Positions 1 to 64,000 of a stretch of 64,000 nucleotides of DNA are shown piece by piece. The first letter of the stretch is position 1. Every line of letters starts with the position of its first letter. The notes beneath the pieces were generated by a model. That model had not been told where the DNA came from. It made no database searches and saw nothing but the letters and a program-made list of their open reading frames with translations. The position numbers were made by a program, and so were the translations under genes. Source of the stretch: Halobacterium noricense (GTDB lineage: Archaea; Halobacteriota; Halobacteria; Halobacteriales; Halobacteriaceae); the NCBI RefSeq assembly GCF_021233435.1, contig NZ_CP089468.1, forward strand, positions 1,984,001 to 2,048,000, read 5' to 3'.

Positions 1-6599: not shown

Positions 6600-8537
6600 A
6601 TGACTGACCTAGGTGGCTTCCAGGACCACGTCGCCCGCGTCGACCTCGGCGCAGGCGACGTCGACTACGAGAGCATCGACGACGAGGACGCGCGCAAGTA
6701 CATCGGCGCGCGCGGCCTCGGCGTGAAGTACGTCTTCGAGAACGGCCCCGATGTCGAGCCGCTCTCCGAGGAGAACCTCCTCGCGTTCATGAACGGCCCG
6801 CTGACGGGCACGCAGACGCCGATGAGCGGCCGCATCGCCGTGGTGACGAAGTCCCCGCTGACGGACACCGTCACGGACTCCCACCACGGTGGGTGGAGCG
6901 GCGCGCGCCTCAAGTGGGCGGGCTTCGACGGCCTCCTCTTCGAGGGGCAAGCCGACGACCCCGTCTACGCCGTCGTCGAGGACGGCGAAGTCGAACTACG
7001 TGACGCCGGCCACCTCTGGGGAGAGGGTATCCACGACACCATCGACACCCTCGAAGACGAAGTAGATGGCGCGTACGGGAAGAACCTCTCCGCGATGGCC
7101 ATCGGGCCGGGCGGCGAGAACGCGGTCCGGTACGCCTGCATCATCAACGAGGACGACCGGGCCTCCGGCCGCGGCGGTACGGGTGCTGTCATGGGGTCGA
7201 AGAACCTCAAAGCGGTCGTCGTCAAATCCGGCACGCAGATGCCCAAGCCCGCCGACCGCGAGACGTTCATGGACGGCCACAAGGCCGCGATGCAGGCGAT
7301 TCAGGAGTCCGACGTCACCGCGCCCAACGAGGGCGGGCTCTCCGTCTACGGGACGAACGTCCTGATGAACCTCACCGAGGAGATGGACGGCCTCCCCACC
7401 CGGAACGGCCGGTACACGTCCACGAGCACGGAGAGTGAGAAGGAGCCCGACGAGCCGAACATCGACTCCGAGAAGGTCTCCGGGGAGAACGTCGAGGAGA
7501 ACATCCTCATCGACGACCCGACGTGTCACTCCTGTCCGGTCGCCTGCAAGAAGGAAGTCGAGGTCGACGTCCACCACAAGGGCGATGACCTCAACGTCCG
7601 CATGGAGTCCTACGAGTACGAGTCCGCGTGGGCGCTCGGCCCGAACTCCATGACCGACGACCGCGACAAGGTCGCGCTGATGATGGACCGCTGCAACGAC
7701 TTCGGCATCGACACCATCGACAGCGGGAACATGCTCGCGTTCGCGATGGAGGCCGCCGAGAAGGGCTACCTCGACGACTTCGAGGGGACCCTCGACTGGG
7801 GCGACGTCGACGCCATGGTCGAGATGCTGGAGAAAATCGCCACCCGCGAGACCGACCTCGCGGACGTGCTCGCCGAGGGCCAGAAGCGCGCGGCGGAGAC
7901 GCTGGACGCCCACGACTGCCGCCTCGACGTGAAGGGGCAGTCCATCGCGGCGTACGACCCGCGCGGCCTGAAGGGCATGGGCATCGGGTACGCGACCTCG
8001 AACCGCGGCGGCTGCCACCTCCGCGGGTACACGCCCGCCGCCGAGATTCTCGGCATCCCGGAGAAGGTCGACCCCACGGATTGGGAGGGCAAGGGCGAAC
8101 TCACCGCGACCTTCCAGGACCTCCACGCCATCTCGGACTCGTTCGACATCTGCAAGTTCAACGCGTTCGCGGAGGGCGTCGAGGAGTACATCGACCAGTA
8201 CAACGGCATGACCGGCCGCGACGTCGGCGAGGAGGAACTGCTGGAAGCGGGCGAGCGCATCTACAACCTCGAACGCTACTACAACAACCTCGCCGGCTTC
8301 GACGGCGACGACGACACCCTCCCGGACCGCTTCGTGGAGGGCGCGGAGGACGCGGTGCCCGCGGGCGGCGGCATCGAGGGTGAACTCTGCGAACTCGACG
8401 CGATGAAAGACGAGTACTACGAGCACCGCGGCTGGGTCGACGGCGTCGTCCCCGACGAGAAGCTCGACGACCTCAGCATCGACCTCGGCCCCGGTACGGG
8501 CGTTTCCGCGGGTGGCGCGGCCTCTGCGGACGACTAG
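6600..8537 (+). CDS. aor: Aldehyde:ferredoxin oxidoreductase family tungstoenzyme
   Basis: AOR-family enzymes oxidise aldehydes to carboxylates and reduce ferredoxin, using a tungsten bis-pterin cofactor and a [4Fe-4S] cluster. The 645-residue protein has the N-terminal cofactor-binding domain with Gly-Ala-Arg-Gly-Leu-Gly-Val-Lys-Tyr (about residue 38) and Gly-Pro-Leu-Thr-Gly (about 65). Gly-Arg-Gly-Gly-Thr-Gly-Ala-Val-Met-Gly-Ser-Lys is near residue 190. The cluster cysteines are in Cys-His-Ser-Cys-Pro-Val-Ala-Cys (about 310), with a fourth in Asp-Ile-Cys-Lys-Phe-Asn (about 517). Length is normal for the family. It is divergent from a MoaD-type operon that probably serves cofactor assembly. 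The natural aldehyde is unknown. Confidence 0.92.
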   Translation: MTDLGGFQDHVARVDLGAGDVDYESIDDEDARKYIGARGLGVKYVFENGPDVEPLSEENLLAFMNGPLTGTQTPMSGRIAVVTKSPLTDTVTDSHHGGWSGARLKWAGFDGLLFEGQADDPVYAVVEDGEVELRDAGHLWGEGIHDTIDTLEDEVDGAYGKNLSAMAIGPGGENAVRYACIINEDDRASGRGGTGAVMGSKNLKAVVVKSGTQMPKPADRETFMDGHKAAMQAIQESDVTAPNEGGLSVYGTNVLMNLTEEMDGLPTRNGRYTSTSTESEKEPDEPNIDSEKVSGENVEENILIDDPTCHSCPVACKKEVEVDVHHKGDDLNVRMESYEYESAWALGPNSMTDDRDKVALMMDRCNDFGIDTIDSGNMLAFAMEAAEKGYLDDFEGTLDWGDVDAMVEMLEKIATRETDLADVLAEGQKRAAETLDAHDCRLDVKGQSIAAYDPRGLKGMGIGYATSNRGGCHLRGYTPAAEILGIPEKVDPTDWEGKGELTATFQDLHAISDSFDICKFNAFAEGVEEYIDQYNGMTGRDVGEEELLEAGERIYNLERYYNNLAGFDGDDDTLPDRFVEGAEDAVPAGGGIEGELCELDAMKDEYYEHRGWVDGVVPDEKLDDLSIDLGPGTGVSAGGAASADD

Positions 8538-8555
8538 CGCTCCACCTTGACATCC

Positions 8556-8592
8556 TCCTCCGCCTGAAGGCGGAGGAATCCCAAGCGTTGGG
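8556..8592 (-). repeat. tnpB element right-end hairpins (possible omega-RNA 3' region)
   Basis: Two hairpins follow the tnpB stop. One lies at 8556-8577, with 10-bp arms tcctccgcct and aggcggagga around a 2-base loop; the other at 8580-8592 (cccaa-gcg-ttggg). Flanking TTGACATCC on the outer side matches the usual right boundary of haloarchaeal IS200/IS605 elements as I recall it. In TnpB systems the guide omega-RNA is transcribed from this end, extending into the flanking host DNA. Confidence 0.65.
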
Positions 8593-8595
8593 ATA

Positions 8596-9726
8596 TTAGG
8601 GTTTGCAGTCTCCCCGTTCTCTCGGTGTGAACCGTCCGCTCTCGCGGTCGAACAGGAAGACTCCGGGCTGTGCCAACCAGCCGTTACTCATATCCCCCGT
8701 CGGGGGACTCTGAGTTATCTTTCGGCGGATGTTCACCGCGCCGTTCACGTCTGCGTTCATCGTCGTTTCACAGGGCTCGCAGACGTACAGACCGCGCTCC
8801 ACGCGATTACTGTCTCGAATCTGCCCGCAACACGAACACGTTTTCGACGTGTTCTCCTCGTCCACACGGTCAACGAGGATACCGTGTTCTTCGGCCTTGT
8901 ATTCGAGCAGGTTCGTGAAACGGTCGAACCCCCATCCGTGCAACTTCTTGTTCCCCGACTGGCCCCAATTCCGCGAGTCGCCGTCGTCCTCGCGAATGTC
9001 ACTGAGGTCGCCGACCGTGATCTTCCCCACCTCTTCTTCGGCACACCGTTGCACGATGTGATTGCTGAGGGTGTGGAGGAAGTGGTCTTTGCGTCGGGAG
9101 AGTTTCTGCCGGGCCTTCAACGCACGCTTCGACGGCCCGTTCTCGCCTTCGGTCTGATACTCCTCGCGGGTGAAGTAGTGCTTGTCCTCTTTCAGCACAT
9201 TTCCCGGATACAGCTCACTTGCGCCATCTTCGTAGTCGATTGCGAGGTAGTTACTGATGCCGAGGTCGATGCCCGCCGTGTTGTCGCCGGGTGCGTCCTC
9301 GACAGGGATTTCTTTCTTGCAGACGAGGTGGAGTTCCCAGCGGTCGCCGTTCCAGACGACGCGCACCTGCTGGATGTTTTCCACCTGTATGTCGGGCCGA
9401 GTTTCGTACTCTGCGAGGATGAAGTCCGACCGTCCGTCTTTCAGATTCCAGCCTTTCGAGAGGCGAACACGGTTGTGCTTGTCGTCGTGCTTGATGCCTT
9501 TCTGCTTCCACGTCACGGTGGAGCGCGGGTGTCTGCCGCCACGTTTCCGGTAGCCCGGTGGGTTGTTGCCGTCGTCGGAGTTGTACCAGCCAGTGAACGC
9601 CTCAGCAAGCTCTTCGAGAACTCGCTGACTTGTCTGAGAATGTAGGTCACTGTAGCGTTCGTGGTCTTTCAATTCCGACTTCAGTTCGGCTTCATCGGGT
9701 ATCTCGCCGTTGTCGTCCCTACGCAG
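8596..9726 (-). pseudogene. tnpB: TnpB (RNA-guided nuclease) with lost N-terminus
   Basis: TnpB-family homology covers about 376 codons, but the frame meets an in-frame stop at 9727-9729. Typical haloarchaeal TnpBs have about 45-50 more residues before the point where this one begins (near Asn-Gly-Glu-Ile-Pro-Asp-Glu). The only in-frame starts are internal, such as TTG at 9672. The RuvC core shows Gly-Ile-Asp-Leu-Gly-Ile, the zinc ribbon Cys-Ser-Cys-Cys and Cys-Glu-Pro-Cys, and the last catalytic Asp in Asn-Ala-Asp-Val-Asn-Gly-Ala. The RuvC-II position usually reading Glu-Asp-Leu is Gly-Asp-Leu. Loss of the N-terminal wedge region makes activity unlikely. Confidence 0.8.
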
Positions 9727-9739
9727 TCAGACGCGAGAA

Positions 9740-10219
9740 CTACCGTCCACGCAGCAGTTCAGAAATACGGTCCCGGATACGGGCGCGGTCGCCGAGGCGG
9801 AGGTAGTAGGCACCCTCGCCGTCCTCGTAGTAGTTCGAGATTTCGCGTTCGACGCTGAAGCCGAGGTGTTCGTAGAAGGACACCGCGCTCTCGTTGCTCT
9901 GGCGGGCGTGACACGAGGCTTTCCCGGCGTCCTCGGTGACGCGCGCGACGAGTCGTTCGCCGTATCCTTCGCCGCGATACTGGGGGGCGACCGCGAGAAA
10001 CAGGATGTAGCCGTCCGAGCGCGCCGCAGCGAAGCCGACCACGTCGTCGCCGTCGACGAAACAGTAGACCGTCGAGCGACGGTAGGCGTTCGCGAAGAAC
10101 CCGCGTCGCTGCTTGAGGAGGCCTTCGTCCGCCCGGATGCGCTCTTTGAGGTCCCACGCTTCGTCGAGGTGCTGGTCGCGCCCCGGTGGAACCACGCGCT
10201 TGTCGACTGTGACGCTCAC
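9740..10219 (-). CDS. GNAT-family N-acetyltransferase (RimI-like)
   Basis: The 159-residue protein has GNAT hallmarks: Val-Gly-Phe-Ala-Ala-Ala on strand 4, and Leu-Ala-Val-Ala-Pro-Gln-Tyr-Arg-Gly-Glu-Gly-Tyr-Gly containing the acetyl-CoA pyrophosphate loop (about residues 74-86). The motif Asn-Glu-Ser-Ala-Val-Ser-Phe-Tyr-Glu-His-Leu-Gly-Phe lies near the end. Substrate unknown; RimI-like members acetylate protein N-termini. GTG at 10217-10219 is chosen because upstream residues are not conserved-looking and the AT-rich promoter lies just before it. The truncated tnpB abuts its 3' end. Confidence 0.85.
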   Translation of the reverse strand: MSVTVDKRVVPPGRDQHLDEAWDLKERIRADEGLLKQRRGFFANAYRRSTVYCFVDGDDVVGFAAARSDGYILFLAVAPQYRGEGYGERLVARVTEDAGKASCHARQSNESAVSFYEHLGFSVEREISNYYEDGEGAYYLRLGDRARIRDRISELLRGR

Positions 10220-10306
10220 TGAAAGGGGGTAGCAGGCCAGCGAATATAATTCCACCGTCGGCGGACGCCGAAACCCTTTCACGCGTCGTCGGCGTCCCCG
10301 CGAACG

Positions 10307-11071
10307 ATGCTAGGCGGTAGCCGCCCCGACGGCGAGGCGATGCAGCGCGCCAGCGAGTCCGCGTACGACCGAGTCCGCGAGGCCGCGCTCACGGGCGTCA
10401 CGGTGGTCGTACCCCTGCTCGTGACGCTGTACGTGCTCTCCATCGCCGTCGGCGTCGTCGACGACCTCCTCGAACCGCTCGCACAGGTGCTGAACAGCAC
10501 CAACGTCGCGCCGGACGCCTCCGAGACCATCGTCGACCTCGTCGGCGTGCTCGTGGTGGTCGCAATCACGGTTCTCGTCGGGTTCGCTGCGTCGTTCCGG
10601 TCCGGGGAGCGCGTGCTCGCGTACTTCGACGCGGCGCTGGAACGCATCCCGGGCGTGGGGGCCGTCTACAAGAGCTTCCGGCAGATGGGCGACGTGATGG
10701 TGGACGGCGACGCGGACAACTTCCAGTCCGTGAAGCTCGTGGAGTTTCCCCACCAGGACGCGTACACGCTCGGATTCCTGACGACGGAGACGCCGAGTGT
10801 CATCGAGGACGCCGCCGGCCACGAGGAGATGTTGACGCTGTTCCTGCCGCTCGCACCGAACCCGGTGATGGGCGGCCACCTCACGCACGTCCCGGCCGAG
10901 CGCGTGATGGACGTCGACATGAGCGTCGAGGAGGGGATGCGCGCGGTGGTGACGATGGGCGTCGCGGTGTCCTCCGAGAGCGGCGCGACCGACGGGCTCT
11001 CGCGGGAGCGACTCGAACGGCTGACTGGCGAGGAAATCGCACCGCCGCGGGCGTCGGAGGACGGGGAATGA
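10307..11071 (+). CDS. DUF502 family membrane protein
   Basis: The 254-residue protein has two clear hydrophobic segments, Val-Thr-Val-Val-Val-Pro-Leu-Leu-Val-Thr (about 30-53) and Val-Gly-Val-Leu-Val-Val-Val-Ala-Ile-Thr (about 77-97). They are followed by the DUF502 signature Arg-Ile-Pro-Gly-Val-Gly-Ala-Val-Tyr-Lys-Ser (about 113-123) and Val-Glu-Phe-Pro-His (about 144). The soluble C-terminal half includes Pro-Asn-Pro-Val-Met-Gly-Gly-His, another family motif. Function is unknown. The stop codon overlaps the archease start by 4 bases (ATGA), indicating an operon. Confidence 0.9.
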   Translation: MLGGSRPDGEAMQRASESAYDRVREAALTGVTVVVPLLVTLYVLSIAVGVVDDLLEPLAQVLNSTNVAPDASETIVDLVGVLVVVAITVLVGFAASFRSGERVLAYFDAALERIPGVGAVYKSFRQMGDVMVDGDADNFQSVKLVEFPHQDAYTLGFLTTETPSVIEDAAGHEEMLTLFLPLAPNPVMGGHLTHVPAERVMDVDMSVEEGMRAVVTMGVAVSSESGATDGLSRERLERLTGEEIAPPRASEDGE

Positions 11072-11496
11072 GCTACGAACTCAGAGAACACACCGCCGAC
11101 GTCGCCGTCGAAGCGACCGCGGACAGCCTCGGCGACGTGTTCGCGGCGGTCGCCGAGGGCATGGCGGCGGCGATGACCGAGGAGACGCCGGACGCGGGGA
11201 GCCGGTTCACGTTCGAGGAGCGCGCCGAGAACCGGGAGGCGCTGCTGTTCGACTACCTCGACCGGCTCATCTACGAGCGCGACGTGCGGAACGTCCTCCC
11301 CGTCGACCACGACGCCGCAGTCCGCGAGGAAGACGGCGAGTGGGTCGTCGAGGCGAGCGCGCGCGGCGTCCCGCTGAGCGAGGTTCACGCCCGCGACCTG
11401 AAGGCCGTCACGTACTCCGAGATGGACCTCTCGAAGCGCTCGCCGACCGACGACGAGACAAGGGGCTGGCACGCGTACGTCGTCTTTGACGTCTAA
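11068..11496 (+). CDS. Archease
   Basis: Archease activates the RNA ligase RtcB, helping guanylylation and turnover during tRNA splicing. The 142-residue product matches: it starts Met-Ser-Tyr-Glu-Leu-Arg-Glu-His-Thr-Ala-Asp-Val with the metal-binding Asp. It contains Leu-Leu-Phe-Asp-Tyr-Leu-Asp-Arg-Leu-Ile-Tyr (about 54-64), then Val-His-Ala-Arg-Asp-Leu-Lys-Ala-Val-Thr-Tyr, and ends Val-Phe-Asp-Val with the terminal Asp. It is translationally coupled to DUF502 upstream. RtcB itself lies 1.1 kb downstream on the same strand, separated only by a DoxX gene, which supports the assignment. Confidence 0.95.
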   Translation: MSYELREHTADVAVEATADSLGDVFAAVAEGMAAAMTEETPDAGSRFTFEERAENREALLFDYLDRLIYERDVRNVLPVDHDAAVREEDGEWVVEASARGVPLSEVHARDLKAVTYSEMDLSKRSPTDDETRGWHAYVVFDV

Positions 11497-11547
11497 TTCC
11501 TGGACGGCTGGCCGACCTTTTTGCACACGCGGTGCGTTGGCGACCGT

Positions 11548-12567
11548 ATGTTCACAGGCCTCGGTCCCAGCCACGTCGACTACGTCGTCGAGGGAGCGCC
11601 AACGGTTCGCGCGGTGGAGTTCCTCGTGGAGGTGCTCTCGAACCCGCTGAACGCCGTGCTCCTGCTCGGCGGCGCGCTCTCGGTCGTCGCCGGTATGGTC
11701 GCGTACCTCAAGTACAAGCCAGCGGCCGCGGACGTGCGCGCGCTCCGCAGCACGCTCGAAGAGTACCACGCGTTCCTGCCGTGGATGCTCCGGCTCGCGG
11801 TCGGCCTGCCGCTGGTCGGCGCGGGGTTCGCGGGCTACTTCTTCTCGCCGTCGGTCGAAGCGCCGACGCGCATCCTCCAGGTCCTGCTCGGGTTCTTCCT
11901 CCTGTTCGGGCTGGCGACCCGCGCGGTCGCGCTCGTCGGCCTGCTGGCGTACCTCACGGGGCTCGTGCTCCGCCCTGAGCTCGTGCTCGCCAGCGAGTAC
12001 ATCGGCGGGTTCCTCGGCGTCCTCCTGCTGGGCGCCGGCCGCCCCAGCGCCGACCACTTGCTCCAGCAGGTCGCCGCCGCGAGGGGGACGATCTACGGTC
12101 GCTTCGACCCGCTGCATCCGCTCGTCGAGAAGTTCAACGACATCGTCGGCCCCTACGAGCAGTACGCGCCGACGGTCATCCGGCTCGGCGTCGGCTTCAA
12201 CTTCGCGCTGCTGGGGTTCTGGGAGAAGCTCGCGAACCCCGGGATGGCGCTGGCAGTCGTCGACAAGTACGATCTCACCGCGGTCGTCCCCGTCGACCCC
12301 GGCATGTGGGTCGTCGGCGCTGGCCTCACCGAACTCGCCGTCGGCATCTTCCTGTTCGTCGGGCTGTTCACGCGCGCGACTGCCGCGGTCGCGTTCGTCG
12401 TGCTGACGACGACGCTGTTCGGGCTGCCGGACGACCCCGTGCTCGCGCACATCACGCTGTTCGGGCTCTCCTCGGCGCTGTTCGTCACCGGCGGCGGCCC
12501 GCTCTCGCTGGACGAACGCCTCGCCGCGGTCACGGAGCACTCGCCGCTGGCCACCTCGACGGAGTAG
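11548..12567 (+). CDS. DoxX-family integral membrane protein
   Basis: This 339-residue protein has about eight hydrophobic segments in two DoxX-like halves. The first half contains Pro-Leu-Val-Gly-Ala-Gly-Phe-Ala-Gly-Tyr; the second contains Leu-Gly-Val-Gly-Phe-Asn-Phe-Ala-Leu-Leu-Gly-Phe-Trp-Glu-Lys (about 215-229) and Gly-Leu-Phe-Thr-Arg-Ala-Thr-Ala. DoxX-type proteins are often linked to quinone or thiosulfate redox chemistry, but this member's role is unknown. ATG at 11548 is preferred because the nine codons before it are weak. It sits between archease and rtcB and may be co-transcribed. Confidence 0.8.
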   Translation: MFTGLGPSHVDYVVEGAPTVRAVEFLVEVLSNPLNAVLLLGGALSVVAGMVAYLKYKPAAADVRALRSTLEEYHAFLPWMLRLAVGLPLVGAGFAGYFFSPSVEAPTRILQVLLGFFLLFGLATRAVALVGLLAYLTGLVLRPELVLASEYIGGFLGVLLLGAGRPSADHLLQQVAAARGTIYGRFDPLHPLVEKFNDIVGPYEQYAPTVIRLGVGFNFALLGFWEKLANPGMALAVVDKYDLTAVVPVDPGMWVVGAGLTELAVGIFLFVGLFTRATAAVAFVVLTTTLFGLPDDPVLAHITLFGLSSALFVTGGGPLSLDERLAAVTEHSPLATSTE

Positions 12568-12612
12568 CGCCCAGACGAAACGTATTCCCGGGCTCCGCGC
12601 CCATCGCCGAGT

Positions 12613-14160
12613 ATGAACACGTTCGACGCCGACGGCGTCACGCTCCGAGAAGTCGAGGACGACGTCTGGGAGCTCGAACGCGACGACGAGATGCGGGTGC
12701 CCGCGCGCATCTTCGCCAACGAGACGCTGCTCGAAGACATCCAGAACGACAAGACCCTCGAGCAACTCCGGAACGTCGCCTGCATGCCTGGCGTGGTCGC
12801 ACCCGCGCTCTGCATGCCCGACGGGCACCAGGGCTACGGCTTCCCGGTCGGCGGCGTCGCCGCCTTCGACGCCGAGGACGGCTACATCTCGCCGGCGGCG
12901 ATCGGGTTCGACATCAACTGCGGCGTCCGGATGGTGAAGACGAACCTCACGTACGAGGACGTGCGCGGCCGCGAGGAGGAACTCGTGGACGCGCTGTTCG
13001 ACGCCGTGCCCTGCGGACTCGGCGGCGGTGGCGTCTACGACGGCACGCACACCGACCTCGAAGCCGCGCTCGAACGCGGCGTCGACTGGTGTCTCGAAGA
13101 GGGCTACGCGGTGCGCGAGGACCTCCTGCACTGCGAGGACGAGGGCCGCCGCCCGGACGCCGACCCCTCGGCCATCTCGAAGAAGGCCAAGGACCGCGGC
13201 GCGAGCCAGATGGGGTCGCTGGGCTCGGGCAACCACTTCCTCGAAATCCAGCGCGTCACCGACGTTTACGACGACGAGACCGCCGACGCGTTCGGCCTCG
13301 ACGAGGACCAGGTCGTCGTGCTCATCCACTGTGGCTCCCGTGGCCTCGGCCACCAGGTCTGCTCGGACTACCTCCGGCGCATCGAGCAGGAGTACCCGGA
13401 CTTCACCGACGACCTCCCGGACAAGGACCTCGCGGCGGCACCCGCGGGCTCGGAGCTCGCCGACGACTACTACGGTGCGATGTGCGCGGCCATCAACTTC
13501 GCGTGGGTGAACCGCCAACTCATCACGCACGCGGTCCGCGAGACGTTCGCAGACGTCTTCGATCAGTCGTGGCAGGCTCTGGAGATGGACCTGCTGTACG
13601 ACGTCGCGCACAACATCGCGAAGAAGGAGTCCCACGACGTCTACGTCGAACCGGAGGGTCGACGACTGGGCGGCGGCGACGCCGCCGGCTCCGACACTGA
13701 GGTCGCCTACAGCCTCCACGGCGACGGCGGCCGCGTCCAGCGCGACCTCTACGTCCACCGGAAGGGCGCGACGCGCGCGTTCCCCGCCGGCCACCCCGAC
13801 GTGCCGAAGGCGTACCGCAACGTCGGCCAGCCCATCATCATCCCTGGCAGCATGGGCGCGGGCAGCTACATCTTGAAAGGCGGCGCGCAGTCGCTGCCGC
13901 GGTCGTTCGGTTCGACGGCACACGGCGCTGGCCGCCTGATGAGTCGCACGCAAGCCAAACGCGAGTACGGCGGCGGCGAAGTGCAGGCGGACCTCCGCGA
14001 GCAGAACGAAATTTACGTGAAAGCCGCCTCCGGCGAGACTATCGCCGAGGAAGCCCCCGGCGTCTACAAGGACGTCGACGAGGTCGTCGGCGTCTCCGAC
14101 GCCCTCGACATCGGCGACCTCGTCGTTCGCACGTTCCCCATCGCGAACATCAAGGGGTAG
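12613..14160 (+). CDS. rtcB: tRNA-splicing ligase RtcB
   Basis: RtcB joins tRNA halves directly, using GTP and Mn2+, after intron removal. The 515-residue protein has the canonical motifs: Pro-Asp-Gly-His-Gln-Gly-Tyr-Gly-Phe-Pro-Val-Gly-Gly-Val-Ala (about 72-86), Gly-Phe-Asp-Ile-Asn-Cys-Gly-Val-Arg with the metal Cys (about 98-106), and Gly-Ser-Gly-Asn-His-Phe-Leu-Glu (about 202-209). Also present are His-Cys-Gly-Ser-Arg-Gly-Leu-Gly-His-Gln and, near the end, His-Gly-Ala-Gly-Arg with the guanylylated His. There is no intein. Upstream archease is its known activator. The gene ends one base before the convergent gene at 14161. Confidence 0.97.
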   Translation: MNTFDADGVTLREVEDDVWELERDDEMRVPARIFANETLLEDIQNDKTLEQLRNVACMPGVVAPALCMPDGHQGYGFPVGGVAAFDAEDGYISPAAIGFDINCGVRMVKTNLTYEDVRGREEELVDALFDAVPCGLGGGGVYDGTHTDLEAALERGVDWCLEEGYAVREDLLHCEDEGRRPDADPSAISKKAKDRGASQMGSLGSGNHFLEIQRVTDVYDDETADAFGLDEDQVVVLIHCGSRGLGHQVCSDYLRRIEQEYPDFTDDLPDKDLAAAPAGSELADDYYGAMCAAINFAWVNRQLITHAVRETFADVFDQSWQALEMDLLYDVAHNIAKKESHDVYVEPEGRRLGGGDAAGSDTEVAYSLHGDGGRVQRDLYVHRKGATRAFPAGHPDVPKAYRNVGQPIIIPGSMGAGSYILKGGAQSLPRSFGSTAHGAGRLMSRTQAKREYGGGEVQADLREQNEIYVKAASGETIAEEAPGVYKDVDEVVGVSDALDIGDLVVRTFPIANIKG

Positions 14161-14550
14161 CTACCGCGAGAATTCCGGGCCGTTCGGCCCCTGCGGGCCG
14201 CTCGGTGCCATGCCTTCCGCCAACTGCACGTACTCTGATTCGGGCTGCCCGCCGACTTCCTCGCCGTCGACGGCTTCGCCGTCCTCGCTGGACTCGGGTG
14301 GATGCGACCAGTCGGCGGCGTCGGTCCCACAGACGAATTTTACGCCGTCCGCGTCCTCGCTCTCGTACGCTCGCGGTTTGTCACCGCTCGCGGATTCCGC
14401 GGAACTACGTTCCGCGCCGTCCTCTGCGGGCGAGACGTACGTCCACCCCTCCAGCGGGAACGGCGTCACGGACTTGTCCGCGAGGTAGGGGTCGCGGTCG
14501 AGTTCAGCGACAGCGCCACAGCGCGGATAGTAGTACGACACGTCGACCAT
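14161..14550 (-). CDS. Haloarchaeal hypothetical protein with N-terminal zinc-ribbon-like motif
   Basis: The 129-residue protein begins Met-Val-Asp-Val-Ser-Tyr-Tyr-Tyr-Pro-Arg-Cys-Gly-Ala. Related haloarchaeal proteins, from memory, have Cys-Pro-x-Cys there, so the first Cys of the pair seems to be lost. It continues with Lys-Ser-Val-Thr-Pro-Phe-Pro-Leu-Glu-Gly-Trp and Gly-Val-Lys-Phe-Val-Cys-Gly. The C-terminal third is low-complexity, Glu/Gly/Pro-rich and probably disordered. ATG at 14548-14550 is the first start giving this fold; longer readings pass through palindromic intergenic DNA. No function is assigned. Confidence 0.75.
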   Translation of the reverse strand: MVDVSYYYPRCGAVAELDRDPYLADKSVTPFPLEGWTYVSPAEDGAERSSAESASGDKPRAYESEDADGVKFVCGTDAADWSHPPESSEDGEAVDGEEVGGQPESEYVQLAEGMAPSGPQGPNGPEFSR

Positions 14551-14627
14551 ACTCGTGGTTGGGCGGCTAGCGGTTTGAGTGTCGCGCCGGCGGGCGACGA
14601 GTGCATTCCGTGGAAATCCACGAATAC

Positions 14628-14700
14628 TGGCCTGGTGGACTGTAAGGGCGACGAGCGAGCGCGCGGCGCGTAGTGCCGCGCGTGAGGGACGAGGGCCTAC
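14628..14700. repeat. Intergenic hairpin upstream of eIF2B-like gene
   Basis: The stretch contains a strong palindrome, gcgcggcgc-gta-gtgccgcgc type (about 14660-14683), between divergent genes. It may be a small palindromic repeat. No gene is visible in the 189 bases from 14551 to 14739. Confidence 0.35.
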
Positions 14701-14739
14701 TTCGGAAAGCCTTTGCTTAGACCCACGGATGCATCGGGT

Positions 14740-15591
14740 ATGATAGACGAGACTGCCGAGGAGATTCGCGAGATGCGGACCCACTCCTCCTCGGTCGTCG
14801 CCGTGAAAGCCGCACGCGCGCTCGGAGACCTCATCGACAACGACTACCCGACCGTCGAGGAGTACGTGCGGGCGCTGGAGCGGAACAGCAACGCGCTCCG
14901 GCGCGCGAACCCCTCGCACGCGTCGCTGGTGACGACCCAGCGAGACATCGTCGAGCGGGTGCGGGACGCGGAGCCGGCGTCGGTCGTGGAAGCGAAGGAA
15001 CTCACGGCCGCGGCTATCGACGACGTCGTGGAGGCCGTCGAGCAGGCGAAACACGAGGCCGCGGCGACGCTGGCCGAGCGCGTCGAGGACGGCCAGACGC
15101 TGCTGACGCACGACTACTCCTCGACGGTGCTGGAGGCGCTGGAGACGGCCGCGCAGGACGGCAAGCACCTCGACGTCTACGTGACGGAGGCCCGACCCCG
15201 ACACCTCGGCCGGAAGACCGCGCGGACGCTGGCGGCCATCGACCGCATCGATCCGACGCTCATCGTGGACGGGGCGTCGGGCTACTACCTCTCGGAGTGC
15301 GACCGCGTCCTGCTCGGGATGGACTGCATCGTCGAGGACACGTACTACAACCGCGTCGGCACGTACCCGCTGGCCGCGGCGGCCAACGATACGGGGACGC
15401 CGGTGACGGTCGCGGGGTCGAGTGCGAAGCTCGTCGACGAGGGGTTCCGCTTCGAGAACGACTTCCGGGACGTCAGCGAGGTCATCCGCGAGCCGCCGGC
15501 GGGATTCGACGTGAAGAACCCGGCCTACGACGCGACGCCGACGCGGCTGCTCGACTCGGTCGTGACCGACGAAGGCGTCCGCGAGTTCTAG
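14740..15591 (+). CDS. eIF-2B alpha/beta/delta-family protein (ribose-1,5-bisphosphate isomerase-like)
   Basis: The 283-residue protein is a member of the eIF2B/MtnA/R15P-isomerase superfamily. The C-terminal Rossmann-like half holds Leu-Asp-Val-Tyr-Val-Thr-Glu-Ala-Arg-Pro, then Val-Leu-Leu-Gly-Met-Asp-Cys-Ile (about 192-199) and Asn-Arg-Val-Gly-Thr-Tyr-Pro-Leu-Ala (about 207-215), all family hallmarks. The N-terminal half is helical. Archaea use relatives either as R15P isomerase in AMP salvage or as regulators. Haloarchaeal annotations usually say eIF-2B, but a metabolic role is equally possible. ATG at 14740 is preferred over TTG at 14713. Confidence 0.8.
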   Translation: MIDETAEEIREMRTHSSSVVAVKAARALGDLIDNDYPTVEEYVRALERNSNALRRANPSHASLVTTQRDIVERVRDAEPASVVEAKELTAAAIDDVVEAVEQAKHEAAATLAERVEDGQTLLTHDYSSTVLEALETAAQDGKHLDVYVTEARPRHLGRKTARTLAAIDRIDPTLIVDGASGYYLSECDRVLLGMDCIVEDTYYNRVGTYPLAAAANDTGTPVTVAGSSAKLVDEGFRFENDFRDVSEVIREPPAGFDVKNPAYDATPTRLLDSVVTDEGVREF

Positions 15592-15709
15592 GTAGCGCCG
15601 TCAGCGAAGGGCTGCTCCGCCACGCGACCCCGATCGAGTGCGAGTACGGGTGGGCGCATCGCGTGAGCCCTGCCGGAACGACTAACGGCGTGGCAGCGAA
15701 CGAATCGGT

Positions 15710-16195
15710 ATGCGGCGTCTCGACGCCGACCGACTCCGGCACCACCTCGCCGGTGACCGTCGTCCCCGGCGACTCGTCGTTCTCTGTGCCGTCAGCCTCG
15801 TGAGCGTCGCGTCCGTCGCGTTCCTGCTCGGGCTGGACGCCGGCCTCTACGAATTTTCGGGCTGGCTCGTCATCGTCCCCGGGATTGCCGTCGCCGGCGG
15901 GATTCTCGGTGCCGGTCTCGTGCCGACCGTCGGCTCGCTGTGGCTCGTCGGCGTCTGGTGGTACGTCTTCCCGCCGCTGGTCGGGTACGTCACCGGCGAG
16001 TGGATGGGTGCCGGTCGATACACCCATCCGAGAATGCTGGGGTTCGCGTACGGGTCCGCCCGCGCCGAACTCCTCGGCGGCGTCGAGACGAGCGTCAACT
16101 TCGGGCTGCTGCTCGCGGTCCTCGTCGGCGTCCTCGGCTACGTTGCTGGCTCCGCCGTCAGTCGGCTGGCGATGCGCGTTCGGTCGTCCCGATAA
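15710..16195 (+). CDS. Hypothetical four-helix membrane protein
   Basis: This 161-residue protein has about four hydrophobic stretches: Leu-Val-Val-Leu-Cys-Ala-Val-Ser-Leu (22-41), Leu-Val-Ile-Val-Pro-Gly-Ile-Ala-Val-Ala (53-70), Val-Gly-Ser-Leu-Trp-Leu-Val-Gly-Val-Trp-Trp-Tyr (73-93) and Phe-Gly-Leu-Leu-Leu-Ala-Val-Leu-Val-Gly (131-152). It has an Arg-rich N-terminus. I do not recognise a family. It appears monocistronic and convergent with the small membrane protein at 16226. Confidence 0.65.
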   Translation: MRRLDADRLRHHLAGDRRPRRLVVLCAVSLVSVASVAFLLGLDAGLYEFSGWLVIVPGIAVAGGILGAGLVPTVGSLWLVGVWWYVFPPLVGYVTGEWMGAGRYTHPRMLGFAYGSARAELLGGVETSVNFGLLLAVLVGVLGYVAGSAVSRLAMRVRSSR

Positions 16196-16225
16196 CGGGA
16201 CCGTGCGTCTCGGGAAGGCGAGGAT

Positions 16226-16423
16226 TCAGCGTCCGTACAGGGCGTACGAGAGCGCAAGAAAGCAGGCGACGGCGCCGCCGACGAATCCTACGAACGCGCC
16301 GTAGGGAACGTCGGCGTTCCCGAGAACCGCTGCGAGAGTCCCACCGACGAGCGCCGACGCCAGCAGGAGGGCGGCACCGGTCTGCCAGCGCTCGACGAAC
16401 GCGACGGTGGTCTCGTCTGTCAT
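16226..16423 (-). CDS. Small two-helix membrane protein
   Basis: The 65-residue protein has a short charged N-terminus (Met-Thr-Asp-Glu-Thr-Thr) and two hydrophobic helices, about residues 16-34 and 42-62, joined by Asn-Ala-Asp-Val-Pro-Tyr-Gly. Helix faces are rich in Gly and Ala. No family is recognised. The ATG, composition and absence of any competing gene support it as real. Confidence 0.6.
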   Translation of the reverse strand: MTDETTVAFVERWQTGAALLLASALVGGTLAAVLGNADVPYGAFVGFVGGAVACFLALSYALYGR

Positions 16424-16482
16424 AGACGAGAGTCGGGCTGTCGTCCGGTAAGTGTACCGACGAATCTACGCGAACGAGAACG

Positions 16483-17541
16483 CTACTCCCGCGGCGGGTT
16501 GTCGCGGGCGAGCGTGATTTCGTGGGCTTCGACGTCCTCGTAGGCGGCGACGCGGCCGCCGACCTCGACGCGGCCCGCGTCGGTGTCGAGGACGAGCGTC
16601 GCGACTTCCTCGGTCTCCTCGAACTTCGTCTCGGCGACGCGGCCGCGGTCCGTGCGCGCGTCGCCGCTGAGCACGTCGCGCCCGTGGACGGTCGCGTACA
16701 CGTCACCGTCGAGCGTCCGGAGGTCTTTCACGCAGCGCCGGATGGAGGCGTACGTCCGCGGGAGCTCGATGTCGGCGGCGTCGCTCTCGTAGAGGGTGTC
16801 GTTGGCAGTCGACCAGATGACGGTGCCGAAGAAGCCCGAGACGAGGAAGCCCAGCGCCGAGCGGTTGAAGATGACGCCGTACTTCTCGGGGTCGTCGCGG
16901 ACCGCGCCCTGCGTCGCGTAGACGGAGTACTGGCCGTCGGCGACGGCGACGACGGGCGTGGTGACGCCGCGGCGGCCGCGCGCGGTGGTGGCGACCTCGC
17001 TGTAGTCGAAGTCGTCGGCGTCGGGAGCGTTGCGGACCGGCGTGACGACGAGGTCGACGCTGACGCCGCGGTCGCGGGCGGCCGCGAGGTCGTCGGCGAA
17101 GCGGTCGAGCAGCCCCGGCGTCAGCGAGCAGACCAGTTCGAACTCCGCGCTGTCGATGACGTCGCCGAAGTAGCGCAGAATCGTCGACCGGGACTTCACC
17201 AGCGACACCGCCTCCGTCTCGCGGGCGGGCGTGGTGTACGCCTCTTCGAGGGACGCGACCATCTGCGCGAAGTTCGTCTGGAGGTCCGCGAACGCCTCCT
17301 CGGGGTCGATGGCGACCACCTTCATCGGCCGGGACTCGCGGAGTTCGACGAGCCCGCGGTCACCGAGACTCCGCACCGTGTCGTACACGCGCGGCTGGGG
17401 AATGTCGGTGCGGTCGGCGATTTCGCTGGCCGTGAGTTCGCCGTGCTGCAGCACCGTGAGGTACGCCTCGATTTCGTACTCGCCGAGGTCGAACCCCGCG
17501 CCGACTCGTTCGACCGTCTCGCGGAGGTCCTCGTCGCTCAT
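16483..17541 (-). CDS. trmB: TrmB-family sugar-responsive transcriptional regulator
   Basis: TrmB in Halobacterium controls gluconeogenesis, glycolysis and linked cofactor genes in response to glucose. The 352-residue protein has the N-terminal winged helix: Gly-Glu-Tyr-Glu-Ile-Glu-Ala-Tyr-Leu, then [15 protein letters not shown] (about 39-53). A PLD-like middle and a C-terminal TrmB sugar-binding domain follow. Length matches the halobacterial TrmB. ATG at 17539-17541 is used; GTG four codons upstream is unlikely. Orthology to the characterised TrmB is probable from overall similarity, but paralogues exist. Confidence 0.85.
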
Positions 17542-17623
17542 ACCGCCACCCACGGTGACCCCGCTCTTTTACCCTGCGGTCGGCGGTCGGCGACGCGACA
17601 CGTTCGACGGGCGGTCCGCGCGC

Positions 17624-18970
17624 TCAGTCGTCGGCGTGCATCGTGACGCGGCCCTGGATTTCGGGGTCGATGCCGTGTTCGCGGGCGTACGCCGCGAGCA
17701 CCTGGTGTTGGATGCCGAGGCGGTCGACGCGGTGGGCTTCGTCGAGCGCGGGGAACTCGTCGTCCGTGTAGAAGAGGTAGTCGGTGGTCGCGAGCGTGTA
17801 CGTCGCACTGGGGTCGACGGGTTCGCCGGCGACCCGGACGTCCAGCAGTTCGTCGGTAGTCTCGTCCCACGTGAGTGCCGCGCCGGAGACGTGGGCGTGC
17901 CACCAGTCGGGTTCCGCGAAGCCCAGCGACCCGCCTTTCGCGCCGCGGAACACGTCCAGCAGTTCCGCGCCCGTGAGTTCGGCGACCGAGACGGGCTCCT
18001 CGAAGGGGACGACGCTGACGAGGTCCGCGACGGTCACGTCGCCCGCGATGGCGGGGCCGTCGCGGACGCCGCCGGAGTTCTGGAGCGCGACGTCCGTGTC
18101 GGCGGCCCACCGGTAGGCGTCCGCGACGAAGTTCCCGATGCGGGACTCGCCGCGGAACAGCGTCGACTCCGTGCGTTCCATCGGCTCGGCGACGTGGCCG
18201 ACGGTGTCGTTCAGGCCGGTCTCGGCCATACGCTCGCGGAGGCGCTCGGCGAGCGGTTCGTAGACGGGCGCGTCCGCGACGACGTGGCGCGCGACTTCGC
18301 CGGCTTCGAGGTCGACTTCGAGGACGACCTCGCCGCCGGAGCCGGGGCGCGTGAGCAGGGTGTCGTCGAGGCGTTCGACGCGCTCGGCGGGGATGTGGCC
18401 GCCCAGCACCGCGTCCACGTCCGTCGTAGCGGCGAGTTCCTCGTCGCCACGGCCGAGGTGCGAGAGCGCGACTACGTAGTCCGCGCCCGCCTCGCGGAGC
18501 TGTTCGCTGGCTTCCCGCGTCGCTTCGATGGGGTCGGTGACGGTGAGGTCGCTCGCCATCGGGTTCAGCGACGGCGTGGCGTCGTCGAGCACGCCGAGGA
18601 AGCCGACGCGCGCGCCGTCGGCCTCGACGACGGTCCACGGGTCGACGCCGGCGACGCGGTCGCCGTCCCGGTAGACGTTCGCGGATACCCACGTCTGCGG
18701 GGAGTCGGCGACGATTTCGCCCGTGACGGCCGCGCCGTAGTCGAAGTCGTGGTTGCCGAACGTCTCCACGCCGGGCTCGACGGCGTCGTAGAGGTCCAGC
18801 GCCTGCCGGCCCTCCGTCACCAGCGAGAGCACGCCCGGGGCCGTGTTGTCGCCCGAGCCCGCCGCAATCGCGGTGCCGCGGTCGCGCAGCACGGACGCGA
18901 GCCGGCCGGCCTTCGCGGGCGAATCGTAGACGTTCTCCAGGTCGGAGTAGTGGAAAATCCGGACCGCCAT
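17624..18970 (-). CDS. 5'-nucleotidase/UshA-family metallophosphoesterase (cytoplasmic)
   Basis: The 448-residue protein has a calcineurin-like phosphoesterase domain followed by a 5'-nucleotidase C-terminal domain (Asn-Phe-Val-Ala-Asp-Ala-Tyr-Arg, then Leu-Gln-Asn-Ser-Gly-Gly-Val-Arg, about 283-306). Metal motifs include Gly-Asn-His-Asp-Phe-Asp-Tyr-Gly (about 71-78) and Leu-Ser-His-Leu-Gly. The first metal motif, normally D-x-H, reads Ser-Asp-Leu-Glu-Asn. Most UshA relatives are exported; this one has no signal peptide. The substrate may be a nucleotide or a sugar phosphate. Start ATG at 18968-18970. Confidence 0.85.
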   Translation of the reverse strand: MAVRIFHYSDLENVYDSPAKAGRLASVLRDRGTAIAAGSGDNTAPGVLSLVTEGRQALDLYDAVEPGVETFGNHDFDYGAAVTGEIVADSPQTWVSANVYRDGDRVAGVDPWTVVEADGARVGFLGVLDDATPSLNPMASDLTVTDPIEATREASEQLREAGADYVVALSHLGRGDEELAATTDVDAVLGGHIPAERVERLDDTLLTRPGSGGEVVLEVDLEAGEVARHVVADAPVYEPLAERLRERMAETGLNDTVGHVAEPMERTESTLFRGESRIGNFVADAYRWAADTDVALQNSGGVRDGPAIAGDVTVADLVSVVPFEEPVSVAELTGAELLDVFRGAKGGSLGFAEPDWWHAHVSGAALTWDETTDELLDVRVAGEPVDPSATYTLATTDYLFYTDDEFPALDEAHRVDRLGIQHQVLAAYAREHGIDPEIQGRVTMHADD

Positions 18971-19077
18971 TACCGGATTCGAGGCCCGCAGCGGGGAAGA
19001 GCGCTTCGATGGCCGGCACTCCCGCCGCGAGCGCGGGGACGGACAGGGCTAAATGCGGGAGCCAGCTACTGGGAGAC

Positions 19078-19314
19078 ATGCTTACGGTGGCGAGCGACGA
19101 CGACACCCTGTACGTCGCGGAAGACGAGGGGCAGCGCGGTCAGGACGGCCCGTTCTACGTGGTCTACCGAACCGAGGACCGCGAGGGCCGGTACGGCTTC
19201 TACTGCTCGAACTGCGAGTCCGTCGACGTCGCGATGGACTCGATGCGCCGCATCAAGTGCAACGGCTGCGGGAACTTCACGAAGCCCGACGAGTGGGACT
19301 CCGCCCACGAGTAG
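19078..19314 (+). CDS. DUF5816-like small zinc-finger protein
   Basis: The 78-residue protein carries Gly-Phe-Tyr-Cys-Ser-Asn-Cys (about 40-46) and Ile-Lys-Cys-Asn-Gly-Cys-Gly-Asn (about 60-67), two CxxC pairs forming a probable zinc site. It ends Lys-Pro-Asp-Glu-Trp-Asp. This agrees with the haloarchaeal family DUF5816 as I remember it. Small CxxC zinc proteins are abundant in haloarchaea and often affect regulation. ATG at 19078 gives the family start; earlier in-frame ATG at 19009 lies in an intergenic-like stretch. Confidence 0.75.
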   Translation: MLTVASDDDTLYVAEDEGQRGQDGPFYVVYRTEDREGRYGFYCSNCESVDVAMDSMRRIKCNGCGNFTKPDEWDSAHE

Positions 19315-19359
19315 CCACACGACCCGAGTTTTAATCGCCGGATCGGCGATTGCGCAGCC

Positions 19360-19503
19360 ATGAGCCGGAGCTGCACGCTCGGCCCACGGGACGCCGTGGC
19401 GTCGCTCGTCGGTGGGGAGATGCGGGCCGCGTTCCCGGAGACGACGGCAACCGCGGCTCCACAAGACGGACGGCTGAGGCGCGCCGAACTCGGCGAAATC
19501 TGA
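19360..19503 (+). CDS. Possible 47-residue small protein
   Basis: An ATG at 19360 opens a 47-codon frame ending TGA at 19503, preceded by an AT-rich stretch (gagttttaat at about 19325). The product contains Cys-Thr-Leu-Gly-Pro-Arg-Asp-Ala-Val-Ala-Ser-Leu and ends Leu-Gly-Glu-Ile. No known family or motif is recognised. It fills an otherwise empty 245-base gap, but codon use alone does not prove it. Confidence 0.25.
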   Translation: MSRSCTLGPRDAVASLVGGEMRAAFPETTATAAPQDGRLRRAELGEI

Positions 19504-19558
19504 ACGGTTACCATGCGGCAGGAAAGCTTATTACCTAGACCCGCCACGGTACGAGTGC

Positions 19559-19867
19559 ATGGGGACTGTTACCACCCCTCCCGACGAGCAGGCCCGGTCG
19601 ATATTCGACGACCTCGGGTACAGCCTCGCAGGAGACGGCGCGGAGTTCTCCGCCACGCGCGACTGGAAAGAGATACGCGTGACAGCCGTCACAGACCACG
19701 TCGACGCCGACCACGACAGCGGTTATCGCTGTTTCGTGACGTGGGCCGAGAACACCGACGCGCTCGAACGACAGCTGCGTCGGCTCGATCCGCCCTACGA
19801 GTGGGCGGTGATGGGTGTCGAGGAGGACGGTGACTACGAAGTAGCGCGCGCCCCGCCGGTCAGCTAG
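19559..19867 (+). CDS. Conserved haloarchaeal small protein
   Basis: The 102-residue protein starts Met-Gly-Thr-Val-Thr-Thr-Pro-Pro-Asp-Glu-Gln-Ala-Arg with Ile-Phe-Asp-Asp-Leu-Gly-Tyr. It then shows alternating beta segments including Ile-Arg-Val-Thr-Ala-Val and Cys-Phe-Val-Thr-Trp. The opening pattern is one I associate with a conserved haloarchaeal family of unknown function (DUF7116-like, from memory). No membrane segment is seen. It is convergent with the aminotransferase gene, with 16 bases between stops. Confidence 0.7.
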   Translation: MGTVTTPPDEQARSIFDDLGYSLAGDGAEFSATRDWKEIRVTAVTDHVDADHDSGYRCFVTWAENTDALERQLRRLDPPYEWAVMGVEEDGDYEVARAPPVS

Positions 19868-19883
19868 GCGCGCGTCGGTTTTT

Positions 19884-21068
19884 CTATCGGAGTGCTTCCC
19901 GCGTCGCGGCGAGCCCGGCAGCCGCGTCCACGTCCGCGCCCAGCGCGTCGAAGGCGTCCGCGAGCGCAGCGACGACGAGCGTGACGTTCTCCGGGCGCGC
20001 ACCGTGGCCCATACAGCCGATGCGGAACACGTCGCCCGCCAAGTCGCCGAGGCCGGACGCGATTTCGAGGTCGTAGTGGTCGAGCACGTAGTCGATGACC
20101 TCGCCGTCGTTGACCCCCTCCGGGACGCGCACGGCGTTCAGGCTCGGCAGCCAGTAGTCGTCCTCGGGGTTGAGACCGAGGCCCATCGCCTCCACGCCGG
20201 CCTTCAGCGCGCCCGCGATTCGCTCGTGGCGCGCCCACCGCTGTTCGATGCCCTCCTCGGCGACCAGCCGCAGCGCCTCGCGGAGCGCGTACACGTTCGA
20301 GACGGGTGCCGTGTGGTGGTACGCGCGCTCGTCGCCCCAGTAGCCCTCCAGCAGCGAGAGGTCCAGATACCACGACCGCGGATCCGCCTCGCGGGAGAGC
20401 ACTTTGTCCATCGCGTCGTCGTTCAGGGTCAGCGGGCTCGCGCCCGGCGGACACGACAGGCACTTCTGCGGGCCGGAGTACGCCGCATCGATGCCCCACT
20501 CGTCGACGCGGAGTTCGACGCCGCCGAGACTCGTCACGGTGTCGGCCACGACGAGCGCGTCGTGCTCGTGGGCGATGTCCGTGAGCTCGGGGACGTTCGT
20601 CTGCTTCGCGCCGGTGGACGTCTCCGCGTGCACGAACCCGAAGACGTCGGGCTGGTGCTCGGCGAACGCGTCCGCGACGTCCGCGGGCTGGAGCGGCTCG
20701 CCCCACGGCGCGTCCACGCGCACCACGTCGCCGCCCGCGCGGCGCGCCATCTCGGCCATGCGGTCGCCGAAGTAGCCGTTCGTCGGCGCGAGGAACGTCT
20801 CCCCGGGCTCCGTGAGGTTGCCGATGGCAGCCTCCATCGCCGCGGAACCCGTGCCGGAGACGGGAATCGTCCACTCGTTGTCCGTGCGGAACGTGTACCG
20901 CAGCAGCTCCTGGGTCTCGTCCATAATCTCCACGAACGACGGGTCGAGGTGGCCCACCAGCGGCGTACTCATCGCTTTCAGTACGCGCGGGTGGACCGGG
21001 CTCGGCCCCGGCCCCATGAGCGTTCGCTGCGGCGGCGACAACTCACCGACGTCTGGCGCGTCCGTCAT
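19884..21068 (-). CDS. Class V aminotransferase (alanine-glyoxylate/serine-pyruvate type)
   Basis: The 394-residue PLP enzyme shows Met-Gly-Pro-Gly-Pro-Ser-Pro-Val near residue 18 and His-Leu-Asp-Pro-Ser-Phe (about 40). It also has Gly-Thr-Gly-Ser-Ala-Ala-Met-Glu-Ala-Ala (about 73-82) and the PLP lysine in Ser-Gly-Pro-Gln-Lys-Cys-Leu (about 202-208). This is the alanine-glyoxylate or serine-pyruvate aminotransferase group. Such enzymes interconvert glyoxylate/glycine or hydroxypyruvate/serine; exact substrates are uncertain. ATG at 21066-21068 is preferred over an upstream ATG nine codons earlier. Confidence 0.9.
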   Translation of the reverse strand: MTDAPDVGELSPPQRTLMGPGPSPVHPRVLKAMSTPLVGHLDPSFVEIMDETQELLRYTFRTDNEWTIPVSGTGSAAMEAAIGNLTEPGETFLAPTNGYFGDRMAEMARRAGGDVVRVDAPWGEPLQPADVADAFAEHQPDVFGFVHAETSTGAKQTNVPELTDIAHEHDALVVADTVTSLGGVELRVDEWGIDAAYSGPQKCLSCPPGASPLTLNDDAMDKVLSREADPRSWYLDLSLLEGYWGDERAYHHTAPVSNVYALREALRLVAEEGIEQRWARHERIAGALKAGVEAMGLGLNPEDDYWLPSLNAVRVPEGVNDGEVIDYVLDHYDLEIASGLGDLAGDVFRIGCMGHGARPENVTLVVAALADAFDALGADVDAAAGLAATREALR

Positions 21069-21169
21069 GTCAGAACCCCAGACGGGCGTTAGCAAGAAGG
21101 TTCGGGAATCGGCACCACGGGTACCCGGCCAGCGACAGGAGTTACGTTCCCGGGCCGCGATGGGCCGGT

Positions 21170-21715
21170 ATGCAGCCAGAGTCGCCGTCGTCGCTGTCCG
21201 ACCTCCTGAACAACACCGTCGACGAGTTCGTCGGCAACGTCGCCAGCGCGCTCCCGCGCGTCCTCACGGGCCTGGTCTTCCTCGTGCTCGCGGCGATTCT
21301 CATCCGCGTCGTCGCCACCGCCGTGCGCGTCGTCCTGCGACAGGTCTACCCGGACCAGCCGATTTACGTCCAGCTCGGCGGCACGCTCGCCTCGGTCGTG
21401 CTGTGGTTCGGCGCGCTGCTGGGCTTCCTGTCGGCGGTCGGCCTCCCCGAAATCGCCGCGGCGCTCGGCACCGCCTCCGGCTTCCTCGCGCTCGGCGTCT
21501 CGTACGCGCTCTCGGGGATGCTCGCGGACGCCGTCGCCGGCATCTACCTCCTCCGCGACCCCGACTTCAACCCCGGCGACACGGTCGAGACGGACGGCAC
21601 CGTCGGCGTCGTCGAAGCCATCGAGCTCCGGAAGACTCGCCTCGACGTGGACGGCGACCGCCTCGTGCGCGCGAACGCCGACATCGAGGCGGAGTGGACG
21701 AAAAAGCCCGAGTGA
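21170..21715 (+). CDS. MscS-family mechanosensitive channel, short form
   Basis: The 181-residue protein has three hydrophobic helices. The last includes Gly-Thr-Ala-Ser-Gly-Phe-Leu-Ala-Leu-Gly-Val-Ser-Tyr-Ala-Leu (pore-lining type), followed by Asp-Pro-Asp-Phe-Asn-Pro-Gly-Asp-Thr-Val (about 131-140). Then comes the beta domain motif Gly-Thr-Val-Gly-Val-Val-Glu-Ala-Ile-Glu-Leu-Arg-Lys-Thr. It stops soon after Arg-Ala-Asn-Ala, so the usual large C-terminal cage domain is missing. The stop codon is clean, so this is a natural short form. It probably releases solutes on hypo-osmotic shock. Confidence 0.85.
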   Translation: MQPESPSSLSDLLNNTVDEFVGNVASALPRVLTGLVFLVLAAILIRVVATAVRVVLRQVYPDQPIYVQLGGTLASVVLWFGALLGFLSAVGLPEIAAALGTASGFLALGVSYALSGMLADAVAGIYLLRDPDFNPGDTVETDGTVGVVEAIELRKTRLDVDGDRLVRANADIEAEWTKKPE

Positions 21716-21780
21716 GGCGCGAACGCTGCCTGCTAGCAGGGCACCCGCGAGTTTATCCCGCTTCGTAGAGTACTTTGGGT

Positions 21781-22710
21781 ATGTTCGTAGGGCACGCGAT
21801 GTTCGCGTTCGGCGTCGTCGCGCTCGCTGCCGCCCGATTCGGGGTGTCCCGAGAGCGCGCGCTCGCCCTCGGCGTCGCCGCCGGCCTGTTCGCCGCCGTC
21901 CCCGACGTCGACATAGCCTACGCCCTCGTCGGGCTCGTCGCCGTCGACCCGACGAGCCCTATGGCCGTCGCGCAGTCGTTCTGGGGCGCGTCCACGGTCG
22001 TCCATCGCGCGGTCACGCACTCGCTGGTCGTCGCGGTGCCCGCGGCCGCCGCGTTCGCGCTCGCGCCAACCCACCGCCGGATTGCCGCGGCCGCCCTCGC
22101 CGCGCTCGTCGGCGTCGTCGCCGCGTTCTCCGGCCCGCTCCCCGCGGTCATCGTCGGCCTGTTCGCGGCCGGCGGCTGGCTCGTCGCGCGCGCCGCCCAC
22201 GCCTACCGCGTCCGCGGCACCAGCCTGTTCGCAGTCGCGCTCGTCGGCCTCGTCAGCCACCCGTTCGGCGACCTGTTCACCGGGAAACCCCCGGAGCTGC
22301 TCTACCCGCTCGGCGTCACCGTCTTCGACGGCCGCGTCGCGCTGTCCGCCGACCCGACGCTGCACCTGCTGGGCGCGTTCGGCGTCGAACTGTTCGCCAT
22401 CTGGCTGGGCGTCGCCGCCGCGTTCTGGCTCACTGGCCACCGCTTCACCGACCACGTGAACTCGCGGGCGGCGTTCGGCGCTGCGTACGCCCTCGCCGTG
22501 CTCGTGTTGCCGCCGCCGACGATGGATGCCTCCTACCAGTTCGTATTCAGCGTCGTCGCGGTCGGCTTCGTCGGCGTCGTCCCCGCGCCGAAGCTCCGCC
22601 GGCGCTCGCTGACGCTGCCATCGCTGCCCACCGCCGTCGTCACTGGGCTGGCGGCGGTCACACTCGCCGGGCTCGCGTACGGCGTCGCGTACACCACGGG
22701 GCTCGCGTAA
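21781..22710 (+). CDS. Membrane-bound metal-dependent hydrolase-like protein (YdjM/DUF457 type)
   Basis: The 309-residue polytopic protein opens with Met-Phe-Val-Gly-His-Ala-Met-Phe-Ala-Phe-Gly. It has the family motifs Pro-Asp-Val-Asp (about 42), Val-His-Arg-Ala-Val-Thr-His-Ser (about 74-81) and His-Pro-Phe-Gly-Asp-Leu (about 160-165). These are the conserved His/Asp of the YdjM/DUF457 superfamily of membrane metal-dependent hydrolases. The substrate is unknown. About eight hydrophobic segments are visible. The start at 21781 is used; GTG/ATG two codons upstream is equally close. Confidence 0.8.
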   Translation: MFVGHAMFAFGVVALAAARFGVSRERALALGVAAGLFAAVPDVDIAYALVGLVAVDPTSPMAVAQSFWGASTVVHRAVTHSLVVAVPAAAAFALAPTHRRIAAAALAALVGVVAAFSGPLPAVIVGLFAAGGWLVARAAHAYRVRGTSLFAVALVGLVSHPFGDLFTGKPPELLYPLGVTVFDGRVALSADPTLHLLGAFGVELFAIWLGVAAAFWLTGHRFTDHVNSRAAFGAAYALAVLVLPPPTMDASYQFVFSVVAVGFVGVVPAPKLRRRSLTLPSLPTAVVTGLAAVTLAGLAYGVAYTTGLA

Positions 22711-22762
22711 CTGTTCTGCCGCGGCCTCAGCACTTGTTAGGCGGGCGCTCCGACACACGAAC

Positions 22763-23407
22763 GTGGCACGCAACTCACGCCTCTCCGCGCTCGTCCGAGC
22801 GGAGCGCGCGAACGCCGCGCTGTCGTGGCTGCTCGTCGCCGTCGTCGCCGCGTCAGTTGCGGCGAGCGTTCCCAACGACCCCGTCTGGGTCGTGTTCGCG
22901 CTCGTCACGGCCGCGGTCGCCGTCCTCCCGCCGGTGGCATTCGGGGAGGCGCGCGCGATGCTCCCGTGGGAAGTCCTCGCGCTCGCTGCGCTCCCCACCG
23001 TCGGCCGGGCGCTCGCGACTCCCGGGCTGACCAGCGACCTGGCAACCTACGTCGGGATCGCCGCGCTCGCGCTCGTCGTCGCCGTCGAACTCGACGTGTT
23101 CACGCGCGTCCGGCTCGCGAACTGGTTCTCGGTCGTCTTCGTCGTCGTGGCGACGATGGCAACAGCGGGCTTCCTCGCGGTGCTCGGCTGGATTTCGGAC
23201 CTCACCGTCGGCACCGCGTTCGTCCTCCCCGCGGAGCCGCCGCTGACCGCCGCACAGGAGCACGCCGCCGTGACCGCGCTCGTGCAGGATTTCGTTGCAG
23301 CGACGGTCGCGGGCGTGCTCGCCGCCGTCGTGTTCGTCTGGTACTTCCGGCGGCGCGCGGACGCCAGCCTCCGGCTCCCGGCGGAACTAGAGGTGGTCGT
23401 CGAGTGA
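22763..23407 (+). CDS. Polytopic membrane protein, paired with DUF2238-like gene
   Basis: The 214-residue protein starts with GTG at 22763 (Met-Ala-Arg-Asn-Ser-Arg-Leu) and shows about five to six hydrophobic segments. It ends with a cytoplasmic tail after Tyr-Phe-Arg-Arg-Arg. No catalytic motif is recognised. Its TGA stop overlaps the GTG start of the next membrane protein by 4 bases, so both are probably made together and may form one complex. Confidence 0.7.
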   Translation: MARNSRLSALVRAERANAALSWLLVAVVAASVAASVPNDPVWVVFALVTAAVAVLPPVAFGEARAMLPWEVLALAALPTVGRALATPGLTSDLATYVGIAALALVVAVELDVFTRVRLANWFSVVFVVVATMATAGFLAVLGWISDLTVGTAFVLPAEPPLTAAQEHAAVTALVQDFVAATVAGVLAAVVFVWYFRRRADASLRLPAELEVVVE

Positions 23408-24069
23408 AACTCCGCGACCGCCTCGGTATCTCCGAGCGCCGACAGCGACAGGCGACGCGCGGGACGCAACTCGCGCTCGTGGCGTTCACGGCCGTCGGCG
23501 TCCTCACGTGGAACGTCGCCGTCACCGTCAACGCGGCCGCCGCGCTCGCGGTCACGCACCTCCCCGCAGTGCTCGAACGCGACTACAGCATCCCGATGGA
23601 CGCCGGGCTCACGCTATGGATTACGACCGCGGTGTTCCTGCACGTGCTCGGCACGCTCGGCGTCCCCGGCGTCACCGACCAGTTCTACGGGCCGAACCCG
23701 CCCATCTGGTGGGACCACCTCACGCACTTCCTCTCCTCGACGGTGGTCGCCGCGGCCGGCTACGCCACCGTGCGCGCGCTCGACGAACACCACGACGACG
23801 TCGCGTTCCCGCCGAAGTTCACGTTCGTGTTCGTCGTCCTGTTCGTGATGGCGCTGGGCGTGCTCTGGGAGATTCTGGAGTACGCCGCGTGGACGCTGGG
23901 CGACCTCGTCGGCGCGACCGTGCTCACCATCTACGGCGTCGACGACGTCACGCTCGACCTCGCGTTCAACACTATCGGCGCGGTCGTCGTCGGCGTCTGG
24001 GGGACCGCGTACCTCGGCGACGTCACCGACGCCATCCGCGCCAACATCGAGGACGCCGCCGGCGAGTGA
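23404..24069 (+). CDS. DUF2238/YjdF-like membrane protein
   Basis: This 221-residue protein begins at GTG 23404 within the preceding stop codon. After a basic N-terminus it has about six hydrophobic segments and the motifs Trp-Trp-Asp-His-Leu-Thr-His-Phe (about 101-108) and Trp-Glu-Ile-Leu-Glu-Tyr-Ala (about 158-164). It also has Asp-Leu-Ala-Phe-Asn-Thr-Ile-Gly-Ala (about 183-191). The W-D-x-x-x-H-F and E-x-x-E patterns match DUF2238 (E. coli YjdF), a family of unknown function with conserved acidic and His residues in the membrane. Confidence 0.7.
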   Translation: MKLRDRLGISERRQRQATRGTQLALVAFTAVGVLTWNVAVTVNAAAALAVTHLPAVLERDYSIPMDAGLTLWITTAVFLHVLGTLGVPGVTDQFYGPNPPIWWDHLTHFLSSTVVAAAGYATVRALDEHHDDVAFPPKFTFVFVVLFVMALGVLWEILEYAAWTLGDLVGATVLTIYGVDDVTLDLAFNTIGAVVVGVWGTAYLGDVTDAIRANIEDAAGE

Positions 24070-24169
24070 CGCCGGACCTGTTGGACGGTGTTCAGATGAG
24101 GATTCGTCTGTTCTCAGTTCTAGTTGGCGAACCAGCCGGTTTCCTAGCGGTCGCCGCGAGAGCAACGCG

Positions 24170-24315
24170 CTCCCGAGGCCTCGGAAATCCGCGATTTTCG
24201 GTGGATCGAAAGGGCGAGGCGCGCGTGGCAGTGAAGCCGCCACGTTGTGCGACGGTCGGCTTCGCCGACCGCCTACTCGGCGAACCCCGGCGTTCGCAAG
24301 ACGCGACGCGTTTTG
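24170..24315. repeat. Palindrome-rich intergenic element B
   Basis: Several hairpins follow each other: gaaatcc-gcg-attttc type (about 24183), cgtggc...gccacg (24229-24246), cggtcggc-ttc-gccgaccg (24253-24271), and a ggcgaac/gttcgc pair (24279-24297). The central hairpin resembles that in element A (1694-1716). It lies between convergent genes and could act as a terminator or be a MITE. No gene is seen between 24070 and 24325. Confidence 0.45.
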
Positions 24316-24325
24316 CGCCGTCCCT

Positions 24326-25180
24326 TCACTCGGTCTTGACAGTGGTGTGCGCGTGAACCATCGTAGCGCGGTGAGTGCCGGTTCCAACCTGGAAGTGGAT
24401 TTTGTGCTCGCCCGGTTCGTACGCGTCACCGAGTTGTTCGGCCAGATCGATGGAACCGCTGGTCGATCCGTCACCGTAGTGGATGTGGTTGGCGTCACTC
24501 GGAATCACGTTGCCTACCGGGACGTGATCCGTGTCGATGACCGCGTGAAGGTGGCCCGAGTTGGCGTTGAGTCCCTCGCTCGACGGTTCGATGGTGTAGT
24601 TGTCGGCCGTCACGTCCCACTCGACGAGGCTCCCGTCGACGGTGGTCGAGAGGTCGAGCGCGGCGGTGTCCTCGACGGTTACCTCGACAGTGTCGGTCAG
24701 GTCCATCGCCTTGTGCTTGCCATCGGCAACCTGCAGATGGAGCGTGTGGTCGCCGGGTTCGAGTTCGAGGACACCGTCTTTCTGCCCTGTCCCGTAGTGA
24801 ATGTGCTGGTCATCACTGGGAATCGTCTCGCCCGCCGTGACTGGTTCGGTGTCCACCATGATGTGATAGTGGCCGGCACCGTCGGTGACGGCACCCGATT
24901 CTTCGATGGTGACGCCGCTGGCCGATCCCTTCCACTGAACGTAGGGGCTGTTGAGCGTTGTTCCGTCCGAGGGAACGGCGAAGGAAACCGACGCGTCACT
25001 CTCGACGCCGTTCATGTACTCACCGTCGCCGGACGTAGTAGTCGACTCGGTAGTACCAGCAGGACTTCCTGTCTCAGTGCCTGTATCGTTTCCGTCGTTC
25101 GAGCTACATCCCGCGATCCCCGCCGTGGCCGCACCGGCGGTCAAACTGAGGAACTCTCTTCTATTAAAACTCTCAAACAC
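24326..25180 (-). CDS. Tat-exported lipoprotein with two DUF4399 domains
   Basis: The 284-residue protein opens with Asn-Arg-Arg-Glu-Phe-Leu-Ser-Leu, a twin-arginine signal, followed by a lipobox Ile-Ala-Gly-Cys-Ser-Ser (Cys about residue 25) and a Thr/Gly/Ser-rich linker. Two similar domains follow, about residues 64-165 and 166-284. Each has a Gly-x-x-His-x-His-x-x-x-Asp motif (Gly-His-Tyr-His-Ile-Met-Val-Asp; Gly-His-Leu-His-Ala-Val-Ile-Asp) and Ile-His-Tyr-Gly. This fits DUF4399, a family of unknown function. The His-rich sites suggest metal binding at the cell surface. Confidence 0.85.
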   Translation of the reverse strand: MFESFNRREFLSLTAGAATAGIAGCSSNDGNDTGTETGSPAGTTESTTTSGDGEYMNGVESDASVSFAVPSDGTTLNSPYVQWKGSASGVTIEESGAVTDGAGHYHIMVDTEPVTAGETIPSDDQHIHYGTGQKDGVLELEPGDHTLHLQVADGKHKAMDLTDTVEVTVEDTAALDLSTTVDGSLVEWDVTADNYTIEPSSEGLNANSGHLHAVIDTDHVPVGNVIPSDANHIHYGDGSTSGSIDLAEQLGDAYEPGEHKIHFQVGTGTHRATMVHAHTTVKTE

Positions 25181-25229
25181 GTTTCAAGCTGGTGTTTTTG
25201 ATAGAGGTTAAAATAATGACCGGTTTCCC

Positions 25230-25650
25230 TCGAAAATCAGTGAACTGGTCCAGCAACTGGAGGCGAACGGAGCACGTCAGCGACCAACCGGGAGCGAACG
25301 CGCATGGTCCGAGAGAGCAAAGCCCTCTCGTCACTGAGCGAATCTGAGTGGGTCGAAAATCGCGTTGCGATTCTCGTCATGCCTGGAAACACGTCACATC
25401 TCTCGTCGTAATTCGCGAGGGCGGCGAACGCAAAGCGTTCGTCTGCTCTCGGAAGAGCATAAAGCGCTCTTTCGGTGACAGAGAGGGAGCAAGCTCCCTC
25501 AAGCAGCCGGCGGGTATGCCCGTCGGCGACAGCGAGTCGCGGGCAGTGAGGCGACAAAGCCCCTTGGGCCGTGCGAAAGGGCCTTCGCCCGCGAGCAGAA
25601 ATCGAGGCCGCCGAGGGCTTTCAGGAACTACGTCCTCCCCGCCAGTTTCG
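25230..25650. repeat. Palindrome-rich intergenic element C
   Basis: The 541-base gap between the lipoprotein and dodecin genes contains a run of hairpins: cgaacgc-aaa-gcgttcg (about 25426-25442), gagggag-caa-gctccctc (25484-25501), and a cggcgggtatgcccgtcgg hairpin (about 25508). An AAGCCC-type end and a gagggctttcagg end (about 25614) recall element A. Readable frames exist on both strands but look non-coding (Arg/Ser-rich, no homology). A degenerate PATE or MITE is the best guess. Confidence 0.4.
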
Positions 25651-25721
25651 TCTGCGTATCTGAACAGTACTCCTGTTGCCGGCGGGTAACTTTATCCGGT
25701 TCGGTGGAAAACTATATGGCG

Positions 25722-25922
25722 ATGGTATTCAAGAAGATTCGACTCATCGGGACCAGCGAAGAGAGCTTCGACGCCGCCGCGGAGGACGCAATCGACCGCG
25801 CGGAGGACACCCTCGACAACGTGAAGTGGGCGGACGTGGTCGACCAGGGCGTCGAAATCGCCAGCGTCGAGAACCGACAGTACCAGGTCGAAGTCGAAGT
25901 CGCGTTCGAACTAGAGGGCTAG
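25722..25922 (+). CDS. Dodecin (flavin-binding)
   Basis: Dodecin is a hollow dodecamer that binds riboflavin/lumichrome in pairs and buffers free flavin. The 66-residue product, Met-Val-Phe-Lys-Lys-Ile, closely follows the Halobacterium salinarum protein. The flavin-sandwiching Trp is at residue 36 (Val-Lys-Trp-Ala) and the hydrogen-bonding Gln at 55 (Arg-Gln-Tyr-Gln). Three start candidates exist (25704, 25716, 25722); the last gives the known N-terminus. An A/T-rich promoter (ctttatcc, 25690s) precedes it. The stop overlaps the convergent Fe-S carrier gene by 4 bases. Confidence 0.95.
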
Positions 25923-26284
25923 GTCCGGAAGGACTCGCCGCAGCCGCACTCGCTTTCGACGTTCGGGTTCTGGACGTGGAAGCCAGCGCCCTGCAGGCCG
26001 CCCTCGAAGGCGAGTTGGCTGCCGCCGACGTAGTTCAAGCTGGACTGGTCGACGAACAGCCGGATGCCGTTGCTCTCGAAAATCTGGTCCTCGGGCTCGG
26101 GCTCGGGCTCGAAGCGCATCCCGTAGGAGAGCCCGGCGCAGCCGCCCTGCTGGACGTACAGCCGCAGGCCGGCCTCCGAGACGTCCATCTCTTCGCCCTC
26201 CATGAGCTCGCGGGCCTGCTCGGCCGCGGGCTCCGTGGCGGTGACCACCGTGTCTCCGTCCCCGTTCTCGACGGTCGCGCTCAT
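25919..26284 (-). CDS. HesB/IscA/SufA-family iron-sulfur carrier
   Basis: A-type carriers receive Fe-S clusters and pass them to target proteins. The 121-residue protein has the three required cysteines: one in Gly-Gly-Cys-Ala-Gly-Leu-Ser-Tyr (about residue 49) and two in Glu-Cys-Gly-Cys-Gly-Glu-Ser-Phe near the end. It also has the motif Val-Asp-Gln-Ser-Ser-Leu. The acidic N-terminal 15 residues are a halophilic extension. It lies 1.4 kb from the SufS-SufU fusion, with hisD between, consistent with a cluster-assembly neighbourhood. Confidence 0.93.
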
Positions 26285-26348
26285 GTCGAATACGTTCGGG
26301 GGCCGCAGTCATAAGCGTGGTGCCACCGCACAGGGCCGCCGCGACCGG

Positions 26349-27629
26349 TTACGAGTCGTCCTCGAAGCGCGCGTCCACGCTGGCCGCGTGCGCGTCGAGG
26401 CCCTCGGCGTCCGCGAGCGTCGTTACGGTCTCCCGGAGGTCCGCGAGCGCGCCCTCGTCGAGGCGCTGGACGGTCGTCGAGCGGAGGAATGTGTCCACGG
26501 AGAGCCCGCCCGCAACCTTCGCCTTCCCGTTCGTCGGGAGCACGTGGTTCGTCCCGGTAGCGTAGTCGCCCGCCGCGACGGGCGCGTACGGCCCGAGGAA
26601 CACCGAGCCCGCGGAGTCGATGCGGTCCAGGAGTTCTTCGTCATTTTCCGCCTGAATCGAGAGGTGTTCGGCGGCGTACTCCTCGGCGAACAGCACGCCC
26701 TCGCTCATCGAGCGCGCGACGAATACGCCGCTGGCGTCGTTGTCGAGCGCCGCTCGAATCGTCTCGGTGCGCTCACGGTTCTCGATTCTATCCTCGACTT
26801 CCTCGCAGACCGCTTCGGCGGTCGCCTCGTCGTCGGTGACGACGACGACGCTGGAGTCGGGGTCGTGCTCGGCCTGCGCGAGCACGTCCGCGGCGACGTA
26901 GCCGGGGTCGGCGGTCTCGTCGGCAACCACCAGTAGCTCGGAGGGGCCGGCGAGGAAGTCGATGTCCACGTCGCCCCGGACTTCGGCTTTCGCCGCGGTG
27001 ACGAACTTGTTTCCCGGGCCGACGATTTTCTGCACGCGGTCCACGGTCTCGGTGCCGTACGCCAGCGCCGCGACGGCCTGCGCGCCGCCGGAGGCGTACA
27101 CGCGGTCCGCGCCCGCGACGTGCATCGCCGCCATCGTCACGGGGTTCAGTTCCTCGGCGGGCGGCGTCGCGACCGCGACCTGTTCGACGCCCGCGACCTT
27201 CGCGGGAATCACGCCCATCAGCACTGACGACGGGTACGCCGCGGTGCCGCCGGGCGCGTACACGCCGACGCGCTCGATGGGACGGAACCGACGGCCGAGT
27301 TCGCGGCCCTCGGAGAACTCGCGGCGCCAGTCCTCGGGCACCTGCGCCTCGTGGAACTCCCGGACGTTCGCAGCGGCATCCTCGATGGCCCCACGGGTCT
27401 CGTCGTCGAGTTCCTCGTACGCGCGCTCGGCTTCGTCCGTGACGTCGACGTTCCCCAGTTCCACGTCGTCGAACTCGCTGGCGTACTGGCGCAGCGCCAC
27501 GTCGCCCTCCTCGCGGACGCGCTCGACGATGTCCCGGACCGTCGACCGGACCGATTCCACGCCGGCCGTGCGCTCGAACAGCGCGCGGCGGCGGTCCGGC
27601 CCGAGGTCCGCAACGGCTTCGTAGTCCAT
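26349..27629 (-). CDS. hisD: Histidinol dehydrogenase
   Basis: HisD performs the last two steps of histidine biosynthesis, oxidising L-histidinol to histidine with NAD+ and a zinc ion. The 426-residue protein is full length. It shows Val-Tyr-Ala-Pro-Gly-Gly (about 125), Gly-Gly-Ala-Gln-Ala-Val-Ala-Ala-Leu-Ala-Tyr-Gly-Thr (about 180-192), Gly-Pro-Gly-Asn-Lys-Phe-Val (about 203) and Ala-Gln-Ala-Glu-His-Asp-Pro-Asp (about 250) with the zinc/catalytic region. Gly-Thr-Asn-His-Val-Leu-Pro-Thr is near the end. Other his genes are not in this window. Confidence 0.96.
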   Translation of the reverse strand: MDYEAVADLGPDRRRALFERTAGVESVRSTVRDIVERVREEGDVALRQYASEFDDVELGNVDVTDEAERAYEELDDETRGAIEDAAANVREFHEAQVPEDWRREFSEGRELGRRFRPIERVGVYAPGGTAAYPSSVLMGVIPAKVAGVEQVAVATPPAEELNPVTMAAMHVAGADRVYASGGAQAVAALAYGTETVDRVQKIVGPGNKFVTAAKAEVRGDVDIDFLAGPSELLVVADETADPGYVAADVLAQAEHDPDSSVVVVTDDEATAEAVCEEVEDRIENRERTETIRAALDNDASGVFVARSMSEGVLFAEEYAAEHLSIQAENDEELLDRIDSAGSVFLGPYAPVAAGDYATGTNHVLPTNGKAKVAGGLSVDTFLRSTTVQRLDEGALADLRETVTTLADAEGLDAHAASVDARFEDDS

Positions 27630-27689
27630 ACGCGCCGTAGGGGCGGCCGGCGAAAAGGCGTTTCCATCCCGCCGGTCGAGTCCGTCGCG

Positions 27690-29330
27690 TCAGTCCGTCG
27701 CCGACTCGACGGCCTCGCACACGGCGTCGAGGTGTTCGGTCGCACCCGCACGAATCACGTCCTCCGGACCGACCACGCACTCTCTGCGTACGTCCGGGAA
27801 CTGGCCTTCGAGCAGCTCCTCGACGCGGCCGTCGAGCTCCGCGAGCACCTCCACGGGCCGGCCTTCGAGGTCCGTAGCGAGCAGGCTGGCGACCGCGGTG
27901 GAGACCGCACACGACTGGCTCACGAACCCGATTTCGTCGATGGTGCCGTCGTCGGCGACGTCGACGTGGAACTCGCCGTCGTCCCCGCAACTGGTCTCCG
28001 CGGAGTGCTTGCGGAACGTCGGGTCGTCGAGCCTGCCAGCGTCCTGTCGGGTCAAGTGGTGGTCGTGGAGGCGGTCGTGATAGCGCTCGGATTCGAGGAG
28101 TGTGTCGCGCTTCGCGGCGGCGTCCTCGATGGCGTCCAGCAGCGCATCGACGTCCTCGCGCGTGTTGTAGACGTAGACGGACGCGCGCACCGACCCCGGA
28201 ACGTCGAGAACGTCGTGGAGCGGCTGCGTGCAGTGGTCACCGGCCCGCACCGCGATACCGCGGTCGTCGAGCACCTCGGAGAGGTCGTGGCCGTGGACGC
28301 CGTCGACGTTGAACGACACGAGACCCGAGCGCTCGACGCCCGGCGGCGGGCCGTACGTCTCGACGTCGTCGCGCTCGGCGAGCTTTCCGAGGAGGTACTG
28401 CGCGAGGTCGTTCTCGTGCTCGCGGACGGCGTCCATCCCGAGGTCGTCGAGATAGTCGGCGGCCGCCGCGAGCGCGACGCCCTGTGCGATGGGCGGCGTG
28501 CCGGCCTCGAACTTCCACGGCAGGTCGTTCCACGTCGACTCGTCGAACGTGACGTGGCGAATCATCTCCCCGCCGAACAGGAACGGCTCCATCTCCTCCA
28601 GCAACTCCCGGCGGCCGTACAGGCAACCGATGCCGGTGGGCCCCGCCATCTTGTGTCCGGAGAACGCGAGGAAGTCCGCGCCGAGGTCGTCGACGTCCAC
28701 GGGCCGCGTCGGCACCGACTGCGCGCCGTCCACGACGACCACGGCGCCCGCGTCGTGTGCGAGGTCTGCGAGTTCGCGGACGGGGTTGATAGTGCCGAGG
28801 ACGTTCGAGACGTGCGCGACCGAGACCACTTCGACGTCGTCGTCGACGAGCTCCTTCGCGTGGTCGAGGTCGAGCGTGCCGTCCTCGTCGACGTCGACGT
28901 AGCGGAGTTCGGCGCCCGTCCGCTCGGCAATCTGTTGCCACGTCACCAGCGACGCGTGGTGTTCCATCTCCGTCGTGACCACCGCGTCACCGGGGCCGAG
29001 CCGCTGGGCGCTGAGGCCGTACGCCACGAGGTTCACGGCCTCGGTGGTGTTCTTCGTGAACACCAGTTCCTCGCGGCCGTCCGCGCCGACAAACTCGGCG
29101 AGGCGGTCGTGGGCGTCCTCGTAGGCGACTGAAGCCTCGTGGCTGAGCGTGTGGATGCCACGGTGAACGTTCGCGTTGTACTCGTCGTAATACTCCGCGA
29201 GTACTGACGACACCTGTTCGGGCGTCTGGGTCGTCGCCGCGTTGTCGAGGTAGACCAGCGGCTCGCCGTCGCCGACATCACGGTCGAGAATCGGGAAGTG
29301 CTCGCGTATCCTATCGGCGTCCCAACGCAT
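27690..29330 (-). CDS. Fused cysteine desulfurase SufS and SufU-like protein
   Basis: The 546-residue chain joins two sulfur-handling proteins. Residues 1 to about 405 are a SufS-type cysteine desulfurase: Tyr-Leu-Asp-Asn-Ala-Ala-Thr-Thr-Gln-Thr-Pro, the PLP Lys in Phe-Ser-Gly-His-Lys-Met-Ala-Gly (about 226), and active Cys in Ala-Gly-Asp-His-Cys-Thr-Gln-Pro (about 366). From about 415 a SufU/IscU-like domain follows, with cysteines in Thr-Ser-Cys-Gly-Asp, Gln-Ser-Cys-Ala-Val-Ser and Arg-Glu-Cys-Val-Val. SufU normally is a separate zinc-dependent sulfur acceptor. No stop or frameshift separates the domains. Confidence 0.92.
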   Translation of the reverse strand: MRWDADRIREHFPILDRDVGDGEPLVYLDNAATTQTPEQVSSVLAEYYDEYNANVHRGIHTLSHEASVAYEDAHDRLAEFVGADGREELVFTKNTTEAVNLVAYGLSAQRLGPGDAVVTTEMEHHASLVTWQQIAERTGAELRYVDVDEDGTLDLDHAKELVDDDVEVVSVAHVSNVLGTINPVRELADLAHDAGAVVVVDGAQSVPTRPVDVDDLGADFLAFSGHKMAGPTGIGCLYGRRELLEEMEPFLFGGEMIRHVTFDESTWNDLPWKFEAGTPPIAQGVALAAAADYLDDLGMDAVREHENDLAQYLLGKLAERDDVETYGPPPGVERSGLVSFNVDGVHGHDLSEVLDDRGIAVRAGDHCTQPLHDVLDVPGSVRASVYVYNTREDVDALLDAIEDAAAKRDTLLESERYHDRLHDHHLTRQDAGRLDDPTFRKHSAETSCGDDGEFHVDVADDGTIDEIGFVSQSCAVSTAVASLLATDLEGRPVEVLAELDGRVEELLEGQFPDVRRECVVGPEDVIRAGATEHLDAVCEAVESATD

Positions 29331-29516
29331 ACTACAAAACCGGCGTAGCTCGCCGATAAATCTAGGGGATCCGCCGACGCCAAGCGGCGATTCGAACCGA
29401 CACCACGACGCCGACCGCTACGAAGAAGCCGCCGCGTCCCGGTCCACGTCGCCGTGATGCGGTCGAGTACCGCCTGCACGTCCGCGTCCGGTTCGTCGGC
29501 CCCAGTCGATGGTCGA
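29331..29516. other. Intergenic gap with no convincing gene
   Basis: The 186 bases between the sufSU start and trkH stop have no supported gene. A short sequence at about 29385-29405 looks like a tRNA T-arm (ggttcgaatc on the reverse strand), but no acceptor or anticodon stem pairs with it. An uninterrupted minus-strand frame here is Arg-rich and non-conserved in appearance. Confidence 0.4.
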
Positions 29517-31067
29517 CTACCGGTAGAGGTCGAACCGCCGGAAAATCGCCCCGAGCAGCACGGCAACGGGGATGATTTCCAGACGCCCGACCCACATGTT
29601 GATAATCAACATCGCTTTCGCGGTGTCGGGCATTCCCGGCCCGGTGATGCCGGAGTCCAGCCCGACGTTGCTCTGCGCGCTCATCACGTCGAAAATCACG
29701 TACTCCAACGGATGGGCTGGGGAGAGCACTCGCAGGAGAACGGCGACGCCGATGGCCAGGAAGGTGATCCAGAGGACGAACACGACCGTTGCCTCGGTGT
29801 ATTCGCGTTCCGCTTGCTGCTCACTGAGTTTGCGCTCGCCGATACGTAGATATCGAATCGCCGTGTTGGGCCGGAACACTTCCTGAATTTGCCAGATGGT
29901 CCCCTTGATGAGGGTAGCGACGCGAATCAGTTTGAGGCCGCTCGTCGTGGACCCGGCGGCTCCGCCGGTCAGCATCCCCAGACACGTCAGTAGCGTCGCG
30001 CCAGCGCTCCACACCGGTTCAGTCCCATCACCAATCGTCGCGCTCCCGAAGCCGGTGTTCGACGTCGCCGAGACGAACTGGAACAGACTCACACGGAACG
30101 ACTCCTCCAGCGTGGCGTACTGGCCGTTAGCGTACAGAATTCCGGTTAGCCCGAGGGAGCCGGCGGCGAACCAGAGGAACACCCACCGCGTCTGGAGGTC
30201 CGCGTAGAAGTTCCGTAGCTCACCCTTGAACAGCAGGTAGTGAATTGGGAACGCAATGCTGCCCGCGACCATTATCGGAACTGTCGCGTACTCGATGAGC
30301 GGGCTGTCGTAGTATCCGATGGACGCCGCATGCACGGAGAACCCGCCCGTCGCAATTCCAGTCATGCCGTGGTTGATGGCGTCCCACAGCGGCATCCCAG
30401 CTACCAGGAAGAGGGCAATCGAACCGACAGTGAGCGCGACGAATATCTTCCAGATCTCTTGGACCGTCGTGACGATGCTCGGATGGATCTTCTCCGAGCG
30501 CGCTTCGCTCTCGTACAGCGTATACGACCCGCCCCCGCCACTTCGCCGGAGAATGGCGACGGTCAACACGATGACGCCGACGCCGCCGATCCACTCGATG
30601 AGCGACCGCCACCAGTGCAGCGACCGTGGAAGTTTCTCTTCGACGGCAGCCATCGTCAGGCCGGTCCCAGTAAAGCCGCTCATACTCTCGAAGACCGCGT
30701 CGAGCGGATGGAGGAATATCGCCGTCGTCGAATCCATTACTGGTGTATTCGCCCAGACGGGGAACGGGTCGACCTGAATCGTCCACGCGATGAGGACGAA
30801 CGGCAGCCCACCGAGGACGCCCACGAGCGCCCACGCGCTCGCCGCAGTGACCATCGCGTCGCGTTTCTCCGGCGGCGCTGCATCTCGGTAGCGTCTGGCT
30901 AATCCGGTGCCGATTCCGGCCGTGATAACGGCGGAGGCGAGGAACGCGGGAATGGCGTAGAACTCGCGGTTGACGGCCGCCACGGCGATGGAAACGAGCA
31001 TCATCAGTAACACTGCCTGTACGATGCGCCCGACGTCGCGTGCGACCGTGTCCGTCTCAATTCTCAT
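29517..31067 (-). CDS. trkH: TrkH-family potassium uptake transporter
   Basis: The 516-residue membrane protein is a TrkH/KtrB channel-like subunit. Four selectivity-filter-like loops are visible: Ser-Gly-Phe-Thr-Gly-Thr-Gly-Leu (about 121), Gly-Ile-Ala-Thr-Gly-Gly-Phe-Ser (about 241), Ser-Asn-Thr-Gly-Phe-Gly-Ser (about 340) and Ser-Asn-Val-Gly-Leu-Asp-Ser-Gly (about 477). ATG at 31065-31067 is chosen. A trkA gene 42 bases upstream on the same strand probably encodes its regulatory partner. Potassium uptake is essential for salt-in osmoadaptation in haloarchaea. Confidence 0.95.
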   Translation of the reverse strand: MRIETDTVARDVGRIVQAVLLMMLVSIAVAAVNREFYAIPAFLASAVITAGIGTGLARRYRDAAPPEKRDAMVTAASAWALVGVLGGLPFVLIAWTIQVDPFPVWANTPVMDSTTAIFLHPLDAVFESMSGFTGTGLTMAAVEEKLPRSLHWWRSLIEWIGGVGVIVLTVAILRRSGGGGSYTLYESEARSEKIHPSIVTTVQEIWKIFVALTVGSIALFLVAGMPLWDAINHGMTGIATGGFSVHAASIGYYDSPLIEYATVPIMVAGSIAFPIHYLLFKGELRNFYADLQTRWVFLWFAAGSLGLTGILYANGQYATLEESFRVSLFQFVSATSNTGFGSATIGDGTEPVWSAGATLLTCLGMLTGGAAGSTTSGLKLIRVATLIKGTIWQIQEVFRPNTAIRYLRIGERKLSEQQAEREYTEATVVFVLWITFLAIGVAVLLRVLSPAHPLEYVIFDVMSAQSNVGLDSGITGPGMPDTAKAMLIINMWVGRLEIIPVAVLLGAIFRRFDLYR

Positions 31068-31109
31068 AGAGTACCTGCAGTCGTGTCGCACTGAGTGGTA
31101 TTGGACGGC

Positions 31110-31820
31110 TCACAGACCGATGCCGTTCGAGGAATCCTGTTCGTGGTCCTCGTAGTGGCCGAAGACGTCCGTCACGTCCGGTGTCGCGCCCTGTCCGGAG
31201 TAGACTGTCAAAAGGTCCCCCTGCTCGATACGAGTGTCACCTCGGGGCGTGATAGGAGCCTCTGTCTCGTCACGCTCGATTGCGACGACGAGGGTATCCT
31301 CGTCGAGTAACCCCTGTTGGTCCGCCTCACTGAGCGTCAGCCCGGCGATAGGTGCGTCTTCGGCAACCGTGATTTCGAACACTTCGGCGACGTCGCCGAC
31401 GCGCATGTAATCGACGATAGACGGCCGTTCGACCGACCGGAACAGCGACTCCGCGATGAGACGCTGGGGGTTTTCCATCGTGTTCACGCCGATCTGGCGG
31501 AACAAGTTCATGTGCTCGGGGTTGTGGACCACGGAGACGATAGAGGGGATGTCCAGTTCTTGCGCGAGCAGCGAGACCATCACGTTCGTCGCGTCTTGGT
31601 CGGTCGTCGTGATGATAGCATCCGCGCGGTCCGCACCAGCGTCGTTGAGCGTCTCTTTGGACGTCACGTCCGCGTTCAACACCATACAATCGTACTCGCC
31701 GGCGACTTCGTCCGCACGGCCGGCGTGCTTCTCGATGACGACGACTTCGTAGCCCGCGTTCGTTGCGATTTCGATGAGCGGCGACCCGATGTCGCCAGCT
31801 CCGACGATGATTATGTACAT
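31110..31820 (-). CDS. trkA: TrkA potassium transport regulatory subunit
   Basis: The 236-residue protein has an N-terminal RCK/TrkA-N Rossmann domain with Ile-Val-Gly-Ala-Gly-Asp-Ile-Gly (residues 5-12) and the acidic ribose-binding residue in Val-Val-Ile-Glu-Lys (about 27-31). A TrkA-C domain (about 140-218) ends Gly-Asp-Leu-Leu-Thr-Val-Tyr-Ser. It binds NAD(H)/ATP-type ligands and gates TrkH. It lies just upstream of trkH on the same strand, so the two are very likely an operon. Confidence 0.95.
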   Translation of the reverse strand: MYIIIVGAGDIGSPLIEIATNAGYEVVVIEKHAGRADEVAGEYDCMVLNADVTSKETLNDAGADRADAIITTTDQDATNVMVSLLAQELDIPSIVSVVHNPEHMNLFRQIGVNTMENPQRLIAESLFRSVERPSIVDYMRVGDVAEVFEITVAEDAPIAGLTLSEADQQGLLDEDTLVVAIERDETEAPITPRGDTRIEQGDLLTVYSGQGATPDVTDVFGHYEDHEQDSSNGIGL

Positions 31821-31875
31821 GGTTAGCGTTCGCTATAGGGATGTGATCGGCTTTTCCGGCGGTATGCATCGCCGT

Positions 31876-32223
31876 TCATGATTCGTCTTCTTCGCCGTAG
31901 ACTCGCCCGAGATAATGCCACCGGTACTTCCCCTCGCCACCGTCGATATCCGGCTCCCAGTTGACTCGGTACGCGAACGGGCCACGGTCTTCGCCCGTTT
32001 CGTCGGGGCGTTCGACGGCAGCGATTGTGTATGCACCGTGGTCCTCGATTCGAACGAGGTCTTCGTCCGGGCGTGATTCGATAGCGTCCGTTAGCGGTGG
32101 ATGCGCTCGGAGGAGTTGTTGCGCGTAGTGAATGATTTCCCGGAGTTGCGCATCACTGCTTCCTTCGAGCGTCGTTGCGACGTCCGTCGGGATGCCGTCT
32201 GGACGTTCGATTTCAGGTGTCAT
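31876..32223 (-). CDS. Haloarchaeal hypothetical protein upstream of trkA
   Basis: The 115-residue acidic protein has a helical N-terminal half (Ala-Gln-Leu-Arg-Glu-Ile-Ile-His-Tyr-Ala-Gln-Gln-Leu-Leu). Its beta-like C-terminal part contains Tyr-Thr-Ile-Ala-Ala-Val-Glu-Arg-Pro-Asp and Tyr-Arg-Trp-His-Tyr-Leu-Gly-Arg-Val. I recall similar proteins in many haloarchaea without assigned function. ATG at 32221-32223 is used; GTG five codons upstream is possible. It lies 55 bases from trkA on the same strand and may lead the transcript. Confidence 0.65.
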   Translation of the reverse strand: MTPEIERPDGIPTDVATTLEGSSDAQLREIIHYAQQLLRAHPPLTDAIESRPDEDLVRIEDHGAYTIAAVERPDETGEDRGPFAYRVNWEPDIDGGEGKYRWHYLGRVYGEEDES

Positions 32224-32479
32224 GGATTGGACGGTCACTTCGGATGGATGCCGGTGGTCGAATCGGGCTGGTCTGTTGTGGGTTCGTCGTCGGCTACTCT
32301 CCTGCTAAATTGCCGACACCGAATAAGTATTGGCATTCAGTTTTTGAGGCGAAAATAGGAGAGAGTTAATATTCAACTTCCAGAATTCCACTCTGTGTTG
32401 TGATGGATGAGTAGCGACGCAGCGCTGTGGAGCGCTCAGGTATCGAGAATTAATTATGCGCTCCACGCCTAGTTCAAGT

Positions 32480-33223
32480 ATGGAATATCGGGTTGACGAG
32501 ATTGACAAGCGAATCCTCTATCACTTGGCGCGTGACGCCCGGAACACGACGGCCGCTGAAATCGCCGAGGAGATGGAGGTGACCGCAGCGACGATTCGGA
32601 ACCGAATCCATCAACTCGAAGCGGAGGGCGTGCTGCGCGGGTATCTGGCGGACATCAACTACAAATCTATCGAGGGACGCGTCACCTACCAGTTCAGCTG
32701 TACGGCCCCGATTCCCGACCGCGACCGACTCGCCCAATCCGCACTAGAAGTCTCCGGCGTCATCTCCATCCGGGAGTTGATGACCGGACAGACGAACATC
32801 GCCGTCACGGCGGTCGGGTCCAACACTGACGATATCAGCCGCATCGCGGGCGAACTCTCGGATATCGGCTTAGAAATCGAAGACGAGAGCGTCGTCGAAT
32901 CCGAGTACCACCAGCCGTACAATCCATTCGGCCCGGAAGACGTTCCTATGGGACCGTCACTGACTGATTTCATGAGTCTCGCCGGTGGCGCGGAAGTCGT
33001 CGAATTCACCGTCTCGGACGGGGCCACGGTCGCTGGACTCACTATCGAGGAGGCAGTCGAAGAAGGGTTACTGGCTGACGAAATGTTGGTCGTCGGCATC
33101 GAACGAGACGGTGACGTCCTGACGCCGAAAGGTGAGACCGTGATTCGAACCGGGGATGTCGTCTCGCTCTTCTCCAAGTCCGGGCTAGAGCAAGCAGCCC
33201 TAGAAGTGTTCGGCACCCAGTAG
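32480..33223 (+). CDS. Lrp/AsnC-type regulator fused to a TrkA-C domain
   Basis: The 247-residue protein joins an N-terminal Lrp-like winged helix (Ile-Asp-Lys-Arg-Ile-Leu-Tyr-His-Leu-Ala-Arg-Asp-Ala-Arg, then Ala-Ala-Glu-Ile-Ala-Glu-Glu-Met, residues 8-50) and an AsnC-like middle. A C-terminal TrkA-C (RCK-C) domain follows (about 165-245) with Val-Ile-Arg-Thr-Gly-Asp-Val-Val-Ser-Leu-Phe. The TrkA-C part probably senses a small ligand such as a nucleotide. Its place divergent from the trkA-trkH operon suggests control of potassium uptake. Confidence 0.9.
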   Translation: MEYRVDEIDKRILYHLARDARNTTAAEIAEEMEVTAATIRNRIHQLEAEGVLRGYLADINYKSIEGRVTYQFSCTAPIPDRDRLAQSALEVSGVISIRELMTGQTNIAVTAVGSNTDDISRIAGELSDIGLEIEDESVVESEYHQPYNPFGPEDVPMGPSLTDFMSLAGGAEVVEFTVSDGATVAGLTIEEAVEEGLLADEMLVVGIERDGDVLTPKGETVIRTGDVVSLFSKSGLEQAALEVFGTQ

Positions 33224-33481
33224 CGTGGCTACAACGGGGAGTTCCTCAACCCCTACAGCGATGGCTGAGAAATACGTGTCGACTGGTCGCCTCCCCCAAC
33301 TGTATCGTTGACGAACTTTCTCTACAGAAACTCGAATCCACTGCATTCCGTTCCCGACCCGACGTGGAACTACCTAACTCCATTCGCGTGATGCAAATGG
33401 CCCAAAACCGCTCCTCGGCGGCGACTTCGTTCCCACCGCCTCGGCGGTAGACGCACGTTCGCCCGCCCGATAAAAGGTACG
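33224..33481. other. Gene-free stretch at the left edge of the TA island
   Basis: These bases separate the Lrp-TrkA_C regulator from the first 40-bp repeat. They include a small ccgcctcggcgg palindrome (33438-33449). Frames on the minus strand are open but lack recognisable protein features. No gene is called. Confidence 0.4.
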
Positions 33482-33521
33482 TGTGCGCCCGCGACACTAC
33501 CGGGCGACAATCTACTAGTAG
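33482..33521 (+). repeat. TA-island direct repeat R1 (40 bp)
   Basis: This copy starts tgtgcgcccgcgacacta, continues ccgggcgacaa, and ends tctactagtag. The first half can fold as cgcccg-(9 nt)-cgggcg, and the second half is a palindrome. Copies R2 (34292), R3 (37790) and half-copy R4 (38685) have the same orientation. R1 lies 57 bases before the winged-helix antitoxin gene. Confidence 0.85.
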
Positions 33522-33577
33522 ATCCGCATCCGAGGTACGGGAGTACATTCATTACGCCAGCACACCTAACGTGGCGT

Positions 33578-33952
33578 ATGCCGGTGAGCATCGACGAGTT
33601 CGAATCGGGCGATCTGCCGGACGGCCCGACCGTGCCCGAGCAGGTAATCGTGTACCTGTACACGCACCGTGACACGGCGTTCACCCGGTCGGAGATTGCG
33701 ACCGCCATCGACGGAGACCCGAACACGGTCGGCACAGCACTCACACGACTGAAGGAACGCGACCTCGTCCGTCACCGGGGGCAGTACTGGGCGCTTGCGG
33801 AGGACGAACAGCGAGTCGCCGCCGCGTACGACCTCCATAGCGTGAGCGTACGGCTCGACGAAGCCGACGCCGGAATCGATTCGGAGGAATGGGACGCCGT
33901 CGCCCCCGACCGGCCACATCCGAGCGAACAACCCTCGAACGAGGACGGGTGA
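33578..33952 (+). CDS. Winged-helix DNA-binding protein, probable antitoxin/regulator of PemK-type toxin
   Basis: The 124-residue protein has a MarR-like winged helix: Val-Pro-Glu-Gln-Val-Ile-Val-Tyr-Leu-Tyr, then Thr-Arg-Ser-Glu-Ile-Ala-Thr-Ala-Ile (about 36-44), then Val-Gly-Thr-Ala-Leu-Thr-Arg-Leu-Lys-Glu-Arg (about 51-61). The C-terminal tail is acidic and probably disordered, as in many antitoxins. The toxin-like gene begins 4 bases after its stop. In haloarchaea a short wHTH gene often precedes a PemK/MazF toxin. It lies inside the R1-R2 repeat pair. Confidence 0.75.
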   Translation: MPVSIDEFESGDLPDGPTVPEQVIVYLYTHRDTAFTRSEIATAIDGDPNTVGTALTRLKERDLVRHRGQYWALAEDEQRVAAAYDLHSVSVRLDEADAGIDSEEWDAVAPDRPHPSEQPSNEDG

Positions 33953-33955
33953 CTG

Positions 33956-34284
33956 ATGGAGGTCGAACGCGGCGACGTCGTCAGGAGTGCTGATCCGTCA
34001 AACTCGGCACCGACCGCCAGCGACCGTGGCTCGTCGTGAACAACAGCACCCACCCGTTCGCCGACGAGCAGTACATCGCGGTCGCTGTCTCCACGAAAGC
34101 GTACGACGATTCAGTACAGCTCCGCGAGAAAGTCTGGAAGACTGGCGGTGTCCCACGAGAGTCGTTCGCCTCGCCGTGGGCAGTTCATTCGCCCCGGCGC
34201 GAGGACCTCGTCGCGTGGCAGGGTCGAGTAACGGACGAATTCGTCGACCGCGTCGTGGACGCGCTGGAGACGTATCTGCGGTAG
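33956..34284 (+). pseudogene. PemK/MazF-family toxin, frameshifted
   Basis: From ATG 33956 the frame reads Met-Glu-Val-Glu-Arg-Gly-Asp-Val-Val-Arg, a PemK/MazF-like start, then loses sense and stops 28 codons in. The +2-shifted frame continues Asn-Asn-Ser-Thr-His-Pro-Phe-Ala-Asp-Glu-Gln-Tyr-Ile-Ala-Val to 34284, the normal body. A single missing base near 33995-33999 (ccgtcaaac where ccgttcaaac would keep frame) explains it. MazF-type proteins are sequence-specific ribonucleases. As written, the toxin is dead or begins at an internal GTG (34036), which would lack the N-terminal strand. Confidence 0.8.
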
Positions 34285-34291
34285 TTCGAGA

Positions 34292-34331
34292 TGTGCGCCC
34301 GCGACACTAACGATCGTGAATCTACTAGTAG
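34292..34331 (+). repeat. TA-island direct repeat R2 (40 bp)
   Basis: R2 begins 8 bases after the PemK pseudogene stop. Its first 18 bases equal R1 (tgtgcgcccgcgacacta), and the end tctactagtag is identical; the middle differs (acgatcgtgaa). The cgcccg/cgggcg pairing of R1 and R3 is not kept here, so the primary sequence, not that hairpin, seems conserved. Confidence 0.85.
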
Positions 34332-34474
34332 GCTCAGCGAAAGTGGAATACGTACTCACAAGACGAGCTTGCCAATTAGCTCCCTTGCGCTGTTCTAGAA
34401 CAGACCATCTTCCAGGATCACCGAGCGATTAGATCGCTAAGTACAGATGAAGCACACATCACCAGCATCCGTGC

Positions 34475-34615
34475 GAGCAAAGCGAGCGCGGTTTACCGCC
34501 GGAGCGGGGCGAAGCCCCGCGGAGGCGGCCTTTTTAGCGTAGGTTTTTGCGCCGAGAGGTTCCCACAGTGAGCGAAGCGAACGAGGAAACCCGAGGCGCA
34601 AAAAGGTACGTTCAC
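34475..34615. repeat. Haloarchaeal intergenic element D1 (aaaaggtac type)
   Basis: This copy has ggagcggggcgaagccccgcggaggc hairpins, a tttttagcgtaggtttttgcgcc core (34530-34553) and a cgcaaaaaggtac end (34602-34614). Related cores occur beside cdc48 (about 44848-44868) and panB (about 48500-48520). No gene is called here; a minus-strand frame through it is not credible. Confidence 0.6.
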
Positions 34616-34781
34616 GGCACACCCACTTACCGGCTGTTTCACCGTAGATAGTGATTGGGCAATATGATTTCAACAGAGCCGAATTTTTGTCCCCATCTAT
34701 CGTCCGTTTCAAAACCCAATACGGGCGCTAGCTAGTGATTCATCAGAGCCGGCTGATTCGATATCCTCCCAAAGACTTTAG

Positions 34782-34810
34782 GACATAGTTCGCATACTAT
34801 GGACTATGTC
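34782..34810. promoter_or_regulatory. Operator-like repeats overlapping the HTH gene start
   Basis: An 8-bp inverted repeat, gacatagt (34782-34789) and actatgtc (34803-34810), spans the start codon of the HTH gene. A third half-site, actatg (34796-34801), lies between. Such arrays are typical of autoregulated toxin-antitoxin promoters. A TATA-like actttagg precedes it at about 34774. Confidence 0.5.
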
Positions 34811-35435
34811 AAACGCGCCAACCCCAGTTCAGCCACCCGACGCGGGTCACACCGCTCACCGGTTTTTCGTCATTCAGGAATTACTGGGGACGTCTGATCT
34901 CGCGCGCTTCTACACCGATCTCTTGATTAACTCTCCAACAACGGTCACGGCAGCGCGTGAACGCCAAGGCTTCTCCAAGAGTACTGCCTACAAATACGCT
35001 AATAAACTGGCTGAGTTGGGTATCGCCGAAGAACTTGATGAGTACGAAGCCGGCTCAGCACTCTGGCGTGCCGACCCCGTGAGTGGAGACTGGACGGACG
35101 AAATAACTCTCGAACTCGGCCCCGCCATCATCGCCGTCTATGGAGCGACCAGCGTTGACGACGATCTCGAACTGTTCGTTGACCGGCACGGAAAAGCGGC
35201 ACTCGCACCCGCGGTCATGGCGACGCTCACGTACCTGCAAGAAGAGACAACGCGTCGTGGCGTCGCGGACGAACTCGGAGTGCCTGCTGTGGAAGGTATC
35301 GCGGTCACCCAGGCGATAGAGCGGATCATCGCCGTGGTGAAAGACTACGATCCGACGCTCAGCGACAGTACGTTCCAGGTGGACGTTCACGATCGAGCAA
35401 TCGAACAGGGACCGTACCAGCGCGCCGATGAGTGA
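34806..35435 (+). CDS. HTH regulator paired with PIN-domain protein (probable antitoxin)
   Basis: The 209-residue protein has a winged-helix region (Phe-Tyr-Thr-Asp-Leu-Leu-Ile-Asn, then Thr-Ala-Ala-Arg-Glu-Arg-Gln-Gly-Phe-Ser-Lys-Ser-Thr-Ala-Tyr-Lys-Tyr, about 36-64). A C-terminal helical part follows. I recall HTH proteins of this type next to PIN proteins in many haloarchaeal genomes (DUF7437-like, from memory). Its stop overlaps the PIN gene start by 8 bases, a coupling usual for toxin-antitoxin pairs. Codon use is less GC-biased than in core genes, which fits transfer. Confidence 0.75.
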   Translation: MSNAPTPVQPPDAGHTAHRFFVIQELLGTSDLARFYTDLLINSPTTVTAARERQGFSKSTAYKYANKLAELGIAEELDEYEAGSALWRADPVSGDWTDEITLELGPAIIAVYGATSVDDDLELFVDRHGKAALAPAVMATLTYLQEETTRRGVADELGVPAVEGIAVTQAIERIIAVVKDYDPTLSDSTFQVDVHDRAIEQGPYQRADE

Positions 35436-35964
35436 GGAGCATCCGTCTCCGTTTCCGACGGCCCTCATTCTCGATACCAGCTTTCTTCGAACCATCGGGG
35501 GAACCGGAACTACTGCCTATCAAACATTCATTCAGTACGTCAAATCAGCGGATGTTGACCTCTATCTGACACCAGGTGTCGTGGAGGAACTCGCAGAACA
35601 ACATGGATACATACGTATCGACTGGGTGGATCGAGCAGACACAACAGAATGGATCGCCGTAATCGACATCGTGGAGCCAGGAGTACGAGTACACGACGGA
35701 CCGCGTGCTGGTCAAATCATGGACCGTGTCCATGAACGACTGGCTAAGTTTGAGCAGACCGACGCAGACAAGCTGCGGACGACAGATTCAGAACTACCAG
35801 CCGCTGCAGTCATGGTCCTTGGTTCAACATCGCATGACTCCGTTGGAATATTGATTGACGACCGAAACGCTGAACGGGCGATCACCGGGGTAATCGACAA
35901 TACGTTCTATGAAGGACGCATTCGGGTGATTAGTATCTGGGACGCAATAGAGTATATCGAGTGA
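35428..35964 (+). CDS. PIN-like domain nuclease, probable toxin
   Basis: The 178-residue protein begins Met-Ser-Glu-Glu and places the PIN motif Leu-Ile-Leu-Asp-Thr-Ser-Phe-Leu at about residue 13. An acidic Val-Val-Glu-Glu-Leu (about 51) follows, then Thr-Thr-Asp-Ser-Glu-Leu-Pro-Ala-Ala-Ala (about 112). The closing Ile-Leu-Ile-Asp-Asp-Arg-Asn-Ala-Glu-Arg completes the expected acidic site at about 145. PIN toxins are Mg2+-dependent ribonucleases. The frame is intact, unlike the other two toxins in the island. It is translated with the HTH gene through an 8-base overlap. Confidence 0.8.
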   Translation: MSEEHPSPFPTALILDTSFLRTIGGTGTTAYQTFIQYVKSADVDLYLTPGVVEELAEQHGYIRIDWVDRADTTEWIAVIDIVEPGVRVHDGPRAGQIMDRVHERLAKFEQTDADKLRTTDSELPAAAVMVLGSTSHDSVGILIDDRNAERAITGVIDNTFYEGRIRVISIWDAIEYIE

Positions 35965-36205
35965 GGAAATCATAGAAGATTACTGGATGACTTAAGTAAC
36001 GACAAGTATAGGTCAAGTAGTTTCCAATCCGGGCCGAACTAACTGATTGCTGCCAGTAATCCGGTGCTGACCTTAGGGCATATTTAGCACAGCTGAGAGA
36101 ACGGCTCTCGTTCCTGAAAGCGGCACGAAGGTAGATTCACACGTTCACCAAATGGCCGATTCACGCCATACTAGCTGAAACAATACCGTGTAAAACCGGG
36201 CGGGA
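35965..36205. other. AT-richer gap before ISH8
   Basis: These 241 bases follow the PIN gene and end at the ISH8 insertion point. They are clearly more AT-rich than core DNA. No gene, tRNA or long repeat is seen. The last 10 bases (36196-36205, ccgggcggga) are the left target-site duplication. Confidence 0.5.
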
Positions 36206-37608
36206 CATTCGTCTTTAGCTAAGCCTCACACCTCGGTTGCGTAGCGGTAGCGAGCGTCTCTTGCAGTATCGGTCGTTGCTGGTGGATCTTCTGTGCGTCT
36301 TCGATCAGCCGCTCCAACAGCGGCGGTGGTGAGTAGCCGAGGAACTCACCGAGTTCGTGAAGAATGAGCTGGGCGTGCGACCGGAAGGTCGCCGCCCAGC
36401 GTTCCGGTGGAAACACGATCTCGTCGTCAGCCTGCTCGGTGACCAGATCCAACAACTCACGGCTCACTAGCAGCGACAGCAACGCCGCATACAGCAAAAT
36501 CTCCACCACAACAGGGTTGCTCGTGTCGAACTCATCTAGTTCGTATTGCGTCTTCAACTCACGAAACAGCGTTTCTACCTCCCATCGACACCGATACAGC
36601 GTCCCTAGATCTGCCGGGAGAAACTCTTCTCTCGGTAGATTTGTGATGTACAGATGGTAGTCGTCGGCGTCCTCGTCCCGGACGCCGACGACGCGGAACC
36701 GCTTCGTGTCTAGCGACCGTGTTCCCTCGTACTGACCCCGCTTGAACTCCGCTTCGACCTCTACGTCAATGTACTCCCGCGAGAGATCACCGACTACGTC
36801 GTGGATCTTCTCCTCTTCCAAGGGAATGGCGCGCCCGCGCCATTCCCGTAACTCCTCTGTTATCACCGGATTCGCGTTCTGCTTCAACCGGCTCACAAAG
36901 TAGCCGTCGTTCTCGTCGATCAGCGCAAAGCGGCGGTACTTGAAGTACGCTAGGTCAAACAAAACCAGCCGTCCATGCAGCCACGACCCCGTCTTGAACA
37001 ACGTGCTGTCGTGCGCTTTTTCATCGGTCACGTCAATCCGTTCAATCGTCTGGTCGGTGGCATTGTGGAGCAGGTGGAGCTTCGCTCCAGCCTGCTCCTC
37101 GTGGCGAGCTTGGAACTCGTCGGAAAGGAACTCGTGCAACCGCAGCACCGTTCCATCAGCGATCATCACGTCTCTAAATCGGTCGATATCAGCGTCAACA
37201 GCGTCGGGAACAGCGACCTCGTCGAGACCACGCTCGACGAGGTCGCGGAGATACTCTGCAAGTGACGGCGTCAGCCGGTGATAGAAGCCACCGGGAGAGA
37301 TCGTCTCATCGGCTGTGGAGTTGTAGCTACGTCTGAACCCAGCGAGTGTTCGGCTCTCTCCTGTGGCGAAGCCGAACACGAGCGCCCATACGAGGACGGG
37401 AATCTGAAGCTTGCCCTCGCGTTCGACCACGCCGAGTTCCTCGGCGTGCTCTTCGAGGAACTCAGAAGGAAACAGTGTAGTAAGACGACGCATGATTCTC
37501 GATGAGGAGGCGTCTTGGTGCACACTTGCCGCCTCCTCGTTCCTCTCAAAAAGTATCCTCGATAAGCCGCTGCTGTCACGCGGTTCCTCGCTTAGCTAAA
37601 GACGAATG
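36206..37608 (-). mobile_element. Intact ISH8-type IS4-family insertion sequence
   Basis: The element is 1403 bp with perfect 18-bp terminal inverted repeats (cattcgtctttagctaag at 36206-36223; its complement at 37591-37608). A perfect 10-bp target duplication, ccgggcggga, flanks it (36196-36205 and 37609-37618). Size, ends and transposase agree with ISH8 of halobacteria. The intact ends and duplication show a single insertion with no later decay. Confidence 0.95.
36219..37493 (-). CDS. ISH8-type IS4-family transposase
   Basis: The 424-residue protein is a DDE transposase. Catalytic residues appear in Val-Met-Ile-Ala-Asp-Gly-Thr-Val-Leu (first Asp), Leu-Val-Leu-Phe-Asp-Leu-Ala-Tyr-Phe-Lys-Tyr (second Asp) and Arg-Trp-Glu-Val-Glu-Thr-Leu-Phe-Arg-Glu-Leu-Lys (the YREK-like Glu region). 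The start ATG at 37491-37493 gives Met-Arg-Arg-Leu-Thr-Thr-Leu-Phe-Pro; a GTG ten codons upstream would add residues. The stop codon lies inside the left terminal repeat. The frame is complete, so the IS could be active. Confidence 0.93.
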   Translation of the reverse strand: MRRLTTLFPSEFLEEHAEELGVVEREGKLQIPVLVWALVFGFATGESRTLAGFRRSYNSTADETISPGGFYHRLTPSLAEYLRDLVERGLDEVAVPDAVDADIDRFRDVMIADGTVLRLHEFLSDEFQARHEEQAGAKLHLLHNATDQTIERIDVTDEKAHDSTLFKTGSWLHGRLVLFDLAYFKYRRFALIDENDGYFVSRLKQNANPVITEELREWRGRAIPLEEEKIHDVVGDLSREYIDVEVEAEFKRGQYEGTRSLDTKRFRVVGVRDEDADDYHLYITNLPREEFLPADLGTLYRCRWEVETLFRELKTQYELDEFDTSNPVVVEILLYAALLSLLVSRELLDLVTEQADDEIVFPPERWAATFRSHAQLILHELGEFLGYSPPPLLERLIEDAQKIHQQRPILQETLATATQPRCEA

Positions 37609-37789
37609 CCGGGCGGGAGTAAGCGTGAGTCCCGTCGCTGCGCACGTCGTCGAGACCGGTCAGTCCCCTGATTCCCTCGCCGACTAGCTCGCTCGTCCCA
37701 CGGAACCGAACGGCCTCATCGTGTGATCACTCCTAAACCCCAAATTCTCCCCGTAGAGACCATATACGACTGACTACGCAATCGGGAAA
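37609..37789. other. Gap between ISH8 and repeat R3
   Basis: The stretch starts with the right copy of the 10-bp target duplication. Joining 36205 to 37619 reconstructs the pre-insertion site. No gene is seen; it includes a short tgatcac palindrome at about 37723. Confidence 0.4.
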
Positions 37790-37829
37790 TGTGCGCCCGC
37801 GACACTACCGGGCGAGTTTCTACTAGTAG
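37790..37829 (+). repeat. TA-island direct repeat R3 (40 bp)
   Basis: R3 matches R1 except in four middle bases (gttt versus acaa). It keeps the cgcccg-(9 nt)-cgggcg pairing and the tctactagtag end. It lies 51 bases beyond the 3' end of the DUF3368 pseudogene, which is on the other strand. Thus the repeat orientation is constant while the enclosed genes can face either way. Confidence 0.85.
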
Positions 37830-37880
37830 GCTCGATGGAAATGGAATTGGGTGACAGAGGCGGTCTATTCGTCGAGAACA

Positions 37881-38371
37881 CTACTGATTGGTTTCGCAGA
37901 GAATCTGTTCGTAGAGGTCGTCGGAAATCCAAAATCCGGCTTCACGGAGGGCGTCCAGTTCGTGTTCCAGATTCACTGCTCCGGTCTTCGCTCCGCGAAG
38001 CAGAATGCCGATCGCGCCCGTGACGTTCAGGTCGTGTCTGCGGGCGACGCGCCGGCCGTCTTGCTCGTCAAGCAGCACGAGGTCGGCGTCCTGTTCGACC
38101 GCATGGCAGATTGCGGCCGTTTCACCCGAATCGAGCTCGTGGAAGATTTCGACGAACAGGTCAGAGCGCTCCACCTCGACGAGCTTCAGAAATCCGTCGT
38201 TCTGCAACTCCCTGAGCGCTTCCAATCCTCCTCTCCGTCGGTGAGTTCACTCCAGACCTGGCGCGGTATCGTGGTTTCGGAGAACTGTGACTGGAGCAGG
38301 TCGAGCCGATCGATGAGTGCGAGGTTCAGAAGTGGGGACGTGTCCGAGACGACAAGCCCATTATTCGGCAT
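37881..38371 (-). pseudogene. DUF3368 (PIN-like) toxin, frameshifted
   Basis: The gene starts at 38371 (Met-Pro-Asn-Asn-Gly-Leu-Val-Val-Ser-Asp-Thr-Ser-Pro-Leu-Leu) with the DUF3368 catalytic Asp. The frame breaks near 38222-38232 after Leu-Thr-Asp-Gly-Glu-Glu. The body then continues in another frame as Leu-Glu-Ala-Leu-Arg-Glu-Leu-Gln-Asn to Cys-Glu-Thr-Asn-Gln at 37881. It includes Ser-Gly-Glu-Thr-Ala-Ala and Leu-Val-Leu-Leu-Asp-Glu-Gln-Asp-Gly. One missing base restores a full-length 160-residue protein. Its start overlaps the UPF0175 gene end by 11 bases, the usual UPF0175-DUF3368 arrangement. Confidence 0.85.
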
Positions 38372-38606
38372 ACTCGAGGTCTTCGGCCAACTCCCGTTCA
38401 CCGTAGTGCCGGGGAATCTCGCGCTCCCCGAGGAGGGCCTGAAACTCCCGCTCCGAGAGGCCCGCCAGTGTACGCGCCTTCCCGAACGAGAGGACGTCAC
38501 GAGCGTACAACGAGACCGCCAGCTCTCGCTTCATCGCAGGCGAGCGCTCCCCTTCCGGGAGCTGTAACGCCTCGTAGACATCGTCGTCGATCTCAATCGT
38601 CGCCAT
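38361..38606 (-). CDS. UPF0175 family antitoxin
   Basis: The 81-residue protein starts Met-Ala-Thr-Ile-Glu-Ile-Asp-Asp-Asp-Val-Tyr. It has the family core Lys-Arg-Glu-Leu-Ala-Val-Ser-Leu-Tyr-Ala-Arg-Asp-Val-Leu-Ser-Phe-Gly-Lys-Ala (about 26-44), followed by Ala-Gly-Leu-Ser-Glu-Arg-Glu-Phe. UPF0175 proteins are small DNA-binding antitoxins found with DUF3368 PIN-like toxins, as here. It is intact while its toxin is frameshifted. Its upstream region contains half-repeat R4 at 38685. Confidence 0.85.
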   Translation of the reverse strand: MATIEIDDDVYEALQLPEGERSPAMKRELAVSLYARDVLSFGKARTLAGLSEREFQALLGEREIPRHYGERELAEDLEYAE

Positions 38607-38684
38607 ATCCGAATGTAGGCGTACGGGATTCTTGAGTGTTTGGCTGAATTCGGCGACGAACGTAGCGAGCGCTGAGAGACTGGA

Positions 38685-38709
38685 TGTACGCCCGCGACAC
38701 TAACGACCG
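38685..38709 (+). repeat. TA-island repeat R4 (left half only)
   Basis: tgtacgcccgcgacacta followed by acgaccg matches the first 25 bases of R1-R3 with one change in the first 18 (a for g). The tctactagtag half is absent. It marks the right end of the repeat-delimited island, directly before a hairpin array. Confidence 0.75.
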
Positions 38710-38733
38710 ACCTCATCCGTGGGCGGCGTGCCC

Positions 38734-38985
38734 CGTTGGCCGGGAAACCCTCGTGGCGGGCGGGGGCTTCCGACGGAAGCCCCGATTGGCGAAGCGGCGG
38801 TAGCCGCTGAGCCGGGCAGCCTCGTTGAGGCCGCCAATTGCCGAAGCGGCGATAGCCGCTGAGGCGGGAGTGCTCTACGAGCACTCCGAATGGCGAGGCG
38901 GTTCACACCGGCTCGCTGCGTGGTGTGTGACGCCACCAGCCGGGCAGCCGTCGGGCTGCCGGTGTGTCGCACGCCGGGGTTCTCC
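38734..38985. repeat. 52-bp-period array of alternating conserved and variable hairpins
   Basis: Units begin at 38784, 38836 and 38888, exactly 52 bases apart. Each has about 31 bases of conserved sequence containing agcggc...gccgct, then a 21-base perfect or near-perfect hairpin with 9-bp arms and a 3-base loop whose sequence differs per unit (38763-38783, 38815-38835, 38867-38887). The flanking partial units at about 38734 and after 38919 are degenerate. Frames crossing it are not credible proteins. No genes are seen from 38710 to 39068. Confidence 0.8.
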
Positions 38986-39068
38986 GAGCGGTCATCGCGT
39001 CCGCATGGACAGACTCGGCTGGGGACAAACGGCGCGCGTGGGGTCTAGGCGGCCGCGTAGAAAGAGGG

Positions 39069-39296
39069 TTACGCCTCTGCCGTCTCGGTGAGCGCGTACA
39101 CCTGTTCTTTGGTCTCGCAGAGCCCGCAGACGCATTCGGCGAGGCTGGCGTCGTCGAGTTCCGCGAGCGCGTCCGCAGCGTCGGCTTCCGAGAGGCGAGC
39201 CTCCTCGGCCACTTCGGCCGGGGAGAGCGGGCCGCAGTTGTCGAGCACGACGCGCGCGAGTTTCGCCGCGCACGACAGTGCCTCGGACTCACTCAT
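39069..39296 (-). CDS. Small helical haloarchaeal protein
   Basis: The 75-residue protein begins Met-Ser-Glu-Ser-Glu-Ala-Leu-Ser-Cys-Ala-Ala-Lys. It has a helix-turn-helix-like segment Leu-Ser-Pro-Ala-Glu-Val-Ala-Glu-Glu-Ala-Arg-Leu-Ser-Glu-Ala-Asp (about 26-41) and ends with Cys-Val-Cys-Gly-Leu-Cys-Glu, a possible metal site. It may be a small DNA-binding regulator. ATG at 39294-39296 is favoured over the longer upstream start. It is divergent from the dehydrogenase at 39398. Confidence 0.65.
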   Translation of the reverse strand: MSESEALSCAAKLARVVLDNCGPLSPAEVAEEARLSEADAADALAELDDASLAECVCGLCETKEQVYALTETAEA

Positions 39297-39397
39297 CGCT
39301 TCCGCGTAGTTGATACGAGCCAAAAACCCTTCGTAAAGCGGCGAGTAGGGTTCCCGTCGCACAACGCTTAGGGTGGTCGCCGCCGACGAGCGAGGCG

Positions 39398-40345
39398 ATG
39401 CCAGACATCACAGTACTGCGGACGGGTGCCCACGGCACCCCGATGTCGGAGTACGCCGCCGCGCTGCGCGACTGCCTCCCCGAGCAGGACATCGCGCTCG
39501 CGCGGACGCCGGCCGACGAGCGCGAACTCGTCGCGGACGCTCGCGTGGTGACGGGCGGCGACATCGACGAGGAACTGCTCGCACGAGCCGAGAAACTAGA
39601 GCTGTTCGCTGGCGCGTACGCCGGCTACGAGCATCTGCCGTTGGACGCGTTCCGGTCCCGGGACATCGCGGTGACGAACGCCGCGGGCGTGCACGCGCCG
39701 AGCGCTGCCGAGCAAGTGCTCGGGTACGTGTTGACGTTCGCGCGCAGTCTCCACGAAGGGTGGCGACGCCAGCAGAACCGCGAATTCCGCCACTATCAGG
39801 CGTACGAGCTGAAGGATTCGACGGTCACCGTCGTCGGCCTCGGTGCCATCGGGCAGGGCATCGTCCAGCGCCTCCAGGGGTTCGACGTGGACACCATCGG
39901 CGTGCGGTACACGGCCGAGAAGGGCGGCCCGACGGACGAGGTTATCGGGTTCGACGACGAGGCGCTCCACGACGCGTTCGCGCGCACCGACTACCTCGTG
40001 CTGGCGTGCCCGCTCTCGGATACCACGCGGAACCTCGTCGACAGGGAAGCACTCGACACGCTGCCGCCGGAGAGCGTGCTCGTGAACGTCGCACGCGGCG
40101 GCGTCGTCGACACGGACGACCTCGTCTCCGCGCTGCGCCAGGAGCACATCCGCGGTGCCGCGCTCGACGTCACCGACCCCGAGCCGCTCCCCGAAGACCA
40201 CCCGCTGTGGACGCTCGAAAACGTCGTCGTGACCCCCCACACGGCCGGACAGACCCCCCAGTACTGGGACCGCCTCGCCGACATCCTCGCGACGAACGTC
40301 CCGCGCCTCGATACCGACGAGGAACTGCGCAACCGCGTCGCCTAA
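39398..40345 (+). CDS. D-2-hydroxyacid dehydrogenase (NAD(P)-dependent)
   Basis: The 315-residue enzyme reduces 2-ketoacids to D-2-hydroxyacids or the reverse. The Rossmann motif is Val-Gly-Leu-Gly-Ala-Ile-Gly-Gln-Gly (about 147-155). The catalytic triad is visible as Arg in Val-Ala-Arg-Gly-Gly-Val (about 232), Glu in Asp-Pro-Glu-Pro-Leu-Pro (about 261) and His in Thr-Pro-His-Thr-Ala-Gly (about 280). This matches the haloarchaeal D2HDH group. The physiological substrate is uncertain. It overlaps the convergent membrane-protein gene by 4 bases. Confidence 0.92.
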   Translation: MPDITVLRTGAHGTPMSEYAAALRDCLPEQDIALARTPADERELVADARVVTGGDIDEELLARAEKLELFAGAYAGYEHLPLDAFRSRDIAVTNAAGVHAPSAAEQVLGYVLTFARSLHEGWRRQQNREFRHYQAYELKDSTVTVVGLGAIGQGIVQRLQGFDVDTIGVRYTAEKGGPTDEVIGFDDEALHDAFARTDYLVLACPLSDTTRNLVDREALDTLPPESVLVNVARGGVVDTDDLVSALRQEHIRGAALDVTDPEPLPEDHPLWTLENVVVTPHTAGQTPQYWDRLADILATNVPRLDTDEELRNRVA

Positions 40346-41166
40346 CCCTCGACGTAGCCCAGCCAGACGAACAGCGCGCCGAAGAACCCCGCGAACACCG
40401 CGACGTAGCCGCCGATAATCGTCGCGTCCCCGGATTCGGTGAGCGCGAAGTACGCGAACGCCGCGGCGAGCGCGAACGACCCGACGCCGAACGCGTACAG
40501 CGTTCGCGTAATCGTCGGGTTCCGGGAGTTCGCCGGCGGTTCCGCCTCGCTCGATTCGAGAGCGGTTCGGACGCGGTCGGCGTCCTCGCGGGGAACCGTG
40601 ACGATTCGCGGGTCTGACGCGCCGCCCGCACCATCGTGATAGCGAACGCGTAGCACCGAGACCGGTCCGAGGTCGTACTGGCGGACGTCGTCGACGGCTG
40701 CGAGCGATACTTCGCGGTCGTTCGCTTCGAAGACGCCCTCGGCTGTGTCCACGCACCCGTCGCTCCGCAGCGCCGCGGCGAGCGGGAGGCAGGCGAAGAC
40801 GGCGACGAGGATGCAGGCGTAGACGACCTGCGACGGGACGTCGAGCGCGAGGAGTGCGCCGAGGAACGCGGCCCAGCCGACGCTCGCGGCGAGCAGTTCG
40901 CGGCCGGAGGCGAACTCCGGGAAGCCGCCTTTGTTGCTGCGCGCGAGCGCGGTGTGGGTCGCCAGCCGGCGCGCGCCGAGCAGGCCGAACGCCAACAGTA
41001 TCGCGAGGACGGCGAACTCGCCCGCGAGCAGCGAGCCGGCGACGACGACCGCGGCGAGCGCGGCGACGAGCACGAACAGCCCACCGATAGCACCGAACGC
41101 GACGAGCGCGAGCGCGCGCAGCAGCCGGCTCGTCTCGACTGTGTACGTCCACTCGATGCGAGTCAC
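40342..41166 (-). CDS. Membrane protein with PH-like soluble insert
   Basis: The 274-residue protein has two to four hydrophobic helices in the N-terminal 130 residues. A soluble stretch follows (about 135-205), with Val-Phe-Glu-Ala-Asn-Asp-Arg-Glu-Val-Ser-Leu-Ala-Ala-Val-Asp-Asp-Val and Ile-Val-Thr-Val-Pro. Two terminal helices end the chain. The insert looks like the PH-type domain of several haloarchaeal membrane proteins, but I am not certain. Function unknown. It starts 45 bases from the asd gene on the same strand side. Confidence 0.65.
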   Translation of the reverse strand: MTRIEWTYTVETSRLLRALALVAFGAIGGLFVLVAALAAVVVAGSLLAGEFAVLAILLAFGLLGARRLATHTALARSNKGGFPEFASGRELLAASVGWAAFLGALLALDVPSQVVYACILVAVFACLPLAAALRSDGCVDTAEGVFEANDREVSLAAVDDVRQYDLGPVSVLRVRYHDGAGGASDPRIVTVPREDADRVRTALESSEAEPPANSRNPTITRTLYAFGVGSFALAAAFAYFALTESGDATIIGGYVAVFAGFFGALFVWLGYVEG

Positions 41167-41211
41167 GACAGGCGGTTCGCGGGACCAGCGGTTAAAACGA
41201 ACGGGGGCGTC

Positions 41212-42243
41212 TCAGACCCAGCCTTCGCTGGCGAGCAGTTCGCCGTTGAGGAGGCTCGCGCCGGCGGCGCCGCGGATGGTGTTGTGCGCGAGGCAGTTGT
41301 ACTGGATGCCCGTGTCAGTCTTCTGGATGCCGCCCGCCGCGACCGCCATCCCGCCGCCGAGCATGCGGTCGAGGCGCGGCTGCGGGCGGTCGGGCTCCTC
41401 GAAGACGTGCACGAGCTGGTCGGGCGCGCTCGGCAGGTCCAGCGTCGGCGCGTCCTCGAAGGCTTCGGCGACCTCGGCGGGCGTCGGCTCGTCGCGGGTC
41501 TCCACGAAGACGTTCTCCAGGTGACCGTCCAGCGTCGGGATGCGGTTGCAGGAGGCGGAGACGCTGGCGTCATTCCAGGAGACCTCGGTGTCCGTGAACT
41601 CGCCGAGGAGCTTCCGGGACTCGGTCTCCATCTTCGCTTCCTCGCCGCCGATGTGCGGGACCGCGTTGTCGATGATTTCCATCGACGTCACGCCCGAGTA
41701 GCCCGCGCCCGAGACGGCCTGCAGCGTCGAGACGTGGACGCGTTCGAGGCCGAACTGGCGCAGCGCAGCGAGCGTCGGCACCATCGTAATCGTCGAGCAG
41801 TTCGGGTTCTTCACGAGCGCGCCGTCCCACCCGCGCTCGTCGCGCTGGACGTCGATGAGGTCGAGGTGGTCGGCGTTCACTTCGGGAATCACGAGCGGGA
41901 CGTCGTCGGCCGCCCGCGCGTTACTCGAATTCGAGGAGACGACGAACCCGGCCTCGCAGAGCGCGGGTTCGACGCGCTCGCCGACGCTGGAGGGCAGCGC
42001 GGAGAACAGGAGGTCGGTGTCGTCGGGAATCTCGTCCGGGTCGGTGTCGTGGACCTCGACGTCCGCCACGTCCTCGGGAATCGGCGTATCGAGACGCCAC
42101 TTCGCCGCTTCGCGGTATCGCTTCCCCGCGCTCTCCGGGCTCGCGGTGAGTACTGAGAGTTCGAACTCCGGGTGGCCGTCCAGCAACTGAATGAATCGCT
42201 GGCCGACCGCGCCAGTCGCTCCGAGTACGCCGACAGATGTCAT
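41212..42243 (-). CDS. asd: Aspartate-semialdehyde dehydrogenase
   Basis: Asd converts aspartyl phosphate to aspartate semialdehyde for lysine, threonine and methionine synthesis. The 343-residue protein has an N-terminal NADP motif Val-Leu-Gly-Ala-Thr-Gly-Ala-Val-Gly-Gln (residues 6-15). It also has Phe-Ser-Ala-Leu-Pro-Ser (about 81), the catalytic Cys in Asn-Pro-Asn-Cys-Ser-Thr (about 150), and Ser-Gly-Ala-Gly-Tyr-Ser-Gly (about 180). The archaeal/fungal-type pattern includes Ser-Cys-Asn-Arg-Ile-Pro and an active His region near Val-Phe-Val-Glu-Thr. Complete, with a normal start ATG. Confidence 0.95.
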   Translation of the reverse strand: MTSVGVLGATGAVGQRFIQLLDGHPEFELSVLTASPESAGKRYREAAKWRLDTPIPEDVADVEVHDTDPDEIPDDTDLLFSALPSSVGERVEPALCEAGFVVSSNSSNARAADDVPLVIPEVNADHLDLIDVQRDERGWDGALVKNPNCSTITMVPTLAALRQFGLERVHVSTLQAVSGAGYSGVTSMEIIDNAVPHIGGEEAKMETESRKLLGEFTDTEVSWNDASVSASCNRIPTLDGHLENVFVETRDEPTPAEVAEAFEDAPTLDLPSAPDQLVHVFEEPDRPQPRLDRMLGGGMAVAAGGIQKTDTGIQYNCLAHNTIRGAAGASLLNGELLASEGWV

Positions 42244-42325
42244 ACCCCACTCTCAGAACCGGGTAGTGAAACCCCTTCGGGTCGTGGAAAATTCGGCACG
42301 TTCCCCGGCGCACGCCGCAGGAAAA

Positions 42326-42505
42326 CTACTCGCGCTTGTGCGTGATGTAGCCCGCGATGCGGTTGCGGACCGGCTTCGACTCCACGTTCGTGAGCTCGGT
42401 GACGGCTTCCTTGTTGTGCTCGAAGTCTTCGCGGCTGAACGCGTCGGGGTATCGCTCCATGAGGATGTTCCCCGTCTTCTTGACGTAGTCGGGCTTGATG
42501 GCCAT
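42326..42505 (-). CDS. rps17e: 30S ribosomal protein S17e
   Basis: The 59-residue protein reads [10 protein letters not shown], then [10 protein letters not shown], then [10 protein letters not shown]. It matches archaeal S17e over its full length. The start ATG is at 42503-42505 and the stop TAG at 42326-42328. It is upstream of asd on the same strand, with about 80 bases between, and may share a transcript. Because it is short it is easily missed by length cut-offs. Confidence 0.97.
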
Positions 42506-42694
42506 ACGGTCTGGTTCATTCGCCGTGCGTTAAAAGGATTCGTTTCACGAGCACGACTCGGCCTCTGGCGGAGGGGTGCGAGTGGGCGACGCTAACACCT
42601 TCGCCACCTCGACGTTGCTGTCGGGGCAAGCCAACCCACACAGACGAGAGAGACGACACGCATTTACCCGCGGTCGGCGTACGCGTTTCCCGCT
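42506..42694. other. Divergent promoter gap between rps17e and priS
   Basis: These 189 bases hold promoters for both genes: a cgttaaaagg stretch (about 42526) lies just upstream of rps17e, and a catttacccg stretch at about 42660 precedes priS. No further gene or repeat is seen. Confidence 0.4.
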
Positions 42695-43870
42695 ATGGAG
42701 GAACGGACCCGCGCGTATCTCCGGGGGCGTTTCGGCGACTTCTATCGCCGCTCGGAGGTACAGCTCCCGCCGCGCGCCGACGACCGCGAGTGGGGGTACA
42801 TTCCGTGGACGTCGGGGCCGGACACGACGATGGTCCGGCACAAGTCCACGCTCGATTTGGGGAACACGTCGGCGTTCCTCGAACGGGAGCGACCCCGCCA
42901 CGTCTACTTCTCGGCGGGGTTCTACGAGACGCCGGGTGCGTCGACGATGGAGCAGAAGAACTGGCTGGGCTCCGATTTGGTCTTCGACCTTGACGCCGAC
43001 CACTTGCCGAGCGTGACGCTCGGCGAGGACACGTACGCGCAGATGCTCGCGAAGTGCAAGGACGCGCTCTACCGGCTGTTGGACTTCCTCGAACGCGACT
43101 TCGGCTTCGAGGACCTGACAGTGACATTCTCCGGCGGCCGCGGCTACCACGTACACGTTCGTGACGAGGGCATCCACGACCTCGAACGCGAGCAGCGCCG
43201 GGAAATCGTGGACTACGTCCGCGGGAACGAACTCGAACTCGACTCGCTCGTACGCGAGGAGACCGTCGAGGGACTCGGGCTGAAGAATCCGACGAACAAG
43301 CGCGTGCTCCCCGCGGACGGCGGGTGGGGGCGACGCGTCACCGAGCGCCTCGGCGAGTTCGCCGACGACCTGCTCGAACGCGGCGAGGACGACGCCGTCG
43401 AGTACCTCTCCGGGATGGAGGGCATCGGCGAGAAGTCCGCGCGCGCCATCTACAACGCCGTCGCGAACAACACCGAGGCGGTGCGCGCGGGCAACGTCGA
43501 CGTGCATCCGGCGTTCCTGAAGGTCGCGCGGAAGTACGTCGCGGAGACCGTCGAGGCCGAGAACGCGCCCATCGACGAGCCCGTGACGACGGACACGAAT
43601 CGCCTGATTCGGCTGCCAGGAACGCTGCACGGCGGGAGCGGCCTGCAGGTCCAGCGGCTCACTCGGGAGCAACTGGACGACTTCGACCCGCTGGTGGACG
43701 CCGTCCCGGAGACGTTCGTCGGCCACGACATCACCGTCGACGTCCAGGAGGAGCGCACGCTGGAACTGCTCGGGGAAACGCTTACGGTGCGACCGGGCGT
43801 CGTCTCGGTCCCAGAGTACGCGGGCGTCTTCCTGATGGCCCGCGGCACCGCGGAGAAAGCCAAGCAATGA
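42695..43870 (+). CDS. priS: DNA primase small (catalytic) subunit PriS
   Basis: PriS synthesises RNA primers for replication together with PriL. The 391-residue protein has the catalytic Asp motif Val-Phe-Asp-Leu-Asp-Ala-Asp-His (about 95-102) and Phe-Ser-Gly-Gly-Arg-Gly-Tyr-His-Val-His (about 144-153). Arg-Leu-Pro-Gly-Thr-Leu-His is also present. An inserted helix-hairpin-helix-like motif, Met-Glu-Gly-Ile-Gly-Glu-Lys-Ser-Ala (about 236-244), lies in the middle. Its stop overlaps the GINS start by 4 bases (ATGA). Confidence 0.96.
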   Translation: MEERTRAYLRGRFGDFYRRSEVQLPPRADDREWGYIPWTSGPDTTMVRHKSTLDLGNTSAFLERERPRHVYFSAGFYETPGASTMEQKNWLGSDLVFDLDADHLPSVTLGEDTYAQMLAKCKDALYRLLDFLERDFGFEDLTVTFSGGRGYHVHVRDEGIHDLEREQRREIVDYVRGNELELDSLVREETVEGLGLKNPTNKRVLPADGGWGRRVTERLGEFADDLLERGEDDAVEYLSGMEGIGEKSARAIYNAVANNTEAVRAGNVDVHPAFLKVARKYVAETVEAENAPIDEPVTTDTNRLIRLPGTLHGGSGLQVQRLTREQLDDFDPLVDAVPETFVGHDITVDVQEERTLELLGETLTVRPGVVSVPEYAGVFLMARGTAEKAKQ

Positions 43871-44703
43871 ACCTCGAAGACTTACGGGCGGCCCAGACCC
43901 GGGAGCGCGCGACCGACGGCCTCCAGGAGCTTCGGGACTCGTTCTACGCCGACGTCGCGGCGTACATCGCGGAGCTCAAGGACCGCCGGGAGGCCGCCGC
44001 GAGCGCGGCCGACGACCCGTTCGGCGACCCCGAGGTCCAGGAGCTCACGGACAAGGTCGAGACTGCCGAGCAGGTCGCGGAAGCCATCTACGAGCGCCGC
44101 ATGGGCAAGCTCGTCAAGCAGGCGAGCCTCGCGGCTGCGGGGATGCCCGACGACGCCGAAGGGCTCACCGACGAGGAGCGCGCCCTGTACGGCGACCTCG
44201 TCGAGCGCATCGAGTCCAACAAGAACCACGTGCTCGACGTCATCTCCGGGGACGCCGAACCGACGAGCGCCGAATCGGCGGATTCCGACACGGGACCGCT
44301 CGGCGACGCCACCGGCCGGACGCCGACGGACCCGACGCCCGAATCCGCCGAGGATTCGTCTGCGGCAGCCGCGATGGGTGGCGGACTCGACGACGCGGAC
44401 GCGGAGCCAGCCCCCGAGCCGGACGCTGGCGAGGACCTCCCCGAATCAGACCGCGTGCCTGCCGAGCCTCCCGAAGCCGTCGCCGAGGATCTCGAACGCG
44501 TCGCCGACGACGAGCAGCCGGACGAAGATACGGAATCCGACGGGGACGTGGCCCGGACGAAGGTGCGCGTGACCGACGACGTCGGCGAGATTTTCGGCGT
44601 GGACGAACGCCCGTACACGCTCGAAGCCGAGGACATCGTGACGCTCCCGGAGGAGAACGCGAAGCCGCTCGTCGAGAAGGACGCCGCCGAGAAACTGGAC
44701 TGA
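43867..44703 (+). CDS. GINS complex subunit (Gins51/Gins15-type)
   Basis: The 278-residue protein is a GINS component, part of the CMG-like replicative helicase. The helical A domain begins Met-Asn-Leu-Glu-Asp-Leu-Arg-Ala-Ala-Gln and includes Ile-Tyr-Glu-Arg-Arg-Met-Gly-Lys-Leu-Val-Lys-Gln-Ala (about 75-87). A long acidic Pro/Ala/Asp linker follows (about 125-215), then the B domain with Val-Gly-Glu-Ile-Phe-Gly-Val-Asp and Ile-Val-Thr-Leu-Pro. The A-linker-B order identifies the Gins51 type. The 4-base overlap with priS shows coupled synthesis. Confidence 0.9.
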   Translation: MNLEDLRAAQTRERATDGLQELRDSFYADVAAYIAELKDRREAAASAADDPFGDPEVQELTDKVETAEQVAEAIYERRMGKLVKQASLAAAGMPDDAEGLTDEERALYGDLVERIESNKNHVLDVISGDAEPTSAESADSDTGPLGDATGRTPTDPTPESAEDSSAAAAMGGGLDDADAEPAPEPDAGEDLPESDRVPAEPPEAVAEDLERVADDEQPDEDTESDGDVARTKVRVTDDVGEIFGVDERPYTLEAEDIVTLPEENAKPLVEKDAAEKLD

Positions 44704-44734
44704 CGGCGTCTCAGTACCGAAACTGCATTCTACC

Positions 44735-44870
44735 GAGAATAGCGTCGCGGCCGTTCAAGCGGAGTGAACAGCGAAAGGAGTGGGTTAGTTAGCAGCATAC
44801 GCGCGGCGGAGCCGCGCGTTTCACCGCTCGCCGTACGCGAGCGGGCTTTTTTAGCGCAAAAAAGGTACTA
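44735..44870. repeat. Intergenic element D2 (cdc48 3' side)
   Basis: Lying between the convergent GINS and cdc48 genes, it includes hairpins gcgcgg-cggag-ccgcgc (44801-44817) and ccgctcgc-cgtac-gcgagcgg (44824-44844). These are followed by gcttttttagcgcaaaaaag (44846-44865) and gtac. On the cdc48 strand this would act as a terminator. It shares the tagcgcaaaaa/ggtac words with D1 and partly D3. Confidence 0.55.
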
Positions 44871-47144
44871 CTACTGGAACGCCCCGGGGGTCGTGGGTTC
44901 TTCGTCCTCGGGGGCGGCGGCTTTCTCGAATTTCTCTTCGAGTTCGTCGTACTGTTCGCGGACGTCCTCGTCGACGCTCGGCGTGATGTCCGAGAGCGCT
45001 TCCTCGAAGTGCTCGGCAGTGATGCGGACGTTGCCGACGGATTCGATGGCTTCCTCGGGATCGACGGAGTTGATGAACTCCCGGGTGGCGTTCATCGTGG
45101 CTTCGCGGACGAGCGCTTCGACGTCCGCGCCGACGAAGTTCCCGGTCTCGCTGGCGAGGTAGTCGAGGTCGACGTCGTCAGCCAGCGGCTTGTTCCGGGT
45201 GTGGACTTCGAGGATGGCGCGGCGTGCGTCCTCGTCCGGGACGGGGACGTGGACGTGGCGGTCCAGGCGGCCCGGGCGGAGCAGCGCGCTGTCGATGAGG
45301 TCGGGGCGGTTCGTCGTCGCGACGACCACCACGTCCTCCAGTTCCTCGATGCCGTCCAGTTCCGTGAGGAGCTGGCTGACGACGCGTTCGCCGACGCCGG
45401 AGTCGCCCATGTTGGCGCCGCGTTCGCCGGCGATGGAGTCGATTTCGTCGAAGAACACCACAGTAGGGGCGTTCGCGCGGGCCTTCTCGAAGACCTCGCG
45501 GACGCCCTTCTCGGACTCCCCGACGTACTTGTTGAGGAGTTCGGGGCCCTTCACGGAGATGAAGTTCGAGTTGGCCTCGTTGGCGACGGCCTTCGCGAGC
45601 AGCGTCTTCCCGGCGCCCGGCGGGCCGTACAGCAGCACGCCCTTCGCGGATTCGAGGTCCATGGATTCGAAGACCTCGGGGTAGTCGAGCGGCCACTGGA
45701 TGGTCTCGCGGAGGCGTTCTTTGGTGTCTTCGAGGCCGCCGACCTGGTCCCAGGTGACGTCCGGGACTTCGACGAACACTTCGCGGAGCGCCGAGGGCTC
45801 GATGCCCTTCAGCGCGGCCTTGAAGTCGTCCTCGGTGACCTGGATGGATTCGAGGAGCTCGGCGTCGATTTCGTCGGCTTCGAGGTCGATTTCCGGGCGG
45901 ACGCGCCGGAGCGCGTTCATCGCGGCTTCCTTCGCGAGGCTCTCGATGTCCGCGCCGACGAATCCGTGCGTGGATTCGGCGAACGCGTCGATGTCGATTT
46001 CCTCGGCGAGGGGCATGCCGCGCGTGTGAACCTGGAGAATCTCCGTGCGGCCCTCTTTGTCCGGGACGCCGATTTCGATTTCGCGGTCGAAGCGGCCGCC
46101 GCGGCGGAGCGCGGGGTCGATGGCGTCGACGCGGTTGGTCGCCGCGATGACCGTGACGTCGCCGCGCTCTTCGAGCCCGTCCATGAGGCTCAGCAGCTGG
46201 GCGACGACGCGGCGCTCAACGTCACCCTGCGTCTCGCTGCGCTTGGGCGCGATGGAGTCCAGTTCGTCGATGAAGACGATGGCGGGGGCGTTCTCCTCGG
46301 CCTCGTCGAAGACCTCACGGAGCTTCTCCTCGCTCTCCCCGTAGTACTTCGACATGATTTCGGGGCCGGAGATGGTCTGGAAGTGCGCGTCGATCTCGTT
46401 GGCGACGGCCTTCGCGATGAGCGTCTTCCCGGTGCCCGGCGGGCCGTGGAGGAGCACGCCTTTCGGCGGCTCGATGCCGAGTTGCTGGAACAGCTCTGGG
46501 TGGCGCATCGGCAGCTCAATCATCTCCCGGATCTGTTCGAGTTCGCGGTCGAGGCCACCGATGTCCTCGTAGGCGACGTTCGGCGTGCTGTCGCCGCCTT
46601 CGCCGGCGGGAGCGCCCGCGGCGATTTCCTCGGCGGGCTGCTCGGAGACCTGAATCTCGGTGTCGTTGCTCACGACGACCGTGCCGTCGGGATCCGTGTC
46701 GGCGATTTTGACGGGAATCTGCTGGCCGGAGACCGTGCTCATCCCGCCGAAACCGAAGGAGATGGGGATGGTCTGGCCGGTGGTGACGGGGCGGCCGCTC
46801 AGGCGGTCGCGCACCATCGGCGTGATGTCGCCGCGAACGCGGAGGTTCTGCGGGAGCGCGACCGTGACGGCGGTCGCGGGCTTGATGTCGGCGGGTTCGA
46901 CGGCGACGTTGTCGTCGATGCCGACGTCGGCCTCCTGTCGGAGGCGGCCGTCGATGCGGACGATGCCCTCGCCCTCGTCTTCGGGGTAGCCCGGCCAGAC
47001 GCGGGCGACGGCGCGACCCTGGTCGCTGCTGAGGACGACGTAGTCGCCGTTCTCGAGGTCGAGTTCGTCCATCGCCGCGCGGTCGATGGCGGCCAGTCCA
47101 CGGCCTGCGTCCTTCTGCTTGAGCGGCTTGACCGTGAGTTTCAT
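44871..47144 (-). CDS. cdc48: Cdc48/VCP-type AAA+ ATPase
   Basis: Archaeal Cdc48 unfolds proteins, feeding proteasomes. The 757-residue protein has an N domain (about 1-190), D1 with Walker A Gly-Pro-Pro-Gly-Thr-Gly-Lys-Thr (about 236) and Walker B Ile-Val-Phe-Ile-Asp-Glu-Leu-Asp, and D2 with Gly-Pro-Pro-Gly-Ala-Gly-Lys-Thr (about 509) and Val-Val-Phe-Phe-Asp-Glu-Ile-Asp. The short tail is acidic and ends Pro-Gly-Ala-Phe-Gln rather than a proteasome HbYX signature. The start overlaps the stop of an Hsp20-like gene by 4 bases (ATGA). Confidence 0.95.
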
Positions 47145-47392
47145 CGTTCCACCTCGACGGTGACGATGCCGTTGTTGATAAGCGCTTTCGCGACCGTGCC
47201 CGCGGGCACGTCGAACTCGTGCTGGTGCGGCTCGTCGTCGGTTTCGACGACGAGAATGACCGTCTCGTCGACGACGTCAATCGAGACCGCGTCGTCGGCA
47301 ACCCCGAGGTCCGCGACGAGGACGGTTTCGTCGCCGTAGTCGAACCGTCGGGCCGGCGCATCGAGTTGCTCGGTGAAGGATTTGGGGTTCAT
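47141..47392 (-). CDS. Hsp20/alpha-crystallin-like small protein coupled to cdc48
   Basis: The 83-residue protein resembles the core of an alpha-crystallin domain: Val-Leu-Val-Ala-Asp-Leu-Gly (about 24-30), [10 protein letters not shown], and closing Glu-Phe-Asp-Val-Pro-Ala-Gly-Thr-Val, [10 protein letters not shown]. The A-x-x-x-N-N-G-x-x-x-V ending is the sHSP signature. Its stop overlaps the cdc48 start, so the two are translated together. Related Hsp20 proteins in other archaea associate with Cdc48, suggesting an adaptor role here. Confidence 0.8.
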
Positions 47393-47531
47393 TTGACTAA
47401 CGTAAAGTTACCAGTGCACACGTATAAACTTACCGTCGGGCGGTGGGGGACGGTACGGCGATAGTGCGACAGGTAGAATTGCGGTTCACATCGCCGTAGG
47501 TGTTTTGGCGCTGGTCGTCCTCGCCGGAACC

Positions 47532-48320
47532 ATGCAGACGGTCACCCACGACGGCCGCGCGACCGCCTACCGGGTCGAGGACCGCGGGGGCGGCGGGACG
47601 CCGCTGCTCTGCGTCCACGGCAGCGGCGGCACGCACGCGGTCTGGAAGGCACAGCTCGCCCGGCTGTCCGGCGAGCGCCCGGTCGTCGCCGTCGACCTCA
47701 GCGGCCACGGCGAGAGCGACGACGTGGACACCGAGCCCGGCCCCGAGATGCTCGCCGCGTACGTCGAGGACGTGCGCGCGGTCGCCGACGAGGTCGACGC
47801 CGGCGTGCTCGTCGGGAACAGCCTCGGCGGCGCTGTCGTCCTCACTGCTGTCCTCGACGCGGCGTTCGACGCCGACGCCGTCGTGCTCGCGGGCTCCGGC
47901 GCGAAGCTCTCGGTGCTCGACGAACTCCGGGACTGGCTGGCCGGCGAGGGCGACGGTTTCTCTCGTGCCGTCGAATTCCTCCACCGGGAGGACATGCTCT
48001 TCCACGACCCCAGCGAGCGCGAACTCGCCTTCTCGAAGGACGCGATGCGCGAAGCCGGCCGCGAGGTCGTCGAACGCGACTTCCTGTCCTGTCACACGTT
48101 CGATGTCCGCGACCGCCTCGGCGAAATCGAGACGCCGGTGTTCGCGCTCACGGGCGAGTACGACCGCCTCACGCCCGCACAGTACCACGAGTACGTCGCA
48201 GAACACGTGCAAGACGGGGCGTGGACGACCGTCGACGACGCCGCCCACCTCGCAATGCTGGAAGCGCCCGAAGCGTTCAACGACGAACTCACGTCGTTCC
48301 TCGACGAGAACTCGCTCTAG
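47532..48320 (+). CDS. Alpha/beta hydrolase
   Basis: The 262-residue enzyme has Val-His-Gly-Ser-Gly-Gly-Thr-His (oxyanion region, about 28), the nucleophile in Val-Gly-Asn-Ser-Leu-Gly-Gly (about 97), the acid in Thr-Gly-Glu-Tyr-Asp-Arg-Leu-Thr-Pro (about 214), and the His in Ala-Ala-His-Leu-Ala-Met-Leu-Glu (about 241). Substrate unknown. ATG at 47532 gives Met-Gln-Thr-Val-Thr-His; a GTG at 47505 is less likely. It is divergent from the cdc48 operon. Confidence 0.88.
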   Translation: MQTVTHDGRATAYRVEDRGGGGTPLLCVHGSGGTHAVWKAQLARLSGERPVVAVDLSGHGESDDVDTEPGPEMLAAYVEDVRAVADEVDAGVLVGNSLGGAVVLTAVLDAAFDADAVVLAGSGAKLSVLDELRDWLAGEGDGFSRAVEFLHREDMLFHDPSERELAFSKDAMREAGREVVERDFLSCHTFDVRDRLGEIETPVFALTGEYDRLTPAQYHEYVAEHVQDGAWTTVDDAAHLAMLEAPEAFNDELTSFLDENSL

Positions 48321-48334
48321 CAGTCCAAATCCTT

Positions 48335-48560
48335 AGAGCGAGCATCCGCGAGCGAGGGGTCTAACGAGCCCGAGCGAAGCGGTTTACCGCGCGAACCGAG
48401 TGAGCGCGGGCCGACGACCGACCAGAGAGGGGCGGCGGAGCCGTCCCTCAGGCCTGCGGGCGACTCGCGGGTCGCCCGCAGACAACGGGAGGGAGGAGTG
48501 CTTTTTCAGCAAGTTTTTGCAAGCGAGGGAGCGGCAGTGACCGAGCGCTGGAAAAAGTGC
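48335..48560. repeat. Intergenic element D3 (panB 3' side)
   Basis: This 226-base stretch between convergent genes contains a long hairpin, tgcgggcgact-cgcggg-tcgcccgca (about 48457-48480), and a gggcgg...ccgtccc hairpin. Near the end it carries ctttttcagcaagtttttgcaagcgag (48500-48526), related to the D1 core. It continues to the panB stop codon. Terminator function for panB is plausible. No gene is seen. Confidence 0.5.
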
Positions 48561-48561
48561 G

Positions 48562-49374
48562 CTAATAGAGAGAATCCACGTCTTCCTCGACGTGACTGTG
48601 CTCCTCGCTGGGGAACTCCCCGGATTCGACCGCGTCGACGTAGCCCTCGACGGCGTTCTCCATCTCCGTTTTGACGTCGCCGAACTGTTCGGCGAACGGC
48701 GGACTGCGCTCGGAGAGCCCGATGGCGTCGTCCACGACGAGCACCTGGCCATCTGTGCCCGGGCCAGCACCGATGCCGATGGTCGGAACGTCGAGGGCGT
48801 CCGTGACGTCGCTGGCGACGTTCGCGGGGACGTGTTCGAGCACGAGCGAGCACGCGCCCGCGTCCTCGTGCTCGCGCGAGAGGTCGAGGATGCGTTTGGC
48901 GGCGCTCTGGTCGGTTCCCTGCCGGAAGTAGCCGCCGAGTTGGTTGACGTGCTGGGGCGTCAGCCCGAGGTGGGCCATCACGGGAATCCCGAGGTCCGTC
49001 AGCCGGTCCGTGAGTTCGACCGTGTGCGGGCCGGATTCGAGTTTCACGGCGTCGGCGTTCGCCTCCTTCAGCATGCGGCCGCAGTGCTCGATGCTGTCGG
49101 CTTCGTCCGCTCCGAAACTCAGGAACGGCATGTCTGCGACGACCACGGCGTCCTCGGTGACTCGGGACACTGCGCCGGTCGCACTCGCGACTTCGTCGAC
49201 GGTCACGGGGAGCGTGGTGTCGTAGCCGAGCTTCGCGTTGCCCATGCTGTCGCCGACGAGAATCACGTCGACGCCCGCGTCGTCGACGACGCTAGCGGTC
49301 GGCGCGTCGTACGCGGTCAGCATCGTTATCGGCTCGTCGCCCGCGTTCCGGCGGACGTCTCGGACGGTCGGCAT
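48562..49374 (-). CDS. panB: 3-methyl-2-oxobutanoate hydroxymethyltransferase PanB
   Basis: PanB makes ketopantoate from 2-oxoisovalerate and 5,10-methylene-tetrahydrofolate (or its archaeal analogue), the first step to coenzyme A. The 270-residue protein has Met-Leu-Thr-Ala-Tyr-Asp-Ala-Pro-Thr-Ala (about 18-27), metal-binding Val-Gly-Asp-Ser-Met-Gly-Asn (about 39-45), Asp-Met-Pro-Phe-Leu-Ser-Phe and catalytic Leu-Glu-His-Val-Pro (about 178). Gly-Ile-Gly-Ala-Gly is near 200. The last 25 residues are acidic. ATG at 49372-49374 is supported by family alignment. Confidence 0.94.
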   Translation of the reverse strand: MPTVRDVRRNAGDEPITMLTAYDAPTASVVDDAGVDVILVGDSMGNAKLGYDTTLPVTVDEVASATGAVSRVTEDAVVVADMPFLSFGADEADSIEHCGRMLKEANADAVKLESGPHTVELTDRLTDLGIPVMAHLGLTPQHVNQLGGYFRQGTDQSAAKRILDLSREHEDAGACSLVLEHVPANVASDVTDALDVPTIGIGAGPGTDGQVLVVDDAIGLSERSPPFAEQFGDVKTEMENAVEGYVDAVESGEFPSEEHSHVEEDVDSLY

Positions 49375-49437
49375 ACTTCGTGGTCGCGCCGGCGTCGTGA
49401 TAAACGTACGCGAACCGGGCCGCACAACGGGGAAGTT

Positions 49438-49701
49438 ATGCTGGGGGCCGCCATGCTTTCGCGTGTGCCGGAGTTACAGGAGGAGACCGACCCGGAGGGT
49501 GTCGACTACGGCTGGGTGATGCAGACGACGTTCGTGCTCACCATCGTCGTCGGCGCGCCTGCGGTGGTCGTTCTCTCGCTATTCTACACGCTGCCGACGT
49601 GGGCCGCCCGGGTGTCGTTCGCGGTGCGCGTCGGCGCAGTCGTCTGGCTACTCACCGCGCTCGCGACGTACTGGTACGCGCGCCGGAACGTCGAGGAGTA
49701 G
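49438..49701 (+). CDS. DUF5822-like two-helix membrane protein
   Basis: The core Glu-Glu-Thr-Asp-Pro-Glu-Gly-Val-Asp-Tyr-Gly-Trp-Val-Met-Gln-Thr-Thr-Phe, followed by two hydrophobic helices, matches a haloarchaeal membrane family (DUF5822, from memory). Start codons at 49438, 49453 and GTG 49465 are all possible; the last would begin at Pro-Glu-Leu-Gln and best fits relatives. Length is 87 residues from the first. Function is unknown. Its stop abuts the convergent HAD gene. Confidence 0.75.
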   Translation: MLGAAMLSRVPELQEETDPEGVDYGWVMQTTFVLTIVVGAPAVVVLSLFYTLPTWAARVSFAVRVGAVVWLLTALATYWYARRNVEE

Positions 49702-50220
49702 CTACGCCCAGCGGAACGACGTGCCCGCGCGCTCGGCAGTCACTTCGTCCGAGGCCGAGTCGCCGACGAACAGCGCATTCTCGGGTTCGACGCCGAGTTC
49801 GTCCAGTACCCACGTCAGCGCCCGCGAGTCGGGCTTGCGCGCGGGCACCGTGTCGCGGCCCGCGACCACGCGGAACGAGTCCAGCAGGTCGTGGCGCTCC
49901 AGCGCGGTGCGACACGCGTCCTCCGCGTTCAGCGAGCAGACCGCCGCGGGGGCGTCGAGGCCCGCGAGTTCGTCCGCGCCCGGCAGGCGCTGTGCGCGGG
50001 TCGCACCGTCGCGCTCGTGGCTCGCGATGAGGTCGTGGACGTCACTCCCGATGCCCGCGTCCTCGGCGGCGTCCAGCATCTCCCACATGTCGTACGCGCT
50101 GGGGTCGACGCCTGCCTCGCGGAGCCGCGCGGCGACCTCGCGCTCGACGACCGCCCAGTCGACCGCGAGCCGGACGAGCGTCCCGTCGAGGTCGTAGACC
50201 ACTGCCTCGTAGTCAGTCAC
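49702..50220 (-). CDS. HAD-superfamily hydrolase
   Basis: The 172-residue enzyme has the HAD motifs: Tyr-Asp-Leu-Asp-Gly-Thr-Leu (residues 9-15) with nucleophile Asp, a conserved Ser in Ala-Ala-Val-Cys-Ser-Leu-Asn (about 96), Lys in Ala-Arg-Lys-Pro-Asp-Ser (about 129), and Phe-Val-Gly-Asp-Ser-Ala-Ser-Asp (about 151-158). It is probably a small-molecule phosphatase (phosphoglycolate phosphatase-like). Substrate unknown. It is complete, with start ATG at 50218-50220. Confidence 0.9.
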   Translation of the reverse strand: MTDYEAVVYDLDGTLVRLAVDWAVVEREVAARLREAGVDPSAYDMWEMLDAAEDAGIGSDVHDLIASHERDGATRAQRLPGADELAGLDAPAAVCSLNAEDACRTALERHDLLDSFRVVAGRDTVPARKPDSRALTWVLDELGVEPENALFVGDSASDEVTAERAGTSFRWA

Positions 50221-50262
50221 GACTCCGCGTAGGCTGTCCCGAGGCTTAGCAACTTCGGTGGG

Positions 50263-50547
50263 TCAGTCGACGAAGCCGAACCCCTCTGCTTCGAGTTCGT
50301 TGCTGACGTGGCCGCTGCCGCGGTCCGTAATCACGTAGTAGTCGTCGGTGTCCGCGAACGTCCGCACGAAGTTGTCCTCGTCCAGTTCCGCGAGTGCGGC
50401 GTCCACCTCGACGGCGGTCGGCGCGTCGTCGAGTACAGCGTCGAGGTTCGTCGCGACCACGTCCGCGGTGACGGCGACGCCCGCCTGGTGGAGCACCCGC
50501 AACACGGGTTCGACGACGTCGCGCTGCCAGTCCTCGGTGTCGGTCAT
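50263..50547 (-). CDS. Small winged-helix-like haloarchaeal protein
   Basis: The 94-residue protein is helical then beta: Val-Leu-Arg-Val-Leu-His-Gln-Ala-Gly-Val-Ala-Val-Thr, Val-Asp-Ala-Ala-Leu-Ala-Glu-Leu, then Val-Arg-Thr-Phe-Ala-Asp-Thr-Asp-Asp-Tyr-Tyr-Val-Ile-Thr-Asp-Arg-Gly, which resembles a wing. A regulator role is possible but unproven. ATG at 50545-50547 is used. It sits between the HAD and acyl-CoA dehydrogenase genes on the same strand. Confidence 0.65.
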   Translation of the reverse strand: MTDTEDWQRDVVEPVLRVLHQAGVAVTADVVATNLDAVLDDAPTAVEVDAALAELDEDNFVRTFADTDDYYVITDRGSGHVSNELEAEGFGFVD

Positions 50548-50589
50548 GTCCGGGGCGTCGGCGCGCTGGCCCAAAGGTCGTGCGGCCGC

Positions 50590-51711
50590 TCAGTCCAGTA
50601 GGCCGCGCGCGATGACCTCTTTCTGAATCTCGGATGTACCCTCGTAGATGGTCGTAATCTTGGCGTCGCGGTAGAATCGCTCGACGTCGAAGTCGGTGGT
50701 GTAGCCGTAGCCGCCGTGAATCTGGACGGCTTCGTTGGTGACGTCGACGGCGGCCTCGCTGGCGAAGTACTTCGCCTTCGCCGCGGCGTCGCGGTGGTCC
50801 TCGCCCGCGTCCGCCCGCCGGGCGGCGTCGCGCGCGAGCAGCCGCGCAGCCTGCGTCTGCGTCTCCATGTCCGCGAGCTTGTGCCGAATCGTCTGAATCT
50901 CCGAGAGTTGCTGGTCGAACTGCTCGCGCTCGTCGGCGTACGAGAGCGCCGCGTCGAGGCCGGCCCGCGCGAGCCCGACCGCTTGCGACGCGATGCCGAT
51001 GCGGCCCCCAGTCAGGATGTGCAGCGCCGCGGACATCCCCTTGCCTTCTTCGGTGAGCCGGTACTCGGCGGGAATCCGGCAGTCGTCGAACAGCAACGCG
51101 GTGGTGTCGCTGGCGCGCAGCCCGAGTTTGTCTTCCTTCTTCCCGACCTCGATACCCTCTGTGTCCTTGGGTACGAGGAACTGCGTTATCTTGTCGTCGC
51201 CGTCCACCTTCGCGAAGACGATGGCGACGCCGGAGCGCTGGCCGTTCGTAATCCACTGCTTCTTCCCGTTCAGCACGTACTCGTCGCCGTCGCGGACTGC
51301 CTCGGTGGTCATCTGCGCGGGGTTCGAGCCGGCTTCGGGCTCCGAGAGCGCGAACGCGCCGACGGGCCGGCCGTCGGCCATCTCCGGCAGCCACTCGGAT
51401 TTGAGGTCGTCGCTGCCGAACTCCGCGATGCACGACGTCGCGAGGCAGTGCACGGAGAGCGCAGTCGCCACCGACAGCGCGCCGTACGCGACCTCCTCGT
51501 TGACGACGCTGTACGTGAGACTGTCCACGTCGAGGCCGCCGTACGCCTCCGGGACGGTCATCGCGGTCATCCCCATCTCCCCGAGGCCGTCCCAGACGGC
51601 CTCGGGGAACTCCTGCTCGCGGTCGGCGTCGGCCGCCGTCGGGCGAATCTCCTCGGTCGCGAACTCCCGGACGGCGTCCCGTATCTGGCGCTGCTCGGCG
51701 GAGAGGTCCAT
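50590..51711 (-). CDS. Acyl-CoA dehydrogenase
   Basis: The 373-residue flavoenzyme oxidises acyl-CoA to enoyl-CoA. It has Tyr-Gly-Gly-Leu-Asp-Val-Asp-Ser-Leu (about 59), the FAD motif Ala-Leu-Ser-Glu-Pro-Glu-Ala-Gly-Ser (about 122-130), Lys-Gln-Trp-Ile-Thr-Asn-Gly (about 151), Gln-Ile-His-Gly-Gly-Tyr-Gly-Tyr (about 334) and Ile-Tyr-Glu-Gly-Thr-Ser-Glu-Ile-Gln (about 354) with the catalytic Glu. Chain-length preference is unknown. The start is just inside an AT-rich promoter (gaaaaaagg at about 51733). Confidence 0.95.
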   Translation of the reverse strand: MDLSAEQRQIRDAVREFATEEIRPTAADADREQEFPEAVWDGLGEMGMTAMTVPEAYGGLDVDSLTYSVVNEEVAYGALSVATALSVHCLATSCIAEFGSDDLKSEWLPEMADGRPVGAFALSEPEAGSNPAQMTTEAVRDGDEYVLNGKKQWITNGQRSGVAIVFAKVDGDDKITQFLVPKDTEGIEVGKKEDKLGLRASDTTALLFDDCRIPAEYRLTEEGKGMSAALHILTGGRIGIASQAVGLARAGLDAALSYADEREQFDQQLSEIQTIRHKLADMETQTQAARLLARDAARRADAGEDHRDAAAKAKYFASEAAVDVTNEAVQIHGGYGYTTDFDVERFYRDAKITTIYEGTSEIQKEVIARGLLD

Positions 51712-51777
51712 ACACCGCCTTTGCGTCTTGCCTGAAAAAAGGTGACTGATTCCCGGCTGCGAGCCGCGTTCGCCGGG

Positions 51778-52272
51778 CTACTCGTCGCTGAGTTCCACGT
51801 CGAGGCGCGCTTCGAGCGCCGCGACGACCGACCCGCCGACGCTCGCCTGCGTCGCACGCGCCTGCTCGACCGCGAGCAGGTCCGACTCGTCGATGTCGAG
51901 CTCCTCGGCGAGCTCCTCGCGCTGGAGGCCGGCCTCCTGGCGCGCGCGGACGACGCGCTCGCCGTAGTCCGAGACGAGGTACGGGAGCTGGTCGCGCTCG
52001 TAGTCGGTGCCGTTCTCCTCCCAGTGACTGGAGTCGCCGGTCGCCTGGTCGAGCGCGCGGGCCGTGTTCTGTGCGGCCTGCTGCTTGCGTTCCTGGTCCT
52101 CGTCGGGACTCCGGTCGGGGCTCTCGTCGTGGCTGCTCGCGCAGTCGGGGCAGACCGTGAGCTCCGCCCCCGCGACGTCCGCGGTGCGGAGGGAGTCGGC
52201 GGACGACCCGCAGAGCTCGCAGGTCTGTCCGCCCCCGCCGCCGCTGGCATCGCCGGTCGAATACTTCGGCAT
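51778..52272 (-). CDS. MBF1-type multiprotein-bridging factor homologue
   Basis: The 164-residue protein has an N-terminal zinc ribbon with Cys-Glu-Leu-Cys (about 18-21) and Cys-Pro-Asp-Cys (about 41-44). A charged linker follows, then a Cro/Xre helix-turn-helix: Val-Val-Arg-Ala-Arg-Gln-Glu-Ala-Gly-Leu-Gln-Arg-Glu-Glu-Leu-Ala-Glu-Glu (about 106-123) and Leu-Leu-Ala-Val-Glu-Gln. This is the archaeal MBF1 layout. MBF1 interacts with translation or transcription machinery; its archaeal role is only partly known. Confidence 0.88.
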   Translation of the reverse strand: MPKYSTGDASGGGGGQTCELCGSSADSLRTADVAGAELTVCPDCASSHDESPDRSPDEDQERKQQAAQNTARALDQATGDSSHWEENGTDYERDQLPYLVSDYGERVVRARQEAGLQREELAEELDIDESDLLAVEQARATQASVGGSVVAALEARLDVELSDE

Positions 52273-52378
52273 ACCCTGCCGTATGGAGGTGCCGACATTT
52301 TAATACCCCGCTTGCCGGCCGGAACCGCCAGAAATCTCGCGGGCGACAGTTAAGTACCCGCGGCGTCAGCGCTCCCGT

Positions 52379-53641
52379 ATGCCCGCCGACTTCGCCGACA
52401 GCGTCTACCTCGCCTCACTGACCAGCGAGGACGTCACCGACGCCTTCGGAAAGGGGTACGCGACCGCCGCGGAGCCGCCCGCGGTCTCGGGCCTCCTCCG
52501 CAGCCTCGCCGACACGCACGCGTGGGCGACCCGTGACACGGACGTCCTCGCGGCCCTCGACCGCGGCGACTACGTCTTCTTCCACCGCGAGTTCGGCCTG
52601 CGTTGCGTCGGTCAGGTGTGGACGACCACCGCGGACAGCAGCGAGGTCGCCCGCTACACCGACGTCGAGGAGCCCGCCGGCGAGTGGGGCGTCGTCACGC
52701 TCACGAACGTCCAGCCCGCGCTCGACCACGTCTCGTTGCTCTCGCTGGGGATGGACGACGCGCGCCGCGACGACTCACTCTACCGGCTGCCCGAGGCCGT
52801 CGCTGCGGACCTCCGCGCGGAGTACACGACGCCCGCGCGCCTCGTCGAGGACGCGGTCGCCGACCCGCTCGCGTTCGACGTTCCGCCCGGTGGCACGCCC
52901 GGGGACCGTCGACCCGACCCAGAACCGTTCGACGCGAGCGCGCCCGCCGTCACTGGAACCGAGACGGTGCTCGACGCCCACCTCGACGCGCTCGACGGCG
53001 TCCGCGCCGTCGCGTGGCGCGTGCTCGGCCTCGCGGCGTTCCTGCTCGCCGCGACGCTCGCGGTCGTCGCAATCTTCCGCCCGCCGACCGGCTCCCGAAT
53101 CGTGCTCACGGGACCCGTCAGCGTCGGCGTCGCTGCGGTCGCGGTCGGCACGGCAATCGCAGCGGGCGTCGCCGTCCACGCCGCCGTCGCGCCGCGGCCC
53201 GGGCTCGCCGCGTTCACGCGCGAGCAGACTTCGGCTGTCCAGCGCGCGGGCACCAGCGAATCTCACGGCGACGCCGCCACGCACGTCGCGGGGAAAGTCG
53301 AGGCGTTCTGCACGTATCTCGCCGCCCGCACCCGGCGGCTCGGATTCGCCGTCGCCGCTGCCACCGTCGCCGTGCTCGTCGGCTGCGTCTACGTCGCGTA
53401 CGGGCTCGGCGTGCAGGTGTCGCCCTCGGTCGAACCCCTCTCGGCCGTCGCACTCGCGGGCTTCCCGGTGCTCGTCGTCGGCGCAGCGCTGGTCGTCGTC
53501 CGCCACCACGTCCGCGCTGTGCTCCCGGAGCGCTCGACGGATTCTGCGGGTGAGGTCCCGTCGATTCCCGCGGTCTCCGCCGGAGAACGATTGGATGCCC
53601 TGAAGCGCCGTGTTTCGGGATTTGCGGGACGGTTCCGCTGA
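52379..53641 (+). CDS. Hypothetical protein with four C-terminal membrane helices
   Basis: The 420-residue protein has a soluble N-terminal domain (about 1-200) with Tyr-Val-Phe-Phe-His-Arg-Glu-Phe-Gly-Leu-Arg-Cys-Val-Gly-Gln-Val-Trp, reminiscent of nucleic-acid-binding EVE/PUA-like or restriction accessory folds. That resemblance is loose. Two pairs of helices follow (about 215-240, 245-275; 322-346, 350-378). I recognise no family. It has its own promoter gap upstream and no operon partner. Confidence 0.65.
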   Translation: MPADFADSVYLASLTSEDVTDAFGKGYATAAEPPAVSGLLRSLADTHAWATRDTDVLAALDRGDYVFFHREFGLRCVGQVWTTTADSSEVARYTDVEEPAGEWGVVTLTNVQPALDHVSLLSLGMDDARRDDSLYRLPEAVAADLRAEYTTPARLVEDAVADPLAFDVPPGGTPGDRRPDPEPFDASAPAVTGTETVLDAHLDALDGVRAVAWRVLGLAAFLLAATLAVVAIFRPPTGSRIVLTGPVSVGVAAVAVGTAIAAGVAVHAAVAPRPGLAAFTREQTSAVQRAGTSESHGDAATHVAGKVEAFCTYLAARTRRLGFAVAAATVAVLVGCVYVAYGLGVQVSPSVEPLSAVALAGFPVLVVGAALVVVRHHVRAVLPERSTDSAGEVPSIPAVSAGERLDALKRRVSGFAGRFR

Positions 53642-53726
53642 CGGGTAGGGTCGCACAGCAGTTGTTCTCAGACGTTTGGAAACAGGGGGGTTCATTTACC
53701 GGGAGCGAGCATACGCTCAGGTAGCG

Positions 53727-53885
53727 ATGAGCGCCAGTGAGGAGTTCACCTTCGTCTGCCCGAGTTGCGGGGAGTCGATGGCAGTCAACCCCTCGATGCG
53801 GGACGCCCTCGTGGAGAACGGGTGCGTCGTCTGCGGGGCCTCGGTCACCACCGAGGCGTTCTCCCCGACCGACGCGCCCGAGTAA
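53727..53885 (+). CDS. Small zinc-ribbon protein
   Basis: The 52-residue protein has Phe-Val-Cys-Pro-Ser-Cys-Gly-Glu-Ser-Met (about 9-18) and Cys-Val-Val-Cys-Gly-Ala (about 33-38), forming a four-Cys zinc ribbon. Haloarchaea encode many such small zinc proteins. The function is unknown. ATG at 53727 sits next to a GCGATGAGC context; longer starts are improbable. It has no overlap with neighbours. Confidence 0.8.
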   Translation: MSASEEFTFVCPSCGESMAVNPSMRDALVENGCVVCGASVTTEAFSPTDAPE

Positions 53886-53997
53886 CGACTCCGTTCGACG
53901 GTTCGCTCCTCGCTGGCAGTACGTACGCCCGTACGCGTGTCCGGGTTTTCCGCACTCCAGATGGGCAAGTATAAAGATACTGCCGAACAAGCACGAC
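53886..53997 (+). promoter_or_regulatory. Promoter region of PNPOx-fold gene
   Basis: The gap has an AT-rich core, aagtataaagatac (about 53967-53980), about 20-30 bases before the ATG at 53998. This fits an archaeal TATA element and a nearly leaderless transcript. Confidence 0.5.
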
Positions 53998-54462
53998 ATG
54001 TCTACGATGGCCCTGGAGAAGCAGACCGAGATGACGCAGTCGGACACCGACGCGCTCCTCGGCCGCCACGAAACCGGCGTGCTCTCGCTCGCCCGCGACG
54101 ACGACCCGTACGCGATTCCCATCTCCTACGGGTACGACGCCGACGACCGCACGTTCTACCTCCGGCTGGTCTCCACGCCGGAGAGCGAGAAACGCGAGTT
54201 CCTCTCCTCGAACCCCGACGCCCGCCTCGTCGTCTACGAGGAGGACGAACCCACCTACCAGAGCGTCGTCGTCACCGGCACGCTCGCCGGGATTCCTCGC
54301 GACGAGATGACCGTCGAGCACGTCGAACAGTACGGCGAGGCGAAACGCCCGCTGTTCGAAATCTGGGGCGAAGCCAAACCCGACCTCGACATCAAGCTGT
54401 ACGAACTCCGCGCCGACACCATCAGCGGCCGCCACATCGAACTCTCCGAGCGCCACGACTGA
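53998..54462 (+). CDS. Pyridoxamine 5'-phosphate oxidase-fold (FMN-binding split barrel) protein
   Basis: The 154-residue protein has the split-barrel pattern Gly-Val-Leu-Ser-Leu-Ala-Arg (about 27-33), Tyr-Ala-Ile-Pro-Ile-Ser-Tyr-Gly-Tyr (about 38-46), Lys-Arg-Glu-Phe-Leu (about 65) and Val-Val-Val-Thr-Gly-Thr-Leu. The family binds FMN, F420 or heme-related ligands; the one used here is unknown. Residues 3-20 are helical. A strong TATA-like region precedes it. Confidence 0.85.
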   Translation: MSTMALEKQTEMTQSDTDALLGRHETGVLSLARDDDPYAIPISYGYDADDRTFYLRLVSTPESEKREFLSSNPDARLVVYEEDEPTYQSVVVTGTLAGIPRDEMTVEHVEQYGEAKRPLFEIWGEAKPDLDIKLYELRADTISGRHIELSERHD

Positions 54463-54541
54463 CCGCGCTGCTTCTCCCGGGCCCCCTTCCTGTTGCGGTA
54501 GACCCGCACGCTCAAGTACGGAGCCAGCCAACGGGCTGCTA

Positions 54542-55189
54542 ATGTCTGGCGGGATTCGCGTCACCGTCGAGTTCCCCGCGCCGGCGGTCTGCCCCGTCGC
54601 CGACCTCTCCGAGCGCGCCAGCACCACTATCAGCGACGTCTCCACGAGCGTCGCGGCCGCCGACTCCGCGGACTGCGTCACCGAGTTCCTCGTCGACGCC
54701 GACGCCGTCCCCGAGGACTACGACGACCCGGTCTTCGAGTACGCCGACCGCCACCTCTACCGCGTCACTCACGACACCGACGCCGACTGCCCCTGCGTCT
54801 GTCTGGGCGAGTTCGACACACCTGTCGACCGCTTTTTCGCACACTCTGGCGACCTCGAAGTCGTCTTCCACGCCGAGAGCTTCGACCAGCTCCAGGCCAT
54901 CGTCAGCGAGTTCCGCGACCGCTACCCGGAGGTCGACATCCAGCGCCTCGTCCGCGCGCCCACCGGTGGCGCCCCCCGCGACACGGTGTTCGTCGACCGC
55001 GGGAAGCTCACCGACCGCCAGCTCGAAGTGCTCCAGACCGCCCACGACATGGGCTACTTCGCCCAGCCCCGCGAGGCCAACGCCACGGATGTCGCCGACG
55101 AACTCGACATTACCCCGTCGACGCTCACCGAGCACCTCACCGCCGCCCAGCGCAAGCTCTTCGCGGACGTGCTCGAAGAAGGGTCCTGA
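54542..55189 (+). CDS. HTH-10 family (bacterio-opsin activator-like) regulator
   Basis: The 215-residue protein ends with the HTH_10 domain: Leu-Thr-Asp-Arg-Gln-Leu-Glu-Val-Leu-Gln-Thr-Ala-His-Asp-Met-Gly-Tyr-Phe (about 157-174), then Val-Ala-Asp-Glu-Leu-Asp-Ile-Thr-Pro-Ser-Thr-Leu-Thr-Glu-His (about 186-200). The N-terminal domain is beta-rich with Cys-Pro-Cys-Val-Cys. HTH-10 regulators are a haloarchaeal expansion. It precedes two further regulator-like genes on the same strand, the nearest about 100 bases away. Confidence 0.88.
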   Translation: MSGGIRVTVEFPAPAVCPVADLSERASTTISDVSTSVAAADSADCVTEFLVDADAVPEDYDDPVFEYADRHLYRVTHDTDADCPCVCLGEFDTPVDRFFAHSGDLEVVFHAESFDQLQAIVSEFRDRYPEVDIQRLVRAPTGGAPRDTVFVDRGKLTDRQLEVLQTAHDMGYFAQPREANATDVADELDITPSTLTEHLTAAQRKLFADVLEEGS

Positions 55190-55292
55190 CTGGCCGCCTC
55201 CCGCAGCGAGCGGCCCGCCCCGCCGTCCTTACTTAAACCCCCCTCGATACCGGGGTCGTACACTCCTCCCCCCGGAGCGCATTCTACGAAAT

Positions 55293-55712
55293 ATGAGTCA
55301 GAGTCAGCTGCCCGCCGGCATCCGTGACCGCGACGACGGCCCCACCACGCACGCCGACGCCGAGAACGTCCAGAACATCCTCGACGCGCTCGACGACGCC
55401 GATTGCCGGACGATTCTGGAAGCCACCCGGGACGCCACGCTCACCGTCAACGAAATCTCCGAGCAGTACGACCTCCCCCAGTCGACGGCCTACCGCAAGG
55501 TCGACATCCTCGCGGACGCCGGCCTCCTCGAAGAGTCGCTGCGCGTGCGCCGCTCCGGCAAGCACGTCAGCGAGTACGACTGCGGCGTCGAGGACGTCAC
55601 GCTCTCCGTCGACGCGAGCGGCGTCGCCCTCACTGTCGACCACGCCGACACCGACGCGAGCGCCACGTTCGCCAACTCCCTCTCCACCCAGACGAATGTC
55701 GCAGACGACTGA
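55293..55712 (+). CDS. ArsR-like winged-helix regulator
   Basis: The 139-residue protein has Ile-Leu-Asp-Ala-Leu-Asp-Asp-Ala-Asp-Cys-Arg-Thr-Ile-Leu (about 28-41), Glu-Ile-Ser-Glu-Gln-Tyr-Asp-Leu-Pro-Gln-Ser-Thr-Ala-Tyr-Arg-Lys-Val (about 54-70) and Leu-Ala-Asp-Ala-Gly-Leu-Leu-Glu. The tail has beta strands. This is a haloarchaeal winged-helix type seen with HTH-10 genes. Its last 17 bases overlap the next reading frame. The start has a purine-rich gaaatatg context. Confidence 0.82.
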   Translation: MSQSQLPAGIRDRDDGPTTHADAENVQNILDALDDADCRTILEATRDATLTVNEISEQYDLPQSTAYRKVDILADAGLLEESLRVRRSGKHVSEYDCGVEDVTLSVDASGVALTVDHADTDASATFANSLSTQTNVADD

Positions 55713-55902
55713 CCGACACAGCCGGTTCGCGTCGCTGTTCGTCGACCTCACCGGCACGGAGACGATTACGCAACCCCAGCGCGACGCCGACTCCCGCCGC
55801 ATCGAAGCCGCCGACGAACGCGACGTCGCGGACTACGTCGCCGACGCCACCCAACAGAGCGGCCTCGACGACGCCATCGACGACCCCGAAACCGACAACT
55901 GA
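55696..55902 (+). CDS. Small protein overlapping the winged-helix gene
   Basis: The 68-residue protein starts ATG at 55696, inside the end of the regulator gene. It begins Met-Ser-Gln-Thr-Thr-Asp-Arg-His-Ser-Arg-Phe-Ala-Ser-Leu-Phe-Val-Asp-Leu-Thr-Gly and is acidic and helical after that. The 17-base overlap argues for translational coupling. No family is recognised. It could be a partner of the regulator. Confidence 0.65.
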   Translation: MSQTTDRHSRFASLFVDLTGTETITQPQRDADSRRIEAADERDVADYVADATQQSGLDDAIDDPETDN

Positions 55903-56092
55903 CGCTCCTCCTGCTGGCCGCGGCGCTGGCGAACTCGCGTGTACGCAGAAGGACAGCAGCGCTGCTGTCGAGTATTACTTTCGCGAGAATTTGCGTGGGT
56001 GATGTCCCAGAGGGGATATCACCGTGCATCGCCGTTTGCCTCCGCGGCTTCGCCGCGTCGGCGTTCGGCGGCGCGTAGCGCCGCCCGAGCGA
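55903..56092. other. Hairpin-rich gap downstream of regulators
   Basis: These bases contain a ccgcggcttcgccgcgtcgg hairpin (about 56042) and a ggcggcgcgtagcgccgcc hairpin (about 56068-56086) just beyond the 3' end of the tRNA gene. They could serve as tRNA or mRNA terminators. No gene is found. Confidence 0.45.
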
Positions 56093-56177
<85 letters not shown>

Positions 56178-56298
56178 TCGCTACGTGCGTTTGCAATCCA
56201 CCGTACCCGCCGACCAATTAAAACCCCTACGATTTGGCCGTCCCCTGCGAGTCGCCGACACGGAAACCGCTATGGGGCGCGCGTCCGAACCGCCGGCC

Positions 56299-56862
56299 AT
56301 GACAGACGGGTTCGCGCGGCGGCACGTTCGTTCGCTGACCGCGGTGCTCTCGGTGGCGTCGCTCGCGCTCGTAATCGCCGTCGTCCGCGGGTTCGTGCCC
56401 GCGTCCGCGGTGCCGCACGCGCCGGACGCGGTCCTGCACGCGCTCCCGACCGTGAACGCCGCACTCAGCGCGGCCGCCATCGTCACCATCTCCGCCGGCT
56501 GGCGCGCGATTCGGAACGGCGACGTCGAGCGCCACAAGGCCGCGATGCTGACATCGACGTTGCTGTTCGTGCTGTTCCTCGCGTTCTACCTCTACCGCAT
56601 CGTCGTCGAGGGAACCACGGGATTCGCGGGTCCGGACGCGGTCTACACGTACGTCTACCTCCCGATTTTGATTATCCACATGGGGCTGGCGATGGTGTCG
56701 ATTCCCCTGGTCTACTACGCGCTGTTGCTCGCGGGCACCCGCCCGGTGAACGAGATTCCGGCGACGAACCACGCGACTGTCGGCCGCGTCGCGGCGTCGC
56801 TGTGGCTGGTGTCGTTCGCGCTCGGTATCGTCGTCTACCTCCTGTTGTACGTGCTCTACTAA
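56299..56862 (+). CDS. DUF420 family membrane protein
   Basis: The 187-residue protein has five hydrophobic helices. It includes His-Ala-Leu-Pro-Thr-Val-Asn-Ala-Ala-Leu (about 47-56), Glu-Arg-His-Lys-Ala-Ala-Met-Leu-Thr (about 76-84), Phe-Tyr-Leu-Tyr-Arg (about 97), Tyr-Leu-Pro-Ile-Leu-Ile-Ile-His (about 120-127) and His-Ala-Thr-Val-Gly-Arg (about 157). The conserved membrane histidines fit DUF420, thought to act in cytochrome oxidase or heme handling. ATG at 56299 follows the last intergenic bases after the tRNA promoter. Confidence 0.88.
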   Translation: MTDGFARRHVRSLTAVLSVASLALVIAVVRGFVPASAVPHAPDAVLHALPTVNAALSAAAIVTISAGWRAIRNGDVERHKAAMLTSTLLFVLFLAFYLYRIVVEGTTGFAGPDAVYTYVYLPILIIHMGLAMVSIPLVYYALLLAGTRPVNEIPATNHATVGRVAASLWLVSFALGIVVYLLLYVLY

Positions 56863-56889
56863 CCACACTGCGTGCGCCTGCGCGGACCG

Positions 56890-58359
56890 TCAGTCGTCGG
56901 CGGGCGCTTCGACCGGGTGGTCGATGTCGCGGTCTGCGGCCTCGCCGGGAATGTCGTAGGGGTACTCGCCGGTCACGCAGCCCGCGCAGAGGTCCGCCTC
57001 CGACCGGCCGATTGCGGTCGTGACGGCGTCCAGCGAGAGATACGAGAGGCTGTCCGCGCCGATCTGGTCGGCGATCTCGCTGGCGGTCTTGTCGGCGGCG
57101 ATGAGTTCGTCGCGGGTCGCCATGTCGATGCCCATGTAGCAGGGCGCGCTAATCGGCGGCGCGCCGATGCGCACGTGAACTTCCTCCGCCCCGGCCTCGC
57201 GGAGGAGGTCGACGAGCTGGCTGCTCGTGGTGCCGCGGACGATGGAGTCGTCGATGACGGTGACGGTGCGGCCCTCGACGGTGGACTTGATGGGGTTGAG
57301 TTTGAGGCGGACGGCCTGCTCGCGGGCCTCTTGGGTGGGCATGATGAACGTGCGGCCGACGTAGCGGTTCTTCATCAGGCCCTCCGCGAACTCGACGGTC
57401 GCGCCGTCGGCCTGTCCGGCCTCGGCGTACCCGGAGGCGAACGCGCGCCCGGAGTCCGGGACGGGCATCACGACGTCCGTGTCGACGCCGTTCTCCGTCC
57501 AGAGCTGGCGGCCGAGTTCTCGTCGTACCTCGTAGACGAGTTCGTCGTCGATGACGGAGTCCGGGCGCGCGAAGTAGACGTACTCGAAGAAGCAGTTCGC
57601 GGTGTTCTCGGCTTCGACCAGTTGGTGGGAGTCGTAGCCCTCGCCGTCCTCGTGGAGGACGACGAGTTCGCCGGGGCGGACGTCGCGCACGAGGTCGCCG
57701 CCGAGCGTGTCGATGGCCGCGGACTCGCTGGCGAGCACGTAGCCGTCGTCGAGCTCCCCGAGGACGAGCGGGCGGTTGCCCAGCGGGTCGCGCACGCCGA
57801 GCACGGAGTCGTCGTGCATGATGGTCAGCGAGTACGACCCGTGGACGCGGTTCATCGTCGTCTCGACGGCGGCGACGAGGTCCTCGTCGAGGAGGTTGCG
57901 CGCGAGGTCGTGAGCGATGACCTCGGTGTCGCCGTCGCTGGTGAACGCGTGCCCGCTGCTCGCGAGGTCGTCGCGGATCTCGTCGGCGTTCACGAGATTG
58001 CCGTTATGACTGAGCCCGAGCGCGCCGCCCTTGAACGAGACGGAGAACGGCTGTGCGCAGGACTTGTCGACGCTGCCCGCGGTCGGGTAGCGCACGTGGC
58101 CGATGCCGGCGCTGCCCACGAGTCCCTCGATGTCGGACTCGTCGAAGGCCTCGCCGACGAGGCCCATGCCGACGTGCTGGTGTTGCTGGAAGCCGTCGTG
58201 GGTGACGATGCCAGCGGACTCCTGGCCGCGGTGTTGGAGCGCGTACAGCGCGTAGTACGTCGGGAAGGCGGCGTCGCGCTCGGCGAGAGAGACGCCGACG
58301 ACGCCGCACTTCTCTGTGGGATGGTCGAACTCGGGGCCGTCCTCGCGCCCGGGTGACAT
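56890..58359 (-). CDS. purF: Amidophosphoribosyltransferase PurF
   Basis: PurF commits PRPP to purine synthesis, moving glutamine amide nitrogen. The 489-residue protein has a short propeptide, then Glu-Lys-Cys-Gly-Val-Val-Gly with the N-terminal nucleophile Cys (about 18). It also has Gly-Ile-Gly-His-Val-Arg-Tyr-Pro-Thr (about 86-94) and the PRPP motif Val-Thr-Val-Ile-Asp-Asp-Ser-Ile-Val-Arg-Gly-Thr-Thr (about 365-377). Cysteines in Thr-Ala-Asn-Cys-Phe and Cys-Ala-Gly-Cys-Val may hold a [4Fe-4S] cluster. ATG at 58357-58359 fits. Confidence 0.96.
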   Translation of the reverse strand: MSPGREDGPEFDHPTEKCGVVGVSLAERDAAFPTYYALYALQHRGQESAGIVTHDGFQQHQHVGMGLVGEAFDESDIEGLVGSAGIGHVRYPTAGSVDKSCAQPFSVSFKGGALGLSHNGNLVNADEIRDDLASSGHAFTSDGDTEVIAHDLARNLLDEDLVAAVETTMNRVHGSYSLTIMHDDSVLGVRDPLGNRPLVLGELDDGYVLASESAAIDTLGGDLVRDVRPGELVVLHEDGEGYDSHQLVEAENTANCFFEYVYFARPDSVIDDELVYEVRRELGRQLWTENGVDTDVVMPVPDSGRAFASGYAEAGQADGATVEFAEGLMKNRYVGRTFIMPTQEAREQAVRLKLNPIKSTVEGRTVTVIDDSIVRGTTSSQLVDLLREAGAEEVHVRIGAPPISAPCYMGIDMATRDELIAADKTASEIADQIGADSLSYLSLDAVTTAIGRSEADLCAGCVTGEYPYDIPGEAADRDIDHPVEAPADD

Positions 58360-58597
58360 GGACGCTCCTACCCCGGCAGGCAGGGTAAAACTTCCGCAAC
58401 CGTGTCGAACTCGCCGAAACACACAGTCGTTGTATGCACGAACGTGCTAGCTGTGGGATAGGCATGCTACCACAAATCAAGGAAGGTGACAGACTTCTCA
58501 ATCGGTGCGAGAGCGCAGGCTCCAGGTCACGAATGTTCAGAACGCAGAACGGCTGCGTCGCTACGGAGTCGAGAGAAACGCAGGAGAAACGGAGTCG
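58360..58597. other. Gap between purF and the lsm-rpl37e operon
   Basis: The 238-base stretch holds the purF promoter (right of 58359) and the 3' end of the rpl37e transcript. A short tgctagc palindrome lies at about 58446-58452. A reading frame on the minus strand here lacks protein character. I see no gene. Confidence 0.4.
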
Positions 58598-58774
58598 TTA
58601 GTTGTCGCCGGTCTTGCCCTGCCAGTTGTAGCCACGGCGCTTCGCGGACTTGCCGAAGCCACAGCTCGAACAGACCTTCTTCTTCGTGTGGTAGGACTTC
58701 TCGCCGCACCGGCGGCACTTCGTGTGCGTCGTCGTGTTCTTCTTCCCTTGGCTCGGGGTCCCAGCTCCCGTCAT
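58598..58774 (-). CDS. rpl37e: 50S ribosomal protein L37e
   Basis: The 58-residue zinc-ribbon protein reads [12 protein letters not shown], then [10 protein letters not shown] (20-29), then Cys-Ser-Ser-Cys-Gly-Phe-Gly (35-41). It matches archaeal L37e in length and cysteines. ATG at 58772-58774 overlaps the lsm stop codon by 4 bases, so the two are translated together. The zinc-binding Cys4 site is complete. Confidence 0.97.
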
Positions 58775-58953
58775 GGTTTGATGGTAACGACGTTGTCGCC
58801 ACGGATAATCGTTGTGTCTTCGCCCTCCAGCACGATGTTCATGTGCTGGTCGTAGCCCGTGAGGACGCCGGTGAACTCTTCGCCGTCCTTGAGTCGGACC
58901 GTGACGGTCTCCTCTAGTGACTCCTCGAGTACGTCGAGTGGTCGGCCGCTCAT
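58771..58953 (-). CDS. lsm: LSm (Sm-like) RNA-binding protein
   Basis: Archaeal LSm forms a heptameric ring binding U-rich RNA. The 60-residue short haloarchaeal form has Sm1 ([15 protein letters not shown], 17-31), Asp-Gln-His-Met-Asn-Ile-Val-Leu (35-42), and Sm2 (Ile-Ile-Arg-Gly-Asp-Asn-Val-Val, 49-56). Its stop overlaps the rpl37e start by 4 bases, an arrangement widely kept in haloarchaea. Confidence 0.97.
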
Positions 58954-59038
58954 ACACCAACGGGTGCGTGTCGCGTCTATAAGCGTACCGGACCGCGGCC
59001 GCGACCCGGAGCGACGCCCGCTGGCACCGCTGGCGACT

Positions 59039-60097
59039 TCAGACGTCCACTGCGAACGACTCCCGGTCGGCCTCGCGGACCGCGAACGCCGCCAGCAGGT
59101 CCGCGGCGTCCTCGACGTCCTCGGTGTCCACGACTTCGGCGGGCGTGTGCATGTACCGGTTCGGGATGCCGATGGCGACTGTGGGAATGCCGCTGCGCGC
59201 CCGGAAGAACGTGTCCGCGTCCGTCCCCGTCGTCGTGGACATCGCCTCGACCTGCACGTCGATGCCCTCCGCGTCGCCCGCGGCCCGGACCGCGCGCGCC
59301 ACCTCGGGGTGACTCGACCCGCCACGGGTCACGGTCGGCCCGCCGCCCAGTTCGACCTCGCTGGCGTGGGCGCTGGGGTACGACGGGTTGTCCGCGGCGT
59401 GCGTGACGTCCACGACGAGCGCGACGTCCGGGTCGAGGTCGAACGCCACCATGCTCGCGCCCCGCGTTCCGAGTTCCTCTTGGACAGTGTTGACGGCGTA
59501 CACCGTGCAGTCAGCGCCCCGTTCGGCGGCGCGCCGGAGTGCTTCCGCGGCGACCCACGATCCCGTGCGGTTGTCGAGGCCGCGGCCCGCGATGCGCGTC
59601 CCCGCGAGGTCGTGGACGCCCGCTGCGAGCGTCGCGGGGTCGCCGACCTCCACGAGTTCGCGGGCCTGCTCGCCGTCCTCGGCACCGACGTCCACGTGCT
59701 GCTCGGTGACGTCCGCGGGCGCGTCCTCACCAGCCTCCCGGAGATGAATGGCGGTATGGCCGACGACACCGTTGACGGTACCCTCGTCGGTGTGGACCGC
59801 GACCTGCGAGCCCTCGGTTACCGAGCGGTCGACGCCACCCAGCGGCCGCACGCGCAGGAAGCCGTCGTCGGTGATGGCAGTCACGACGAAGCCGAGTTCG
59901 TCAGCGTGGCCGGCGAACGCGACCTCGGTGTCGCCGCCGTCGTAGACGGCGACCGCGTTCCCGTACGCGTCCGTGCGTACGTCGTCGGCGAACTCCTCGA
60001 CGTAGTCGACCCACGCGCGCTGCCCGGCGGTCTCGAACCCGGAGGGGCTGGGCGCGTCGAGCAGGCGGCGCAGGAAGGCGTCTCGCGTCTCGTCCAT
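59039..60097 (-). CDS. M42-family metallo-aminopeptidase/deblocking peptidase
   Basis: The 352-residue protein is a TET-type M42 peptidase. Metal ligands are seen in Phe-Ala-Gly-His-Ala-Asp-Glu-Leu-Gly (about 61-69), Gly-Arg-Gly-Leu-Asp-Asn-Arg-Thr (about 173-180), Val-Gln-Glu-Glu-Leu-Gly (about 207-212), Val-Val-Asp-Val-Thr-His and Tyr-Met-His-Thr-Pro-Ala-Glu (about 318-324). M42 enzymes form tetrahedral dodecamers that trim peptides after proteasomal cleavage. The gene is complete, with ATG at 60095-60097. Confidence 0.94.
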
Positions 60098-60189
60098 ACG
60101 AGTACTGTCGAAGCCGCGGGCAAGAATCCTCCGAGAGCGCCACGGCCGACCCCACAACGGATATATGGCGTCTCGGCGAACTGACTGGT

Positions 60190-60471
60190 ATGGGACTCAT
60201 CGAGGTACACTTCCACGAGTCGGAGTTCGACTTCTCCCCGTCGATGGTCACGGGCGCTGGCGAGCAGGCGCTCGAAGCCACCGAGGAGGAGAGCGACGAG
60301 ACCGCCGACGAGGACGTCGAAAGCGTCGGCTGGAAAGACGAGGAGGCGGAGCCGAGTAGTTCCGCCGGGCTGGGCGCGCTCGTCGCGCTCGCCGTGCTGG
60401 TCGTGCTCGCCGCGCTCGTCGGCTTGAAGCGCCGCAGCAGCGGCGACGAAGACGGCGAACTCGAAGCGTAG
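60190..60471 (+). CDS. Single-pass membrane protein with acidic N-terminal domain
   Basis: The 93-residue protein begins Met-Gly-Leu-Ile-Glu-Val-His-Phe-His-Glu-Ser-Glu-Phe. It has an acidic middle rich in Glu and Asp, one hydrophobic helix (about 59-78), then Leu-Lys-Arg-Arg and an acidic tail. The helix followed by basic residues suggests an outside N-terminus. No family is recognised. It is 47 bases upstream of the DUF2342 gene, probably in one transcript. Confidence 0.65.
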   Translation: MGLIEVHFHESEFDFSPSMVTGAGEQALEATEEESDETADEDVESVGWKDEEAEPSSSAGLGALVALAVLVVLAALVGLKRRSSGDEDGELEA

Positions 60472-60518
60472 GCCGCGAGCAGCAGAAGGGCTTTGGCCGT
60501 TCGTCGCCGACTTCCCCT

Positions 60519-61535
60519 ATGACGCTTTTCGAGAGCGCACGCGCTGTCGCGGGCGCTAGCGGAACCGGCGCTATCGACTGGGACGCCGTCGCCGAGGCCG
60601 CGAAGGCCGCCACCGACCCCGGCGACCTCGACCTCTCCGAGGCTGAGGCCGAAGCGTACGCCGCCGACGTCCGTGACGCCCGCCAGCAGCTCCGCAACGT
60701 CTCCGGGCTCGACTTCGACGTCCCCGAGACCGTCGAGATTCAGAACCGCCACCACTGGGTCGACGCCAACGTCGAGACGTTCAGGCGCGCGTTCGAGCCG
60801 CTGAACCAGCGCGCCAGCTACCTCCCCGGCGTCGCGCGGTCGCTGAACACGGCGACCACAGCGGGCGCGCTCGCGTTCGTCTCCCGGCACGTTCTCGGAC
60901 AGTACGACCCGCTCCTGCTGGCCGACGCCGTCGAGGAAACCTCGGCGAGCAGTCGGACGCAGTCCGACGATACGTCCGACCACGCGCTCTACTTCGTCCA
61001 CCCGAACGTCGTCGCGGCCGCCGACAATCTCGACGTCGCGTTCCCGCGGTTCCGGCGCTGGATTGCGTTCCACGAGGTCACCCACGCCGCGGAGTTCGGT
61101 GCCGCGCCGTGGCTCGCCGACCACCTCGAAGACCGCCTCGAAGCCGGCGTCGCCGCGCTCGCCGAGGGCGAGGTCGAACGCGAGGCCTTCGCGGAGTTGC
61201 ACGTCGCGATGACCGCCGTCGAGGGGTACGCGGAGCTGTTGATGGACGAGGCGTTCGACGGCGAGTACGCCGACCTCCGCGCGAAACTCGACGCGCGCCG
61301 CCGTGGCGGCAGCCCGCTGACGAAGCTCGTCAAGCGTGCGCTCGGCCTCCAGTTGAAGCGCGAGCAGTACGAGCGCGGCCGCGAGTTCTTCGAAGCGGTC
61401 GCCGCCGACCGCGGGCTCGCCGGCGCCAGCCGCGTCTGGGACAGTCCCGAGTACCTCCCGACGGACGCGGAACTCGACGCGCCCCGCGCGTGGCTCGCTC
61501 GCGTCCCCGCAACGTCGGACGAGACTGCCGAGTAG
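60519..61535 (+). CDS. DUF2342 zinc-dependent metalloprotease-like protein
   Basis: The 338-residue protein belongs to the DUF2342 group often annotated as F420-biosynthesis-associated. It contains Val-Glu-Ile-Gln-Asn-Arg-His-His-Trp-Val (about 69-78), Gly-Gln-Tyr-Asp-Pro-Leu (about 127), and Phe-His-Glu-Val-Thr-His-Ala (about 186-192), an HExxH zinc site. Thr-Ala-Val-Glu-Gly-Tyr-Ala-Glu (about 229) supplies a likely third ligand. Enzymatic activity is unproven. Soluble, complete, and followed 31 bases later by a small membrane protein. Confidence 0.85.
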   Translation: MTLFESARAVAGASGTGAIDWDAVAEAAKAATDPGDLDLSEAEAEAYAADVRDARQQLRNVSGLDFDVPETVEIQNRHHWVDANVETFRRAFEPLNQRASYLPGVARSLNTATTAGALAFVSRHVLGQYDPLLLADAVEETSASSRTQSDDTSDHALYFVHPNVVAAADNLDVAFPRFRRWIAFHEVTHAAEFGAAPWLADHLEDRLEAGVAALAEGEVEREAFAELHVAMTAVEGYAELLMDEAFDGEYADLRAKLDARRRGGSPLTKLVKRALGLQLKREQYERGREFFEAVAADRGLAGASRVWDSPEYLPTDAELDAPRAWLARVPATSDETAE

Positions 61536-61566
61536 ACTTATCAGTCTTCGTCGCCAACTGTCCCCT

Positions 61567-61800
61567 ATGAGCCGACTCAAGCGAGTGTTCAGTCGTGCGA
61601 AGTACGCAGCCATCGGTGCCGCCGTCGGCGGTGCGCTTGGCGGTATCGTCAGCCGGAACGCAGCGAGCACAGCGGCGGGCGTCGGTGCGCTCGCGGGCGC
61701 AATCGTCGGCGAGAAGCGCGTTGACGTCGGCACAATAGTCGACGACGTCAAGGACCGGAAACCCGACACCGAAGTCGTCTCGCGCTCCAGCGACGACTAA
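61567..61800 (+). CDS. Glycine-zipper small membrane protein
   Basis: The 77-residue protein has a basic start (Met-Ser-Arg-Leu-Lys-Arg-Val-Phe-Ser-Arg) and two Gly/Ala-rich helices: Ala-Ile-Gly-Ala-Ala-Val-Gly-Gly-Ala-Leu-Gly-Gly (about 15-26) and Ala-Gly-Val-Gly-Ala-Leu-Ala-Gly-Ala (about 37-45). An acidic tail follows. The spacing of glycines is a glycine zipper, which packs or oligomerises in membranes. Function unknown. Confidence 0.7.
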   Translation: MSRLKRVFSRAKYAAIGAAVGGALGGIVSRNAASTAAGVGALAGAIVGEKRVDVGTIVDDVKDRKPDTEVVSRSSDD

Positions 61801-61863
61801 CTCCTTTTGCGCTCCCCCGGCTATAAGTGTCGACAGACGAATCTATTAGTTGAGGGAGACGGC

Positions 61864-62015
61864 ATGCCGGCCACCTTGGCATCTGCGAGGGCGACGTGCC
61901 ACTCGGGCACGCCATCCACGCGACCATACACACCAAGACGGACGCGGGCGTCGTCGACTACTACGTCTGCCAGCCGTGCTACGAGGACGAACTCGCGCCG
62001 CTGTTCGAGAACTAG
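61864..62015 (+). pseudogene. Small Cys-containing protein, probably frameshifted near its start
   Basis: A TATA-like ggctataagtg (about 61818) precedes ATG 61864, but that frame does not make a sensible protein. A different frame from about 61866 gives Gly-His-Leu-Gly-Ile-Cys-Glu-Gly-Asp-Val-Pro-Leu-Gly-His-Ala-Ile-His, then Tyr-Tyr-Val-Cys-Gln-Pro-Cys-Tyr-Glu-Asp. It stops at 62015 with no ATG, and its only late start is GTG 61896. One missing base after the ATG would join them. The C-x-x-C and His residues suggest zinc binding. Assembly error and true mutation cannot be told apart here. Confidence 0.5.
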
Positions 62016-62560
62016 TGGAAGCCGCGGCCGACGTCGTCCTCCTCGACGAGGTCGTCGAGTTCCGAATCGAGTAGTTCCTCGGCGTCCGCGAACTCCTCCT
62101 TGAGGTCGTCCATCGCGTCCGGCCGGCCGTACGGGTCGTACTCCATCGGCCCGAACGCCGGACTCTCCAGGGCGTCCATCACGTCGTCGAAGAAGTCCCC
62201 GGGCGTCGTCGGCGCGTCCGCGTGCGCCTGCACGACCTGCTCCAGTTTGCTCGCGCGGTCCTCGGCTTCGTCCTCGTCCTCGACGGGCTGCTGGACGGCG
62301 AACCGGCCGCTGTCGTCGTCCGGGAGGTAGTCCGCCAGCCCGTCGTCGACCTTCCGCGCGACTCGCGTCCCCACGCCGCGCACCTCGAAGGGGTTCTTCG
62401 CGTACGTTTTCAGGTGATAGACTCCCCGCGACGGGTGGCCGAGGTAGAAGTCCTCGCCGACGCCGGACTCGCGGTCGCCGGCGAGCGCGCGCCACCCCTC
62501 GGGGTCGGCGTTCGACTCCACGACGTTCGAGACGATGTCCTCCCAATCCCGTACTCTCAT
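62012..62560 (-). CDS. Conserved haloarchaeal hypothetical protein
   Basis: The 182-residue acidic protein starts Met-Arg-Val-Arg-Asp-Trp-Glu-Asp-Ile-Val. It contains Gly-Trp-Arg-Ala-Leu-Ala-Gly-Asp-Arg (about 22-30), Asp-Phe-Tyr-Leu-Gly-His-Pro (about 37-43), Leu-Lys-Thr-Tyr-Ala-Lys-Asn-Pro (about 50-57) and Phe-Gly-Pro-Met-Glu-Tyr-Asp-Pro-Tyr (about 136). The conserved-looking Gly-Val-Gly-Thr-Arg-Val-Ala-Arg-Lys-Val is typical of a haloarchaeal family I recall without function. It overlaps the frameshifted small gene by 4 bases on the other strand. Confidence 0.75.
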   Translation of the reverse strand: MRVRDWEDIVSNVVESNADPEGWRALAGDRESGVGEDFYLGHPSRGVYHLKTYAKNPFEVRGVGTRVARKVDDGLADYLPDDDSGRFAVQQPVEDEDEAEDRASKLEQVVQAHADAPTTPGDFFDDVMDALESPAFGPMEYDPYGRPDAMDDLKEEFADAEELLDSELDDLVEEDDVGRGFH

Positions 62561-62660
62561 TACGCGAGACTAACGCACTAGTGGACTTGAGTGCGTCGGC
62601 GGCGTACGCGCTCGCGGTTTTGAGGAGTCGGGTACGCTGCTTCGTGGCTCACAGTGTTCC

Positions 62661-62681
62661 CGCTCGCATTACCGTGGCCTC
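62661..62681 (+). repeat. 21-bp direct repeat, copy 1
   Basis: cgctcgcattaccgtggcct followed by c occurs here and again at 62722-62742, 61 bases apart. Both lie in the 247-base gap before rpl21e. The function is unknown; paired regulator sites or a small tandem duplication are possible. Confidence 0.7.
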
Positions 62682-62721
62682 CCGTCGGTCGAGCACGCGC
62701 CTCGCGCATCGCTGCGCTCCG

Positions 62722-62742
62722 CGCTCGCATTACCGTGGCCTC
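62722..62742 (+). repeat. 21-bp direct repeat, copy 2
   Basis: This is the second identical copy, ending 66 bases before the rpl21e ATG. The sequence after each copy diverges (ccgtcggtcg versus acttcgttcg), so only the 21 bases are shared exactly. A TATA-like ttttataacc lies downstream at 62771. Confidence 0.7.
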
Positions 62743-62807
62743 ACTTCGTTCGGCCACCACGTAACGTGCGTTTTATAACCGCGACGGGAGTAATCGGGCG
62801 TACGACT

Positions 62808-63101
62808 ATGCCGAGCTCCAACGGACCCCTCAACAGCACCCGCGAGAAGCTCTCGAACGACCCCCGCGACCGCGGCACGTCCCCGCCCCAGCGCGCAATC
62901 GCCGAGTACGACGAAGGGCAGAAAGTCCACCTCAAGACCGACCCGAGCACGGCGAACGGTCGCTTCCACCCGCGATTCGACGGCCTCACCGGCGAAGTCC
63001 TCGGGAAGCAGGGCGACGCGTTCAAGGTCGAAATCAACGACAACGGTAAGGACAAGGTCGTCATCGCGGCGGCAGCGCACCTCCGCGCACAGCAGGACTA
63101 G
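62808..63101 (+). CDS. rpl21e: 50S ribosomal protein L21e
   Basis: The 97-residue protein reads [17 protein letters not shown]. It contains Pro-Pro-Gln-Arg-Ala-Ile (about 27), Tyr-Asp-Glu-Gly-Gln-Lys-Val-His-Leu, and [15 protein letters not shown] (about 55-69). It matches archaeal L21e. It leads the conserved L21e-RpoF-DUF655 operon; its stop is one base before the rpoF ATG. TATA-like ttttataacc at 62771 is about 37 bases upstream. Confidence 0.97.
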
Positions 63102-63102
63102 C

Positions 63103-63462
63103 ATGACCATCTTCAAGGAAACGCTCGACGAGGAGTTCCTCACTGTCTCCGAGGCGAAGGAGCTGCTGACCGACGTCGAAGCCGAGCGCGCCGCCGAGGA
63201 GGACCGCGAACTCCGCTTCGAGCTGGCGCGAGCGGTCGAGCACGTCAACCGGTTCGCCATCCTCGAACCGGAGGAGTCCCGCGAACTCGTCGAGGACCTG
63301 CTCGCCCTCGAACACGTCAGCGACGAGTCCGTCGCGTACAAGATTGCCGACCTGCTCCCGCGAACCCGTACGGAACTGCGTGCGGTGTTCGCGCAGGAAC
63401 GCTACGCGCTTTCGGGCGACGAACTCGACGACATTCTCGACGTCGTCGCGAAATACGCCTAA
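63103..63462 (+). CDS. rpoF: RNA polymerase subunit RpoF (Rpb4)
   Basis: RpoF pairs with RpoE (Rpb7) to form the RNA polymerase stalk. The 119-residue protein has Leu-Thr-Val-Ser-Glu-Ala-Lys-Glu-Leu-Leu (about 13-22), Ala-Val-Glu-His-Val-Asn-Arg-Phe (about 44-51) and the HRDC-like C-terminal helix region with Ile-Ala-Asp-Leu-Leu-Pro-Arg-Thr (about 80-87). Position between L21e and DUF655 is the conserved archaeal order. It begins 1 base after the rpl21e stop. Confidence 0.95.
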   Translation: MTIFKETLDEEFLTVSEAKELLTDVEAERAAEEDRELRFELARAVEHVNRFAILEPEESRELVEDLLALEHVSDESVAYKIADLLPRTRTELRAVFAQERYALSGDELDDILDVVAKYA

Positions 63463-63513
63463 CTCGGGTCGAGTGGCCGACCGTTTAAGTGTCGGCTGGG
63501 CGTAGCAGTTCGT

Positions 63514-64000
63514 ATGAGTGAATCGTCTTCGACCGAGGACGAAGAGTACGCTGTCGTCCTCGACTTCCTCGCGCACGGCCGCTCGAACGGCGGCCGCGGC
63601 TACGGCGACGGCGCGCTCGCGTACGCCGTCTCTACTGACCGGTTCGTCCTCTACGAACTGAGCCTCGAAGCGGACGCGGACATCTCGATTCTGGACCGCG
63701 TGCGCATCCGCCCCGACTTCGAGGCGGGCATCGAGCGCGGGCACGTCGTCGACTACGACGACCTCTCGGACGGCGCGCGCTCCGAACTCGACTACGTCGT
63801 CGAGGACGTCGTCGAAGCCAACGAGCAGCGCTTCGTGGACTTCTACAACGAAGCCCAGCCCATCTCCCTGCGCCTCCACCAGTTGAACCTCCTGCCGGGC
63901 ATCGGCGACAAGCTCCGGGACAACGTCCTCGACGAGCGCAAGCGCAACGGTCCCTTCGAGAGCTTCGAGGACGTCGAGGAGCGCGTCGACGGCCTCCACA
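63514..64000 (+). CDS. DUF655 family RNA-binding-like protein (cut by window edge)
   Basis: The first 162 codons are visible. An acidic start is followed by an S1-like beta domain (Tyr-Ala-Val-Val-Leu-Asp-Phe-Leu-Ala-His-Gly-Arg, about 11-22, and Leu-Asp-Arg-Val-Arg-Ile). A helix-hairpin-helix-like Leu-Leu-Pro-Gly-Ile-Gly-Asp-Lys-Leu-Arg (about 127-136) follows. This matches DUF655. In many archaea the next gene is the 16S rRNA dimethyladenosine transferase KsgA, which suggests a ribosome-related role. The 3' end is beyond the window. Confidence 0.9.
   Translation, partial: MSESSSTEDEEYAVVLDFLAHGRSNGGRGYGDGALAYAVSTDRFVLYELSLEADADISILDRVRIRPDFEAGIERGHVVDYDDLSDGARSELDYVVEDVVEANEQRFVDFYNEAQPISLRLHQLNLLPGIGDKLRDNVLDERKRNGPFESFEDVEERVDGLH

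Follow-up and report, generated by a model that had tools for sequence, protein, structure and literature searches.

A 52-bp-period hairpin array in Halobacterium noricense as the probable inter-module spacer of a twin box H/ACA guide RNA

A 64,000-nucleotide stretch of Halobacterium noricense DNA (contig NZ_CP089468.1, positions 1,984,001 to 2,048,000; hereafter the window) contains a short array of hairpins that repeats every 52 bp beside a toxin-antitoxin (TA) island, which raises the question of what kind of element it is. A first-pass annotation had placed a stand-alone array at 38734-38985, with units starting at 38784, 38836 and 38888. We found the units and the period just as described, together with three intervening hairpins of 9 bp and a 3-nt loop. 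The hairpins at 38763-38783 (GGGGCTTCC-GAC-GGAAGCCCC) and 38867-38887 (GGAGTGCTC-TAC-GAGCACTCC) pair perfectly, and that at 38815-38835 (GGCAGCCTC-GTT-GAGGCCGCC) has one mismatch, which is an A.C on the plus strand and hence a G.U pair on the minus strand. The agcggc/gccgct stem, said to be present in every unit, is exact in units 1 and 2 and degenerate in unit 3; likewise, the third unit scores 32 bits in cmsearch versus 72 for the other two. The minus strand of 38763-38917 folds with a z-score of -7.7, surpassing 200 of 200 dinucleotide shuffles, and the stretch 38730-38990, which likewise surpasses all 200 shuffles, yields z-scores of -7.2 on the plus strand and -6.2 on the minus strand. 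When the corresponding spacers of 13 Halobacterium genomes are considered together, 33 stems of at least 8 bp are observed versus 3.4 in shuffles. These measurements confirm that the array exists at these coordinates and lies far above chance.

Using 38730-38990 as the query of a DNA search, we recovered the locus from 13 of 13 Halobacterium genomes, with conserved ends and a variable middle. Widening the search resolves the conserved ends into two blocks, 38684-38765 and about 38964-39037, and the locus is flanked in all 13 genomes by a convergent small gene and a hydroxyacid dehydrogenase gene. The distance between the conserved ends differs by non-multiples of three, as do the spacer lengths in relatives, so we rejected a coding region; the array does stand outside a coding gene, as had been proposed. 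Its extent needs revision, since the array is the middle of a wider feature, an RNA gene of about 354 nt on the minus strand (Table 1). The 3' domain of this gene (38684-38765) is present in at least 255 of the 293 genomes of the order, nearly always in a single copy. An exception to single copy is a Haloquadratum walsbyi J07HQW1 MAG scaffold (L171, L173), on which the complete guide RNA occurs twice in nearly identical form. A large plasmid record of Natrinema thermotolerans (CP031304.1:666002-666080) carries a partial copy that matches query positions 302-381, the HP2 part, and this may be either a solo HP2 or an att remnant. The pattern is absent from viral contigs, and we set aside two matches in bacteria (L150, L168) as chance.

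Table 1. Features of the RNA gene and its surroundings, in window positions (position 1 is the first nucleotide of the window).
Feature	Position	Strand	Remarks
Gene taken to encode the twin box H/ACA guide RNA (~354 nt)	38684..39037	-	conserved ends, fold, promoter profile
TATA-like promoter element of RNA gene (approximate)	39064..39072	-	AT profile, 134 distinct loci
HP1, first H/ACA hairpin	38965..39037	-	lower stem GCGCGCCG/CGGCGUGC; ACA box 38965-38967
Variable spacer, HP1 to HP2 (holds the array)	38763..38964	-	length 0-257 nt, 134 distinct loci
Module 3 hairpin A, degenerate	38892..38917	-	cmsearch 38867-38917, 32.4 bits
Module 3 hairpin B, 9 bp + 3 nt, perfect	38867..38887	-	
Module 2 hairpin A, GCC-UC-AGCGGC-UAUC-GCCGCU-UC-GGC	38840..38865	-	cmsearch 38815-38865, 72.0 bits
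Module 2 hairpin B, 9 bp + 3 nt, one G.U on RNA strand	38815..38835	-	
Module 1 hairpin A	38788..38813	-	cmsearch 38763-38813, 72.3 bits
Module 1 hairpin B, directly abutting HP2	38763..38783	-	
HP2, second H/ACA hairpin	38685..38762	-	lower stem CGCCCGC/GCGGGCG; ACA box 38685-38687
3' terminal 22 nt of RNA gene, att-like	38684..38705	-	repeated at 37789-37810, 34291-34312, 33481-33502

We collected 141 haloarchaeal loci, a set that includes seven repeat fetches and thus comprises 134 distinct loci, and found HP1 and HP2 in one locus with the spacer between them. Each hairpin consists of a lower and an upper stem around an invariant internal pocket, as judged by alifold, by pair counts over the 134 sequences and by single-sequence folding. 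In the window, the trinucleotide ACA lies directly 3' of each lower stem, an arrangement shared by the large majority of the relatives in the alignment, and conserved K-turn-like motifs can be read by eye (GA...GAUGA in HP2 and CGAG...CGAUGA in HP1). Folding of the full-length RNA as a single sequence predicts HP1 and HP2 with a series of separate linker hairpins between them.

To establish the functional strand, we counted base pairs by type in the 134-sequence alignment. HP1 contains 2175 Watson-Crick, 240 G.U and 26 A.C cells, with 11 pairs showing at least two Watson-Crick types, and HP2 contains 2221, 180 and 4 cells, respectively; the conserved stems of both hairpins, lower stems included, covary across these loci. 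The alifold energies are -27.3/-27.9 for the minus strand versus -14.2/-14.7 for the opposite strand. Counted from the GTCCCC of the HP1 pocket, AT content across the 134 distinct loci peaks at -45/-44 (BRE), -39 to -36 (TATA) and -21 ('-10'); these are the positions of archaeal BRE, TATA and -10 elements, which would put the RNA start near 39037. The TATA-like element overlaps the stop codon of the upstream minus-strand gene. On the strength of the G.U/A.C asymmetry, the alifold energies and the promoter position, we rejected a plus-strand RNA, and the functional strand is, by these sequence-based measures, the minus strand. The 5' end of the gene was set from the promoter spacing and the 3' end from the ACA box.

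The HP2 pocket is CACGAGGGUU / CGUUAGUGU, and its GAGGGU / GUUA, UAGU are complementary, as seen by eye, to H69 (UAACUAUGACCCUC) of the genome's own 23S rRNA. The AACCC/GUC of HP1 fits GGGUU-U-A-GAC in the PTC region. A crude scan of the 23S rRNA for targets did not discriminate, as the published sites did not score above shuffled guides and the published U of HP1 came second among four candidates. The target assignments therefore rest on the literature and on the complementarity to H69.

Based on its architecture, its target complementarity and a Haloferax locus of the same RNA, we regard this RNA as the haloarchaeal twin box H/ACA guide RNA. The Haloferax volcanii twin guide RNA is presumably the one that bears the name sR-h45 (Blaby et al. 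2011). The RNA itself was already known, and its H/ACA identity and targets are taken here from the literature. In 2008, Grosjean et al. (PMC2584109) predicted that H. volcanii and other halobacteria carry two H/ACA hairpins, which they described as "separated by a long spacer", and assigned them targets in 23S rRNA: Psi2621 for HP1, and Psi1956 and Psi1958 for HP2 (H. marismortui numbering). A further paper lists Halobacterium salinarum and treats the Haloferax volcanii motifs (Hvo1/Hvo2) as experimentally validated (PMC4652768). The RNA described here shares with the H. volcanii pair the two H/ACA hairpins in one RNA, the long spacer between them and an HP2 pocket complementary to H69, and H. 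salinarum is among the named carriers. It differs in that the main text of the 2008 paper gives "a long spacer", without tandem modules or copy-number variation. That paper's account also treats hairpins of the Thermococcales Pf7/Pab40 H/ACA RNA (stems II and III of Pf7) as homologous; there, however, the hairpins are adjacent and the spacer array is absent. Thus, the array is very probably the inter-module spacer of a twin box H/ACA guide RNA whose own promoter drives transcription of the minus strand, and an unexplained repeat becomes a named part of a housekeeping RNA rather than the stand-alone array of the first-pass annotation.

No Rfam 15 family reaches its gathering threshold over this stretch, the best E-values for 38300-39400 being 1.2-3.3, so Rfam lacks a family for this conserved haloarchaeal guide RNA. 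RNase P RNA (RF00373) was rejected as a candidate, its single match lying elsewhere in the genome. The only above-gathering Rfam match in the window is the sense-overlapping transcript sot0042, at 8556-8720 on the minus strand (97 bits).

We then characterized the spacer. It is 82-257 nt long in Halobacterium, with a median of 45 nt elsewhere; a few genera, Halocatena among them, lack it entirely or almost entirely. In the window it contains three modules (38763-38813, 38815-38865 and 38867-38917). A module is about 51 nt long and consists of a hairpin A, 4 nt and a hairpin B. Hairpin A has the form GNC-UC-6 bp-UNNC-6 bp-UC-GNC, with a 2x2 UC/UC internal loop, and hairpin B has the form GG...CC, with about 9 bp and a 3-nt loop. 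Searching the 134 distinct spacers with a covariance model built from 11 module copies identifies the module in about 40, which belong to several families. One to five copies occur in Halobacterium, Haloarcula, Halorhabdus, Halosimplex, Halorientalis, Halapricum, Natronomonas, Haladaptatus, Halomarina, Halorussus and others, and Haloarculaceae have module-built spacers; sampled spacers of Haloferax, Halorubrum and most Natrialbaceae lack the module. This is a natural series, from 0 to about 5 linker modules, in which to ask how two H/ACA RNPs tolerate or use separation on one RNA. Among the roughly 40 module-bearing spacers, 11 of 18 module pairs change on both sides, and the covariation score is 0.68 versus 0.20 in shuffles. 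Since this set was chosen for pairing, its 100% of paired cells is no evidence, and it is the variety of pair types that counts. Compensatory change is present both within the array and in homologous arrays across species, which upholds the earlier proposal that structure is kept and not sequence. In addition, 74 of 128 spacers have a hairpin that ends no more than 3 nt from HP2, where shuffles lead one to expect 8.7. The modular tandem spacer appears undescribed in the literature that we searched, a search that had most subscription journals outside its scope. Like rRNA expansion segments, it is a self-folding, length-variable insertion between conserved functional domains; unlike them, it lies outside rRNA and is a tandem array of one recurring module.

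The module also has matches outside the guide RNA. One lies in the window at 56038-56085 on the plus strand (37 bits, genome-wide E-value 6.5e-7), beside and in the opposite orientation to tRNA-Leu(GAG) at 56093-56177 on the minus strand. The region downstream of this tRNA is itself conserved, many haloarchaea having GCGAUGC-closed hairpins and a second CCCACGCA repeat there. A weaker match (L257:1501-1549, genome C1:290491-290539; 27 bits) lies just upstream of what appears by eye to be the ribosomal protein L15e gene. Another, in the opposite orientation (L275:1501-1550), falls within the RNase P RNA of a different haloarchaeon and is perhaps an expansion hairpin.

With respect to the role of the spacer, we consider a folded linker the most likely reading. 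HP1 and HP2 would assemble with Cbf5, Nop10, Gar1 and L7Ae and guide pseudouridylation of 23S rRNA; for guiding as such, the spacer seems dispensable, because the two hairpins can be adjacent in genera that lack it. We infer that the spacer grew by tandem duplication of the ~51-nt module in Halobacterium and several other lineages, and that it acts as a self-contained folded linker keeping the two RNP modules apart. The sequence of such a linker could drift and its copy number change as long as each segment folds back on itself, with selection maintaining the self-pairing of each segment. The linker may stack against HP2, and it may avoid mispairing with the H/ACA hairpins or holding the RNPs too close.

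The main rival accepts the same RNA and attributes the complementarity of the spacer stems to template switching during replication, which turns quasi-palindromes into palindromes, the spacer being neutral filler. A mutational origin could underlie near-perfect stems. In favour of this rival, the stems are almost purely Watson-Crick, and in Halobacterium the ratio of G.U to A.C at arms of at least 7 bp is 8:8, without strand bias. The fast turnover of the spacer and its length of 0 in some genera are also in keeping with filler. In stricter stems, however, G.U exceeds A.C on the RNA strand, by 9:2 in Halobacterium (arms of at least 8 bp) and by 21:5 in the others (arms of at least 9 bp), and by 12:3 in the hairpin next to HP2. 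Furthermore, hairpin A keeps its unpaired UC/UC loops while the flanking stems covary, which argues against palindrome correction, since correction would erase the loops. On balance we judge template switching rather unlikely beside the folded linker.

A different rival sees the A-B module, placed in a stable RNA, as an independently functioning domain that binds protein or RNA. Its spread over several families, its conserved internal loop and A-NNYYGG junction and its match beside tRNA-Leu(GAG) in three genomes would suit such a domain. It is nonetheless absent from the sampled Haloferax, Halorubrum and most Natrialbaceae spacers, and the match beside tRNA-Leu has the opposite orientation, so that an RNA would carry GA/GA there rather than UC/UC. 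We regard this idea as improbable. The same low standing applies to the view of the A-B pair as a portable haloarchaeal RNA module that would act in spacing, processing or protein binding in at least two stable RNAs (the H/ACA spacer and the tRNA-Leu(GAG) trailer) and be tandemly multiplied in some lineages. A CRISPR array, a REP/BIME-type repeat or an island-end DNA element, which the 52-bp period and the adjoining TA island might suggest, is scarcely credible given that synteny and the conserved RNA ends refute it: conserved RNA domains flank the array on both sides in every Halobacterium genome searched, the RNA is widespread without the island repeat, the unit is not dispersed at the sequence level, and, where CRISPR has near-identical repeats and unrelated, non-palindromic spacers, the repeats here are 73% identical and the intervening "spacers" are palindromic hairpins, as the annotation had recognized in setting CRISPR aside.

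The same annotation had noted that the array adjoins the last repeat of the TA island. It does, since the att-like repeat sequence of the island coincides with the 3' end of the RNA gene. The array is not an island-end element, however, as the RNA is found in nearly all haloarchaea, mostly without an adjoining repeat in the DNA examined. The four copies of the 22-nt repeat (0 expected by chance) bound three tandem islets, whose content includes a UPF0175/DUF3368 pair (toxin-antitoxin-like), a TrmB-like/DUF7437 gene and a DDE transposase. A repeat of the gene's 3' end occurs downstream of the RNA in 20 of the 141 haloarchaeal loci (repeat fetches included), none of the 141 has one upstream, and shuffled queries find none. 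Small islands appear to integrate recurrently at the 3' end of this H/ACA guide gene, which looks like a hot spot for them; we did not find this described in the literature searched, whose scope again excluded most subscription journals. Some of the downstream repeats are copies of a dispersed MITE-like repeat of about 185-230 bp. In several genera this repeat (L023:1194-1423 on the minus strand, and also L075, L082, L135, L158 and L181) immediately adjoins the RNA gene at its 3' end, and many Halobacterium genomes contain at least eight matches to it. We had considered CGACCTTTT as the native terminator of the RNA and dropped it because this sequence belongs to the inserted dispersed repeat. 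The far end of the MITE-like repeat mimics the 3' stem of the RNA (CGCCCGGTAGTGTTCCGGGCGTACAT).
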